Below, piece by piece: positions 1-64,000 of a stretch of DNA of 64,000 bases. The stretch is from the NCBI GenBank assembly GCA_027577595.1, contig JANBRJ010000057.1:1-64000 (forward strand). The letters run 5' to 3'. A program made the position numbers and the translations under genes. This DNA is from Coemansia sp. RSA 487. Taxonomy: Eukaryota > Kickxellomycota > Kickxellomycetes > Kickxellales > Kickxellaceae. Positions within the stretch are counted from its first letter, which is position 1; the number at the start of each line of letters is the position of its first letter. The notes under the pieces are model-generated. The model made no database searches. It had not been told where the DNA came from and saw nothing but the letters and a program-made list of their open reading frames with translations.

Positions 1-323
1 GTGATCTTGACATGGCACGTGGTGACGTGTGCGTACTTGTTGACCATGAACGAGGCAATCTCGGTGGCAAACACCTCAGGAACCATCACCTTCTCGGCAG
101 GCAGCGTCTTGGCCAGGTAGAAGACCGTGTTCTTCTGCGAATCGGTTGCAACAACAAGCTTGTTGTCGCCCTTGGTGTACGACGGCCCGAACTCCTCGCC
201 AGAGAGCAGGCAGCGGACCGTGTAGTCGGCGATCTCCTGCCAGCCGTCGGGGTGGCGGACAACACGCACAACGCGGACAAGATCCTTGCCGTAGGCCTGA
301 GACTTGATAACAGAGTTCTCCAT
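1..323 (-). CDS. Urate oxidase (uricase), N-terminal part, cut by window edge
   Basis: Uricase oxidises urate to 5-hydroxyisourate with O2 in peroxisomes, the first step of purine-ring breakdown. About 107 codons are present, starting at the ATG complementary to 321-323; the rest lies left of the window. The N-terminal tunnelling-fold repeat is clear: YGKD, then SYTKGDNKLVVATDSQKNTV and a MVNKYAHVTTCHVKI-like strand. The catalytic Lys (residue 13) and Thr (residue 60, in VATDS) are both present, with the 47-residue spacing known for fungal uricase. The C-terminal peroxisomal signal cannot be seen. Family assignment is firm. Confidence 0.93.
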   Translation of the reverse strand, partial: MENSVIKSQAYGKDLVRVVRVVRHPDGWQEIADYTVRCLLSGEEFGPSYTKGDNKLVVATDSQKNTVFYLAKTLPAEKVMVPEVFATEIASFMVNKYAHVTTCHVKI

Positions 324-986
324 TGCTAAAAGTTGAAAAACAAAACTGGCGGGTGGTTTCTTGTTGAAAGTTCGATGAGAAGAGGAAAAAAGATAATTCC
401 AAGATATGTACGAAATCGAAGACAAGCAGAACTGCTTTCCTTTCGCAACCAAGCGCTTTTATAGTTGCACTTGTAGCACAACAATCTCTTTCAAAGCGTC
501 GGCGATATGACAAGCTTCTCATAATCAATAGTTGGTGGAGAGGAAAAAACGCACGATCGTCGGGATTTTTCCACACCTTACAAGAAATCTATCTGGGTGT
601 GGAGATTTTTCAGGGCATTTTACTGGCTGATGCACAAATTGACGATGCACTGGTGCACATATTCGTCTGCTAAAATTCCCCGCGATTCCTGCTGATAAAG
701 TACAAAAATGCAGCGGACAAAGCTTCTTTAAAGCATTTACTTTGCAGTCGAGAAACGATAGAAATGTAATTGATTTTAGACGCCTGAGAAAAAAAAACTG
801 GATTTTCATTTATACAAAAAAAGATCAGGTTCAATATGCCGCACATCGTATGATTGGAAGCTCAAAAGAGAGGAAGGCCAGCGGGAATTAATCCCAGTGC
901 CAGGTGTGCTTGAAACCAGAGCGCACAGCAAAGCACATGATCCAGATATAACCTTCAGCAAGACCAAAGCATATGCTTCAAGGCAA
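324..986. other. Intergenic: uricase promoter and 3' flank of the next gene
   Basis: This stretch separates the uricase start from the stop of the small minus-strand gene at 987. Open frames here are short and lack family features. It should hold the uricase promoter and leader plus the 3' untranslated region of the neighbour. No repeat, RNA gene or clear regulatory motif was recognised. Confidence 0.6.
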
Positions 987-1331
987 TTACTTGCTTGGGT
1001 ACTGAGGTGGCATACCACCGAGGTAGTCCTGATTGACGACGTTGTCGTATTTGGCTGCAGTCTCTGGGGGGTTTGCGTTGTGGAGTGGATCTACGCGAGG
1101 GTCCGAACCCATTGGGACCGGATCCGTTGCACCCGCCTGCTGGGCATGGCTGTGCTCGCTCTTGTTGCCGCCAACTGCGTTCTTGACCTTGTCGAATGTC
1201 TTTTCGATGCCTTCCTTAATGCCATGGTGGTGGTGCTGCTGCTGCTGCTGCTGATCTTGAGAGCGGTGCGTGACCTCTTTGATCTTGCTGCTAAAGTCGT
1301 TGTTGTTGTTGTTGCCGAGTGACATTGACAT
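987..1331 (-). CDS. Small hydrophilic, low-complexity protein (114 aa), function unknown
   Basis: The frame starts ATG TCA ATG, so either of two methionines may be used. The product is very polar: an Asn run near residue 8, a Gln/His run near residues 28-37, then a Lys/Glu amphipathic stretch (GIKEGIEKTFDKVKNAVGG) like those in LEA or hydrophilin-type stress proteins, and a Pro/Tyr-rich tail (NQDYLGGMPPQYPSK). No catalytic domain, signal peptide or membrane segment is visible. A TATAAAAG box about 120 bp upstream and C-rich stretches around 1440-1453 suggest a strong inducible promoter. A stress-protein role is inference from composition only. Confidence 0.65.
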   Translation of the reverse strand: MSMSLGNNNNNDFSSKIKEVTHRSQDQQQQQQHHHHGIKEGIEKTFDKVKNAVGGNKSEHSHAQQAGATDPVPMGSDPRVDPLHNANPPETAAKYDNVVNQDYLGGMPPQYPSK

Positions 1332-1451
1332 TGTTGCTGGAATTCGATGGTTTAAGCGTAAAGCAAAAAAAATGCTACAAATTAGTTGATGCTAGTTTGA
1401 AGATGAAAAGATGAGAGTCAGGAAGGACAGTGGAATGGGGCGGCCTCCCCC

Positions 1452-1459
1452 TTTTATAC
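1452..1459 (-). promoter_or_regulatory. TATA box of the 114-aa protein gene
   Basis: On the minus strand TATAAAAG lies about 120 bp upstream of the ATG at 1331. It is immediately preceded by a G-rich run (complement of cctccccc) that contains AGGGG-like, stress-element-type cores. Assignment is by sequence and distance only. Confidence 0.5.
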
Positions 1460-1539
1460 ACGTTGTGAAATGGTAGCAAAGGTGATGACGTTGTCGAAAG
1501 GTGTCTGAGTGTCATCAGGTAATTATTATGTAACTGCTG

Positions 1540-2553
1540 TCATTGCGCATCAACAGATGACATTTTATTACGTATGGCGTTACATATTCCTAGCGGATTA
1601 GGCATATCAGCCTGTGTAGTCACCACCGAGTCAGCACAACCACGTGATGCAAGCTCCATCATCGTGGCTTCACCGATTGCAGCATAACCATAAAATACGT
1701 CAGAGCTAGCAGCTGTTGAGCCGGTGCTAATTGAATGGCTCTTATTTACATCCGCCAGCGTGTTGGCGGGAATTAGCAGCGGATCGCTTTCTTGCGCAAG
1801 AGCTTCTAGTAATGGCGCTACCACGCGCACCCCTGATGGACTGAACACCACCATCCAAATCAACACCGCAGCATTTGGCGCATTGGTACGACCCCGGGCA
1901 ACGATTCTGTTTACCGAGTCGATTAGATCACAGCGTGTGTCCTGGATGTTTCTGCCAACCGTTGTGTAGGCAACCACTTCGACCAGCTCAGCCGCTCCGC
2001 TCTCCTTGATACCGTCAGGAATCGTGCTGCGTCGCCGATCGCCAGAGAAAAACAGCAACCGCGGTTTATGTACATCGCTTCTTGCCTTGCTGTAATGGCG
2101 ACCAAATTCGACAATCTTGGGCAGCAGCCCACTTGCACAGCCACATTCGCCACCCCAAATGCCTCCCACGGTCTCAGCGCGATCAGCAAACAGGAGCGAG
2201 CGGCATACGGCCTGTGTTTCCTGTCCAACAACAAATATGGGTAGATCTAGTATCTGCTGCCACTGCTCGCGTTTGCTCTTGCCGCCATGGCTATCTTCGC
2301 CTTCTAGCAGCAGCCACAAGTCAACAGCTTGTACCAATGCCCTTACAGCGTTTCCGCTGGTAAACACAAGGCTGGCGAATCCACCATGGTCGCTGGTATG
2401 TGAGTCCACTACATCCTGGATACTCTGTGCATCCAGCAAGTACTTGTGCTCCAAGACAGGTATGCTTTCCACGGCGCAGTGGTCGTTTAGCAGCGGATCT
2501 GTGTATTTGTCGCTCTTTGCTTTGTCACGAAACAGAATCGCCGCAGACTCCAT
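1540..2553 (-). CDS. HEM4: Uroporphyrinogen-III synthase
   Basis: This enzyme closes and rearranges hydroxymethylbilane to uroporphyrinogen III, the fourth step of heme synthesis, in the cytosol. The 337-aa product shows the weakly conserved family landmarks in order: an N-terminal ILFRDKA strand, VFTSGNAVRAL (near residue 63), LPIFVVGQETQAV (near 105), KPRLLFFSGDRRRSTIPDGI (near 165), a VVFSPSGV strand (near 235) and the C-terminal YAAIGEATMMELASRG (near 285). Length is slightly above the usual 260-290 aa because of serine-rich inserts. The start is the ATG at 2553. No intron is needed. Confidence 0.9.
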   Translation of the reverse strand: MESAAILFRDKAKSDKYTDPLLNDHCAVESIPVLEHKYLLDAQSIQDVVDSHTSDHGGFASLVFTSGNAVRALVQAVDLWLLLEGEDSHGGKSKREQWQQILDLPIFVVGQETQAVCRSLLFADRAETVGGIWGGECGCASGLLPKIVEFGRHYSKARSDVHKPRLLFFSGDRRRSTIPDGIKESGAAELVEVVAYTTVGRNIQDTRCDLIDSVNRIVARGRTNAPNAAVLIWMVVFSPSGVRVVAPLLEALAQESDPLLIPANTLADVNKSHSISTGSTAASSDVFYGYAAIGEATMMELASRGCADSVVTTQADMPNPLGICNAIRNKMSSVDAQ

Positions 2554-4659
2554 TTGTCAAAAAAAAAAAGCGGTCTAGATGGTATAAGAGCCAAAAATGG
2601 AAGAAAAAGATAAAACCAGAGCAAAAGAGGTTTTGTTTTGTTTTTTTTTTTGCCGCCCCGCACCATCATTTGTTAAGGGAAGTTTGTATTGTTGCGAGAC
2701 TGGCATACGGTACCAGCTAAGATAAGAATTTAAGAGAATACTATTATACAAGGAGCTTCCTGTCATCTTCGTCAGGAATTCCTTGCTTTTAAGCAAAACA
2801 AACGATACGTAAATAAGACTACTCTGTGTAAACAAGTGGGCGTATATGATAAACGTTGTAGGGGAGATTGCTTTCTCAGATGTCGTGCTTTATCAACCAT
2901 ATCCAACGTTATCAATAGTCGCAACATGTACGGCAGCAGTAGCAACGGGACTATTTGTTGTCGCAATGACTTGTATCAATTAAATCGGAGGTTGGAACAC
3001 GTTGTCAGTTGACATAGGTTCATCCGTTTCTCCAGGTATTAAGCATTGTGAGTTGGCAGCCGATGCTCCTCCCTCAGCTGTTGCAACAGTTTAAATCGTC
3101 AATACGGGACTGTTTTCCCGTATACTTTATATTCGATCTGATCCCACTACTTAAGCCCTATCATAAAAGCTTGAAGTGCACTAAATTGTTGAAGAGAAGA
3201 GCTTAACTTCTGCTTGGATTTTCTCTTTTTGTCTAAAGCGCATCTTGCCTCTGGATCCAAAGGCACTGAGTTCGATTCTTGAAAAAAATTTTCTTCTGAA
3301 GAGATTTCTATTAATCTAATATACGACTTTATTTAATCACAGTCATGTTTATGCTTGGGTGCTTTAAAATACAGTGACGCAGAAATAAACTAACATCGCT
3401 TCCTATAGCTTTGCTGTTGTTCGTTTGTTTTATCTTATTTACAATTGTTTCCCTTAATATATATTATTCTTATACTTTAACGGATTAACAACATATCACA
3501 TCTAGTAACTCTACCAGCGATGACAGTGACATTCAATTGATTGATTAGTCATGCAATTCTTTCAAACCAGCGTACTTATTCATAATGCTCTATTTTCAAT
3601 ACAGGAATAGCTCTTCCAATTGATCTGCAACACCACCAACAACGAACTAGACAACTTTTACAGTATTATGAATGATAGTGTACATTTCATAACAATACTA
3701 TTATTTGTATTGAAAATATGGTTCCTTTTCTTCATTTTCAATAAAAACACAGCTGTTAGCAACCGTACAACAACAAACTTATGAAATAAGGGAGCATATT
3801 ATATATAATAACCAAAACAATAGGATGTACTCAGAACGAGCTAACCATCGTCACTGTACATGTAGATGGCAGCATGTTCCAATATCTTCCACGATCAAGT
3901 TTAACACAACCTGGGAGTAGGAAATAATGTATTTTGAGGACTATTCCAGAGTAAACGCTGTCATCTTGCGTACACAGCAGAACCATTGCACTTGATACCA
4001 GTGTGGTACTAACAGCAGTAGCATTGGCTGATTATTCTGGCAATACTAACACTGCTAATGCTGATATCCACACTGCTTCCAGTCGAGGCACCGACACTGC
4101 ATGCTATGCATACAACGAACTATACACTGGAGTTCAATAGGAGCCGATCAATAAATACATTAATTAAAAAGAAAAAAGCTATCGAAAAGAAAAGAAAAAA
4201 AGCAGCGCATTGGAAAAAAGTGATAAACGCGATATTCCTGTCTTTTTCCCCTTCCTCAAACAGCCTTTAAAGACTGACGATTTTATATGCTTTTCTTTTC
4301 TTCTGCTCCTTTCTTCACGCCTCTTTCAACCCCCTAAATTCACTCCTTTCTTTCTCTTTTCTTTTTTTTTTGCCGCATCGCTCATTTTCCACTTTTCCCT
4401 CCCAAATTCGCTTGTTTTTATTCTTTTCTTTTCTCTTTTGGCATCACTCGTTTTTTACACTACTTTTTCTTGCTGCTGTCACTGTTGTCACCGTCGCTGT
4501 CGCTGTCTTTGCCTTTACTGTTGCCATCACTGCTTCCATCGCCAACACTGTCACTTTCTGTAGCTGTTCTCTTTAGTTTTGTTTTCACTTCTTTACGCGT
4601 TCATACTAATAATATTATTGTCAACAAAAAACGAAACACATAATGGGAGGTTGTGTTGA
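2554..4659. other. AT-rich intergenic region left of the Fanzor locus
   Basis: About 2.1 kb of AT-rich DNA has no frame that looks coding. It holds the HEM4 promoter (first few hundred bases), homopolymer A/T runs, and a T/C-rich stretch at about 4290-4570 ending in short CTGTCACTGTTGTC-type reiterations. A B-box-like GTTCGATTC occurs near 3270 but no acceptable tRNA fold accompanies it. The right part leads into the inverted repeat at 4645. Confidence 0.55.
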
Positions 4660-4671
4660 TACAAACCTCCC
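4645..4671. repeat. Inverted repeat (GGGAGGTTGT / ACAAACCTCCC) left of the Fanzor gene
   Basis: GGGAGGTTGT is followed after a short loop by ACAAACCTCCC, which can form a stem of about ten pairs with one extra base on one side. Its right arm is part of the sequence repeated directly at 8251. It may mark the left end of a Fanzor-bearing element, but this is inference. Confidence 0.5.
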
Positions 4672-4683
4672 TTGCCGAAAAAA
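4660..4683 (+). repeat. Left copy of a direct repeat bracketing the Fanzor gene
   Basis: ATACAAACCTCCCTT followed by GCCGAAAAAA. The same 15 bases followed by CGAAAAAA recur in the same orientation at 8251-8273, 3.6 kb away, just beyond the Fanzor 3' end. It may be an element end or a target duplication. Confidence 0.55.
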
Positions 4684-5153
4684 CGTGAAAAAAATAAAGT
4701 GGAAATAATGAAAAAACGAAAAGAAAAATTGTGATTAAATCAGGGAACGTACTACAACAGGTGATCGGTGCCTGTTTAGAATAAACAGTGATGGGCTAAA
4801 ATTAGAAAGAAATAAATGTGGGAATCGCAAATATAAGAAAAATAAGAGCATTCATACATTAGAAAAAAGGGTGGGAAGAATCATGCATGATGCTTTTCTT
4901 TTTTATTCTTTTTAATGACAGCACATACAAAACAACTGTCTACAAAGCCAAGCAAACTGTTGATAATGAGTCTTTATGTCAGCAGTGGAGACAAAGGAAC
5001 AGCTATTGTCTCTTTCTTTTACTCTGTAAGTTTTGCCCTACTTTTATTCTATTCTAAATTTAACTACAATATCCAAACCCAATCTATATCAAACACCTAC
5101 CTTTTTTACTCTATTTCTATTATTATTGCACACCTCTTCCTCTACCAAAATGA

Positions 5154-7804
5154 GGCAGTTGGTGTGTGCTAATTAAGGTCCCTATAAGGTGTGTCAAGTG
5201 GGCCAACATGCCAAGACTGGAGAAGTTGGCCAAGAATGTCAACTTTATGACAAAGAATGGATACCTATTTGTGCGATACATATTCACTGAGGAACTGGAG
5301 GTGAACTCACAATTTGATGTGGCCAAATACTTGAACTGGCAGTTCTTCAAGGATGTCACGCTAGTGTGTTGTCATATGCAGGGCTGATTTCCATACAGAT
5401 GGATTGGGGCAACCACTAGTTGTGGACATTGTAATAGTGCACTATATGTAACGGCTCTCTCTGTTACATATAAAAGGGCAACATTCCTTGGACATTGCCT
5501 TTGAGAAAATGGCATGGATTTATTTTTATTTCATTGGTTTTTATGGAAAGGAAATAAAAGATAAAACATCATCTGAATACTCCTTGTTATCCATCCCAGG
5601 TCCATGCTCGATTCGTCACAAAGGAGGTGGTTCTCAGCTTTTCAAGCAGGAGGAGAGGACAGTGCAAGGACAATACAAGGGAAGCTCGAAAGCTTATTGA
5701 CAAGCACTTTGACACCTTTGTACAGCTGATGGGCATTGAGTCTACTGATGAATACTGCATCAACCAGGTTTCCACAGTTGAGGCAAGGAAGATGCTTGTT
5801 GCTTACTTGAACAACATCCGCTTTCAGTTTGGCAGATACATCAACAAGGCCCTTGACTTGCTCCTCAACATCAGCCAGCTTAAGACACAGGTTCAGCAGC
5901 AGCACCCAGCAGTCAGTGGAGATGCACTCAGTGAGCTTTTCAAGCAGGAGATTTTTACACCCAGGGATGAGTTGAGGGCAGCCATCACCAGTGGCAGCTT
6001 TGGCAGGCTTGGTTTACATTGGAGGGCACAGGCTGCTTTGGAGCAGCTGCAGCCAGTCTTGTGCACCTACCCCAGGCATGCTGAATTTGCCAAGGGCAAC
6101 CTCTTTTATGACATCAAGGCCAATCCCTGGAGGCATGTCAAGGCTTTCTTCATGCTTTCCAACTTCTTTGAGACTAGGGGACACAATGATTACCAGTGCT
6201 TCCCAGTCCGCACATCATCTGTTCCTAAGAGCATCACCCTTGATACTTTTGGGCTGTGTGAGAGCATTTTCGATGTAAGGCATAAGAAGGGGCAGGATCA
6301 GCAGGAGTGGGGGAGGATTCTGAGGCTCAAGTCCAAGGCCATTAGGTCACAAGATGGCCTCAAGTTCAAGCACATTGTTCACACTGATGGGGTATCTATT
6401 TCCATTCTGAAAACACCTGATGATTCTTCAGATAAGGGCAAACAGAAAAAGCAGGATTGGGTGGACCCTTCTGACAAGTTTGATTATGTGGAAGACTTGC
6501 CACAAGACAGGCTTGAAGAGGTTGCTAGCAACTGTGTCTACTTTGACCCTGGCCGCAGAGATATGCCCTTTGGCATGTACAGCAGCAGCACAGCTGACAG
6601 CCCAGAGCTTATTCGCTACACTAGCAATCAGAGGAATAGGGAGCTTCACCTGCGCAGACACCAGCAAATCCTTAGCAAAGTGAGGAGGAATTTCCAGGGT
6701 GGTGCGGTGTTGCAGGCAGAGGCACAGCTAGCCACTGTGTCATCCACCACCAGTGCCTCAAGCTTTGTAGAGTATTTGAAAGTTGTTGCAAAAGTCCAGT
6801 CATTATTGACTGACTTCTACAGCAATTACAGAACTCATCACACAAGCCAGTATTGGCCTGCTGGCAAGCCCCTACATCGCAGCCTGCGTTTATCCAGCTA
6901 TCTGCTCCAACAAAAGGTAGATGAGCGTTTTTGCAGCCTGATTAAGAGCAAATGTAAGGCTCAACCAAACCCATTTATTGTTATAGGTGATTGGTCTGCC
7001 ACTCACAATTGTCATCATCAGCCAATCAGGGGAATCGGCCAGCTTCGCATGTTCAGGAATCATGGATTACGCGTTTTCAAGATCAAGGAATTTAATACTT
7101 CCAAACTCTGTCCTAAGTGTGGTAGCCTGCTTGAGAAATTTCGCTGGAGGGTTAATCCTCGCCCGTTTGGCAATGATAAGCACAGGAGCAGCTTAATTTT
7201 GTGCCATGGCTTGTTGATCTGTAAGAGCTCTGATTGCATTAAGCATGCCACTGATTCCACTAATAAGAATCGCCTAAATCCAACCAAGCCCACTTCAGCT
7301 GATTTTGATCCCAATTGGTCCGCAAATGGTCTTATGTGGAATTGCGATATGGCTGCCGTTCTTAATTTTCAGCTCAAGCTTGAAAGCCTTCGTGATCATA
7401 GAGAATTACCGGAACGTTTTTTGCATAGGCTTCCTAAGGCAATTGTACCAAAACGCCCAGACATTTATGCCATTCCTGCCTTAAGCATTACTGATTCTGC
7501 TAATCAGAAAAAACGCAGCCATCGCAGCCTTTACAGGCATAGTAAACGCCAATGCCATCAGGGCACAGCCAAGCAGCAAAAACACCAGCAAATCAACTGC
7601 AGCTGCCATTTTGATGGGTTTAATCGCTCAGCTGCCAGGCACAGCCGCCCATGCCGCACAAGCCGCAAGCAAAGCTCTGCTCATGTTTTTCCTCTTTTAT
7701 TGACTCTCCTGCCCCTCTGCTACATAGGCGTTCTAACTTTGCGACTGCATTTGTTTCTTTTATTTCTTTCATTTCTCCTGATCCTTTGCTGCGTACTCGT
7801 TTGA
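5154..7804 (+). CDS. Fanzor (eukaryotic TnpB-like RNA-guided endonuclease), probably one intron
   Basis: Fanzors are RuvC nucleases that use a guide RNA made from the 3' end of their own locus to cut DNA. The main open frame (5558-7804) carries RuvC-I FDPGRRDMPFGMYS (Asp codon 6545), a RuvC-II-like strand IVIGDWSA followed by KEFNTSK (Glu codon 7088, the shifted glutamate reported for Fanzor1), a zinc finger CPKC...CKSSDC, and RuvC-III WNCDMAAVLNF (Asp codon 7346). A likely first exon (5154-5363: KVPIRCVKWANMPRLEKLAK) resembles the family's N-terminal domain and joins in phase (donor GTGTGT at 5364, acceptor CAG before 5600), giving about 800 aa. No ATG opens this exon, so the true start is unresolved. 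The basic tail may continue in another frame (see 7624-7941). No transposase is nearby. Family call firm, ends provisional. Confidence 0.88.
5443..5472. repeat. Perfect 10-bp inverted repeat in the presumed Fanzor intron
   Basis: TATATGTAAC and GTTACATATA face each other across a 10-base CT-rich loop. The palindrome lies between the two Fanzor exons, within the stretch read as intron. It could be a miniature-element footprint or an RNA hairpin; no function can be assigned. Confidence 0.6.
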
Positions 7805-7941
7805 ATCGCTCAGCCAATTCAGCACTTGTTTCCACTTCAGCTGTTCAGCCGCGTAGGCGTTCCAAGCGCACAGTTGTTCAGGTCGCGCAACAGCAACAAC
7901 AACAGCAGGATCAGTCAGCGTCTAAGCGTCATTGTTTCTAA
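7624..7941 (+). other. Alternative-frame basic tail of the Fanzor gene
   Basis: From 7624 a second frame opens, overlapping the end of the main Fanzor frame, and runs to a stop at 7941. Its last 40 codons are Arg/Lys/Gln-rich (QPRRRSKRTVVQVAQ, then a short Gln run and SASKRHCF), which looks more like a nuclear-localising C-terminus than the leucine-rich residues that close the main frame. A splice or a single frame change between about 7624 and 7804 would use it. Sequence alone does not decide. Confidence 0.4.
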
Positions 7942-8250
7942 CATATCATCTAACAATAATTCCGTTGCTGTTATCGCGACTTCCAACAGGTTTGCCAGTG
8001 GCGTTCTCCCTTCAGGCCGAAAACGCTTAACGGTACTAAAAACTGTGGTTTCATAGGAACTTCCTATGGCATCGGTGAGTATATTTTGTATTTGCCGTTG
8101 TTACTGCTTTTTGCATGTGTATGGTTGAATACTTTTACTAACGATTATTTTGGCTTGGTCTTTTTTCTTTTCTGGTCTTTTATATTGACTGCTTTCTCTC
8201 GCAACCAACGAATAACACTCGACTTTCGCACATCACGAAAACGTTGTCTT
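7942..8250 (+). other. Fanzor 3' flank, candidate guide-RNA (fRNA) region
   Basis: In known Fanzor loci the guide RNA is encoded at the 3' end of the gene, running to the element boundary. The 310 bases between the last possible Fanzor stop and the right direct repeat are the natural place for it. They include the hairpin at 8052-8068 and several T-runs. The RNA itself is inferred from family knowledge, not visible as such. Confidence 0.35.
8052..8068. repeat. Perfect 8-bp hairpin CATAGGAAcTTCCTATG
   Basis: Two 8-base arms are exact reverse complements around a single C, in the noncoding stretch directly after the Fanzor gene. It may form a stem in the putative guide RNA or serve as a binding site. 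Confidence 0.6.
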
Positions 8251-8273
8251 ATACAAACCTCCCTTCGAAAAAA
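8251..8273 (+). repeat. Right copy of the direct repeat bracketing the Fanzor gene
   Basis: ATACAAACCTCCCTT then CGAAAAAA, matching 4660-4683 apart from a two-base gap. It ends about 200 bp before the Pex39-like start codon, consistent with an element inserted in the promoter side of that gene. Confidence 0.55.
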
Positions 8274-8469
8274 GTCCTGCCCTTGTCTTTTTTAGTTCTC
8301 AGTTAAATCGAAGATGAGATAAAACCCTAGAGATTTGCGCTATCGTTCGCGCCACAGAGAAATGCAATACTGTGGGAAAGCATTTCGATCTTTGCCTTCC
8401 CTTCCCACTTCCCTTTTCAATAATGCGTGTATTTTATTTTGTCCTTTAAGGTATTTGTGGGTTTTATCA

Positions 8470-8928
8470 ATGTCGATCAAAGATTCTTCTATGTTCAAAG
8501 CATTCGAAGCCTACGACTTTGAGAACGACTTGGCGTTCCAGACTGGGCTCAAATCAATCCCAAACAACAGCGATCCACGCGTTCTGGAGCAGGCCAAGAT
8601 ATTCTACTACTCCAAAGCCGTGGCACCACTGAACTCTACTGAGTATACTGGATGGAAAGCAGCAAATGTGGATAACTCGGATGAAGGAAATAGAATAGGT
8701 AGCCACCCAGATCCCAACGATGCACAGAGACTGCCAGAAGCTGGTATCCCTGGCGCACCGTACTCTGCATCCTTTGCAGAGGTTGTGGATATGATCGTGA
8801 AAGGAAAGGAGATCCCTGGAATCCGCGACATCCCAGACAAGCTCAACGACCAGAAACCCAGCGAGTCCACATCCAAAGCACCACCAAAGCCATGGGAAAT
8901 CCAACACCAGCAGCAACAGGATCCATAA
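8470..8928 (+). CDS. PEX39: KPWE-motif peroxin, Pex39-like (152 aa)
   Basis: The C-terminal half matches the small family that includes human C6orf226 and yeast Yjr012c, recently described as PEX39, which assists PEX7-dependent import of PTS2 proteins into peroxisomes. Seen here: an N-terminal AYDFENDLAFQTGL segment (near residue 14), then SASFAEVVDMIVKGKEIPGI, RDIPDKLND and the terminal PPKPWE box, which binds partners in this family. A glutamine-rich tail follows. The frame is open further upstream to 8335, but MSIKDSSMFKAFEAYDF is the sensible start because the upstream codons read like leader sequence. The stop is 107 bp from the convergent TMA16 gene. The gene name rests on motif order only. 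Confidence 0.8.
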   Translation: MSIKDSSMFKAFEAYDFENDLAFQTGLKSIPNNSDPRVLEQAKIFYYSKAVAPLNSTEYTGWKAANVDNSDEGNRIGSHPDPNDAQRLPEAGIPGAPYSASFAEVVDMIVKGKEIPGIRDIPDKLNDQKPSESTSKAPPKPWEIQHQQQQDP

Positions 8929-9035
8929 TGCTTCAAATTGCCTACGAGCCTAATGCCTATATATTTAGAAAGATCTATCTTATTTATATTCCAGCTCATC
9001 AAACAACAATATTGGACCTCATCAATACAAGATCT

Positions 9036-9812
9036 TCATCCAACGATCATGCCTGTTAGATTTGCAATTGCCTGGTCCTCCGACACCGTGGCTTCCACAC
9101 CTTCGCTGCCTGTCTTTTGTTTGCCGCTCTTTTCGATTGTTGCGTCTGCGCTCGGGGCATCCAGCGGCTTGCACGTAATCAGCTTAATAGTGGTGATGGA
9201 GTTGACGTCGCCGTCCCAAGCACGAAGAGCCTTGACAACGGCGCCGTTTGTCAGATCTGGGACCTCGATCCCCGCCAGCCGGGCCTCCTTTGTCTCTGTC
9301 TCCATCACCTGTAAGAACAGCGCCTCCTTTGGAGTCAGCGCCTTGCCTTCCTTCTCCTCCAGCTCGTCGACTTCGTCCTGGTTCCTTTTCAAGTAGCTGC
9401 TCACCAGTTCCCGGAGCTCATTCTTTGTCCATACTTTCTTTTTCTTATCGTCTTCCAACTCGCCATCACCCAGCATACTGTCCATGTTGTCCCGGAACCA
9501 CACGACTTTCTGTCCCTTGGACATTGCTCCGCTTAACCGATCCGACTTGGTTTTGGCGATCTGCGACTCCTTGTGCATCGCCCGACTTATTTGTCTGGCC
9601 TTGCGTGAATACGGGTGTGCCTTCTCACGACCCTTGATCTTGCTCACCCTCTTGCGCTTGTTGTTTGGCTACACGGATAGTAGATAGTAAAATGAAAGCA
9701 TTTTTAGCATAGTGTGTTAGTATCAAGTGGATCTGGGGAGGGTGTTGCTGGCGTTTCTTCGCTCTTCCGTGGTCCGTAGTATGCTAACAAGGTCCTTCTG
9801 GGTGCATACCAT
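9036..9812 (-). CDS. TMA16: Translation machinery-associated protein 16, start codon alone in exon 1
   Basis: TMA16 is a 60S pre-ribosome assembly factor that binds late nuclear particles. The 211-aa product shows the family start MPNNKRKRVSKIKGREKAHP and SRKARQISRAMHKESQIAK, followed by a helical body. The first exon appears to contain only the ATG (9810-9812), directly followed by an intron 9669-9809 with donor GTATGC, an exact TACTAAC branch site (complement of 9716-9722) and acceptor TAG; exon 2 is 9036-9668. Without this intron the frame has no ATG before a stop. It is convergent with the Pex39-like gene. Confidence 0.88.
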
Positions 9813-10057
9813 TTCAAATAATAGTACTAATTGATAGAATAGGTTTGCTTCGGGTTTCTCTAGTTTACAAAAGATGAAGAAAAAAAGCTTAGCAGAAAAA
9901 GAGCTGGTTCTCAAAACATCCACTACCTACAAACACAAAAGTGAAAAAAAAGCTGAATAAAAAGGCGATGATTTAATCATAATTCCGTCAAACCGGCTTT
10001 AGTGTATAGAAAATATTGAAACTGAAGCAAAAAAAAGAAGAGCTGAATTGGGGATGC

Positions 10058-11617
10058 TTACTTGTACAGTCTCTTTTCGTAAGAGAACAGGTCGTGGACA
10101 CCGCCCTCGATCTGGGCAGCAGCCGAGCGACGCTCAAAGCGAACATCACCGTTGGAAACCATCTCCCAAAGCTTGTGCAGATGCGGCACGCCCATGTCCT
10201 GAAGCGAGTGCTGCAGGCCGGTGATAAGGTACGGGATGAACTGCTTGATCGAGCCCTTGTCGACAACAGCACCCGTGACGCCCTGAGCTACCTTGACCTT
10301 GTCGGACTCTGAGAAGTACCGGGCCTGCGATCCCGAGTTGTCGCTGTCATTGCGCTCCATTGCGTCAAGCGATCCCATACCACGGTACTTCTTCAGCCGC
10401 TTACCGTCAAGGAAAAAGTACTCCCCGGGAGCTTCGGTGGTGCCTGCAAGCAAGCTGCCCATCATGACGCAGGATGCGCCAAGCGCAAGCGCCTTGGCAA
10501 CATGGCCCACATTGCTGATGCCGCCGTCGGCGATGGTCGGGATGCCGAACTTGCGCGCAAACTGCGAGACCTGGAAAACACCGGTGCCCTGGGGCCGGCC
10601 GACAGCCATAACCTCTTGGGTGATGCAAATGGATCCAGATCCCATACCGATGCGCAGACCGTCAGCGCCAGCGGCGATCAGATTGGCGGCCTGGTCACGG
10701 GTAACAACGTTGCCAGCAAGGACATCGACCTTGGAGCCATACGTCTCCTTGATATGCTTGATCATATCGATTTGGAACGACGAGTTGCCCTGGGACGAGT
10801 CGATAACCACGACATCGAGGCCAGCGTCAACCAGCATGGCCAGGCGCTCGCGGTCAGCATTCCGGGTGCCGATGGCGGCGCCCACAAGCAGCTGCTTTGT
10901 CTGCGGGTGCTTGCTGGCCCACGGGTAGTCCCTGTTCTTGAGCAGATCGGAGCGCGCAACAAGCGACACAAGGTGGCCGTGCTCGTCGACAATGGGCAGC
11001 TTGCCCTTCTTGGAGTCGCGCAGGATCTGGTTGGCCTCGGCAAGGTTCACACCGTGCCGCGCAGTCACCACATCAGTAGTCATGATGGTCGACAGGTCGG
11101 TGCTAACGTCCTCGCGGAACCCAATGTCCCGGTTCGTAACGATGCCAACGAGCTTGCCGCCAGCCTTGCCGTCCTCGGTAATCGGAATACCGGTGAACCC
11201 GAGCCGCGTCTTGATGTCGATGACGTCGCGGATCTTGTGCGTGGGGCTCAGCACGATCGGATCGGTGATGAACCCGTTCTCGAATGTCTTGACCCTGCGC
11301 ACCATGGCGGCCTGCTCGTCTGGCGTGCAATTGTTGTGCAGGATGCCGATGCCGCCCAGCAGCGCAAGCGTGATCGCCATCTCCGACTCTGTCACCGTGT
11401 CCATGGGCGACGACGCAAACGGCGTCTTGAGCGTGATGTTGCGCGTGATCTTGGTCTCGAGGCTCACCGCATCCGCTGGGAAGTTGATGTACCCGGGAAG
11501 GATCAGGAAGTCGTTGTACGTCAGACCGCCGGTCCCCTTCAGATCAATCATGTCGCTGGCTGAAAGCCCGTCGCGCCCCATCTTCTCGAGCTCCTGGAAT
11601 ACAAGCTTGGTGTCCAT
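10058..11617 (-). CDS. Inosine-5'-monophosphate dehydrogenase
   Basis: IMPDH oxidises IMP to XMP with NAD+, the rate-limiting step to GMP, in the cytosol. The uninterrupted 519-aa product has the full family layout: N-terminal barrel ([27 protein letters not shown]), a Bateman insert with two CBS repeats (about residues 115-235, including [11 protein letters not shown] and [20 protein letters not shown]), [12 protein letters not shown], the active-site loop [13 protein letters not shown] with the catalytic Cys (near residue 328), the glycine-rich IADGGISN and GSLLAGT phosphate loops, and the C-terminal [15 protein letters not shown] flap. Its product feeds the GMP synthase encoded at 51.6 kb. 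A TATA element lies about 190 bp upstream. Confidence 0.97.
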
Positions 11618-12423
11618 TTCCTTTTTTCGATGTCGCTTGTTTAAAAAAATCTACAACAGTGACGTAGCTGGCTTTTTTGAGGGGCTGATGATACGCAGGG
11701 GCGTTGCTGCAAAGTAAGAAAAATTTAGGGGGCAAGCGAGGAAAAGTCGATGCCCCCTCAATCGCATCCGAAGTGTTTTTGGAATGGGCGAATCTGTGCC
11801 CCTTTTATACCTCTCTAACTCCTCCCTCTGACAAACAGAAAAATTTTATCTTTCGCCAAACGCAAAAATTTTTCAATTGTTGTTGGGGTTTTTTTTGGCC
11901 TAGACCTCTTTTCACTGTTCCGCCGCATTTTCAGCCAATTGAAAAACATGAAGTGAAGTTGATCTTGTCGCAGGCTCCCCAATCCTGCCTGCTACCGGAC
12001 TTGGTCCTGGGTAGACAAGGACTGTATTATGTTGTAATCGCAGCGAAATATATTGCAGCTATTGAGAAAGACATCATCGACAGTCGTTGCCGTATACCGT
12101 TAAAGTGGCCAGTGCATTGTATATGACGTTTAAAATAATTGGAATATGAAGAAAGGCAAAATAAAATAAAGAACTGGAAATGAGAACGCCAAAAAAACAA
12201 AACAAACAAAAATGTCCACATAAAGTAAAAAGGTCGTCACAAGTAATATGGAAAATGTAAGATAATACTAGAAATAGCAGTTTAGAAAGAGTGCGTGGTA
12301 TGGTAATTTAGAGGGGGGAATATTATGATGTAGCAGATGGAGGAAATATTCATTTGGTTGTGTGTGCCTCAGCATTTTCTGCTTGTCAGACCAGCAAAGC
12401 TACTGTGCAAAAGAAGGGGGGCT
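11618..12423. other. Intergenic: IMPDH promoter and Whi3-like 3' flank
   Basis: About 0.8 kb between two minus-strand genes. A TATAAAAG box (complement of 11803-11810) probably serves IMPDH. The rest is A/T-rich with homopolymer runs and has no coding signal. The left end of the Whi3-like 3' untranslated region should lie near 12150-12423. Confidence 0.6.
11803..11810 (-). promoter_or_regulatory. TATA box of the IMP dehydrogenase gene
   Basis: Minus-strand TATAAAAG, about 190 bp upstream of the IMPDH ATG and followed by a purine-rich GGGGCA stretch. Assigned by sequence and position only. Confidence 0.4.
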
Positions 12424-12793
12424 CTACTGTTCCAATTGATGGATGGGCTGGTGCAAGAACGAGAGTGCATCCTTGGGAACGCTGTCGGCACTACCAGACC
12501 GCTGCTGCTTCTGTTGCTGTTGTTGCTGTTGCAACTGCTGTTGCTCATTTTGATCCTGTGCTGTCGTTGGGCTGGGGATTGGCGATGCCTGCGAGGACGA
12601 TGAGATAGAAAGGTGATGCTTGTGCTGATTGCTGTTATTGCTGTGTAGGTTGTTGCTGATTGTAGCGCTGCGGCTCATAGCTGGCGCACTGATAGGCGGT
12701 GAGGGCGTCGCCGCTTGGCGAAAAGTAGCCGCCACTGCTTGGTGGTAGATCGGCGACACCTGGCGAAGCTGTTGTTGCTGCTGTTGCTGTTGT

Positions 12794-12828
<35 letters not shown>

Positions 12829-15727
12829 CTGCTGCTGCTGTTGTTGTTGTTGTGGCTGTTGGGCCTGAACGGATTGCTGTTGCTGTTGCTGTTGCGAGAG
12901 CGGTGTGTGCAGCGCAGATAGAGGATATCCGTATGGCGATCCGTTGATCGTGCCATATCCGCTGGCCATTGCCGCCGCCGCCGCCGCCATAGCAGCCGAG
13001 TTCAAGGTAGCGCTGCTTACAATTCCCGGGGTAGTGGGGTTGTTTTGCGAGCGGATCCCAAGCGGATTCTTCGAGTACGACAGGCGAATACCACTACCGA
13101 CCGAGGTGGAGAGCATGCGCCCATCCATATCGTTCATCGCCAGCGTGGCAAAATCAATGCTATCAAACTCGACAAAGCACATCGGCCCCGAGTTCGCCTT
13201 TGTCCTGAAAGACATGCGCTTGTATCCAATGGTGTTCCGGAACAGCTGACGCAGCTCCTCCTCCTTGGCACTCGGGGGAAGGTTGCCCACATACAGAGTG
13301 TTGCATGGCGGGTTCTGGTCGTTCGAATTGACGCTGCGTGTCGTGGCCATCGGGAGCACCATGCCAGTCGGCGTTGCAATTGACGCGCTGTATGGAACGC
13401 CCATCGGCGATATCAGGCTGGCTGCTGAAAGATGCCCGAGATTCAGCTGGTTGATACGTGGCTGCAAGGCGGCCAGATCAAGAACCGCTGGTCGGTGGTT
13501 GGCAAGGCCTTTATGTGTGCTTGGCTGCTGAGGCTGAGACAGCTGCTCTTGCTGCTGCGGCTGAGATTGTTGTTGGGACGGCGTCTGGGGCTGGGCCGAT
13601 GGTTGCTGCTGAGTCTGTTGCTGAGACTGGATGGTCATGTGCAATGCGTCACCATCGCAGCTGTTGGGCTCAGACAACGACTGCTGCTGGGACTGCTGTT
13701 GCTGCGGTGCAGTCACCGAAATGCCGTTTGTCATGCTGCTAGACGAAAGCGCCATCGACGAAGACACAGGCGTGCTGCTGTGTACAGAACCTCTGCGGCC
13801 CAGCAGCATGCTCGAGTGCGAGCCAGTTGATGAGAGATTCGATGACAGCTGGTGGTCGCTGTACATGAACCCACCAACGGTGCCTGCAGTCCCAGGCATT
13901 GGCGGAATAGAGCCTGACACTGCCGCAGACGACGCAGGCTGCTCGCCACTGCTCGAAAATGCAGACGAAAACTGGTTGGAGCTGAAGCTGCGGTGCGCGC
14001 TTGCGCCAAGAATTGGTGCAGACGCCAGCGGAGCATCGTTGAATGGATTGAACGTACGCGCTGCGGAGATGCGCAAATGCTCGGGGCGGTTGGCCGATGC
14101 AAGCATGTTATTGGTCAGGCCAGCGGTGCGCGGAAGAGCAGACTGCTGCTGACTCTGTGTCTGCTGCGTCTGCTGAGCCGCTTGCTGTTGTTGCTGTTGC
14201 TGCTGTTGCTGCTGCTGCTGTTGGAATCCAAGAGAGGTTGTTGGCGTGTCAAGACCAAAAGTAGCAGCCACGGCTGTTGAGAGGCCGAGTGACGAAAGAC
14301 CACGCTTGGTGTGGAGGTTCTTTTTCGCCATTTCCGCCTTGAGCGAACAGTTCTTCTCCACGTCGACCTTGCGGCCAGTCAAGATGTCCCGGGCCTCCAG
14401 AGCCTCGACCCGCGAATGGAACTTTGCAAACCCAATCTATACCAGATAACAAGACAGGAAGGATAAAGAGCGTGCATGTTGCGTGACCACAAACGATGCC
14501 GTTGGCGCATTGATTAATACGATGTGCATGAATGTTTCCTTTTTTAAAAGAAAATAGCAGTTGAGCAAAGGCGTGCAAGGTCTTGCAAAATATCGATAAG
14601 GAAGTCGTGGTTCAAAACAGCAAAGCAAGAAGAGTCTGCTTCCTGTTTGCCTCTTTTGCATTACTTTGAAGTGTACAGAAAAAAGCAGGTGGGAAGAGGC
14701 AGAATAGGGGGGCGTTTTGGTTTTGCCACACATTGAAGAAAAGCAGCTAAATGAAAGGTAGCAGCAACGTCATCTTAAAAGTCGATTCAGCTACAGACTT
14801 TTATCCCCTGTTTTTTCTTTTTAGGAACCGGTTGGTGGTTATGCCGAAACCATTGTCGTTATGCGAAAGTCACTTCCCCTCTAGCGAAAACAAAACCCCG
14901 GTGGATAAAAAAAATGGGGGAAGGGAGCGAAGCTTACAAATAGGAGAAAAGGCCGGGCCAGATACTATTTTTGTCGAGTGCAAACCACCATACAGCCCAG
15001 CCAAGCCTATCAAGCCAAAAAGGAAAGTGTCTTTTTTTCCGCTGTTCATCGATTTTCATGGAAAGTAAATAGAACTCAAATGTGTGGTCTTTGTGGATGG
15101 GGCAGAATGAAGAGGAGGAAAAAGGAAAATCGCTTCACCTCCAGCAAAGACAATCGCCTAGATAGTCCACGTAAACGGCCATTTCATCTGGTCTGTTTGG
15201 CTTTAACCGAGCAACGGAAGGGAAACAAGGGAAACTTGGGAACAAGGGTAAATTACTGCTTGCACAGAGGAAATAAGTGGAAAGGGGAGGAGGAAGCGTA
15301 CACACAGTGCGGTTTGATTGTGGGGAAGAGCGAGAATAAGGTACAAAAACAAGAACACGCACATGGAAAAGGGATTGAAAATGTTTTAAGGTTGCGCATG
15401 CTGTCCTGTCTTCCGCCCATTTGCACGGTTGTGTATGCCACGCGTGGTGGTGGATATGGAGGTTGAACAAGAAAAAGGAATATGACAAAAAGAAGAATTA
15501 GAGACATACGCGGCACTGGCCTGTGAGGGCAAACGGAGCGGCTGTCCATGGCGGTGTGTACTTACAATCTGTTTCTTTTGGGAGTCCTTGTCGGTGTCGT
15601 CGATGCTGGGAACCTTCAAGGTAGCGGCCTCAAAACCAGGCGAAAAGGTAAACATGTTTTGGAACTCGCGCTCCTTCATGTCATCGGGAAACCCGACAAC
15701 AAAGATTGTGGTGATCTCCTCGCTCAT
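12424..15727 (-). CDS. Two-RRM Whi3/Scw1-like RNA-binding protein with polyglutamine
   Basis: Fungal Whi3/Scw1 proteins bind G1-cyclin and cell-wall mRNAs and can condense through polyQ. Exon 1 (15566-15727) encodes MSEEITTIFVVGFPDDMKER, the first half of RRM1; exon 2 (12424-14436) resumes in phase with IGFAKFHSRVEALEARDIL and completes it. The intron has donor GTAAGT and acceptor TATAG and is 1,129 bp, long for a fungus. The second RRM (about residues 430-510) carries CNTLYVGNLPPSAKEEEL, then MSFRTKANSGPMCFVEF and GIRLSYSKNPLGIRSQ, the Whi3-type signature. Gln tracts lie near residue 126 and at about 581-610 (roughly 28 Gln). Spliced length is 724 aa. Family call strong; exact orthology is inferred. 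Confidence 0.88.
12773..12855. repeat. CAG/CAA polyglutamine tract in the Whi3-like gene
   Basis: Read on the minus strand, a mixed CAG/CAA run encodes roughly 28 glutamines just before LRQVSPIYHQ. The long pure CAG blocks make it length-variable in principle. On the plus strand the same bases give a meaningless leucine run. Confidence 0.85.
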
Positions 15728-17398
15728 GTCTTTACGACCAAAAGAACAAACACTAAGAGCCGGGATGGAGAAGGCTACCTGAAAGAAGCACGTCGTGCAA
15801 GATTGAAAGAGGGTCGTAAGGATGAAAAAGGGACGTTAAAAAGTGCAAAGAAAGAAACGACGATGTGAAATGCCACAGGAGGTACAGAAAGAAAGAGTAT
15901 TAGAATGGGAAAAAAAAACTCAATAGATAAGGTAAGAAAAAAGTCTCCCCTTTCTTTGTTGGAGGTTAAAGAGGGATGCCAAGTGGACAAAAGAAACAAG
16001 CAGGAGGAGGAAGAAAGAGGTGAAGAGAACTGCAAAGTATGCAATGCTGTGCGGGTTTTTTTTATGCGCGGATTTGGTTTAGTCCTGGTTGTAAATAAAA
16101 AGGAAAAAAAGAGAAAAAGAAAAAGTACGCAAGAGAAAAAAAGCGAAGACAAGAGTTGTTGCGGCAGGGCTACTTTAGCCAGTGAAGAACTTTTTCCTAT
16201 TCCCCAAGGGACTGGACAAGGAAAAGTAGTGGATGAGCGGGATGGATGGGGAAGGGGGAACCACAAAACCAAGAAAGGATGAAAAGCGTAATGTGTTAAG
16301 TGGGGAAAAGAGAGTTTCGGCAGGCAAAAGTTTGGAATCCAGAGATGGAGTTTAGCTTGTTTGTATGCCGAGTGCGCAGTAAGGCGGCGATAAGATCTGG
16401 ACAAAAGAAAAGTCTGTGGGCAAAATGGGCTCTGCTGCTTGCTTTCTTTCTTTTGTTTGCCTATGCGCCAGCAGGGTGAATGAGGCGAGTATTGTTAGCA
16501 AAATGCGACTGCTCAATTGAACCTGCTGTTTGCTTAGTAAACTGATGGAGGCTTGGAAAAGTGGTTTGGGATACCAAGGTCGTTTTGTCCGGTTTGAAAA
16601 GTGCGATGCTCTTGAGCCGATGAAACGACCAGACTTTTGATGTTTTTTCTCTCTCGGTCTGCGTAGATTTTGGAATGGAAAGAACGTATTCTGAGAAGCG
16701 CCAGAACTAACAATTATTGTTTAGTTTTGCTACGTCGTGCAATGTGTTGGATATGACTTGAGATAATGTAAACCAAGATGGATAGAGCCTGGAGGGGGGA
16801 AGTATTTGAATGCCAACAAGTAGTCAAAAATAATGTAAAGATGGCCAAGAGAGAAAAGCTGGGTGGGGGTTTTTTTTCGGCTAGAACAGTGACGATTGAG
16901 AGGGCTGGAATCGTCTAAAGTGTGTTCAATTTGGTCGCGCATTGGCGCATAAAGAAGGCTTTCTTCTCTCGCTGCAGGTTGGTTGCAGCGATTCGGCGTA
17001 ACATATTTACGATCACCCACCGAAAGCAAACTGCACAGCATATCCGCTTGTCAACGAATACGCAAGAGTGGCTCTGCCGCCACGCACCAGGACTGTCACT
17101 CCAAGGCCAAAGCAGCCGAGAGAGCAATACGCAAAGGACCATATTGCGTTACTTGCTGATCCTCAAAGGTCATAAAAGAGATTGCAGCTGCGAACCGGTC
17201 CTCTTTCTGGATTTGCACTTCACAGTCCTTGTTCCTTTGGAAGCCAAACGCGTGCACAAAGGACGCAGGATATTGCGGGCTGTATCTGCACCAACTTGGA
17301 ATGATTGCATGTCTATCAACAGTGAGTTTGATTATACACAAGTCGTGAAAAAAATAACAATAGCAAAACACGGATAACAAACAGAAGGCATATGCACG
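15728..17398. other. Intergenic: long leader/promoter of the Whi3-like gene
   Basis: About 1.7 kb upstream of the Whi3-like start on the minus strand, strongly pyrimidine-rich on that strand between 15.8 and 16.4 kb. A 209-codon frame there reads as Phe/Leu/Ser low complexity and is not credible as protein. A long regulated 5' leader is plausible, as in other cell-cycle RNA-binding genes, but unproved. Nothing else was recognised up to the next gene's stop at 17399. Confidence 0.5.
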
Positions 17399-19393
17399 CT
17401 AAGGCATTCCGCCTACCGAAATCGCTGAAGCCACACCGCCGCTGCTGCAGCTGCGGGGCTCCCGCCACCGCCGGCTGGATCTGTGCCGCCGAGGCCGCTG
17501 GTACCGCCCGCAGCTCGTAACGCTCCCAGAACCAGCAATAGCCGGGTCCAGCGACACCAAGTCGCCGGTGCCAAAGCCAATCAGGTCGCGGTCAGGAACA
17601 AGGGCGGTGGCCGCTGGCTGATTGCGATGGTGGCTGCTGTAAGTCCGCGCAAGCACGGCGCTCTCGTAGTAGTGGTCGTCGCGGGAGTGCAGCTCGGCAA
17701 CCATGGCGCGTGCCGTGCTGTGGCCGTCCAGGCGCCTGCCGCCCGACGCCACCACATAGTGCTCGTTGGCCCTGGCCATTGTGTTTCGGATGTGCAGAAG
17801 CGCTGCCATTTCGCGGCGCTTGTTTCCCGGCCACTGCAGCTTGCGCGCGCTGGCCACGAACAGCCGCTTGCTCAGCTCTGGGCTCAGAGCCCCGTCATCC
17901 ACCACGGTCGATGTCGACGACAGCCGCGAGCCCTTTGTGCCTTCGTCGCCCTTCCGCGCCGTTGTTCGGAGCTCCGCAGCCAGCACGTCGATTGCAGGTA
18001 GCTCAAAGTACGCGCCCGTCAGGTCGTACTCGTCTGTAGAGAATTCGTCGTCGTCTGCCGCCCATGCATCCATCCGCTTCTGCTCGGCGGCGGTTAGCGG
18101 TGGCGGATGGAACAGCCGTCCCAGCCCATTTCCGCTGCGCCTCTTGTTAATTTCCTTCTGTGCACGACTGTGCGCCTTGATCCGCAGTCTATGCTTCGGC
18201 TCACCATCGCTTTTGATGTTGCTATCCTCTGTTCCTGCCAGCACCATCCGCACAGGCGATCCCAGCAGCCCGTATGCCTTGCTGTTCTCGGTGCTGCTGT
18301 GTATGCCTGCAAGTGTCGAACGGACCGCCGACGCCACTTTGCGTTGCACCAGCTGCTTGTGCCAGTGTGTCTTGCGGCCAGCAACATCCTGCGATCCGCG
18401 CATCTCCGTGCTAGCTCCCAGGCGCCCAAGAGTCAGCTGTCTGCGCTGGAGCGGTGTGTCTACGGATCCAGCGTCTGTGGCAGCAGTAGCGGCGGATGGC
18501 TTGACAGGCGACGACGTTTCTGGCAGCCCAGTGTGCAGTAGCAGTGTGCGCCGTTTGTGCTGCGTGGGCTTGGACAACGCCGTTTCGGCATCCTTGCGTA
18601 CAATAAACGCCGCGCTGCGTGGTGGTGCATTATCTGCGATGTTGCATGCCCGTGCCATTCCGCCATTGGCACTGCACTGCGTGTGATCCAAGGACCCTGC
18701 ACCAGACCCATTGCCTGCTGCAGCCATGGCCAAGCTGGGAAACAACCGTGGAGGGCCCAAGGCTGCTATACCTAGCTGCTCCTCGGCCGCTGCACCCGCA
18801 GCCGTGCTGCCGCCACCATTCGTCAGATCAGCTCCGAATACAGCCAATGCATCGCTGCAATCTTGCGTGGCAAGTGTGTCGTCAGACTCGCCTCCACTGC
18901 TTTCGTCACCGCTGCTGCTTTCACTTGTTCTGCGCTCATTGATGTGCTGCTGTTGCTGTTGCTGCTGCTGCTGCTGTTGCAATATCGTGTCCTCCTGACT
19001 ATCAGTTGATGGTGCTGTGTTTTCTGTATCGCTCAGCTTTGGCTCGCTTCTCTTGCTTATCAGGTACGAAATCACTGGTATACTGCGCCGCCGTAATGTT
19101 TTGACCCCTGCATTGCTTTCGCCATTGAACTTGCACGACAGCTTCTTTCGAAGAATATTCTTTTCCGGCGTGTCTGAATCGTCGCCCGATGCGAGCATCA
19201 CCGTTTTGACGACTGGTGCCGTTGCTGTGCTTGGTACTTCGTGTCGCCGCAGGCTAAAGTAGCTTTGGCGCTTTGGCTTGTCGGCAGCAAGATACTCCTT
19301 CTCTAAAGAGCCGCTGTAAATACTGTGCGTGTCTGGATCAACCGTATGTGCCGCCAGAACATCACGCCTGTATCTCTTGCGAAAGAAATTCAT
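17399..19393 (-). CDS. Disordered Ser/Arg/Ala-rich protein (664 aa), function unknown
   Basis: The frame is open for 664 codons and starts at an ATG (MNFFRKRYRRDVLAAHTV). The N-terminus is basic and followed by short motifs (DTHSIYSGSLEKEYLAADK, RQSYFSLRRHEVP) and RRRSIPVISYLISKR. The middle has a Gln run near residue 140 and acidic serine patches. The C-terminal third is enriched in Arg and Ala and ends GGVASAISVGGMP. No domain, signal peptide or membrane segment was recognised. Strong third-position GC and absence of stops in only this frame support coding; function cannot be inferred. Confidence 0.72.
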   Translation of the reverse strand: MNFFRKRYRRDVLAAHTVDPDTHSIYSGSLEKEYLAADKPKRQSYFSLRRHEVPSTATAPVVKTVMLASGDDSDTPEKNILRKKLSCKFNGESNAGVKTLRRRSIPVISYLISKRSEPKLSDTENTAPSTDSQEDTILQQQQQQQQQQQHINERRTSESSSGDESSGGESDDTLATQDCSDALAVFGADLTNGGGSTAAGAAAEEQLGIAALGPPRLFPSLAMAAAGNGSGAGSLDHTQCSANGGMARACNIADNAPPRSAAFIVRKDAETALSKPTQHKRRTLLLHTGLPETSSPVKPSAATAATDAGSVDTPLQRRQLTLGRLGASTEMRGSQDVAGRKTHWHKQLVQRKVASAVRSTLAGIHSSTENSKAYGLLGSPVRMVLAGTEDSNIKSDGEPKHRLRIKAHSRAQKEINKRRSGNGLGRLFHPPPLTAAEQKRMDAWAADDDEFSTDEYDLTGAYFELPAIDVLAAELRTTARKGDEGTKGSRLSSTSTVVDDGALSPELSKRLFVASARKLQWPGNKRREMAALLHIRNTMARANEHYVVASGGRRLDGHSTARAMVAELHSRDDHYYESAVLARTYSSHHRNQPAATALVPDRDLIGFGTGDLVSLDPAIAGSGSVTSCGRYQRPRRHRSSRRWREPRSCSSGGVASAISVGGMP

Positions 19394-22126
19394 CTGTATA
19401 TCGTCTCTGATTTCTATAGAATTACAAGCTGCTTAAAGCCAATATGAAGGGATATGATAATCTGTTAGGCAAACTTCAAACAAAGGATAGCTGAATGCTA
19501 GGATCGGTGACCCAATAAAGCGTTTATAAAGCGGTGCTGATTGTAAATGTAGATTTATCGTGGTGATAGATATACTACCACAGAGTGTATAAAGTCCGCA
19601 ATTACAGACAAGAAACTGAAATGAATAGATTCTAGAAAGAGCAAAGAATGCTGAAAGTAGAAATAGAGTGGTTTTTAGAAAGGAATAGGCACTATAAGAA
19701 AGACTAAAGAGGAAAGAAATGGAGAAAGACCACACTAAATGGAAGTGGAAGCTTTGGGTGGGGGAGCTATATCTGCCTTATGTTTCAGGAATGTAACTGA
19801 AAATGAGATCAAGGCTCAGGCAACAGGAAAATAGGGAGGGAGGAAACGACGTTGACAATAACAGTCGGAGGAATATGCTCTGCTTTTTTGGGCCCTCGGC
19901 TCTAAAGCACCTTCTCCTGTTAAGGAACGCAGTAAATGTTGGAGGTTTCCACACGCGGGGAATGCCTAGTTTAAATAGGCTGATGGGTGCTATTTTTCGC
20001 TACTCTAAGATGCTTGTCGATGTATATGTATGTGGGGGAGGGACTGACAAAGAAAGGCATATATATTTTCTTTAAATGTCCTTGGAATGGATCCAGAGAA
20101 AATGCTGACAGAGAATATCACTTGTAAGACAATAACGCAAGCACTGCAAAATGTACGACTGATACTGGGACTCACGAACAAAAGAAAGACAGAAATTGAG
20201 CAGAGCTCGACAAAACTAAAATGCGTTAGCAGGGCATTAAACAGAAGAAAAAAGAAGGCATTGGCTGCTGTTCAAAATCCAAAAGAAAGCAAAAACTTCG
20301 AGTGGAAGGCGGAGTCTGTCATATTTATTCTGGAGAGCCTTTTTCTAGTATCGGCGTTCCATCGCCAGGAAGCAAACACGAGGATGAATAGAAATGGCTC
20401 CGTTTGAACACGCGCATATTGCGTCAACGTATGAGGGGTTCTGCAGCGTGGGGAGGCTGTAACCCACCCCTCTAAAAATCCCGCCACCTTCATGACCCGA
20501 CTTGCACCGACAAGCGGCCAAAATCCCAAACATTGTTGTTGTTGGGGGGCTAAATGCTGGTTCTGGCCCAAACAAACACCAATGTTGGGCGATTTCTTGA
20601 TTGTAAACCGTGGTCGCTGCGCCAAAACCAAACCACATCAGGATAGAGAGCGCAGTAACACTGTTTGGCTAATCGTCTCTGTGTTTTGATGAGGCTCCTG
20701 CTGCTTAAGTTCAATATGTATACATGAAAAGACTGCCAACTGCAGCTCCAGTTCAGCAACACATATTTCTCACTCATCAAACTCCAATCAAACTCTTCTC
20801 TGTCCTTATTTGCACTTTGATATCCGTGTCCATTTGGATCTGCATATTACCACAGATCCTTCTTTTTTTTTTAAAGTGCAAACTTCACTTTTCCTCAGGC
20901 TTTGCCACAAGAACAGATCCTACTCTAGCCGATGAGCCTGTCGAACCCGTGATCCACAGACAATCGGCAACAAGAGGAGTATGACGATCCACTATTATGC
21001 TCGTGCTGTCAGTTGTTTTGTTTGCAATGTAAGGCGAAAGGGTGCAACACAAAGCACCTTCTCTCTTGCAATCGGCCACAGCCAAAGCAAGGTTTCGCCA
21101 CAATGGTCAGCGGCTACCACACGTTGCATTGCTCCTGGCTTAAAGCAACAAAAAGCACACTCCTTCTGACATATTGCTCTTTTCCCTTCCACTCTTTGTT
21201 CACTACAGGTGGCAGGGATCCTTGCTGCCGCCCAATCCCTGCGCCATACTCGGGCACTTTTTTGTCTTGGCGTTTGGAAAGGGACTGTTTAGGCTGTTTA
21301 TCTCCCTCTTTCAGTTGACCACATGTTTGCAGCCCACATGCGACTTGCTAAAAAAAAGCGATGCTTTCTTCACACTGGATGTAAGCTGGACCTTATCGAT
21401 TTATACTTTTGTATGCTTTGCTCCACATGCATGTGTGAAAAGCAGTGCTATTTCTGGCTGCCAGTAAATTATCACTTTCATCATCGTGCATGCGAAGTTC
21501 TCTGCAAACAGCTTTTGGATTATTTTCCAATCTTCACACTTTGTAGAAAGTTTGAACAATGCGTGCAACCACACTGATCCACAACAGAATTGTCAACAAA
21601 ATGTATATTTTTTTTACCACCCAGCAGATAATCAAGCGCCTAAAAAGAGATGCCATTCTTTAATTGTCGAAACGAACAATAGGTGCTGCATGACTGATAA
21701 ATGCCAAGTATATTGTTGTTTGTTTTGCTCGTATAGATGTTTTTAGTCTTTACTTGTGAGGATACTCTGGAAAACAACAAACAAAAAAGCAAAAGAGAGT
21801 AAAAAACAGGTAGCCACATGTCCACCGGCAGCTGCCAATATGTTTTTGTCTTTAAAGTTTACTTGTTTAAAAAAATATAAGGCTTTAACTATATTACCTG
21901 CTATTGTCGCCTATTTTTGGATGGATTTCGACTTGTGACAACACACGCAAAATGGCGAAAACAAAAGCAATACGCCAGATCCGGCAAGGACCTTCCATAT
22001 ACAAACATGAAACAGTTTTCTTGGTTTGTATTAAAATTTATTTTCATTTCAAGAGAAGAATATTTTAAAATCCATTCCAGGAAGCTCGGTGAAAGCTTGA
22101 GAATGAACAGAAAACACGCATGCTTT
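19394..22126. other. Intergenic region, no gene recognised (2.7 kb)
   Basis: Only short, unconvincing frames occur on either strand. The left end holds the promoter of the disordered protein, the right end the 3' flank of RPF2. A GC-rich patch at about 20.44-20.66 kb and a GGTTCGA on the minus strand near 20946 attracted attention, but no tRNA fold could be drawn. Nothing else is supported. Confidence 0.55.
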
Positions 22127-23155
22127 TTACTCCAAGCCATCGACATCCATCTTTTGTCTTTTGCTGTTTCCAGCATCCAGATGCTTCTTGAGAGCTTTGA
22201 CCTTGCGCGTCTGGATCTTGTTGATCTCTTGCTTGCCCATGTGGATTCTGCCGTACTTGTCGCCCAGTCCATCGCGAGAGATGTTTTTGACCTTTGTGAC
22301 CTTGAGCTCCTTGGGGATGCGGGTTGCATGCTTCCACATGTCGTCTGTTGGGTACCGCACACGACGAATGCGCATATCAATCGACGGACCCATCTCATCC
22401 AGCTCCACGCGGGGCTGGCGGACACCAGATTTTTTCAGACTGGTCGTATAGGTGCGGAAAAACACGAGCCCCGGCTCCCCATTGACGCCAGGTGGCCCGG
22501 CCGTCACAGATATAACGTACTCAAGCCCCTTGAGCGACACCATCTCGGCAACCTCGCCGCGGAAAAAGTCCAGCAGGGTGTTCTTGAGTCTAACCATGTC
22601 CTCGCTAAAGCTGAACGCTTCGCCGTTGAATATCATCAGCGGCCGCATACCTACAGCTGACGTGGCAGCCTTGAATTCGCGCATCGGCGTGCACCGCTCA
22701 ATGCCAAGCTCAATCATGTCCAGGATCTGGTAGTCGAACGTCCGTCCAAGGATCAGATTGTGTGGCCGCTTCTTCGAGTGCATCCCAACAGCAAACAGCG
22801 AACTGTCGTTCTTGCGCGCAAAAAACTCGGTGCTCGTTTCGTTATCAAACGGGTGAATTTCGTTCTTCTTTGTGAAATTGATCGCATCGGGCTTCCTTAG
22901 CGAGTACAGGTCTGACAGCACGTCTATTATAACTTGGCTGGTTTTGCTACCACGAACAAATATCGCCGTCTTTGTGTTTTCGACCACCTTTGGGCCCCTG
23001 TTTGCCAGGAACCGCTTCGAGCGTGCGTTTTTGGGCTTTCTACAAATAGGACAATAATATCCGGGATATTGATGCTTTAGTTTTATGTGTGTCTGCTTTC
23101 AAGCAAGAATGTTGTAGTGCTACCAATGGGGGCGTACTTACGGCTGGACGAGCAT
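22127..23155 (-). CDS. RPF2: Ribosome production factor 2, Brix-domain protein, two exons
   Basis: Rpf2 with Rrs1 brings the 5S RNP into the pre-60S particle in the nucleolus. Exon 1 is 14 bases (23142-23155, MLVQ plus part of a codon); the intron 23040-23141 has donor GTAAGT and acceptor TAG; exon 2 is 22127-23039. Joined, the start reads MLVQPKPKNARSKRF, matching the family's KPKNAR box, followed by VENTKTAIFVRGSKTSQ. Brix-domain landmarks follow: NEIHPFDNETSTEFFARKND, SLFAVGMHSKKRPHNLILGR and the C-terminal MRIRRVRYPTDDMWKHA. The tail is lysine-rich. Total 308 aa, normal for Rpf2. Divergent from SEC66 with a 435-bp shared promoter. Confidence 0.95.
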
Positions 23156-23446
23156 CTTTGGACCTTGTATAACGTGTGCTAATTACAACAAACAGAGCAA
23201 AATGTTAAAGTACGCTAGCGAAGTAATGAAGGAAAGACCAATTTGCACTTTTCTTTTGCTTGTGTGGTTTTTGGTGAACCTGAAATTTTTCAACTTTTTT
23301 TTTCTTTCGCCATGATTAATGTACTGATTAATTACGAATGATTACCAGCCCGATGCGCTTGTGAACGCTAATTGGTCAGCCACAGCTGGTGTGTTTTAAA
23401 CGAAACGAGCACTCTAACAAAGCAAACAAAAGCGGTGTTTAGGCTT

Positions 23447-23474
23447 CTTTCTTTCTTTCTTTCTTTCTTTCTTT
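23447..23474. repeat. (CTTT)7 microsatellite in the SEC66 promoter
   Basis: Seven perfect CTTT units upstream of the SEC66 TATA box. Such pyrimidine tracts often sit near fungal start sites and vary in copy number. Confidence 0.9.
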
Positions 23475-23533
23475 CATCTAGCTACATTCCAATCTATTCT
23501 TCGTTAGTTCTTGCTCTTCGTGTCCTCAGACCG

Positions 23534-23540
23534 TATAAAA
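23534..23540 (+). promoter_or_regulatory. TATA box of SEC66
   Basis: TATAAAA lies 51 bp upstream of the SEC66 ATG, with a purine-rich leader between. Position suits a core promoter. Confidence 0.5.
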
Positions 23541-23590
23541 AAGAAACATAAAAGCAGAAGGGAAGCAACTCTATACACAATAGACAAAAG

Positions 23591-24523
23591 ATGGCGTCCG
23601 GAACCAGTATGCTGTTAGTGTACATTGTCGGATGGGGTCTAGTGTTCGGTACCTTTGTGCACTACTACCACAAGCGCAAGGCGCGTGCGCTAGCCAAGCT
23701 TGAAGCATGGTACCCGTCTCACCCGGAAAGAGACATCTACTACTCGTTGGCCGAGCTAAAGAAAACGCATGCCGAGGCAGTCCCACAGGAGACGCTGCGT
23801 GCCGCGCTGTTCCGCCGTGCAATGGCCGATATTATGCGTGCCATCGAGCTAAAGATGAACAAGCAGACGCTGACGAATCTGGTCAAATCAGGCGCAATGT
23901 CCGAGGAGCTGCTGCACCAGTTCAATGCAGCCGAGGTGGAAAACGAGGGCGAAATGATGAGCGTTGTGCAAGAGGCCGAGAAGATGCAGAAAGGATGGGG
24001 CGGGTCGATCTTCTATGCAGCTTCAGAGATGGTCAACAACCATAGGTTACGTGAACTTCGTGAGGAAATGCTGAAGCTGAACTTTGAGTCAGCCAAGTGC
24101 AACAGGGATCTCATGATGGAGGCAATGTCGCCCGAGGAGAGAGAAAAGGCCACCACCGACGGAACGCCCGAGAATAAAGAGCTGATGAAGAACGACGTTA
24201 TTCTGAGCAGCATCTTTAACATGCCTATTGGCCAGGCAATGAAGATTGCGGCGGCTGCTCATGCGAAGAGACAGCAGGAGGCGCAGGCGAAGGCGGCCGA
24301 GAAGCCAGAGGTCGAAGAGAAGCCCAAGATCGAAGAGAAGCCTGAAAAGACTGCAGATAAGCCCGAAGAGACGATTGAGGAGAAGGCCGAAGAAAAACCC
24401 AAAGACAAGACCGAGGAAAATGCCGAGGAAAAGACCGAGGCCAAGAGCAACAACAACAACAACTCGCCAAATCCTGGCAAGGCTGGCGGCAAGGGAGGCA
24501 AGGGAAAGGGTAGAAACAAGTAG
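23591..24523 (+). CDS. SEC66: Sec66/Sec71, ER post-translational translocon subunit
   Basis: Sec66 is a fungus-specific subunit of the Sec62/63 complex, which drives post-translational import into the ER. The 310-aa product has one N-terminal membrane segment (MLLVYIVGWGLVFGTFVHYY, about residues 7-26) followed by a basic KRKARALAK stop, then WYPSHPERDIYYSL and the conserved helical body with LKMNKQTLTNLVKSGAMSEE and WGGSIFYAASEMVNNHRLRE. The C-terminus adds a Lys/Glu repeat region (EEKPE/EEKPK-like units, about residues 240-285) and a Gly/Lys tail, longer than in yeast. The start ATG is preceded by a good TATA box. Assignment is firm. Confidence 0.94.
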   Translation: MASGTSMLLVYIVGWGLVFGTFVHYYHKRKARALAKLEAWYPSHPERDIYYSLAELKKTHAEAVPQETLRAALFRRAMADIMRAIELKMNKQTLTNLVKSGAMSEELLHQFNAAEVENEGEMMSVVQEAEKMQKGWGGSIFYAASEMVNNHRLRELREEMLKLNFESAKCNRDLMMEAMSPEEREKATTDGTPENKELMKNDVILSSIFNMPIGQAMKIAAAAHAKRQQEAQAKAAEKPEVEEKPKIEEKPEKTADKPEETIEEKAEEKPKDKTEENAEEKTEAKSNNNNNSPNPGKAGGKGGKGKGRNK

Positions 24524-24683
24524 GCAGAGCTTCCTCCAGCTTCACACTTTAAACAAACCTCTACTTTTGCTTTTCAGGCTTTGAGTTTTCTTTATTTTAA
24601 TGCATTTTTACCCATCGCACAAACAGTCAAGAAACAGGAGAAAGACGAACCAAGTGTTGCGACTTCAAACGGATATATCGATA

Positions 24684-26705
24684 TCAGTGCTGTGCTGAGG
24701 GCGAGTTGGCACTGGTATGGTTCCTGCTTCCCTTGATGGTGCTGCTGCTCATGTCCTCGTCGGGGCTCGAAGCAGAGTCGTCGTCGAGCAACAGCCCCTC
24801 GACATCCACGCTCCCACGCGTCTTCTGCTGCTGCTTGGGGAAAGTGAACTCACTCATCATAAATGCATCGTCGAGCTCATCTTCGCTCAGCATGCGGCCA
24901 TACGCTTGCCGTCTCGGATAACCACGACTGAGAACCTGCCCGTCGTCATCGATCCTTTGTGTGTCGCTACTGTTCGAGTAGCCGCGGTGCCGTATCCACC
25001 ACTCATGCAAGCGTCTGCGGAACACAAAGAAGAAAAGGAACAGCAGGGCAAGCGCCACCAGGAGCCCTAGGCCGATCCACTTGCCCACGCCAAGACTGCC
25101 GCCACTGTCCGCATGGTTGTCTGAAGCTGGAGTATTAGTGCCTCTATCTTTACGGAACGACGACGTAAATGCAAGGTTGGTGGCCGATGCGTTGGTAAAG
25201 GCCGAAAACAGATCGAGGACCTCGCGCGGCTTATCGACGCCAACCATATGCGAAGCTTCGTCGATGAGCGCGTAGGTGAGACCACGCTCCGATTGCACGG
25301 TCCCAACCACCGAGCCATCGATGGTCCAGTCGGAAACTTTGGAGCTGCCTGTAAATCCCTTAGAGCCCGCCCACGTCAGGTTCGATATCGACCACTCTAC
25401 CCCAATGTAGTTGCAGATGTAGTCGTCTTTGCCGACAAACAAAAGAATGGGGATGTGTTCCAAGATCTTTTCGAAAAAGCTGATCGCTGGCGGCGACGTG
25501 TCCGACCTGAGTCTGTGATTCACATTGTTGTTGCACTCGGTCCAGTGCGTTGGCGCCATGCCATCGGGCACGTTGATCGCCCGGTGCACGTCCTTGCGGT
25601 TGAAATACTGGGTAAAGTCGCCTACCTCGGGTGGCCAGTTGAAGCCGCACGATGGCTGCACGTCGGTCAGCCGCAGGTCATATTGGTTGTAGCACCTCCC
25701 AGGCGACGGCCCACCTTCTTCCAGGAATATCGACGGAATGCGCTCGCACACATCGGTGTGCACCGGCTGCGACGCGTGATTGTACTCGCGCGTGCATCGG
25801 TCCATCAAGTCCAGCAGCTTTTTTTCAACACTGGCATCAAGCAAGTTGCGGCTCTTCAGGATGTCCAGGTACGACATGTACATAGGGTACGGATCGATCC
25901 ATCCGTTGCCGATCATCAGGCCGCTCAGATTGAGCCTGTCGGCCTCCGGCATCTGCAGAATATCGTTGGCCACGTACGGGATGTACGTACCAGCCTCTGA
26001 TTCCCCCGAAATATACAGCTGCCGCTGCCGGTACTCTGGAAACACCGCGTAGAACTTCTCCAGAAAGCTCAGTAGCGTCAGAGAAACGTCCTTGAACGAC
26101 GTTTTGTAGTTGTCGACGTTGGACACGCTGAACCCTGTTCCAAACGGCTGGTCGATGTACAGCACATCAAACTGCTGTGTCAAGCTGTAGTCGCGGAACT
26201 TTATTCTGTTGGCACTGTCGAACTTATATGGCCCGTTCTCCATGAACAGCCCGTCGAGGCTGGTGCATCCTGGGCCGCCATTCAGCCATAGCACCAGCTT
26301 GTCTTGGTTTTGCGTGTTTGTCGTGTTTGCCAGCAGCCAGAAGAACATGACGTCCTTATCGCCACCCATGGGGATCTGTCTACAGAACAAAGAGTTGGCA
26401 CATGTACAGAAAGTTGCATGGTATATCAAAAACCAGTCGTTCTCTAGAGCAGAATGACTATAAAAATAAGGGTTGAGGCAACAGAGAGAGTGGCTCGCCC
26501 TTGTTGTTACTTTGTACACTTACCCGGCATACTGCTCCAGAGAGTGAAAGTGCGGGTCATCCTGGAATGGAATGTCGCCAACGACAAATTTGCTCTTGTC
26601 GGGCAGAGGTGCTGTTGTGCTGTCTTCTCTTTTTAAGCTCGGCATAATGCTAGGCAGGAAATACGGTGACGTATATGTGTATGCGTTGTTGTGAATATTC
26701 AAGGG
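24684..26705 (-). CDS. Kex1-type serine carboxypeptidase (S10), membrane anchored
   Basis: Kex1 trims C-terminal Lys/Arg from proproteins in the late Golgi. Exon 2 (24684-26379) and exon 1 (26524 to about 26705) join in phase across a 144-bp intron (GTAAGT...TAG), giving LEQYAGQIPMGG. Landmarks: LWLNGGPGCTSLDGLFMENG, the nucleophile box GESEAGTYIPYVA (Ser codon 25998-26000), the Asp loop VGKDDYICNYIG and the His box DEASHMVGVDKP. A membrane segment (WIGLGLLVALALLFLFFFVF) and a ~95-residue acidic cytosolic tail follow. The residue after Ser is Glu, where the family usually has Tyr or Phe. The signal-peptide exon is not resolved: the frame has no ATG before a stop; a hydrophobic stretch at 26.78-26.85 kb is a candidate. 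Confidence 0.9.
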
Positions 26706-27184
26706 CTGATGCTCAAAAGGAGGAGGTTATAAATAACAGAAACAGGAGAACGTCGCTCTAACTTTGAACTTTAAACATATAAACATACAGAGCAAAAGAA
26801 AGTAGTAAAAAAAAGAGCAAGAAAGATAAAGAGAGAGAAAGGGCATGCTGCACCACGGACTTGGCACCGCGATGTAGCAAACTAATAAGGTCATCAGCCG
26901 TTGTAGACAGAATTTTGCAAAGACAACGCAAAAGCCTCAACAGCACCAACCAACACTAAAGACATTTTTAAATAAAAAAAACTACAATAAACTAGGCTGC
27001 GTATGTTCAAAGACATGGAAACAATAAGCAAAAGCCGCCTATCTCGTGTTTCCGAGTGCATTGTTAAACACGACACAGCATTAGCGCTCCCTCCCCCCAT
27101 TGCTCTGTAGAACGAAACTGAGAACTTGTAACATAAAAGAGGAGGAACCACAGATGATTTAACGAAAAAAGAAAACCACAGATT
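26706..27184. other. Intergenic: KEX1-like 5' region and ATG15 3' flank
   Basis: About 480 bp. On the minus strand 26789-26846 begins with ATG and encodes a very hydrophobic stretch (MPFLSLYLSCSFFYYFLLL) ending at a GTATGT donor, so it could be the missing signal-peptide exon, but its phase does not fit the obvious acceptors. The rest should be the ATG15 3' untranslated region. Confidence 0.4.
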
Positions 27185-29023
27185 CTATTGTGGCGAATCC
27201 TCGTCGATAAACTTCCACAAGCCACAGTCGACGCAGTCCTTGTCCTCGAGCTGCAGGGCTGGGAACTTTTCCTCGGGATCAAAGTTTCCCCAGGGCTCAA
27301 ACACAAGATAGATGGCCTCGTTTATGCGGTGGTGGCGAATATCCATGCGCCAGCCGCGCTGCATCACTGTGTCGAATATCATTTGCCGCCCGTTGTGGCA
27401 CACAGTCTCCATCGCATACCCGGCATAGTAGCACGATGATGTCCGCCCCGCACAGACACCCATGAACACCGGATCTGCCGTGTTGCCGACGTGGAAGAGC
27501 GGGAGGCGGTCCATGACTATCGCTGGCGGCTGCGGCAAATGAAGCCGCTTTGACGCAAGCTTGTCCGCCGGGGTCTCGAACGCCACCACAGGAATCCCAA
27601 ACGTCAGCCCTAGCAGCGCTGCCAGCGAGCCACCCAGCGAGTGCCCGGTAAGCACAATGTCCGAGTCGCTGTATCTCGACGCAACATCCATAAAGATCTG
27701 AGCCGCTGCAAAGAAGTAGTTGTCTGCAGCCTCGTCGTTCATCTCGTTCTGTAGGCACGTCGCGTTGCACTTGGATCCCGACATGTGGCAGCCGCACACC
27801 GTCGACCACGTAAAGTCAACGTAGGCGCAGCAGCACGAGAACAGGCGGTTGTCGTTGAACTTGTCGCGCTCGGACGTCTCTGACCCGCCGCCCAAGAAGA
27901 ACGTCGACGATGTCCCCTTTATCGACAGCACAACCGTATCGTTGTTCTTGTCCGCAAACACGTGCCCGCGCACGCCATCGCTGGCCCATCCAAACGAATC
28001 GTGCGTGTCCCAGCGCTCGCCCAGCCGCTCCCACTTTTCCGAGTCGCTCGGCTGGTACGCGTTGGCTGCCATACGTGCCAAGTGCACCAGCGTTTTCTTG
28101 TCTGTGACGTTGGGCACAAGGAGCCCGTCCTCGATGTAGTAGTTCCATTTGCCCATCGTTTGGTCTTCGGATTCGGGCTCATCCTCGTCCATGCTGTGGA
28201 GCTGCTGCCCGGGGCGGCCAGCGAGCTGGCTGTAAGCGCTTGCGCTCATTCCGCGCACGGGCGCTTCCGCCCAGTAGCTGTGGCGCCGCCCGTGCTCACT
28301 CTGCAAGTACTGTGCGCGCATCCGGTGCAGCATTCTGCTGGTCCCCTTGGCAACCACCTTTTCGGGGCCACTACCTGACGACCCATCCTGCTGTGCCCTC
28401 AGGCTATTTTCCGCAGAAACGATCTTCATTGGGGCCGCTGGTTGCTCGTTGTTTGCAAACGAAATCGAGTACTGCGAATCAGCCCGTGAGTATACGTCAT
28501 CGGCGCTGTTGGTATCCAGCCATGCGGAATGCCCGCCACCAAGCGCAATCCACAGCTTCTGGAACTGCAAGGAGATTATGCTGTAAACGCCAGCAATAGC
28601 TGATGGGCCGCCCGTCGGATCATTTGCGTCGGCCTTCCAGTGGGAGAGGCGGTAAGGGAAGCTGCATCCGCGCTTGCGCGCCATGGCCGCCTGATCCTCG
28701 TACCATGCGCGCAGCGCAGCCTTTCCCGCCTGTGTGCCCTGGGTGGATAGCGCTACAAGCGACGAGGGCGGTTCTGGTGTCGATTGCATGTACACTTCGC
28801 GCAGGGTCAGAATGGGTGTCGAGGGCTGGCGTCCATTGCCGCCAGGCTTCCACGGAATCATCTGTATCGGCCCGCCAAAATAGCTGGCTATAAGAGCTAG
28901 TGCTAAACCTCCGGCAAGCAGCACTCGAACAACCTTCCACACACGACTCGCATGCTGCTGCTGCTGTTGTTGTTGTTGTTGTTGTTGGTCGTGGACTTCA
29001 ATGTCGGCCTCTGCTCTTCCCAT
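27185..29023 (-). CDS. ATG15: Atg15-like vacuolar phospholipase
   Basis: Atg15 is a class-3 lipase that breaks down autophagic and multivesicular-body membranes in the vacuole, reaching it as a single-pass membrane protein. The 612-aa product starts at the ATG complementary to 29021-29023. A short cytosolic part with a Gln run precedes the membrane segment VVRVLLAGGLALALIASYF (about residues 33-51). The lipase part shows GWASDGVRGHVFADKNNDTV, the nucleophile elbow TGHSLGGSLAALLG (Ser codon 27638-27640, residue 462), PVVAFETPADKLASKRL, GNTADPVFMGVC with the catalytic Asp, and RHHRINEAIY with the His. The cysteine-rich FSCCCAYVDFTWSTVCGCH insert is typical of Atg15. Assignment is strong. Confidence 0.94.
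   Translation of the reverse strand: MGRAEADIEVHDQQQQQQQQQQQHASRVWKVVRVLLAGGLALALIASYFGGPIQMIPWKPGGNGRQPSTPILTLREVYMQSTPEPPSSLVALSTQGTQAGKAALRAWYEDQAAMARKRGCSFPYRLSHWKADANDPTGGPSAIAGVYSIISLQFQKLWIALGGGHSAWLDTNSADDVYSRADSQYSISFANNEQPAAPMKIVSAENSLRAQQDGSSGSGPEKVVAKGTSRMLHRMRAQYLQSEHGRRHSYWAEAPVRGMSASAYSQLAGRPGQQLHSMDEDEPESEDQTMGKWNYYIEDGLLVPNVTDKKTLVHLARMAANAYQPSDSEKWERLGERWDTHDSFGWASDGVRGHVFADKNNDTVVLSIKGTSSTFFLGGGSETSERDKFNDNRLFSCCCAYVDFTWSTVCGCHMSGSKCNATCLQNEMNDEAADNYFFAAAQIFMDVASRYSDSDIVLTGHSLGGSLAALLGLTFGIPVVAFETPADKLASKRLHLPQPPAIVMDRLPLFHVGNTADPVFMGVCAGRTSSCYYAGYAMETVCHNGRQMIFDTVMQRGWRMDIRHHRINEAIYLVFEPWGNFDPEEKFPALQLEDKDCVDCGLWKFIDEDSPQ
28948..28987. repeat. CAA/CAG glutamine run in ATG15
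   Basis: Read on the minus strand this encodes about eleven glutamines just before the membrane anchor, in the cytosolic N-terminus. It is not conserved in the family as far as I know. Confidence 0.75.
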
Positions 29024-31329
29024 TTGGCACGATTCAAATGACAAGGGTGCTTGTAGCCTCGGTTGCAGTAGAAAGTTAATATGTGGTAGAACACAAAACT
29101 AAAGGATGATGCGGGATATAAAATACAAATAATGCAAATAGATATCAGAAAATGTAGCAATTTGCAAACGAAAGAGGGAATTGGTTCTAGCAAAAAAGAA
29201 AAAAGAAAAAAGCAAATGTAAAGCGTGGCTCGGAGCCAGAAAAAAAGAGCAGAAAGAGAAGCTTTTCAGCTTCTTTACAGCAAAAAAAAGGTTCCCATCC
29301 AAAGAATGTGACCAGTGTGTAGCGCAATAAAACGTGATCTGGTGAGGAGAGCATGTGACGTCGATTCCGCACTTAAAAGTTAGCCATTCAACTGCCTACT
29401 GTGGCTGTTTCTCATTTTCCTATTTGCTAGCTTTCTCTCCACGCTTCACCTCCCACCATAGTGGTAGTCTACATCTATAAATACTTTCGGTAACGCTGGT
29501 CTAATTTAATTAACAGTCATACAAGCGTCGTGGATGATCGATCACGTACACTGCGCCTTGCTCTGCAGGTCAGTCAAAAACGGTAGACGAACAATGGAAG
29601 CGGAACAACCCAAAGCAGGCAGGCAACACTTTGGCCAGCCATCATTTAATTTTTACACCGCATTCACATGTCCGATTTCAAGAACAAAAGAATATGGCAA
29701 GATGATTTTCACAGAGAGTTCTGTGATAAAAACTACGCTGTTCAGTATAGCTGCTTATTATTGCAGGCCATGGCAACCAAAAGGCGCAAACAGATAAAAA
29801 CATAAATTAGACATGTATCTGACACATGTACTGCTCATGCAGCAAGCAATAGCATGTGGAACAAAGGAGCTGCAGTGCTGATGAGCCTTGAGACGGGCAA
29901 AGGAGGAGCTCGATTCTGGAAGAAAAAGCAGGGATAGTACAACTCCACGAGGCTCAGCCACATGCATCGTGGTAGAAAGGGGCACAGCAAAAAGCGTAAA
30001 GGCAAATGCTTATTATAGATTAAGATGCAATCGGGACTCCAAAAACATTTGGCAGGAACAGGGAATGAAAAGGCGTTCACTGTTCTCCCACTGTATGTGA
30101 TTTCAGATGCAAACATGCAAGTAATCAAGAAAAACCTCACAGCACCAGTATATCCGCATTAAACGTCTCCTCACAATGCGCATTTGCGTTTTAGAGCTTT
30201 CAACGGTCCAGACAAGCGCAGGGCTAATGGACACATCTGGTTGCAGCTGTGATGTATTCCTTTTTCAGAAGCATTCGTGTGAATCAAAGACTTTCGAGCG
30301 AGCGAAAAGCGGGGCGGAACCAAAATAAGGTTTTTGTCAACGGCGGACAATCCCGGGAGGACATGGCCTGTCTGCGAATGGTCCAATTTGTCAAAGCCCG
30401 AGCCATATCTGACTTTCTCATTCCTGCAAAAATGCCAAGCAGTGGGGCGAAGGCTTCTCATTCGCGCGGACACCGATCAATTGGAAAGAAGGAAAGAGGG
30501 GGGATTTTCGCCGTTGATGGCCAAAACAAGCGAAAAGGGAAAACGCCCTTTGCATGTGTGTGCGATGCACACAAACTGCAACAAAAAACCACAACAAAAA
30601 CAAAGCGCTAGAAATAGCATTTTTCGCTCCGCCTGGCTCACTTTCTATTTTTCGTGTGATGCATTCAGAAGCACGAATTTTTCTGTCACTGCTTGATGTA
30701 AAAAAAAACGATTTTTTTCTTCACCAAATGTTTTAATATTCCCGGTTCTCGACATGCACACCTTATCACCAGGAACATATATTCCTCTTTCTTTCCTCTT
30801 CTATTTGTAACAGCCTCCTTTTCATCTTATTTATTATTATTAACATTATTATCCGCATCACTTGTTTTCCCTCTCTATAGCAACCCTTGTCTTGCACTAG
30901 TTGCCTTAGTAGCACAACGCCATACGCTTTCTCTTCCTTTCCAGCCAAAGCATCCCAACTGTTCTTTGGTGGGGTTCCGTTCTCTTTAACTTACGCCGTA
31001 TTCCGCGCCACATTGCATTTCTACAATATACACAACAGCCTACAAATCTTATTTTTTTCTCTATCGTTTTATTGTTGCCTTTCGCCCTTTCTTCGCACGA
31101 CCTTCGTTCAGATTCTCCCACCCATTTCTACGTATTTTTCAGTCTTTGGAACTGTTTCCCTCCCCCTTTTTTGTTTATTAGTCTATTGTTGCTGAATAAG
31201 CAGCTTGATTGCTTTGTTCATCCCATCACACGATTCCCGTTGTTTTTTTTTTACCACGCTATTTCCACAATAAAGCGTGGTTTGGGCACATTGGTTTATT
31301 TCGCCAACAATAAGAAGCGTTGATTGCAA
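29024..31329. other. Large divergent promoter region (2.3 kb), no gene recognised
   Basis: It separates ATG15 (leftward) from the disordered-protein gene (rightward). Open frames are short, without domain features. The right third (30.78-31.27 kb) is strongly pyrimidine-rich on the plus strand, like the leader of other long-promoter fungal genes. No repeat or RNA gene was found. Confidence 0.55.
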
Positions 31330-33678
31330 ATGCTGGGGATCGGCCACATCGAACGCAAGGAACGCAAGGCCACGCCCACATCAATGGTCGACAGATCGAC
31401 GTACCGACAAAGCTGGAGCAGCGACGAGCCATCCTCCAGCAGCAACAGTGTAAAGGACACAAAGAGTCTGTGGAGCAAGCTACGCAGACAAGCTAGTCGC
31501 ATGCATGTCAGCCAATCGACGCAATCCAACCGCTCGTCGATAAACTATCAGCAGGGCTCGTTCCCGTACATCGACAAGAAAAGAGCATACTCCAGCCCAC
31601 ATACCGCAAAACCCATGGTTACCGGAACTCCCGTATCTGTGGAACGGCCGCTGGCGCTGCAACCGTCCCAGCAGCACCGGCCCGGGGCCGCCAGGAACTC
31701 AATGACATCGTGGTCTGCAAGTACAGACGAAATTAACGCAAAATCGTCTGAAGCAAGCATACGTCATCAGTCGCTTGTCCCAGGTCTTGAGCGACTCAAA
31801 TCGCTGTCTGTTTTGGGGAGTGAGACAAACGTAAGCATTCTCAGGCACGATGAAAAGCAGATGCGGGAGCCAGCTAGTTTGGCACCTACGCTGCCCTCGA
31901 ACAAACCGCGGTCAAACAGCTATCTGGGGGCAGCGAACGCCCAGAAGATGGCGCCAGCAATGACACGAGTGTCCACAGACGTGTACCGGACCACAGGAGC
32001 TGGCCAGGGCGGCAGGAGGCAAGTGCCAGCGCACAGCTACAGCATGGACATTCCACGGTCGACTAACACACAGCAGCACCAGCAACAAAGGCAGCCGCCG
32101 GTCGACCACAAGAACGCGGAAAACATTTCTGCCGAGTCCATCCACCGGATGCTAGGCGAATACACAGGCAAGACGGCTAACGTGAAGGGCAAGCCACGGC
32201 TACGCCGACTGATGATGTTTCCCGGCGCAAACAAACAGCAGTCGAACCCACAGGATCGTATCATCGAACTATCGTTAGGCGGATCTGGGCTTGAGAGAAT
32301 CGCAGAAGACGAGGAGCAGCATCAGCAGAATATCCAAAGGCGCGCAAGCACAAGCACAAGCACAAGCACAAGCATAAGCAATGCCAAGACAATGCTAGTA
32401 TTTGACGAGCCCGAGTCTGTGCTTCCACCATCGGATCGCGCGCTTCCCGGCGAGACCCATCCCAGCAACTACTCCCTGTCCCAGAGCAAGGCAGACATTG
32501 CACAGAGCCGCAGTCAGCCTTCATCGGTACGTATGCACGCTGTAGATAGCGTGGCTCTTGATTATAGAAACGACGCAAAGCGGTTCTCGGAGAACAGCGG
32601 ATCCACCGTATCAAGCGGCGAGACCCTGGAAACGCACAACGAGCACGACGGCGCTGCAGCTGCCAAGAACAGCACGGAGCGGTTCCCAAGCATCAGCCGC
32701 TCGTCAAACGGCACTCCGCCAAAGAGGCCGGTATCCACGCAGGTCGTGTCGCAGCAGCGGCAGCCTCAGAAGCGCCCGCCGCGACTGTCGTTCTCTAACG
32801 GATTACAGCAGCGGCCAAAGGCGATCTACAACGACGGATCCAGCTTGGTCCCTTCGCCTACTAAAGAACACCCGCCAAAGCTGGTCCCTATGGTCCATGG
32901 CCAAGTTTCCGAGAAAGACCTTGTGCTTGATCCAACAGTGTACCGCAACACGTTCTTCAATGCGCGGCCGCTGGATGAGCAGAAGCAGCTGGAGACGGCT
33001 GTGCTGAACAGGACTGGGCGGCTGAGCTCGGGCGAGTCCACAAAGTTCCTTGTCAGAAGCGCATCGGACGACACGCTGAACAGCCACGGCGGCAGCACCA
33101 CGGCAGTGGAGTCATCGGGCAAGGTGCGGTTCTCTGGAGACCTTGACTACATCCCTGACTACTACCTGGATCCCGAGTTTGCGCATGACGCTGATGGCAG
33201 CGCCGAAGCTTGCGTGGGTCCTGAAGATATTTCGACGCATGGCAGGGGGCGCGGCTTCTCGTCGTCGATGCCGTCGATGGCAAGCACCAGCAGCAACAGC
33301 AACAACCGCGGTTTGGGCGGCGTTGCCGGAGAGCCGGCCGATTCATCGGATCTGCGGCGACGCCCTTCCGAGCCAACACCCTCATCATCCAAGGCCAAGG
33401 CCAAGGCCAAGGCCAGCGCTGTTACTCCAGCAGCCGCTGCTTCTGCAGAGAAGCCAGCAAACAGCAACAGCGCCAGCGTGGCCGAGCAGGAGGTCGAGGT
33501 TCTGCGGCGCACGATCCGTATCCTGCAGTCGCGGAACGACATGCTCAGCGAGCTCGTTGGGCTGAATCCGCTGGACGCCGTGCCCGATCACGTCAAGACG
33601 CACATCCGCACCGTCGAGCTCGAAAACGCTTGGCTTCACAGGGAGCTCAGCAAGCTCAAGCAATCGTCGCTGCGCTAG
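31330..33678 (+). CDS. Large disordered protein with C-terminal coiled coil (782 aa)
   Basis: The frame begins MLGIGHIERKERKATPTSMV; the ATG at 31330 is the first in frame. Residues 30-700 are Ser/Gln/Pro/Arg-rich and likely disordered, with a basic stretch TANVKGKPRLRRLMMFPGA (near 285), a Ser-Thr dipeptide run (AGCACA units at 32345-32380), a phospho-site-like RFSGDLDYIPDYYLDPEF (near 600), and a Lys-Ala run. The last 65 residues form an amphipathic helix (VEVLRRTIRILQSRNDMLSE and VELENAWLHRELSKLKQ) likely to be a coiled coil. Scaffold or adaptor role is inference; no family was recognised. Confidence 0.78.
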   Translation: MLGIGHIERKERKATPTSMVDRSTYRQSWSSDEPSSSSNSVKDTKSLWSKLRRQASRMHVSQSTQSNRSSINYQQGSFPYIDKKRAYSSPHTAKPMVTGTPVSVERPLALQPSQQHRPGAARNSMTSWSASTDEINAKSSEASIRHQSLVPGLERLKSLSVLGSETNVSILRHDEKQMREPASLAPTLPSNKPRSNSYLGAANAQKMAPAMTRVSTDVYRTTGAGQGGRRQVPAHSYSMDIPRSTNTQQHQQQRQPPVDHKNAENISAESIHRMLGEYTGKTANVKGKPRLRRLMMFPGANKQQSNPQDRIIELSLGGSGLERIAEDEEQHQQNIQRRASTSTSTSTSISNAKTMLVFDEPESVLPPSDRALPGETHPSNYSLSQSKADIAQSRSQPSSVRMHAVDSVALDYRNDAKRFSENSGSTVSSGETLETHNEHDGAAAAKNSTERFPSISRSSNGTPPKRPVSTQVVSQQRQPQKRPPRLSFSNGLQQRPKAIYNDGSSLVPSPTKEHPPKLVPMVHGQVSEKDLVLDPTVYRNTFFNARPLDEQKQLETAVLNRTGRLSSGESTKFLVRSASDDTLNSHGGSTTAVESSGKVRFSGDLDYIPDYYLDPEFAHDADGSAEACVGPEDISTHGRGRGFSSSMPSMASTSSNSNNRGLGGVAGEPADSSDLRRRPSEPTPSSSKAKAKAKASAVTPAAAASAEKPANSNSASVAEQEVEVLRRTIRILQSRNDMLSELVGLNPLDAVPDHVKTHIRTVELENAWLHRELSKLKQSSLR
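32345..32380. repeat. (AGCACA)n hexamer run encoding Ser-Thr
   Basis: About five near-perfect AGCACA units inside the disordered-protein gene, encoding alternating Ser-Thr. In frame, so length change would not disrupt the gene. Confidence 0.8.
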
Positions 33679-34041
33679 ACTTGTGTGTTTACCAAAACAT
33701 CGGCTTTCTGCCTCGATTTCATATCTACAAACATCCAAAAAGGTCTCTGTGCACCTTTTTTTTATATATCTCGCCCCTAATGCGCACTCCCTCCCCCACT
33801 AAACGACTCTTTAACCACAGCGGCTGGACCGTTGTTGTCAACGATAACTATCCCTGACTGCACTGCTGTGTGCCACTGGAATTGGTTTCCCCTCCTCCTG
33901 AGATATCATCCCCTCCGTTTTAACGATAAACGATCACAACACCCTTTTTTTACCTTTCCTTTTTTGCTTCATTCTTTTTTCTCCCTTCAACCTCTTGTTT
34001 CTTCTTGCGTTACATACATCGTTTTCCACAACACCACCACC

Positions 34042-34076
<35 letters not shown>

Positions 34077-34135
34077 AACAATTATAATTACCTCGACACT
34101 TGCATAGCAAGAAAAGATGTACTGATTGGCACAGA
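33679..34135. other. Intergenic: 3' flank and promoter of the LRR gene
   Basis: A 457-bp gap between two plus-strand genes, rich in pyrimidines up to 34000 and holding a (CAA)12 repeat (34041-34076) in the presumed leader of the LRR gene. No gene is seen. Confidence 0.6.
34041..34076. repeat. (CAA)12 microsatellite in the LRR-gene leader
   Basis: Twelve perfect CAA units ending 59 bp upstream of the LRR-gene ATG. As a leader element, unstructured CAA repeats are known to favour scanning; here this is only a suggestion. Confidence 0.9.
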
Positions 34136-35326
34136 ATGCAAGCCAACACCAAAACAGAAAAGGCAGAGATCCGGCGAGTAATGTGGTCGCCGTACCCAGA
34201 CCACTACCTGACGCTCTGGGCAATGCCGCTTGAAAGCGAAGCACACATGTACAGCCCATCAAAAAAATACTCACAGGTGCGCACGGTGAGCAAAAGCTCA
34301 GATGTAACTAGCAGACAGCGACGCATCCAGTGGTGGCAGGTATCGCGGGACTTTAAGCTAGACGACGATAACATGGAGAGCAGACAGGTACCAAACAAGC
34401 GCAAGGGCGCTGGAACGCGGGGAAAGACAACCGAAGTGCTTGCATCGCATCGGCTCAATTTCGGCAACCAGTCGATTCGGCGCCTATCGATACCTGTGTC
34501 CTCTGTGCCGCTTCTTAGTGGACTCGTTGAGCTACGGATGCCGCAGAACAAACTGACCCGGCTCCCCGAGTCCTTGTTTATGCTGACGCAGCTGGAGATC
34601 CTTAACCTCGAGAACAACAACCTGGATGAAAGGAACATGCCTGACCACTTGTGGAGACGCCTGGTCAATTTGCGTGTTCTGTTTCTTGCGGGCAACAGGT
34701 TCCGCCAGCTGCCGCCGTCGCTAGGCCGCATGCCCAGACTCTTTTACCTGGACGTGTGCGACAACCATAGACTTACGCACCTCCCAGTCGAGCTGCTTGC
34801 ATCGCCGTCCATAGGCACGCTGGCAGCCAACCGCTGCTCCGCCGAGCTTGCCGAGCACATCGACCTTGTGTGTGGTTCAGGGATGGATAGTACTGGAGAT
34901 CGTGGCGGCGCTTCTCCTATCAGGTATATCCCGTTGCTAGAGATGGCTCCCGGGAGCATTGCTTCGCAGATGCGTGTGCCGCCGTTGGCGGGAATGTGTG
35001 TCCGGCAGATTCACCTGGCGATCGGCCGAAACGGCTCCAAGTCGGACGAGGAGAAGAACCGGTTGGTGACTGGCGCATGCGAGAGGATTCGGCGCAACCC
35101 AAGCGACTACATTGTGTCCAGCATTCTCCTCGGTGCGCTTGATTCAATCGAGACGCTTGCGCTGTGTTCGGTCTGCGATGAGCCCGTGTTCTATCCGTCG
35201 TTCTCGATCGCGCGGCAGGTCGAAACCCTGGAGCTGCCAGTGTCCTGGCATTGCTGCTCGGCAAAGTGTCGTGACAAGGCAGCCACAATGTCGGTTATCA
35301 AAACATCAGAAACTGTTTTACATTAG
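34136..35326 (+). CDS. Leucine-rich-repeat protein with C-terminal cysteine cluster (396 aa)
   Basis: The first in-frame ATG is at 34136. The N-terminus (about 110 residues) has a WSPYPDHYLTLW segment and RRIQWWQVSRDFKLD. Residues about 135-250 contain four to five leucine-rich repeats of the ribonuclease-inhibitor/SHOC2 type, e.g. LVELRMPQNKLTRLPESLF, LEILNLENNNLDERNMP and LRVLFLAGNRFRQLPPSLG. The C-terminal part has SVCDEPVFYPSF and, 19 residues on, WHCCSAKC, whose Cys residues could bind zinc. LRRs suggest a protein-binding adaptor. I do not recognise a named orthologue. It is convergent with the next gene, 65 bp away. Confidence 0.82.
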   Translation: MQANTKTEKAEIRRVMWSPYPDHYLTLWAMPLESEAHMYSPSKKYSQVRTVSKSSDVTSRQRRIQWWQVSRDFKLDDDNMESRQVPNKRKGAGTRGKTTEVLASHRLNFGNQSIRRLSIPVSSVPLLSGLVELRMPQNKLTRLPESLFMLTQLEILNLENNNLDERNMPDHLWRRLVNLRVLFLAGNRFRQLPPSLGRMPRLFYLDVCDNHRLTHLPVELLASPSIGTLAANRCSAELAEHIDLVCGSGMDSTGDRGGASPIRYIPLLEMAPGSIASQMRVPPLAGMCVRQIHLAIGRNGSKSDEEKNRLVTGACERIRRNPSDYIVSSILLGALDSIETLALCSVCDEPVFYPSFSIARQVETLELPVSWHCCSAKCRDKAATMSVIKTSETVLH

Positions 35327-35365
35327 AATAAACAAGAATGAAGAGAAGGAAAGAACTTAAAGATT

Positions 35366-35376
35366 GGGGGGGGGGG
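35366..35376. repeat. G11 homopolymer between convergent gene ends
   Basis: Eleven G in a row, followed by AGGA, inside the 65-bp gap between the LRR-gene stop and the minus-strand stop at 35392. Long G runs are error-prone in sequencing, so exact length is uncertain. Confidence 0.85.
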
Positions 35377-35391
35377 AGGAAGAGGGAAGCC

Positions 35392-36627
35392 TCAAGAGGT
35401 TCCATGAAAGAGCTTTTGGATCTCAGTCTTTAGATGCGTGATAAGCGGACATGTACCCAACTCGACTCTTGTGTTGCGGCGGTCAGTCAAGTACATTGTG
35501 TCGATGGGCAAAAGCTGGTACGTGCTGTTGATGATGAAAGCGCCGCTCCACCGCCCGCTGAGCGCATCGTTGAGGTTTGGTCCAGCAAACGAGACTTGGA
35601 TGCCGTCTCTTTTGCAAATCGACCACACGGCGTCGAGCATCTCGCCGCGGTGGATGATGTCCAGCGACGCGCATACCAGGTGGTAGTTGTAGAACTTTGT
35701 CCTGGCCACCGTCATCCGGCCATCCGCATCCGGGTATGTTGCGTTGGCATCGCTGGACGAGTTGCTGCGATGCACCGAAGGCGGAAACGACTCCTCCTTT
35801 TGGGGCACAGGTGCTAGCGACGATGCTGGTGGGGGCATGAAGCGGGTGGCAAAGAAGTTGGACAGCAAGCCTTCGCTCAGACGCTGCGTGGTTGGATGCA
35901 GCAACACAACATCCGACATGGGCGGAGTGATCAGCCGTGTCAAGCCCAACGGGTCCGCCGATAGATGGAAGTCGCGCAAAAACGATTCGGGTCTCAATCC
36001 CTTGCACACACGCACTTGGCACGTGCGTGTGTCGGAAAACGGGAATGCGTAAAGCGACAAGGACAACGAGAACGGGCGCACCGACACTTGCGCAACAACA
36101 AACAGCTCCTCGGAAAGCATCGAGGGGTCGGCGTCCTGCGCCTCTGCGACCTCCATGTATCTTGTAAACGCGCGGTCGTAGAGCATGCGGATGCGGGGCG
36201 ACCAGAACCCTATGTTGCTGTACTTGGCCAGCTCTTCGCCGCCATAGGCGCTGACGTTCTGTGCCATATGCGTGGCCGCCACGTGCACGCACCCAGTGAA
36301 CTGGTCAAACGGGAACAGAGACTTGCCCTCTATCGTGCGCCCACACACCTGGTACACTTGCCGCCCGTCGCTCAGCGATGGCCGCTGCTGCATCTCGTAT
36401 GCCACGACCTCGTTGAATATGATTGTGCGCTTCACCTGCCCCCCGCCATTGTCCATCGACAGGTGCAGCTGGTCCACTGTCGGGATGTCGTCTATCCGTA
36501 TCGTGCCCTCAAGGTCGCTCTCGTCCGCTGCGCTCACTACCACGGACTTTGAGCTGAACTGGACAGATGGGACATCGCCGTACTGGAACAGTGTTAATAT
36601 CCCGGGATTGTTGCTCGCCATTGTCAT
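35392..36627 (-). CDS. Class-IV aminotransferase-fold protein, catalytic lysine lost (411 aa)
   Basis: This protein is a diverged paralogue of the neighbour at 37072-38109; both have the fold of D-amino-acid/branched-chain aminotransferases and aminodeoxychorismate lyase. Shared landmarks: ITPPMSDVVLLHPTTQRLSE, EGLLSNFFATRF and a C-terminal CKRDGIQVSF with LPIDTMYL. The aligned segment PESFLRDF replaces the neighbour's PEAKNIQW, so the PLP-binding lysine is Phe here, and the HLQRL phosphate-binding box is also gone (FDQFTGCVHVAATHM). A serine-rich insert sits near residue 285. It is therefore probably not a PLP enzyme and may have a structural or binding role. The start is ATG at 36627. Confidence 0.75.
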   Translation of the reverse strand: MTMASNNPGILTLFQYGDVPSVQFSSKSVVVSAADESDLEGTIRIDDIPTVDQLHLSMDNGGGQVKRTIIFNEVVAYEMQQRPSLSDGRQVYQVCGRTIEGKSLFPFDQFTGCVHVAATHMAQNVSAYGGEELAKYSNIGFWSPRIRMLYDRAFTRYMEVAEAQDADPSMLSEELFVVAQVSVRPFSLSLSLYAFPFSDTRTCQVRVCKGLRPESFLRDFHLSADPLGLTRLITPPMSDVVLLHPTTQRLSEGLLSNFFATRFMPPPASSLAPVPQKEESFPPSVHRSNSSSDANATYPDADGRMTVARTKFYNYHLVCASLDIIHRGEMLDAVWSICKRDGIQVSFAGPNLNDALSGRWSGAFIINSTYQLLPIDTMYLTDRRNTRVELGTCPLITHLKTEIQKLFHGTS

Positions 36628-37071
36628 TATTAGCAGTTGTGTGTATTAGTGATTGGTGTGAAAATAAAATATCTGGAAACTTGAAATCAATGGAAGAGAA
36701 AAGAAAGAAGCGTGCTGAGCGAAGGAAACGGGACACTTTTATACATCTCTTGGAAAATCCACATCCATGCTGTGTGGGCGCGTCTGCACATACATCTCAG
36801 GTCATGGCTGAATGCAGCTCGAAAAAGGAGAAAATAATTGCGCATGCATACAGCCTAATAACTACGCCCTCATTATTGCTTCTCAAAACAAAGGCAATAC
36901 GTTTGACACTCCTTTCTATTTATAAACCAAGTAAAGTAAACAGCTTGGTTGGTTGTCATATTAATGGAAGATCTTTGGAATAACAAGGTTATTTGGTTTC
37001 AGAGATCATTGCACAAAAAACCTGCATGTCACATATATCTGCAATTCTAAAAATAGATGCTTGAATCGTCT
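36628..37071. other. Intergenic between the two aminotransferase-fold genes
   Basis: A 444-bp gap between two minus-strand paralogues holds the promoter of the left one. A/T-rich, with no coding frame of substance. Confidence 0.6.
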
Positions 37072-38109
37072 TCACATTTTGGTCGAGTTTTCAGCTGCCA
37101 TGTTTTTAACGGATTCTCTCAGATGGGCAACAAGCGGATCGCTGGCATCCAAGCGGTGCTCAGCCACTGCATCCCCATGGCCGTAGACGATTGTCTCGAT
37201 TGGCAGGACCCAGCGCGACGTCGATGACACAAAGGCGCCGTTCCAGCCGCCAAAATCCACGCTTGGGTCATAGACCACTTGGATCCCATCGCGGTCGCAG
37301 ATACGCAGCACCAGCTTCATCACCGTGCCCAAAAGCACGCAGTCCCTGGGCGCCGACACCAGTTGGTAGTTCAGGTACTCTGGCGCCCTGGTGGCACTGC
37401 TGCTGGAGATCCTCCTTGTTGCAAAGAAATTGGACGAAATGCCCTCATAGAACCGCTCACCCTCAGAACACCTATCTGTCAGGACCACCTCATTGACCGG
37501 CGGCGCAATCATGGGCTCAAGGCTTTCACGCTCATGTACCCACTGGATATTCTTGGCCTCCGGCGTATCGCGCCTAACCCCAGTGACAAACCGCACCCAG
37601 CACGCAACCTGCTTATGTGTGTTTAGGCAAGTGAAATGCAGCCGCGCTTCCCTGGTGCCAGCAAGCACCGTAATCTTCGCCTCGTCATCAGGACATTCGG
37701 CACTGAAAGCGTCGACGCCGCGCCGAATCAGTGGGCAAAGGATCCGCCGCCAGTACTCGGGGTCGTCCCGCCGCGCCATGTCCTTGGGCAACACCACGCG
37801 GTGCGAGTTGCCTAGCCGCTGCAAATGGTCGTCAAAGAGAAACACCCGTTTCCCTCCGCACACCGTGCGCATCGCTGTGTATATCCCCGTTTCACTGGAT
37901 AGCATGAAATCGCGCGCACTCATCTTGGTCTTCTGTTCTGTCACGGTACCAGTCTCATAGTCGTAGTCCACAACCAAAGATGGCTTGCTGTTGCTTTTAT
38001 TGGCCTCAACGCTGTTGGTTGCGCTCATCGTGGTGCGCTGCTGTAGCAGATGCTTGATAATGCCTTGTTTGCCCTGGCCCACTAACTGCGTCCGCAAATG
38101 CGTAAACAT
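37072..38109 (-). CDS. Class-IV aminotransferase-like PLP enzyme (345 aa)
   Basis: The fold family comprises D-amino-acid transaminase, branched-chain transaminase and aminodeoxychorismate lyase, all PLP enzymes. Seen: SSETGIYTAMRTVCGGKRVF, DDHLQRLGNS (Arg98, PLP-phosphate binding), PEAKNIQWVHER (Lys186, candidate Schiff-base lysine), VVLTDRCSEGERFYEGISSN (Glu222) and the C-terminal LGTVMKLVLRICDRDGIQV. Spacing from Arg to Lys (88) and Lys to Glu (36) fits the family. It most resembles the uncharacterised plant/fungal subgroup; the substrate is unknown. The first 27 residues are basic and hydroxylated and might be a mitochondrial presequence, or translation may begin at Met28. Confidence 0.8.
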   Translation of the reverse strand: MFTHLRTQLVGQGKQGIIKHLLQQRTTMSATNSVEANKSNSKPSLVVDYDYETGTVTEQKTKMSARDFMLSSETGIYTAMRTVCGGKRVFLFDDHLQRLGNSHRVVLPKDMARRDDPEYWRRILCPLIRRGVDAFSAECPDDEAKITVLAGTREARLHFTCLNTHKQVACWVRFVTGVRRDTPEAKNIQWVHERESLEPMIAPPVNEVVLTDRCSEGERFYEGISSNFFATRRISSSSATRAPEYLNYQLVSAPRDCVLLGTVMKLVLRICDRDGIQVVYDPSVDFGGWNGAFVSSTSRWVLPIETIVYGHGDAVAEHRLDASDPLVAHLRESVKNMAAENSTKM

Positions 38110-38419
38110 AAAGTTGAATTATAAGAAAATAAGAATGCAAATATCAGTAGTATTACAGCGCGAAAAAGATAAAGAGAAAAAAGAACTGGAACCCGTTTGT
38201 GGTGTCCCTCGCCCCTCCCTGCTTTTTCTTCCCACAAGCCCATTGCTACACGTCACTACTATCGAGAGCTTTGGATAAATACGCGCTCCATATCCCTGCT
38301 TCAATGTATGTGCTTTAATTAGCAACATGTATACAGAAAACAGTATAAAAAGATAGATCAACGACTGCCACTTCATCAACGAACGAGCCGCAATCAGTCA
38401 AATAGGTCATGTCTAAAGA
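38110..38419. other. Intergenic between minus-strand genes
   Basis: A 310-bp gap with the promoter of the class-IV enzyme. No gene or repeat seen. Confidence 0.6.
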
Positions 38420-41400
38420 TTAGTCCTTACGCCCAAGCATGCTGCTGATGGTTGTCATGAATGACGACCGACGGCTCTTGCGATCCGATTTGAGCCTCCG
38501 CATATGGTAGTCTATCGAGTCTGTGTCACTAGCCTTTGATATTGTGTTGGAGCTGCGCCCAGATACCGCGGTGTCTGGCGGTGACTTTGGTGTTTGCAAC
38601 GACGGCGGTGGTGGCGGGGGCATCTGCGGCATTGGTGGCGGACGGAAGCCCCGGTCGTCGGTTCCAAACGCATTATCTGGCTCGGCAACAGCGCTGTCGG
38701 TCCGCTTCTTTGCAATTCGGTGCTCAGCGTGCTTTGGCGGATGCTGGTGTCTTTGCTGCTGGTCGGGCTTGACATCACCATTGCCTCTGTGGCCCTTGGA
38801 TCGCGTGCCAAGTATGCCCTCAATTGCCGCCTGTTCGCCATCCTTGACCGCCGGGAGGCGCAAAAGCTCGAGCTGTCCTCTAGTCAGCCGCATCGACGAT
38901 TCATTCCGAAAACTATGGTTTGGATGACCGTCTGACGACGATGCGCGTGCTCGCTGCCTATAGCCGTACGTGCTCTGTTTCGATCGTGACATTGACGGAA
39001 TGACATCATCATGACTCTTGCGCTGCGAATTGGTCAGCACCGAAGAATCGTGCAATAGCGGAGATACTGCTTTGCCGCTGTCGTTTTGTGCCGACGAGGA
39101 GGACTTTGTCGAAGACGGTGGTTGGATCGCAAGCCAGCTTGACTGGCTCTCGCTCGAAAGCGTTCGCAGTGTTAATGGAGGCTGGGATGTGCTTTCAACG
39201 CCGTCTTGCGTTTGCTTGTCCGAAGTCCTTTTGGTCAAATGTAGCTTTTTATTGTGGGCCTGCTGTGGCAATGATGCGCTGCCTGTCTCACGAGTCTTGA
39301 CCTCTGCGTCGCTTCGTTTCCGTGCTTTTTCATGGACCGTATCACTAGCCTTGCCACTCACTATTGTTTCTAGAAACGGCACACCTCCATTTCCCGCACT
39401 ATCGCTGTTGCCTTGCTTTCCGAATACAAAATGTTGCTTTGGCGGGTGGCTGTCGTTGTGACGAGACTGGTTGCTGTTGGTACGGGACCTAAGCCGGTGC
39501 TTGAAAAAGTCCCGTGTGCCTCCGAGAAGTCCTGCGGCACCGCTGCCGATGCTGCTCGTGTTGCTGCCAATGCTGGCACCATCATGGTCCTCGGTTGAAA
39601 TATGGTCTTGGCTTTTAGGAGTTTGATAGTTATGAAGGCCCTTGCGATGGGCCGAGGATGTGGTCACTCGCCTAAACAATCCGCCTCCAAACAACGGCTG
39701 GATCGGGGGTTTGGCGTGTGGTGCGGTGGTTTTGTTGGTATCGAATGCAGGTATTTCGTGCGTAAGAAGCGTCGATGGCCCACGAGTTTGGAATCCTGGC
39801 GCATCGTAGGAGTTTCTTCTACGGCCTATTCCATCTTTTTGCGTCGGATGATGGGTCAGAATTTGGTTTGAGTGTCTCGTATAAGATGTCTGCTGCTGCT
39901 GCTGCTTCTGTTCAGATACGTTTTGCTCTGTTGAGGCTCTCTTTGCACCAATAGCTACAGCTTCTACTTTAGATGGTTCAAACGGAGGAGAAACAGAGTA
40001 TCGCTTTGGCACGGTTACTTTTGACGTGGCAAGCGTGGGCTGGGCAAATGCACTACTTCCAGGCTGCTGCTTTCCAAAAGACGGGCTGCCTCTGCGTTTT
40101 TCGCCTCTTTTAGCTCGCATAAACGGAGCCTCTTCACGCTCGTCATCATTCTGCTGCTGCTGCTGTGCTGCACTAGGTTTCAAGTGGCGATCAGCTTGTT
40201 CCAATGTAGTGGTGTTTTCATGAGTGCCGCCACTAGCTACATTGTCTGCAGCATAATCGATATGGGGGCCAGCACCAACTGGCGGCAACTGATTGAGGCG
40301 CGTGGATCCATTATCCGTCTTTCGTTGGGCTTTGGAGGCTTGCGCCATAGACGATTCTCTGGTGTCTGAGCGTGATCCGCCGTACACAGCCTCGACAGAA
40401 GAGTTTGTCGTATACGGAGGAAACCCACTGCTACTACTTTCGCTCTCCATCGGATCCAGCGAATCCGTGATATCACAAGCCTTTGACTCGTAGTCGCTCT
40501 CCTCTGCCTTTCCATTACTTCCTGCCTTGGCCGACTGCAACGGGCGGATATCCTGGGGGAGCGAGGTACTACGCTGTGGCCGACTAGATGCCAGCAGCGT
40601 TGGGTTCGGAGCTGTTGACCCGGATTGTTGTTTCTGCTGCTGCTGCTGCTGCATGGCAGCGGATGAGACGAGGTCTGGTGATTTTTGCATAGCGTTTTGG
40701 TCTGCAGACATTTGTGCATAATGTTCAACGGAACTGTGCATATTTGAGCCGTCGGCGTGGTCATGGGAAAGAGTAGAGTCGGGCAAAGAAGTGCCAAGAG
40801 TCACTGTAGCATCTGGAACAACGGCGTCATCATTTGTGTCTGAATTCACTGGAAGCAAGGAACTGCTGACGGCTTTCCGATTAGATTTACCGCCATCGCT
40901 GCTGTTTCCGTCGCTTTCTTGTTCGTCTTGTGGCTGCTGAAATATGCCCAGCCACCGAAACCGTATATCGTCAGGTATCATAAACTGCACTTGCTTTTTA
41001 GAAACAACAGGCGTAGAACTGCTAGGCATAATGGCCTGGTCATCGGTTGCAGCGGTGTTGAGGCTGCTTTCAACTGAGAGATTCGTGACACGGTGCGACA
41101 TGTTATCAGTCTCAATGCCGATTCTGTCGAGCGCCTGCTTCAGACTCGATGCTTGGCGGATCTCCTCTTTGATCATTTCGGCTAAAAGGTCCAGTGAAGG
41201 AGGATCTTTTGGATTCGGCTCGTTTCCTAGCGGCGCAGAGCCAACAGATGGACGTATCGAGTATGATAATCCTGTAGGATCAAATCCACCTGATATCCTA
41301 CCACTGTCGAGCAGCGAGTATTCGTCTGCAGATGTCATCGAAAACAGGCTCTTTTGCCTCTTGCGGCGAATCTTCTTGTCTACAAAAAAAAGATATTTGG

Positions 41401-41555
41401 CAACAAGAGATTGTTTATTAGGTATATTTTCTTTTCAAGGTGAACTACACAGGGCGAATAAGCAATAAAGGCATCAGCGTGTGCCATCCCATCTTATTCT
41501 ACCGAGTCGGTAGCATGGACAGAGCAAGAGTTCCGTAGAAATACGTACTTGGCAT
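38420..41555 (-). CDS. Disordered proline-rich protein (988 aa), 7-base first exon
   Basis: Exon 2 (38420-41379) is open for almost 3 kb. Upstream of its first ATG the frame reads basic residues (KKIRRKRQKSLFS) back to an acceptor TGTAG, and an exon of seven bases (41549-41555, ATGCCAA) joins it in phase across an intron with donor GTACGT, giving MPNKKIRRKRQKSLFSM. The rest is Ser/Gln/Pro-rich and probably unstructured, with several Gln runs, a possible short helix (LDLLAEMIKEEIRQASSLKQ, near 70), and a proline run (FRPPPMPQMPPPPPPSL) near the C-terminus that could bind SH3, WW or profilin partners. It ends with a basic RRLKSDRKSRRSSFMTTI segment and MLGRKD. A cortical or cytoskeletal adaptor is possible but not shown. 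Confidence 0.75.
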
Positions 41556-41843
41556 GGTTTATTATTAGAGCGGTGGCGGCAGACAAATGGAGCGTGGGTT
41601 TGACGGTAACGATGACGATGACGAAAGCAGTGAATAAAATAAAACAAGACAAATAAGGCAAATAGAGAAATAGAAAATACAAAGGGCGCAAGAAGTAACA
41701 ATCAGCCGTAAAAAAGACTAACGCAGAGAAAGAAGCATAAGAGAGAAATTTCGCAATGGGCGGAAGGTTGTGGTTGAAAGAAGAAAAAAGAACTGTACAA
41801 AGAAAGAGCGCAAAGTACGTGAAAAATAGAAAACGCTATGACA

Positions 41844-41863
41844 GGAAGGAAGGAAGGAAGGAA
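41844..41863. repeat. (GGAA)5 microsatellite
   Basis: Five perfect GGAA units in purine-rich DNA upstream of the proline-rich protein gene. Function not evident. Confidence 0.85.
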
Positions 41864-43088
41864 TAAAGGCTCAGCTCCGTTCACGCGGTTAGTACAAGAA
41901 ACGCGAGCCAAACACCGACACAACAAAAAGTAGGGAATAAGCTTAGGGTAGAGTATCCTTTTAAAAGCGAAAAAAAAAGAAAAGAAAATAAGAACGCGAA
42001 AGTTTAAAAAGCAAAAAAAGACTCAAAGCGAGTCTTTTTCGACAATGCAAAAAAACAGTAGCATGCAAAGAATAGGCGAGGGTTGGCAGAGGGATCTGTC
42101 GTTGTGTTTGAAACTGGATGCATTTTACAGACTGGCTCAGAGCATCTTGCGTTTACCACCGCTGTGCCGGTTGCAGCTCCTTTGATCCCTTCTTTTATAT
42201 ACCATACTATTCAATCCCTTCGGTTCTTTTATTCTCTGCCAGAAAGAGCAGCTCCCCGTGTTTTGGGTATCCTCGATGCGAAACAACCACAACATTTCAC
42301 CCCTGTCTGTTTACATTGTCAGCCAGCAAAATGGTAAACAAACAAAAAAGAACCGAACCGAGCCAACCACACCATTTATTAGCCGAATCCAAGCACGGAC
42401 AGAGCTGCAGAATGGATCTTGTACCAACGACAAAGGAGGAAGGAAGACTGATTTCCAGAAAATGGAAAAGACGGTCCAGACGGCAAATCAAAGCGGCTCA
42501 CTTGATGTTTCCGTTTTGCAAATTATTGTTTACAAGCTAGTGTTCAAATGCACATGCTTACGTCGCTTTTGCGCTTGTTGATTCTGCAAGCGTAAATAGA
42601 CAATAAGAAGGAAAAGCCTCACAGTTATTATCGGACCGTTTCCAAGACAATAGCGAACCTCCCACTTTGTCTATCTCTCGATTTGTCTTTTTCATGTAAC
42701 ACAGAATGTAAACAGACCTAATTCACATGCAGTGTAAGTGGAACTCTTTAATTCATTCAAAACCCATGAGGGTTCTGGTATGCACTTTGCAAGTACAGTA
42801 CACACAGCAATAAAAACAGGTCCTGAAACAGGTCCATTCATGGAAGTTGCACGTAAGTAGATTATCGATGCATGCACCTAATGAAATTCTGTCAGGTCAA
42901 TCAGCAAACAACATAAAATCAGACTCGATAAAGGCTGCGTAATTGCAATGTTGACAACACTTGCTGCAACTGCCCGTGTCACCTGGGCTGCGATCGCCTC
43001 CGTTATCTTTTTTGTTTTGATTCGCTATTTCATGCGCCGAATTTCCCCCGTCATCAATAAAATGAAGTGTTTAGGCTAGTTTAGTTTA

Positions 43089-43340
43089 TTATACATATGG
43101 CCAGATCGCTAAGGCTTGCGAGACTGATCCGGCCAATAGGCCATTTTGTAGTTGCGCCTTCTCTGCACGCATTGGTGCCTGAGATCGTGAGATCAACGGA
43201 ACGCCGACTTTCCTTTTATGGATGATCTTTGCAAAGCCATGACCACGGGTTATCAGACCGTTTTGTTTCATTGGGCTGAACAGACTTGTCATTTGCGTGA
43301 TTCCGGAGGCATGGTGATTTGGCTCTACAGAGAACGAGGT
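43089..43340 (-). CDS. Possible small protein gene, not recognised
   Basis: A minus-strand frame of up to 86 codons ends IWPYV and is followed within a few bases by AATAAA. It contains MTSLFSPMKQNGLITRGHGF and MRAEKAQLQNGLLAGSVSQA, composition closer to real protein than the surrounding frames. The only clear methionine start gives about 68 codons; a splice acceptor TACAG sits just upstream. No family is recognised. It may well be noncoding. Confidence 0.25.
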   Translation of the reverse strand, partial: TSFSVEPNHHASGITQMTSLFSPMKQNGLITRGHGFAKIIHKRKVGVPLISRSQAPMRAEKAQLQNGLLAGSVSQALAIWPYV

Positions 43341-45298
43341 TGATCTCACTTGCTGTATAAAACCACGAGATAAAAATGAGAAGATCGGGCACTCACTCTG
43401 CGGATACGATCAACATCGTCTGTTTTTTGTTTGTTTAAAGAGCTCCACCACAAAATTCATCCGATTGAGCAACGAAAAATGCATTTTGATCCAAGTCGGA
43501 TCAATGTCCATTCAAATATATACACTGCAAAAGAGGGAGAATAACAACGGAACGGCGATGACCGTATACATCTAAAAATACAAGAAGCCGAGCATTGTTG
43601 TTGAATGAGCAAAAAAAACAAAAAAGTGGCAGCCATTCAAATAAACCACGGAAGTGCTTTTTTTGCGTTGGTCAAAACTTTCTTATGAAATGTGAATATT
43701 ACAAAAAGCCACACACTCACAAAAGCACGAATTTATTCATTCAACCTAATATATTAAAAAAGAATCGAATCGGTATGGTGAATAGAAAATCAAACCCCGG
43801 CATTATACTCACAACTTTTTCCAATACTTTACTGTGTATGGCGTTGTGGTACATCGGGACCTGCCAATTGCCCAGTCTACTGTCTCTTTTTCCATTTTCA
43901 GTCATGCAGCAGCATCGCAAATAAAACATTCCCATTTGTTTTTGGTTCGTGTCCCAAAGCGATTGCAGAGCTGTATCGGAACACATCGCGTGCGTTTGGT
44001 ATACTATGTCGTCATGTACCTTTGGATTAATACGCTTTTAAGCAGCGATGTTTCAGGTAGCAGCAAGGCAACATCTAGGAGAAAGAAAAGAACAGCGCAT
44101 TCCAAATCGCACTGGTTTCCTAGTTATTTTTATTTTCGATCCGCTTACATTTTTGGATACCAAAAAAGCGCAGCCATAGAAGAAAACGTCGATTCGGATC
44201 GCACTCACTAGGAAAGAACAAACACAAGAAAAGAAGAATGTGTGCTCAGAAGACTGGCCATATCCTATCAGGCTTCACCGATTTTGCGCAAAGGTGCACG
44301 ATTCTATAAAAAGAAACCACATGTCGTTCTCAGTCATCTGGGTAGCTGATCCCCTCTGTTCTTGGCTTTTTTGCGTAGGCAACAAATGCCACGAAGTTTT
44401 AGTTCAGCTGAAAACGGGACAGGATCAATGCCGCTTTCTACGAATAAAGCTCGCACCTGGTTCCTGTTTGTGTAATGAGCCAGTGATGAGAACCTATGAT
44501 GTTACCGAACAATGCAGGATCCAATTTCCCATTCGTCTATCCATTGGTTGATCGGGAGCGAAAGGCATCAATGGAGGAACGAAAGGCCACCACAGCCAGC
44601 CCACAGACGACAACAATAAGCTTCGATGATGCAACAACGGGGTGAAAGTTCAGCTCAAAAGGGCGGCCAAACCCCCCGTGATTTTCCGGGTCACAAGCCC
44701 TGGGGTGTGGTTGTGTGGCATGTTATTCTCTGCATGTCCTGAGGGGGTGGTACTTTGCACACCCCCCTTTTTCGTTTTGCTATTCTGTAAAGCTTGGGAA
44801 AAATAAAAAGCTGGCCTTTTTTAGCTTTGTTTCTTTGTACCAAAGGCGAATCTTCAGCCTTTTGCACGAAGCGCGTGCTTTCTATTGCGCCTTTGACACC
44901 GTCCACTTTCAGTATATAAAGCTTGCTCCCTCCTTTTTCCTTTTCCTGATACTGCGATGAAAAGGAGGATAGCTTTTTAAACATCTTTTTACACTTGTGA
45001 CTTTGTATGAAATAAGATCCCGCGCCTTTCTTTTCTTCAATTTTTGTAACCTTTCTTTCCTTACTTTCTTTTCACTCTTGTACTCTTTAACTGGCTAACG
45101 AAATCAAAGCTTCTTTTTGACAACATCTCCCTTCATATACACCTGCACAAAACTCACCCCACTCCCCAGCTACCTGGTATTTAGAGAGCACTTTTTATTC
45201 AAATCGAATCAAACAAGACCAAGGATCTTGCTTTCCCTTTGGCTTGATCCACGTTATTATTCATATATTCAGTTTTCTATTTGCGTACACAACATATC

Positions 45299-47086
45299 AT
45301 GGCAACGAGCTTCAACCACATGGCCGTTGCGCCTGCTCGCAACAAGAGAAAGGGCATCCCGATGCGCTCGCCCTGCCAGCGCGACATGATCGAGGCACCA
45401 GGTGTGGTGTTCCGCTTTCCTGACAAGATCAATACTCCGTCAGTGAATGGCGATCACATAAATAGCGAAACATCCAATGTTTCCGCCATCGACATTCTCC
45501 CTTCATCTGCTGGGCTGCCATCCGGCCTGGGCGCCAAGACTGCCGCTGCGGTGATTGCTGCTGCCGCCGCAGTCACCTTGTCTTCGAGCGACAGTTCTGA
45601 CTCCTTTAATAATAGTACTGCTGACAATACTGCACCCACTATTACCACTACTGCTGGCACTGATTCTGGCGATGCTATTGATATAACTGCCGCAGCATCA
45701 GCTACTGCCGATGCCCTTACACAGTCAAAACAACAAGAACAGCAACAGCAACAACAACAACAACAACAAGGAGAGATGGGGCAGCATGTTCAGCAGAGTG
45801 CGCCGTTCTCTGATACTACTGATCCAGGCAAAGAAAGCAGTGATCAGGATGGGGCAGCAGCCCTTGGGTCCGCAAACAGCACGCCCCTGCTGAAGCCTAC
45901 CACAGGCCCATCTAGTATCAGTGCCGGTGCCGTGCCTATCCACCGCTCAGCCAGCAACGTTCTTCACTACCCAGAGCTTCTGACCGATCTGCGCGACAAG
46001 CTAATCCAGATCCACCAGATAAGCGGTCATGGCAGCAACCACAACTCAAGCGGCATTGAGAGCGACGGCAACCACCACACCAGCGCTGCAAATAGCAGCG
46101 TTCCGCGTCGCTCGCGTGTCAGACGCGCCGGTCGTGGAGGAGCATCTGGTGCGTTTGGAGAGCGGGAGACACCCAGCCGCCGTGGACGGCACTATTATCC
46201 ATCAGTTGGTGCACGGCGCAGTGGCCTGCGTGGCGGTAACAGCCAAAACTCCCGTGCAAGCGCCTCGTCCCCCGGAGCTGACTCGTCAAACACGCTAGAC
46301 CCATCCTCGGCGGCAGCGGCTGCAGCAGTGGCTAAATCGTCGGGTGTGTCGTTCCATCGGCGGCATTCGATTGGAACCATCCAGTCGCAGGCCGAAGACG
46401 ATGAGGAGATCGTCGATGTTGAAGATGACGGTGACGATGAGGACGATGAGGACGACGGCCCACTTGCGCTCGCTTCGGCAGCACCGCACCAGTACAATCT
46501 TCCAGTGTCTTATCGCCACAGCAGCAATAACGGCAACCATTATAAGCACCAGCAAGCACGGCGGCAGCATGACGGTCAGGTGAGCGGCACAGCGGCTTCG
46601 GCAAAGCGCCACCACCCCTTGGGGAATGGAGCAGTGCCAGCGTCTGGAGTACCATCAGCTAGCGGCAAACGCAAGCGCGAGAGCAGCGGCATTGACCGCC
46701 CAAGCAAGTCGCCTTCTGCGCCGCAAGCAAAGCGGACAGCGCACGGCCATCAGCCGTTCCACCGGCATCAGTCGCCTGCGGCAGCGTCCATTCCAACAAG
46801 CAGCGGTAGCGGCAGACGGAGCTGCGCGTCATGTGGTGCGAACTCGACCCCGTGCTGGCGGCCTGGGCTGATCGACAAAGTGACCCTATGCAACCAGTGT
46901 GGATTGAGATACAAGAAGGGCAAAGTATACTGCCCAACGTGCAGTTATGTGCCGACAAAGACAGAAATTGCGACTGGAGGCGCACTGGAATGCAAGCGGT
47001 GTATGTCGCGCATCGTTCGTCAGCACAACAGGCCGTCGTCGCCATCAACATCCAGAGCATCCGAATCTCCGACGCCGGATCTGTGA
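45299..47086 (+). CDS. GATA-type zinc-finger protein with second Cys4 site (595 aa)
   Basis: The first ATG in frame is at 45299 (MATSFNHMAVAPARNKRKG). Most of the chain is Ser/Ala/Gln-rich, with a Gln run (near residue 150), an acidic EDDEEIVDVEDDGDDEDDED stretch (near 365) and Arg-rich patches that could be nuclear signals. The DNA-binding part is C-terminal: CASC-(18 residues)-CNQCGLRYKK, a GATA-type finger with the fungal 18-residue loop but TPCWRPG where classic fingers have TPLWR. It is followed at once by CPTC-(16 residues)-CKRC, a second zinc site. The pairing recalls Ash1-like fungal regulators. Probably a nuclear transcription regulator; orthology unresolved. Confidence 0.87.
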   Translation: MATSFNHMAVAPARNKRKGIPMRSPCQRDMIEAPGVVFRFPDKINTPSVNGDHINSETSNVSAIDILPSSAGLPSGLGAKTAAAVIAAAAAVTLSSSDSSDSFNNSTADNTAPTITTTAGTDSGDAIDITAAASATADALTQSKQQEQQQQQQQQQQGEMGQHVQQSAPFSDTTDPGKESSDQDGAAALGSANSTPLLKPTTGPSSISAGAVPIHRSASNVLHYPELLTDLRDKLIQIHQISGHGSNHNSSGIESDGNHHTSAANSSVPRRSRVRRAGRGGASGAFGERETPSRRGRHYYPSVGARRSGLRGGNSQNSRASASSPGADSSNTLDPSSAAAAAAVAKSSGVSFHRRHSIGTIQSQAEDDEEIVDVEDDGDDEDDEDDGPLALASAAPHQYNLPVSYRHSSNNGNHYKHQQARRQHDGQVSGTAASAKRHHPLGNGAVPASGVPSASGKRKRESSGIDRPSKSPSAPQAKRTAHGHQPFHRHQSPAAASIPTSSGSGRRSCASCGANSTPCWRPGLIDKVTLCNQCGLRYKKGKVYCPTCSYVPTKTEIATGGALECKRCMSRIVRQHNRPSSPSTSRASESPTPDL

Positions 47087-48363
47087 GCCAGGAGCTGCAT
47101 GATCTCCCAAGCGCCATCCGCTATTGTGCTCTAGCCAAATTATCTCCTCCCAAGCTCTTTCGCCCAAATGTCTTTCCTTCTTTCTTTATGCTGTACTTGT
47201 ACTATCCTTCTGTGCACTCGCCATTGACCGTCATACCTCTTTTTTTTGGCGCAAGCCTACAGGGGAGTTGATCTTTACTTCTCTCCTGCTGGGTAGCAAT
47301 GTCCCGTGAGAAGTCGCCGGAAAATGGGTGCGAACATTCTCACACTGATTCACTACCCAGAACAACAAGAAGAGCCTTGTCTACTACTTGACATTTTGGA
47401 CACAGTTTTTTCTGATCTTTGTTTGCTTTCCAGGGTCTAGCAGTGTGTCTGCTTTGATTCCAAGTTGACTCCTTTTTTCCCTTCCACAACCCCGATCTTG
47501 GCATGTTGTCAAGATTCAGCGTTCTCTCACTCCTCACTCGTTTAATTTTACATTTTTTTGTTTCTTAGTGCTCCTATTTTTAGCGTTTGTTTTTGATTTC
47601 TTTTCCATATAAAGTATTACCCCGTCCTGATTTCATTTCATTTCGTGAGTTTATTCAAGAGTGCGCAGTTGTTCAGGTATCTCACTATACTCGATCCATG
47701 AACATAGAACATGCACTGTCCCTGAATTACTTACACTATACATATTGGAAAAGCACCAACCTCAAAAACCTGTCCATCATGTGCAATAAATTAAAGGAAT
47801 CCAAATAATACATTAAATGGCAAATGTTGTACGTTCTCGAGCTCACATGATCCATCTGTGCATCACAATTGATATCCCAATAGCACAATTCGTGTTTTAT
47901 TTTTATTTTTATTTTTATTTGCCTGTTCGAACTTTGATAATATGAAATTTGACAAAGAAGCAGGTATTGTCCCAGATAATAATAGTTTTTTCAATCGATT
48001 GAATTGGCACCGGAACAATATGTCCCTTCTTTGGTTTAGATCACAATCCCTGAACCAAAAATCGTTCAGCACAATTGTATAACAAATGTCGTCTTTGTTG
48101 TTGGCTGAAATAAAAGGGTGGCATGGTTTGTACGTTGCAACCTTGAAAAATATTGCTTGATAGCGAAAAAGGCTTAACAATCAACCCTCAAGCTCAATGG
48201 TGCATTGTGGTATCTCTTCATTTTTTACATCTCCTGCCATAAAAAGCAGTAAACGCTCAAAGGGACGCAATACAAAACAACGTAAGAGGAATTCAACCGA
48301 TATAGGAAATCGTTGTTCTCGTCGGTTTCAATGTAACTGCTTTAATAGATGAATGAAAGACGC
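47087..48363. other. Intergenic between convergent genes (1.3 kb)
   Basis: Lies between the GATA-factor stop and the stop of the PXA protein, so only 3' regions are expected. It contains a (TTTTAT)4 repeat at 47895-47918. Frames are short; no RNA gene was found. Confidence 0.6.
47895..47918. repeat. (TTTTAT)4 repeat
   Basis: Four perfect TTTTAT hexamers in the intergenic region between convergent genes. No function inferred. Confidence 0.85.
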
Positions 48364-50340
48364 TCAGTTGTTTTCCTTGAGCTCGGGTGCGATCTTTCCT
48401 ACAACAGAATCCAAGACACTGTAGATCAAATGCTTATTGAGCTGCCTGTTCTCAAAGGGCTCCAAAATCCGCTGTGTAGCAAGCTGTCGCTCCTTATCGC
48501 TCAGTCCGTAGAAGAATCTTGCTGCCACATAGGGCAGCAGCTCGGCAACCAGATCTGCTGCGTCTCTTTTCAGCAGCTCCTGTTGCTCTAGGGTCTTGTA
48601 CGGTTTCCTCTTGTCCTTGCCTCTGAACCGTCCGCCATCTTCGGGTCGCCAGAGCTCGCTGATCAGCATGTCCACATAGCTGGCAATCTGCTGCTCGCAT
48701 AGGAGGAACGAAACAATGTTGACCAGCGTGCGATCTATGGCTGCGCCAGCCAAAATATTGACCAGCGGATAGATGTAGAAGAGAAACTGCGCCCAAACCC
48801 ACTGGTTGTAGCGATCGAGAAGCAGTGCTGCATTTAACATGGCAAGGATCGGCTCAAATGCGCCTCTGTAGCTTGCCTGGGGAGTGTCTGCTTGCCATAA
48901 CTGGTTCAGCGAGAACGTGTACTCCGAGAGCATCGAGAACATCCGGCTGAACGCCTGCGTTATGATCAGGTGCAAGTAGACCATTCCACGGATCGTATTG
49001 TTTTTCCATCCACGCCACCGTGCCTGCGAGAAGAGATCGCGGATCAGCCAAAGAGAAGAAAAGCTCAGTTGGCTGCTGAGACGCTCCCAGACGCCACTAC
49101 CACCACTGGTACTGTTCATAATATCGTGTGTCTTTGTGTTGGGTTTAACTGGACTTTTGGACGCGAGGTTTGATTTCGCTATCTGCTCCGCAGCTGTCAC
49201 AGGGCTACCTGATGGTCCCTTCTTTGGCATTGCCGTACGACGAATCCTTGTTGTTAGTGCACCTGTTTGTTCCAAAGATTTTGGCACAATAGTTGTTTCT
49301 TTAGAATAGCTATTACCAGCGTCTTCGTTCATTTGCGTGGCCTGAGCCTCACGAAGCATGGTTTCCACAGTTATTGTTTTAGCTGCGCCAGCACGGCCAT
49401 CATTATCTCCAGGGGACTGGGCCGAGTCCCAGCCCGTGCTCTTTCCTCCATCGCTGTCACTAGCATCGTCATCAATCCCTAGAGGCAGGGTACTGTATCT
49501 GGACAGATCCGCCTTGCTAAAGTACTCTCTCTTGGAGTACTTTCCAACAGTCCGGATAATGGCTTCATTTAACGTGTTGGGGTCCGCAATGACGTCCACA
49601 ACATTCCGGAGCACTGCACAGGCAATGACTTCACGAAGCAGGTGGTGCACGACCTCGTCTGTCTGGGCCTCAGGTGGCAGCAAAACTACAAGCAACTCTT
49701 TGGCCAAATGTCTCAGGTAAGATAGCTCCGAGTTTGCAGCACGGGCTAACGCCACATGCGGCTGCATTGACTGGAACACCGCTTCAATCGACGTTTCGTT
49801 TCCCGCATAGACCGTACCTAGCCGGGCCGTGCATTGCTGTGAGTCGCGGACATGGAGGTGGATGATTTCGGGCAGCTCGAACAAAATAAACCGCACCCAA
49901 TCAACCCGCCGACACCGCCTTTCCAGCTCATTAGTGACCTGAAGCACCTGGGCCGACACTTCGCTCAGAAACTCCTTGTCATCGGTTACTTTCTCGTACC
50001 ATTCTTCGACAAAGTCACGGAGTACAAGGGAAACTAGGCGGGATACGGAAGCATTGACTTGGGCCGAGGTATCAATGAATGGCCGCTTTGCGCTTATCTT
50101 TGACGCAGCACGGTACGCTGCTTGCGACTGCTGCGAGCGGTAGAGGTTACGGAGCAGGGGACCACCAGTTGCGCGTCGCGGGATGCCACGCCGTGACTCC
50201 CAAAACGAGCGCAAGCTCTCTGCTATCGTGCTTGGCGCCGAGGCCATTGATGATGCCCGGGAGGCGGAGAGAGGCTCTGGCATCGCGTCCTGTGGTGGTT
50301 GCGGCGCGCTGTGTGAGGTTGATGTTGTCCGTCTGCGCAT
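48364..50340 (-). CDS. PXA and nexin-C domain protein lacking a PX domain (658 aa)
   Basis: The N-terminal half (about residues 95-270) is a PXA domain: VSRLVSLVLRDFVEEWYEKV, LERRCRRVDWVRFILFELPE and LLPPEAQTDEVVHHLLREVI. After a disordered middle with phosphorylatable serines, the C-terminal part (about 450-650) is a nexin-C domain (WRGWKNNTIRGMVYLHLIIT, LYSVLDSVVGKIAPEL-like end). In Mdm1, SNX13 and SNX14 these two domains fold together, tether ER to lipid droplets or vacuole, and enclose RGS and PX domains; both are missing here, as in small fungal PXA proteins. Hydrophobic stretches near residue 520 could dip into membrane. Shares a 280-bp divergent promoter with frataxin. Confidence 0.85.
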   Translation of the reverse strand: MRRRTTSTSHSAPQPPQDAMPEPLSASRASSMASAPSTIAESLRSFWESRRGIPRRATGGPLLRNLYRSQQSQAAYRAASKISAKRPFIDTSAQVNASVSRLVSLVLRDFVEEWYEKVTDDKEFLSEVSAQVLQVTNELERRCRRVDWVRFILFELPEIIHLHVRDSQQCTARLGTVYAGNETSIEAVFQSMQPHVALARAANSELSYLRHLAKELLVVLLPPEAQTDEVVHHLLREVIACAVLRNVVDVIADPNTLNEAIIRTVGKYSKREYFSKADLSRYSTLPLGIDDDASDSDGGKSTGWDSAQSPGDNDGRAGAAKTITVETMLREAQATQMNEDAGNSYSKETTIVPKSLEQTGALTTRIRRTAMPKKGPSGSPVTAAEQIAKSNLASKSPVKPNTKTHDIMNSTSGGSGVWERLSSQLSFSSLWLIRDLFSQARWRGWKNNTIRGMVYLHLIITQAFSRMFSMLSEYTFSLNQLWQADTPQASYRGAFEPILAMLNAALLLDRYNQWVWAQFLFYIYPLVNILAGAAIDRTLVNIVSFLLCEQQIASYVDMLISELWRPEDGGRFRGKDKRKPYKTLEQQELLKRDAADLVAELLPYVAARFFYGLSDKERQLATQRILEPFENRQLNKHLIYSVLDSVVGKIAPELKENN

Positions 50341-50620
50341 TATACGCTAAATAGAGGTATCTGAGATATTAATACAGTTGGAATTGGTAACAAATTAAAC
50401 AAAGAACTATAAAATGCAGCTGGGAAATGCAACATGCCAAAGTACAAAAGCACAAAAGAATTCACAAATTAGCAAAAAAGGAAAGAACAGCCAGCCTTGT
50501 GTTTCGTCACGCCTATCCCAAAGAAAATGCTGGCTTTTTCTCTGTTTACGCCCACGCTTTTTCTTGATTACTTTACTTTTTATCACTATTTTCAACTCTT
50601 GCATTTTCGTTTGAATTCAA

Positions 50621-51199
50621 ATGAGCATCACTCGTCTTTCGAAACGCCTATTCTGTTGCACGGCAAACACAACCACATCTCTGCCTATCCGTAGCAACAA
50701 AACAATAATAATAGCAGCAGCTTGGTCAACCGCAATTCGTGTCCCGCTTTCAAAGAGGACGTTTGGAACTAGCATCCAGTCAGCTGAGTATCGCAAAAAT
50801 GTAACATCCGACTTTACAAGAAAGCCAGAGGCTAAAGAGAAATCCAGGGGGCCATTGACAGACATGGAGTACGATTCATTGGCATCCGAGACTCTCGAAG
50901 ACCTCACAGTCTGTTTCGATGACATTGGCGAGGAGATTCCCATGGAGGATTTTGATGTCGAATATGCAAGCGGCGTTCTGACAGTCAAGCTAGGCAGCAA
51001 GGGCACATATGTGCTCAACAAGCAACCGCCGAACAAGCAGATCTGGTTGTCGTCACCGGTCAGTGGGCCAGAGCGCTTTGACTATGACATGAGTAAGAAA
51101 GCGTGGTTCTGCCGGCACACAAACGAAACCCTTGGCACGCTTTTGAGCCGCGAGATGACAGCTGCATTTGAAGGCGAGTTCATTATGCCCATCAAATAG
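50621..51199 (+). CDS. YFH1: Frataxin, mitochondrial Fe-S assembly factor
   Basis: Frataxin stimulates sulfur transfer on the NFS1-ISCU complex in the mitochondrial matrix. The 192-aa product begins with a Ser/Thr/Arg-rich, acid-free presequence (MSITRLSKRLFCCTANTTTS), then the folded domain: MEYDSLASETLEDLTVCFDD (the acidic ridge helix), DFDVEYASGVLTVKLGSKGT and the diagnostic YVLNKQPPNKQIWLSSPVSG, with RFDYD after it, ending in a C-terminal helix. Length and order match yeast Yfh1. No intron. Start is the ATG at 50621; the upstream 280 bp are shared with the divergent PXA gene. Confidence 0.96.
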   Translation: MSITRLSKRLFCCTANTTTSLPIRSNKTIIIAAAWSTAIRVPLSKRTFGTSIQSAEYRKNVTSDFTRKPEAKEKSRGPLTDMEYDSLASETLEDLTVCFDDIGEEIPMEDFDVEYASGVLTVKLGSKGTYVLNKQPPNKQIWLSSPVSGPERFDYDMSKKAWFCRHTNETLGTLLSREMTAAFEGEFIMPIK

Positions 51200-51569
51200 G
51201 ATAACAGCAGGCCTTGACATTCTTATCACTGATTCATCGGCTTTGAACGAATAAACTCTTGGATATACCGAGCCGAGTCGATTCACTATATGATTTTCAA
51301 GCTTTGACTGTGTGTTTGACTCATTAAAAAAAGTAAACGCCAAAAAAATTTTTTTTTCAGAGGTACACGGAAGAATTGGTCTGGACTATAAATTGGGAGC
51401 ATCTCGGAGGACGCTTCCGATTCCATGCTTTGTTGGGCCTTTTCTCTTTGTATTTTTATACCCCTACGCTGTAGTCACCTCTATTGTTTCGTCTAGCTTT
51501 AGCGCTCTGTTTCTTTTTTTTCCCACAGTATTTATTGGCAGTAATCGCTACCTACAGAAAAACAGAACC
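51200..51569 (+). other. Intergenic/leader of the GMP synthase gene
   Basis: A 370-bp gap between frataxin and GMP synthase. The right half is pyrimidine-rich with an acceptor-like TTTTTTTTCAG near 51350-51360 and TTTTATACC near 51455; the leader may contain an intron. No separate gene. Confidence 0.5.
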
Positions 51570-53183
51570 ATGGCTCCCACCGATGTCACGGCCCAGGTCG
51601 CCAACATGTACGACACCGTCCTTATCTTGGACTTTGGATCGCAGTACTCGCATCTGATCACCCGCCGCGTCCGCGAGGCAGGCGTCTACTGCGAGCTTCT
51701 TCCATGCACCCAGAAGATTGCCGAGCTCAAGTTCAAGCCCAAGGGTATTATCCTGTCCGGTAGCCCGTTCTCGATCACCGATGATGGTGCTCCCCACGTC
51801 GACCCAGAGATCTTCAACCTCGGCGTTCCGATCCTTGGCATCTGCTATGGTCTCCAGGAGATTGCGCGCAATCTCGGGGGTGAGACCAGCCTTGCCGTCA
51901 AGCGCGAGTACGGGTTTGCTGAGCTCAACCTCGATCCCCAGGCTGACCACCATTCGCACAAGCTTTTCCAGGACATCCTGTCACCTACAAACGTGTGGAT
52001 GAGCCACGGAGACCATCTCGAGAAGCCTCCAAAGGATTTTGTTGTTATCGGATCCACAACCACGAGCGAGTACGCCGCTGTTGCGCACACCACGCTCCCG
52101 ATCTACGGTATCCAGTTCCACCCCGAGGTCACCCACAGCATTGACGGCGCCCTTGTTCTGCGCAACTTTGTCGTTGGGATCTGCGGATGCGAGGCAAACT
52201 GGACCATGTCCTCGTTCATCGACAAGGAACTCGAGCGCATTCGTACACTCGTCGGCCCCACAGGCTCTGTTATCGGCGCTGTTTCTGGCGGTGTTGACTC
52301 GACAGTCGCTGCGGTGCTGATGAAGCGTGCAATTGGCGATCGCTTCCACGCTGTGCTTGTCGATAATGGTGTGATGCGTCTTAACGAGTGCGAACAGGTC
52401 AAGAAGACGCTTGCCGATAATCTTGGCATTAACCTGACGGTTGCTGATGCCTCCGATCTGTTCCTTGGTCGTCTCAAAGGCGTCACCGATCCCGAGAAGA
52501 AGCGCAAGATCATTGGCAACACGTTTATCGAGGTGTTTGAAGCCGAGTCGCACAAGATCGACGAGATTTCGCGCCAGAATGGCCAGGGTGCAATCGAATG
52601 GCTCCTCCAGGGCACGCTTTATCCTGATGTCATCGAGAGCATCTCGTTCAAGGGTCCGTCTGCCACCATCAAGTCGCACCACAACGTCGGTGGTCTGCTC
52701 GAGGACATGCGTCTCAAGCTCATTGAGCCCCTGCGCGAGCTCTTCAAGGACGAGGTGCGTGCTCTTGGTGCTCTTCTCGATATCCACGAGGATCTGATCT
52801 GGCGCCACCCGTTCCCAGGACCAGGAATTGCCATCCGCGTCCTCGGCGAGGTCACGCCCTCCCAGGTTGAGATTGCGCGCCGTGCCGACCATATCTACAT
52901 CGACGAGATTAAGAAGGCTGGGCTCTACCGCCAGATCTCACAGGCATACGCTGCTCTGCTTCCCGTCCGCTCTGTCGGTGTCATGGGTGACCAGCGCACT
53001 TACGAGCAGGTTATTGCCCTGCGTGCTGTTGAAACTAAGGATTTCATGACTGCCGACTGGTTCCCCATGCCCGTCGAGGTCCTTAAGCGCATCAGCAATC
53101 GCATAATCAATGAGGTGCACGGTGTTAACCGCGTTCTTTACGATGTTAGTTCCAAGCCTCCCAGCACTATCGAGTTTGAGTAA
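51570..53183 (+). CDS. GUA1: GMP synthase (glutamine-hydrolysing)
   Basis: Converts XMP to GMP using ATP and glutamine, the step after IMP dehydrogenase. The 537-aa product starts at [20 protein letters not shown]. Domain 1 is a class-I glutamine amidotransferase (residues about 15-205): [20 protein letters not shown], the oxyanion/nucleophile GICYGLQ, and the [10 protein letters not shown] His-Glu pair. Domain 2 is the ATP pyrophosphatase with P-loop [12 protein letters not shown] (near residue 240). Domain 3 is the dimerisation domain with [13 protein letters not shown] and a terminus [13 protein letters not shown]. The frame is open for 86 codons upstream, but that part reads as untranslated leader. 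Assignment is certain. Confidence 0.97.
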
Positions 53184-53513
53184 ATGTAGATTTTCTTGCT
53201 GCTGATGTTACACACTTGTAGGTGAGAATTGGTTTCCCTCTTTTTTCTGTCATCTATATAGCCCGTTGAAAAAAAGCCACATGTATCAAATCCTGCGTAA
53301 AGAGGCCTCATCGGTTCAAAGAGCAGTACTGAAAATTTTGAACACATGGGACTGGGGCCCACAACATCCGAGTATTGCTGCGTAAAGTATATTAGACCAA
53401 TTGAACGCGGGGCTTATTTGACGAATTTCTATATATATTTTCCTAAAAACTACTCTTGTATATTACTTTGTACACACACTCACATTTATATAGTCGATTG
53501 TTTGGAATAAACA
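53184..53513. other. Intergenic between GMP synthase and RTF2
   Basis: A 330-bp gap with the GUA1 3' end and the RTF2 promoter (TATATAG near 53488). Nothing else seen. Confidence 0.6.
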
Positions 53514-54257
53514 ATGGGAAACGACGGTGGAAGCATTCCTCGCAGAAGTGAGATGGTTCGCGAAAAGCCGAAGGATGAAAAGGCCGACCGCAAGAACCAA
53601 CTTATAGCAATGTACTACCATTGCGCACTATCAAAGCGACCTCTCAAAGCCCCAGTTGTTGGAGACGGCCTGGGCCGCTTGTACAATCGTGAAGCAGTTC
53701 TTGAATACCTACTGGGGAAAAGCACATTTGGCGATGGCATCCAAGTATGTCAACATATAAAAGGTCTGAGAGACATCAAAACGCTGAATGTAAAGGAAAA
53801 CCCAGCATTCAAGGTAAACAAAAAGAGCACGGCAATTCTTGCCTTTGACCAGCAGGTTGTTGCCCCGTTTGTGTGCCCTGTCACATTGAAGGAAATGAAC
53901 GGCAACGTACCTTTCGAATTTCTGTGGTCGTGTGGCTGTGTGTTTTCTGCGCAAGCCAGGAAGGAGTTGCCTGAGGGTTGCTGTGTGGTTTGTGGTGGGC
54001 CCTTTGAATTAAACGATGTGGTTCCTATTAACTCGCAGAACCCGGGTGTGCTGGATTCGCTTCGGAGGGACATGGATGCTCGAAAGCTCGCGGAGAAGGC
54101 AAAAAGAAAACAAAAGAAGGATGAGAAAGACAAGTCAAAGACCAAGCACAAGCGTTTGAGGCATGATGGCAGCACCGAAACGGCCACATTGCCCTTGAAT
54201 AATGCGGCCACAAAAGCCGAAGAGAAGCCCTCTAAGGCTCAGCGAACGGCGGTGTAA
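53514..54257 (+). CDS. RTF2: Rtf2, replication termination factor 2 family
   Basis: Rtf2 proteins act at blocked replication forks and, in fission yeast, in splicing of a fork factor; they are nuclear. The 247-aa product has the invariant start MGNDGGSIPRRSEMVREKPK, a first incomplete U-box/RING-like part (YHCALSKRPLKAPVVGDGLG, RLYNREAVLEYLL), then CPVTLKEMNGNVPFEF, WSCGCVFSAQA and CVVCGGPF with cysteines for one zinc site. The C-terminus is a lysine-rich nuclear-type tail. Length is a little shorter than human. Start chosen at the family's universal MGNDGG. Confidence 0.95.
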   Translation: MGNDGGSIPRRSEMVREKPKDEKADRKNQLIAMYYHCALSKRPLKAPVVGDGLGRLYNREAVLEYLLGKSTFGDGIQVCQHIKGLRDIKTLNVKENPAFKVNKKSTAILAFDQQVVAPFVCPVTLKEMNGNVPFEFLWSCGCVFSAQARKELPEGCCVVCGGPFELNDVVPINSQNPGVLDSLRRDMDARKLAEKAKRKQKKDEKDKSKTKHKRLRHDGSTETATLPLNNAATKAEEKPSKAQRTAV

Positions 54258-56940
54258 TCATGAATTTTCTTTTTCTGTTTTTGGATTATGTAAACAAACT
54301 CCAAATGTGAACGCTGCATTAGTCATGTATTGGAACATTATTAATTTAGCCATATTTGGACATGTCCATTATATCTCTGGGAGCTCAAACAATCGACATA
54401 AAAGAATGTAACCACACTGAACTACTGTTGGGACCACTGTACATGCTTATGAAGGATGTTTTTTCTTTGAAGTGGGGTATATGCTGGTAGCTGTTCAGGC
54501 ATTAATTAATTCCTTTTATGGCCATGTATATTGCAAAGATGCCGAGAAAGAGTACATTCCTTTGGAAAATACCTGTTTACCAATACCAAATAAGCCTCTT
54601 TAAATGTATAGCGACTGAAGAAAAAGGTAACTTGATTTTTCTGCAAAGTTGGAAAAATGTGAAGGAGAGTGGTGATGGAAATGTTATTGTGCATAAATGC
54701 TTGAAATTTTCTTTTCTTTTCCACAGTACAAAATGACCATGGACAGCAAAGTTCAAAACTCTCACAAGGTCCAGAAACACATGTCTTCTATTCGCTATGC
54801 ATACGTTAAATTCAGATATATAGGCTGCATGCCAGCTTTTTGGTAAGCGCTATCAGCCAGTGAAATCCAAAAAACATCACCAGTGGCTGGGCGCTTGGTA
54901 ATGGCTGCAGATTCAAGTTGTACGTTATTGTTCTAGTGTCTTTTGCGTTTGCAAAATTTTGGCAAATAGACCTGTTAGCAGCCAGGGGCAAGACTTGAAA
55001 CCGCAAGGGTAAAAATAGACATATTATTTTGCTAATGTTTGTTATTGTCTCTTAAAATTTTTGCTTTGAGAATTGTTATAACTGTGACCTGCATTTGTAG
55101 CGCACTCATGCATATATTGCTTTCCCACGTGTGCGTACGAGTAAATGGACGAGACGGAGTAAAAGTTTTATAGTACATATTCGGTATATCCTCGCAGCCA
55201 AATTCGATTTGGAATTGGGAGTGACGCTAATGCATAGTCACTTATTTATCTCCTCAGCCAAATGTCCACATAGCGCTTGTTGGCACATTGTTAAAACGGC
55301 GTATGTCGTTATTGCACGTACGCTTGCCAAAGCAAAAAAAAGCGAAGCACCACATGGTTGATTACAACTATTACACATGGTGCTGAGCAAAAGAGGCTTA
55401 TTATGTATTCTCAACCCAGCAAAGCTCCATTTTCGGTCCTTTCTCGGACTCCAGAGTATCTCTGGGCTGATTATTAATTTTCAGCTGACTACGCTTTAGG
55501 TTTACAATTTACAATTGTGCCATATCCACTCATCTGCAAACTGTTATTGTTTACTTTAAAATTTGACAATTAGCTGTGACGCTTCTGTTTTGATACACTG
55601 AGCTTTGTGCGTAATCAGTGCTTTTCTATTGAGCAACATAACGCAACGCAACGCAACGCAACGCAAAAGCAAAAAGCAAAAAGCAGAAAGCAAAATATCC
55701 ACGACAGCATGCCATGCATTTATGCGTGAATCTGACTCTTGTTCCTTTACTTAAATTATTTAGCACAGGTTTTGCTGCTGTTCTTGCTGACGTTGGGGGA
55801 GGGAAGCAAACAGAACAAGTGCACGCATAAATGGCTGTGTTGGACATGTGCAGAGTAATGAAGCCTGCTGGGCAGTGTGTGTCTGCATACTCGAGATACA
55901 TGTAAAAGTTTCGCATGTGTGTTGACTGTGCTATTGCAGAAATAAATTTCAAAGTCCGGACAGAAAAGTGGCACTCATTAGAACAGTCAAAATGGAGAGA
56001 GGTAGCAAGGAACCGAAAAGATGGCGCAGCATTTTGGGTTGCAATGCCCTTCTTCCAATTTTACAACGCAGCCACGGAAGCCTGGCAGAGTGGAAAAGGG
56101 AAAGGGTTCTTACTATGAAAGTGTCAAAAACAATGGTGCGAAATATAAGCAGGCAGCAAAAATGCCCGCATTAGTGCCAGAAGCAACCTCGGCAACAACA
56201 ACAAAACAACAACAGCAGCTTTTGCCGCCGACGACAATAACAAAAAGACATACTTTCATATCAAAACTATGATAGTACAAGTAACAGGGCTCAAAGCGCA
56301 AGTTCTATGTTCAAAGAAATCGTGTTTTGCATGCTTGGATGTTGGCTGAGTGCATACCTGTTGTGTAGAAAAGCAAATGCCAAATCTGGGGGTTTGTTTG
56401 CGTGAACAATTGTCTGGTGAATGCAAATTCATTGGACATACACATACATAAACACACATGTACGTGTGTTTATTGTCAACCGAAGGTCTTTTTTCGCCTG
56501 CTGAAAAATGGCAATAAAGGCGCACCCAAAAAACTTCCCCATCCCTTTGACTGCGCCAGAATAGCCCGCAATACATAAAAAAGAGACACGCGAGAGGGGT
56601 TGGACAGCAGTTGTAAAAACCCGGATCCAGCCATGTAGCCAAAATCCGCTTACACGCCCGGGCACAGTTAACAGCGCCGCCCGTCCTGCAGAGTGCCAGA
56701 GCTGTATTTTTGGCTGCATCGCACTTTGCCTCCAGCCTCCTGGGCCATGCTTTGTGTGAAAATAAAGCAGCGTTATATGCCAGAGTTATATCCCCTCCTG
56801 GACATGGAGTCTGTTATTCCGCAGATCGCTTTTATATAAAAACAACTAGTAACCTCCACAACATCGTCTCTGTTCTCCGTTCCTTCTTTCTCTTTTTACA
56901 ATTTTCTTTGCACCTTACTCCATTTTATTCTGATTTGATC
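54258..56940. other. Intergenic region (2.7 kb), no gene recognised
   Basis: Frames on both strands are short. A pentamer run ACGCA x5 (55641-55665) is followed by GCAAAAA-type units. The right end holds the first zinc-finger gene's promoter, with TATATAAAA at about 56833. Confidence 0.55.
55641..55665. repeat. (ACGCA)5 tandem repeat
   Basis: Five perfect ACGCA pentamers, running into a purine-rich AGCAAAA series. Simple-sequence DNA without visible function. Confidence 0.85.
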
Positions 56941-57699
56941 ATGGACAACCGCAGGGCCTCTCTACCGCAGCTGAGCGCAGTAAACCCCGAAACTTGGATG
57001 CGTAATGCAGGATTCATTTACGAGATCGCCGATTTGTTTACTCCGTCTTTGTCTTTGTCGTCGTCGTCGTCAACCCCATCGTCATCGCCGTTGTCATTGC
57101 CATCGGCAGCGCCAGCAGTGTCAGTTGCAAAGGATGACGCTACGAATCCCGGCTCATCCTCCGCCTCGGATGAAGCCGATCACAAGTCCGAAAAAGGCAC
57201 CCTGGCGAAGCGTACGCGGTACCAGTGCGAACTTTGCTTCAAGTGTTTCACTCGGCCCTCTTCGTTAGCGACGCATATGCACACGCACACAGGAGAAAAG
57301 CCGCACCAATGCACATTTCCAGGCTGTGGAAAGAGGTTTTCGGTACGCAGTAACCTGCGCCGGCATTCGAAGCTCCATGAGGACCCGATGCCGCGTAACC
57401 ACCGCAAAGGCAATCACAAGAACTTCTTCAACACGGGCTATCATCCATATGCCCAACATATGGTCCATTTTCCAGCGCTTCCACCACACATGCTTCCTCC
57501 AATGTTCCCTTGCCAGATAGCCGCTGGCGACTATTCGCTGTTCCCTGCCCACAGAATGATGCCATTGCCACCATCGCTGTTTCCTCCAAGCTATATAGTT
57601 GGCCCCATTGCAAACACAACACCGCAGATAACACAGCAGCAGCAATCTCAGCCCCGCTTGCTTCTACCACCGCTGCCATCCAATGTTGATTTATTGTGA
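56941..57699 (+). CDS. Two-finger C2H2 zinc-finger protein A (252 aa)
   Basis: Starts MDNRRASLPQLSAVNPETWM. A conserved block PETWMRNAGFIYEIADLFTP (shared with the paralogue at 60-61 kb) is followed by a serine-rich spacer and two C2H2 fingers: YQCELCFKCFTRPSSLATHM, with HTHTGEKPH linker, and CTFPGCGKRFSVRSNLRRHS. The pairing resembles fungal Msn2-like or Krüppel-type factors. Downstream, FFNTGYHPYAQHMVHFPALP and Pro/Leu-rich repeats suggest an effector region. A TATATAAAA box precedes the start by about 105 bp. Compared with its paralogue the N-terminus is about 90 residues shorter, the NRRAS motif being joined almost directly to PETW. Probably a nuclear transcription factor. Confidence 0.88.
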   Translation: MDNRRASLPQLSAVNPETWMRNAGFIYEIADLFTPSLSLSSSSSTPSSSPLSLPSAAPAVSVAKDDATNPGSSSASDEADHKSEKGTLAKRTRYQCELCFKCFTRPSSLATHMHTHTGEKPHQCTFPGCGKRFSVRSNLRRHSKLHEDPMPRNHRKGNHKNFFNTGYHPYAQHMVHFPALPPHMLPPMFPCQIAAGDYSLFPAHRMMPLPPSLFPPSYIVGPIANTTPQITQQQQSQPRLLLPPLPSNVDLL

Positions 57700-57752
57700 T
57701 TTTTCATCTTTCTTGTTTTCGCCAATTAATTATATTTACTAACAACATAATT

Positions 57753-58200
57753 GTCTTCAAAACATCCACGTATAAGCTCTGCTAGGTTTTGGAAGTATTA
57801 ACCCCCATTATTGCGACTATGCTGTCTCTATTTGTGCTCTGTAGAGTCATCGCTTCCACAGCACCAAACACAAGTATTCTCGCTTTAAACGTCTGCAGGT
57901 ATATTCGCAGCTGCCTTTTTGTGAGTACTAGCTTTGTAGAATCGTTTGTCTGCCCTTCCTTCACTGTGCTATGTAGATCTATTGCTTGCACAGCATCATA
58001 CACAGAGTATCATTGTCTTCCAAACGTACAAGTATATCCACCACCGTGGTTTACACATGCTGATCTTACAGCTGCTTTTTTGTTGTAAACGTGTATTTTA
58101 TTTTCACTCTGTAAACTTTGCCACATTCAAGAATCGTCAAAACAACAAGGTAAGCGAGTGTTGCTTTCAAACACCCAGACATAAGTGTATGTCGGCACAC
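57753..58200. repeat. Degenerate tandem repeat, period about 129-148 bp, ~4 copies
   Basis: The core GTCTTCAAAACATCCACGTA recurs as GCTTTAAACGTCTGCAGGTA, GTCTTCCAAACGTACAAGTA and GCTTTCAAACACCCAGACAT at 57753, 57882, 58015 and 58163. Around it, TGTAGAGTCATCGCTTCCAC is echoed by TGTAGATCTATTGCTTGCAC. Divergence is high, so this is an old duplication series. Confidence 0.5.
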
Positions 58201-59889
58201 AGCTTCAAGTAACGCAGCTTTAAGCATCGTCTTCGTCACACCCACTCTTCAAGCAAGTAGCACTGGCCACCACAGTAGCCCTGGCGAGCACCATTGCTAC
58301 CGATGCTGGTCGCTAGAAAATTGATGGAGATCTAGTACAACGCAAGCAATATCATTTTTGATATATATTCCCATTTCAGCAGTTCCTAATAGACCAAAAC
58401 GAAACCACATAAACTTCAAATAAACCACAACCACTCATGTGCTATGTGATTTCACATAAAAAAAATTTTTGTAGTGTAAACACTAGCACAAATTTCCAAG
58501 ATTCGGATCCTTTCATCTATCCTTCAAAAACCAAGACCAAAACATAACCTGCTATTTCCACCCACGCCGTTGCCAGACCGAATAGCGTTTCATCGACATT
58601 CTATTGCACTCTGCTCGTGAGCCATCGGGTACAGCATATAAAAGTAAGGCTGACACATGTCTCTTTGTTCTTGCATATTCAACCCACTCAGCCAATCCTG
58701 CCACAGCCTTTGCCCTCTGGTGCATTCCCAACAAATCCACAATCACAGCTCATTTGCATTCATTTTTGTTGCGCGTGGCACTCCATTCCATACTTCGTCC
58801 GTTTTTTCACATTCAGCGAATGGCTCAGAATCAATCCATTAAACCTCATCCTCATTTATTTTCTTTGTTCCGTCCTTAATGAAACTAGTTGCTTTTAGCA
58901 GGTCATTTTTCCGCCGAGCTGCGCCATCTCCATTATTTAAATCGTCACACACTTGACTGGCTTAGCTTATTTTATTTCCATTGCCCAGACACGAACTGTG
59001 TCTTGCCCTCTTCACTGATATATAACTGTGGTCTGCCTATTTTAACGTAAGGTCATTCCATTCCTTTATCTGTTTTTTAATCTTGCGTGCTATATTCTAT
59101 AACGATAATCATAATACACTTACTTTATCCAAAGAAAAGAGTGCTGGCACTCTTTCGTTTGTAAAAAAAACACATCCCTTTACTATTCCTTCGCGCAAGA
59201 TCTCTAAAATAGCAAGCAGGTCGGTGGATAGCTGTTTTTTTCTTTCAAAGATACAGTAAGTTCTACAGATGTTCTATTTTTACTTTGAAGAACTGTATTG
59301 TCTCCGATGTTTTGCATGCTCCTTAAATAGATTCATGCTCCTGTTATTGCCTTGTATTGGATATATAGATTATTTGGCTCCTTGCCAAGAGAATCTTCTC
59401 CGAATGGCTCCCACCATCATGTTTGCTGTCTTCCCCGCTCTTTTCTATTATTTTCCTTTATATTTGTCAGCGACGGGTTTTCTGTCATTGCCTTTGTGTT
59501 TGGCGTTCATAGACAATAGACATAGGGGCTGTAGAAATCAGCGTGGTGATAACATAGAGGTGCGGATGTGTTAATTGTAACAATTGTTCCCAGAAAAGGT
59601 ATTCGCTTAGTTTGCTTGTTGACCCGTAGCCTAGTTGCAAGATTTTTCTTGGCGCCACGGCAGTGTGGCTGCCACACATAAGCACATGGCTAGATTTCTT
59701 TTCCCTTGCTGCCATCGCAATATCAGAAGTGTTATATTTAGCCTGTTGCCTTGTGTGTAGGGCCTAGCACCTATCTCAACTATACTAGACACAATCGAGA
59801 TAAGCGCAGAAGCTCTGTGCTCAAAGCAACAGGCTAAATATAAAAGTAAGTTTGTCCGTGCTTGCCATGCAGATGCCTTTTCGCTGCCT

Positions 59890-59932
59890 CACATTTGACG
59901 AGTCCCTATTGAAATGGAGCTCGTCAAATGTG
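59890..59932. repeat. Perfect 13-bp inverted repeat
   Basis: CACATTTGACGAG and CTCGTCAAATGTG face each other over a 17-base loop. A minus-strand frame runs through it (59821-60084) but no family could be named. It can form a strong hairpin in RNA or DNA. Confidence 0.7.
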
Positions 59933-60234
59933 CCGGCCCAAGTGCTACGGAGTTGCTCAGCAAAATCAACACAACGTTGTCGTTTATTCCTTTTCCAGCC
60001 AAATGCTTGAAAAAGGGAGTTGTCACCTAGAATAATCCTTGGCGGTGTCTTTTTCGGTGGAGCTATTTGCTGATTGAAAGCCAAGGAAGGCTTCCTATTT
60101 CCAGAAATATTTAATCCCTTTATGGCGACGCATCATCGTGTGCGCTTTGTTTCCCGTTCCTGAGAATACGCCATTATGCTATGCACCAAATTCCCTGCTC
60201 AGTTTCATCTCCCCCATTTTACTCCATTGAAAAT

Positions 60235-61407
60235 ATGACTGATAGTCTAATAGCTAGTCTTACTTGCCTGCAATACAATGAGTTGCTCTGTGCGCTTGAC
60301 AAACTTGATTCTGTAGAGTTCGCTGCAATGTATAACCAGATACGCAGAAACAGCAGCACTAACGAGGGTGCTGTTAACCACAGTTCGATGCAAGCACTAA
60401 ATCCTGGTGTTGGGATTGGTGTGTCCAATGCAAACCGTCGCGCGTCCATGCCGGTTCATGGAGGCGCTGGCAACCTCAATCCACCTCTGGTCGCTACTGA
60501 TTCACATATGGCTTCTCTGCCCAACCTCGATTGCTCTCAAGTTCCGAACTTTGACAAGCTCTTCTTCAACCAGGATCTGCCACAACCTGACGCAGCGAGC
60601 CCCGAGACTTGGCTGCGCAATGCAGGATTTATTTCCAATATCGCCGATTTTTTTACTCCGCCCTCATCATCATCGTCGTCGTCATCATCATCGTCATCAT
60701 CGTCATCCCCGTCGTCATCGCCACTGGCAGTCCCAGCAATTCCAGCTGCCAAGGATGACGGTGCGAGCCTTGAAACAGCCTTCACTTCAGATGGAGCTGA
60801 TCATGAGGCCGATCAAGGAACCCCGGCTAAGCGTACGAGGTACCAGTGTGAGCTTTGCCTCAAGTGCTTCACTCGCCCCTCTTCACTAGCAACGCACATG
60901 CACACACATACGGGAGAAAAGCCGCACCAATGCGTATTCCCAGGGTGCGAAAAGAGGTTTTCGGTGCTCAGCAATCTGCGCCGGCATTCAAAGCTCCATG
61001 AGGATCCAATGCCGCGCAACCACCGCAAGGGGCATCTCAAGCGCTTCTTCAACATGGGCTATCATCCATATGCCCAACATATGGTCCATTTTCCAGCACT
61101 CCCACCACACATACTGCCTCCCGCACACCATCACATTGGATTCGGTGCAGTGCCAATGTTTCCTTGCCAGATAGCCGCTGGCGACCATTCGCTGTTTAAT
61201 GTCCATGGAATGACACAGCTGCCACCACTGCTGTTTCCTCCTAGCCATATAGTTGGCCCCTTTCCAAGCCCAATGCCACAGCCACCACCATCGGCTGCTA
61301 CGTCGCAGGTAACGCAGCAACAGCAGAGTCAGCTTAGCTTGTTTCTATCGCAGCCGCCGTTTGATATGCCTTTTCCTGTGGCTGGAAACGCTATTCAACG
61401 TGGTTAA
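60235..61407 (+). CDS. Two-finger C2H2 zinc-finger protein B (390 aa)
   Basis: Paralogue of the gene at 56.9 kb. The ATG at 60235 is preferred because the preceding bases resemble the untranslated leader of the paralogue; an in-frame ATG at 60181 would add 18 residues. A 120-residue N-terminal part (MTDSLIASLTCLQYNELLCA...) includes NRRASMP. The block PETWLRNAGFISNIADFFTP is shared, followed by a serine run of TCA/TCG codons (60666-60720). Fingers: YQCELCLKCFTRPSSLATHM and CVFPGCEKRFSVLSNLRRHS. The tail again carries FFNMGYHPYAQHMVHFPALP. The first finger is nearly identical in both copies, so DNA targets probably overlap. Confidence 0.88.
   Translation: MTDSLIASLTCLQYNELLCALDKLDSVEFAAMYNQIRRNSSTNEGAVNHSSMQALNPGVGIGVSNANRRASMPVHGGAGNLNPPLVATDSHMASLPNLDCSQVPNFDKLFFNQDLPQPDAASPETWLRNAGFISNIADFFTPPSSSSSSSSSSSSSSSPSSSPLAVPAIPAAKDDGASLETAFTSDGADHEADQGTPAKRTRYQCELCLKCFTRPSSLATHMHTHTGEKPHQCVFPGCEKRFSVLSNLRRHSKLHEDPMPRNHRKGHLKRFFNMGYHPYAQHMVHFPALPPHILPPAHHHIGFGAVPMFPCQIAAGDHSLFNVHGMTQLPPLLFPPSHIVGPFPSPMPQPPPSAATSQVTQQQQSQLSLFLSQPPFDMPFPVAGNAIQRG
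60666..60720. repeat. TCA/TCG serine-codon microsatellite in zinc-finger gene B
   Basis: Mostly TCATCG units encoding a run of about eighteen serines, interrupted by one Pro. The paralogue has a shorter, more mixed run at the same place. Confidence 0.85.
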
Positions 61408-61579
61408 AGGGTTAGTTGGAAATATATTAATTTTTTTGTTTTATACAGTTGTTCAAAGGAAAGAGAGTCCATAAATGTACGAGAAAATAGTAAAACAACA
61501 TGGCCTGCAAAACAAATGAATATACTAATTCTGCTCAGAAAGCTGCCAGCCGTTGGAGAATAGGAAAAAAGGATCGTAG

Positions 61580-63117
61580 TTACTTGCTGAATATGAATTG
61601 GTGGAATGTAGGCGATGGGAGACTGACAACATCCTGGTCGTTAAAAAAGCGTGGATGGCAGATATGTAGGGCAGTATGGCCAGAGCCAGTAGTATCACTA
61701 AAGGAGACCAGGCCGTAGTAGCGGCACATGGTATGCACAATCATGCGAGTGAAGCTGTCCTTGACGGTCCATTGAGCAACAAGGCTGTTTTTGATGCCAG
61801 CGACGATTTCTGGCGACGAGCAGTCTTTCGAGGACGATGGCGAGCCCTTACTGTTGGTATTCCTTAGATGGCCAAGCGCTTTCTCAAGGACAACCATGTC
61901 ATCATCCAGAAAGGCTTTGTAGCCAATTGGCGAAAACATGCCATCCTCCTGTTCGACCACCAGCCAGTCGCCCTCGTCGTTATTTTCGCTGTCTTCGCCA
62001 TCCGCATTATCATCGTTGTTATCCTCGACACCCAGGAAGGCACGCAGGCGGGTTTCATAGTGTAGCACAAGACCCTCGGGCGTGTGGGCACGTTTCAAGG
62101 CTCTGCGAATTCCGCCAATATTTGCAGCACTACCGGTTTTGACACTAGAAGCAGTGTGTGCCTTTGTCGCCTTGGGCAGTTGGCTCTTGGACGCAAACGG
62201 TGAGGTGGTTGCTTCGCATCCCCATGGAATGGCAGTGTTGTTTTGCAGAATTCGCGAAACCATTGGATTGTCAGCGACTTGTGCGTTTGCTTTGTCGCTG
62301 GCGTACTGTACCATGGGCAGTGGAGCAGGCTGAAAGTCCGAGAGATCTGTGTCTGGTATTAACGAATTATCTAATAAAAACGGTATTTATGCAAGGGTAG
62401 AAATAGTATTTGATTTAAATTTTGCAATATTGGACGATATATGGAAGGGAATGAAGTGAAGCGGTTGGATGCTGGTAATAAGTGAGCTGTTGGAAGAGAG
62501 TGTTCACAAATTATTTAAAAAAATACTAATATGGTAATAAATAGACAAGCACGACTAGGTCACTGAAGAAAAAGACACAAGAAGCAAGACAGCCTTAGAA
62601 AAAGAAGAGGACTTTGAAGCAAAAAATATGCGGATGTTTGCGGAAATGTTGGACTATTTTTTCCTCTCGACCTTGTGGCTTTCTTTCCAATTATAATAAA
62701 AGAAAGGGAGATTTTACAAATACGCAAGAACAGAAATTCATTGCACAAGGGAGAAAAAGAAAGAAAATAATGTTGGAAAAGGTTCGTCATCGCCTCTAGT
62801 TCACACATCTGATTAACGTGTGCCCTTTTTGGTCGAAAAGAAAGTCTTTGGACACATAAAGAAGTTGACCGCAGTCCACAGAAGCAACGTTACAAAGTCG
62901 GTAAGTGAATCATCTCTTGTTTATAAAGTGATTGTTGCTTGCGATACATACCGTCAGCATTGCTATTAACACTATAGGGGACGTTTGTGCCGCCAGCAGC
63001 AGCAGCGGCAGGGGTTGCTGCGGAGACGTGATGTCTACGCAACAAGGAATTAGTAGTACTACCGCTGGTGCTGGAAACACGCAAACCGCCCATTCCCAGT
63101 GCTGCTGATATCGCCAT
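61580..63117 (-). CDS. R3H-domain protein, two exons (318 aa)
   Basis: R3H domains bind single-stranded nucleic acid. Exon 1 (62952-63117, MAISAALGMGGLRVSSTSGS...) ends at a GTATGT donor in phase 1; exon 2 (61580-62370) begins after a TTAG acceptor and completes a GAT codon, giving NADDNSLIPDTDLSDFQ. This restores a continuous 319-codon frame across a 581-bp intron. Residues after this fit the R3H-associated N-terminal domain (ADNPMVSRILQNNTAIPW) and a TPEGLVLHYETRLRAFLGV helix; an acidic insert follows; the R3H motif RMIVHTMCRYYGL lies near the end. Role unknown, probably RNA-related. Small extra exons inside the long intron cannot be excluded. Confidence 0.8.
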
Positions 63118-63574
63118 GCTTGTCAATTGTCAACCAGTGTCGTACGAATGGCAGCGGATGTAGTAAATTTGCTGAAAAAGACGAGAATAATAACGATGGA
63201 AAGTATTGCCAACCAAACAAAAAAGCATAAAACCGAGGCAGCTGTTTCAGACGACCATACCCAGCTTTTTATATGAAGAAATATATAGAGGGCAAGTGCA
63301 ATTCGCGCAAAAAGTAGTAATAGAAAAGAGGAGCAATGATAAGGAGTATCTACAGAATGGAAATGGCACAATAGAAAAGAGGCGACATGGAGCGCGTGGA
63401 CTCTCCTTTCCCTTCCTTTTTATCGCGTGCAACATGTGCCCACATTACACAGCCTGCAGACTACTAGATGTAGAAAACAGGTTGAGCATTATGTTAACAC
63501 GGAACCAGAGCATGCAAGCGTACCCTGGCAGGCAACGCGGTGACAAAGGCCGAAGATCTTGCCAGGGGCAATGT
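63118..63574. other. Fanzor 3' flank and R3H-gene promoter
   Basis: On the minus strand this follows the second Fanzor's stop and precedes the R3H start. By analogy to other Fanzor loci the stretch next to the stop may encode the guide RNA. A short TGCCTGCCAGG / CCCTGGCAAG-like pair of arms lies near 63525-63570. Nothing else is clear. Confidence 0.35.
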
Positions 63575-64000
63575 CTAGCAATAGCTCCGCGGAAGATTGT
63601 GGCTATTCTTCCTTTGTTTGATTAGACGACGCCTTTTGCTGGCACGGCGCCTCTTGCTGGAATGACATCTCTTGTGGGACTGCGCAGAAGCGCTGGCAGG
63701 CCTTTTCGTACCCCTGGCGGGGTTTGCAGCCTTCTTCAGAGACAGAAGACGAGTACTACGCTCAAAACGCTTCGGTATCTTCCCTGTTTCGCGCAGACTA
63801 GCAAGAATGTGCCTGAAATTCAGCACAGCAGCAACATCTCTGTTCCAAAAACGAGTAGCAGGCTTCCCGGCAGAAGAGGCTGTCTCACACTTGTTTGCTA
63901 CATACTCCTGACATTGTTTGTTGGTGCACTCTAGGAGACCATGCCATTTAACAAGTGGATGCTTCCTCCTTTGGAAGGGCCTGGGGTTAGGAACACGCTG
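63575..64000 (-). CDS. Second Fanzor gene, C-terminal part, cut by window edge
   Basis: The frame enters from the right edge and ends at 63575. Visible are NPRPFQRRKHPLVKWHGLLE, the zinc-finger end CTNKQC, and RuvC-III FWNRDVAAVLNFRHILASLR with its Asp, followed by ETGKIPKRFERS. This is the canonical Fanzor1 C-terminus; the same order (NPRPF, HGLL-C, WN-D-AAVLNF) occurs in the Fanzor at 5-8 kb, but identity outside the motifs is low, so the two are different lineages rather than recent copies. The C-terminal 60 residues are highly basic (KRCHSSKRRRASKRRRLIKQ), a good nuclear signal. No stop interrupts the visible part. The N-terminal half, including RuvC-I and II, is outside the window. Confidence 0.88.
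   Translation of the reverse strand, partial: QRVPNPRPFQRRKHPLVKWHGLLECTNKQCQEYVANKCETASSAGKPATRFWNRDVAAVLNFRHILASLRETGKIPKRFERSTRLLSLKKAANPARGTKRPASASAQSHKRCHSSKRRRASKRRRLIKQRKNSHNLPRSYC

Follow-up and report, generated by a model that had tools for sequence, protein, structure and literature searches.

Fanzor proteins, the eukaryotic relatives of TnpB and Cas12, are RNA-guided DNA-cutting enzymes of fungi and other eukaryotes. The locus studied here, in a stretch of 64,000 nucleotides from Coemansia (the window), raises the question of whether it carries an intact enzyme of this kind and, if so, whether that enzyme belongs to a mobile element, to the host, or to an unusual system of its own. 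An initial annotation had proposed a Fanzor gene at 5154-7941 with a complete RuvC core, and had read it as a stand-alone, possibly domesticated or self-mobilising copy. Our analysis makes it very probable that the locus holds a spliced, apparently intact fungal Fanzor1, most likely an omegaRNA-guided cutter that was once the cargo of a non-autonomous DNA transposon.

The Fanzor1 frame and its catalytic core

The main coding frame runs from 5600 through 734 sense codons to a stop at 7804, far exceeding what chance produces, given that 20 Markov-simulated 64-kb windows yielded no stop-free run longer than 251 codons. We compared the translation of 5627-7804 with 177,635 distinct PDB sequences using phmmer, and the only matches with E < 0.001 were three Fanzor1 sequences, namely PpFz1 of Parasitella parasitica (E 2.8e-72), SpuFz1 (E 2.8e-28), and GtFz1 of Guillardia theta (E 1.6e-5). 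The proposed identity is thus confirmed by a significant match whose top entry is a solved Fanzor1 and not an unrelated RuvC family. One further sequence, a baseplate protein, appeared among matches with E up to 1 (E 0.4) and was taken as chance. The main frame gave sub-threshold scores with the general family models, reaching 20.1 bits against a cut-off of 26.3 for Pfam Cas12f1-like_TNB, with a further sub-threshold Pfam match at E 0.13, and 14 bits for NCBIfam guided_TnpB, whose cut-off is 100; membership in that prokaryotic TnpB family was accordingly rejected. The assignment to Fanzor1, in which the class is set by the closest PDB relatives, and the intact RuvC signature are well supported. 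The features of this frame are as follows.

5600..7804, + strand: Fanzor1 main coding frame (putative REC/WED part, RuvC, TNB zinc finger), by phmmer of 5627-7804
6545..6547, + strand: RuvC-I catalytic Asp, in the DPG of FDPGRRD, by motif scan; aligns to DPGRRD of PpFz1
7088..7090, + strand: RuvC-II alternative Glu, in EFNTSKLCPKC, by a match to E......C..C; aligns to DEFRTSSFCPKC of PpFz1
7109..7237, + strand: Cys4 zinc finger of the TNB domain, CX2C plus CX4C (CPKC at 7109-7120, CKSSDC at 7220-7237)
7346..7348, + strand: RuvC-III catalytic Asp, in WNCDMAAVLNF, by motif scan; aligns to WNRD of PpFz1 and of a second Fanzor in the window

RuvC-I, the shifted glutamate, the Cys4 zinc finger, and RuvC-III had been reported to share one long frame, and all four lie in the 5600-7804 frame, where the core contains no stop or frameshift and retains its catalytic and zinc-finger residues. 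The span of 5154-7941 originally given for the gene fared less well; it mixes three frames, although the core motifs do share the main one. The alternative Glu at 7088 stands exactly six residues ahead of the first zinc-finger Cys, with the Cys codons at 7109 and 7118 for the first pair and at 7220 and 7235 for the second (residues 541 and 546). A DPG motif combined with a Glu placed six residues ahead of the zinc finger is described as the Fanzor state, which is common to the IS607 TnpB clade termed pro-Fanzors (PMC10711439). By analogy with the solved relatives, the single RuvC site composed of Asp 6545, Glu 7088, and Asp 7346 would cut both DNA strands. Superposition of this triad on the solved structures was not possible because the predicted structure was too poor, with a mean pLDDT of 35.3 for the AlphaFold model built from a two-row alignment.

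Relatives were also sought with short peptides in other sequence collections. A protein scan of viral contigs with six peptides gave four pattern matches and no confirmed relative, a two-row alignment scan of viral contigs with two peptides gave 47 matches and no relative, and a scan of prokaryote genomes with two peptides gave 23 matches and no relative; as these scans used so few short peptides, the absence of relatives carries little weight. A literature search found no publication naming Fanzor together with Kickxellomycotina or Mucoromycota.

Probable exon structure and the two ends of the gene

Upstream of the main frame, a short open stretch may represent the Fanzor1 N-terminal region and is separated from the frame by a candidate intron.

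5178..5363, + strand: candidate upstream exon, Fanzor1 N-terminal region (frame open 5154-5387; aligns to PpFz1 529-582)
5364..5599, + strand: putative intron of 236 nt, GTGTGT...CCATCCCAG, phase 0, GT-AG, by splice-site and phase analysis

The gene is probably spliced from 5363 to 5600. Residues 529-582 of PpFz1 directly precede the region to which the main frame aligns, so that the exons stand in the correct order, and a codon-usage scan agrees with the frame of the upstream exon at 5180-5300. Joining the exon to the main frame gives a PpFz1 match of 258.6 bits versus 247.3 bits, with an alignment that crosses the junction, the joined protein scored at 258.6 bits having also been trimmed at its C terminus. 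Taken alone, the exon matches PpFz1 chain 529-582 weakly (E 0.61), and an unrelated chain scored E 0.072. A candidate start is the ATG at 5208, or else translation would begin in a still earlier exon, possibly one that ends at the GTAAGT donor at 5026.

The true C terminus is uncertain past about 7540. Beyond RuvC-III, the main frame encodes a basic stretch followed by a hydrophobic tail over T-rich DNA (about 7690-7804) that is unlikely to be the genuine end of the protein. The third frame is open from 7651 to 7941 and holds a basic, nuclear localization signal (NLS)-like stretch, RRRSKR, and the codon-usage scan, which does not fix the C terminus, slightly favors a different frame at about 7500-7650. 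Such a switch might point to an intron, loss of the stop, or a frameshift.

That the frame appears to end wrongly counts against our preferred reading and is what would be expected of a recently dying Fanzor1, in which the core survives while the stop at the C-terminal end is gone or the frame has shifted, leaving no working enzyme. The hydrophobic extension, the displaced basic stretch, the codon usage near the 3' end, and an omegaRNA that is not recognizable by folding all point in this direction. We consider such decay rather unlikely, however, given that the core, free of stops and shifts, preserves its catalytic and zinc-finger residues, and that a candidate spliced end at 7542-7813 would also bring the third-frame basic stretch into frame. 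Moreover, because similarity to PpFz1 ends shortly past RuvC-III, close to the end of the PpFz1 chain, the doubtful 3' part lies outside the known fold. This copy is probably a working but ordinary member of its family.

Genomic setting, flanking repeats, and the search for a guide RNA

The gene lies among long, unbroken, fungal-type genes, in a window whose G+C content varies from 40 to 57% in 2-kb windows. It is flanked by HEM4 on one side (start 2553, − strand) and by a KPWE-domain gene (taken from 8470, + strand), TMA16, and IMPDH on the other. We searched 28 other ORFs of the window against Pfam, and 18 of them have a family, including HEM4, KPWE domain, TMA16, IMPDH, Brix, Sec66, carboxypeptidase, frataxin, GMP synthase, and Rtf2; the other 10 match no family, and some among the last nine scanned are probably not genes. 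None of these 28 ORFs matched a transposase, integrase, or reverse transcriptase family at E up to 0.001, and to that extent the earlier remark that no transposase lies beside the gene is upheld.

Other arrangements in the window were observed in passing. Two similar C2H2 zinc-finger genes (56710-57699 and 60181-61407, both + strand) lie about 2.5 kb apart, apparently as a tandem duplication. The adjoining ORFs at 35392-36627 and 37072-38109 (both − strand) look related, as a SNFFATR stretch occurs in both, and Pfam reports Aminotran_4 for the second only. IMP dehydrogenase (10058-11617, − strand) and GMP synthase (51312-53183, + strand), which catalyze consecutive steps of GMP synthesis, are both encoded within the same 64-kb window.

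A Fanzor1 fragment at the far edge of the window, about 56 kb from the first gene, bears on the history of the locus.

63578..64000, − strand: second, diverged Fanzor1, C-terminal 141 residues, cut by the window end, by tblastn

It matches the first Fanzor at E 7e-9 (tblastn; 37% identity over 106 columns) and PpFz1 at E 5.9e-13. Its RuvC-III reads WNRD, its C-terminal tail is strongly basic, and its second zinc-finger Cys pair is identical to that of the first Fanzor. The presence of a second Fanzor1 in the window fits a multicopy family.

The step from a stand-alone gene to a domesticated or self-mobilising one does not follow from the sequence. Fanzor1 elements that lack a transposase have been described from several fungi (PMC3627910, PMC10432273), and standing alone is therefore no evidence of domestication; the absence of a transposase does not separate these readings, and the locus, which had been put forward as an unusual system, is unexceptional among such elements. 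A domesticated host gene that has lost mobility and serves a cellular function through RNA-guided cleavage would suit the gene-dense setting, the 28 scanned ORFs free of transposase families, and the lack of clear transposon ends. Those published elements weigh against it, and the second, diverged Fanzor1 and the repeat that brackets the first gene fit a mobile history equally well, so we regard domestication as improbable. A more specific version, in which the two diverged Fanzor1 genes are resident, non-mobile, and kept for the fungus's own RNA-guided cutting, one of them being PpFz1-like without the cyclophilin-binding insertion, seems to us very improbable. The role of Fanzor for host or transposon was itself called unknown in a 2023 report (PMC10432273).

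The bracketing repeat consists of two direct copies.

4650..4683, + strand: left copy of a 34-bp gapped direct repeat (core ATACAAACCTCCCTT at 4659), 88% identical to 8243-8273
8243..8273, + strand: right copy of the direct repeat; possible right end, target duplication, or promoter motif

The two copies match at E 0.001 within the window, and the left one overlaps a GGGAGGTT...AACCTCCC hairpin. The stretch at 2675-2689 is an inverted 14/15 match to the repeat core. The longer motif ATACAAAC[CT]TCCCTT was observed at three sites only, 2675-2689 (− strand), 4659-4673 (+ strand), and 8251-8265 (+ strand).

These repeats could mark the ends of a complete, still mobile non-autonomous element bounded by ACAAACCTCC repeats. 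In one version it would span 4650-8273, the direct repeat then being either a terminal repeat or an imperfect target duplication, and in the other 2675-8265, with short inverted ends; in either form we consider this a possible reading and hold it only tentatively. In its favor, the core ACAAAC[CT]TCC occurs in the 64 kb only at 2687 (− strand), 4661 (+ strand), and 8253 (+ strand), all around the Fanzor gene, and an exact direct 15-mer common to both flanks arose in just 8 of 2000 simulated flank pairs, although the repeat statistics were computed post hoc, after the repeat had been noticed. The inverted copy at 2675-2689 is weak, because the 15-nt core with up to three mismatches has three matches in the window against a shuffle mean of 1.68, and 22 of 100 shuffles reach at least three. 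Apart from the repeat, the words of at least six bases common to both repeat sites are, among the matches listed, A-rich 6- and 7-mers, a comparison that leaves room for a duplication of 2-5 bp, and no target duplication is visible at 2675/8265. In addition, every copy of the motif lies upstream of and is oriented toward a gene (HEM4, Fanzor, and the KPWE gene), which puts a promoter motif on an equal footing with an element end. The direct repeat itself may also be what is left of an old target duplication. Around the gene we found no long terminal inverted repeat accompanied by a clear target-site duplication, which counts against our preferred reading of a former transposon cargo as well. 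On that reading, the gene would have come in with a non-autonomous DNA transposon, the ends of which are decayed or not recognizable from a single copy.

As a working Fanzor1, the protein would be expected to bind an omegaRNA made from the DNA 3' of its own gene and, in complex with it, to recognize a short TAM adjoining a guide-matched sequence. The 3' flank (7942-8264) does not fold significantly better than its shuffles (z -1.21), and nine shorter stretches of the first Fanzor gene gave z from -1.48 to 1.59, the best fold tried in the 3' flank being the non-significant one at 7950-8099 (z -1.48). Folds no better than shuffles, and an omegaRNA thus not recognized, speak against the preferred reading; yet because the omegaRNA of PpFz1 is small, at 75 nt (PMC11423790), a non-significant 3' fold neither shows nor excludes one. 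The omegaRNAs of solved Fanzor1 proteins measure 75-150 nt. An Rfam scan of the window at gathering scores gave no match, and a tRNA scan was also empty. The sole strong fold is a 100-nt stretch upstream of the gene (4574-4673, z -3.14) that holds the hairpin of the left repeat. Within the 3' flank, at 8050-8100 (+ strand), we observed the short palindromic sequence CATAGGAA-C-TTCCTATG, after which an 11-bp hairpin is predicted. At the second Fanzor, three segments located past or around the stop codon fold no better than shuffles (z -0.66 to -0.96), and a comparison of the 3' flanking DNA of both genes gave nothing above chance (best E 0.14). A GC-rich hairpin lies just past the second gene's stop codon.

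Comparison with known Fanzor and TnpB systems

The published fungal elements provide the closest parallels for a former transposon cargo. ROr-4, PBl-3, and MCi-4, from Rhizopus, Phycomyces, and Mucor, are described as MuDR-like Fanzor1 elements without a transposase gene, whose terminal inverted repeats are MuDR-like and are accompanied by 9-bp duplications (PMC3627910). None of these end features was recognized near the Coemansia gene, where they may have decayed; no MuDR end sequence entered the comparison. In the Spu-1 element, as reported, a transposase was not found inside the 30-nt inverted repeats, and the mapped omegaRNA spans the right one (PMC10432273). No counterpart of these repeats or of this RNA was found at the Coemansia locus, whereas SpuFz1 of Spizellomyces punctatus (PDB 8GKH) does share a homologous core with the protein (the E 2.8e-28 match).

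At the protein level, the RuvC and zinc-finger core is held in common with bacterial TnpB, and the DPG and moved Glu represent the Fanzor/pro-Fanzor state. The RuvC-III residue is Asp, in contrast to the Asn of GtFz1. GtFz1, SpuFz1, and PpFz1 are all reported to cut DNA, the first two explicitly in an RNA-guided manner, and a TAM screen preceded the in vitro cleavage reported for PpFz1 (PMC11423790). On its own, the Coemansia Fanzor1 is a candidate nuclease that does not alter this overall picture.

PpFz1 (PDB 9CF0-9CF3) gives the best match, one that covers most of the protein, with the same catalytic positions and zinc finger, and the two differ in a longer spacing between zinc finger and RuvC-III in Coemansia and in a RuvC insertion of about 100 residues that is present in PpFz1 and missing here, where the query passes from 413 to 417 while the PpFz1 chain passes from 996 to 1096. 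By size and place rather than by residue-by-residue matching, we take the missing stretch to be the FRI domain. The FRI domain of PpFz1 binds cyclophilin (PMC11423790). An apparently intact gene so near to the solved PpFz1, minus its extra domain, would offer a useful comparison for the role of the insertion.
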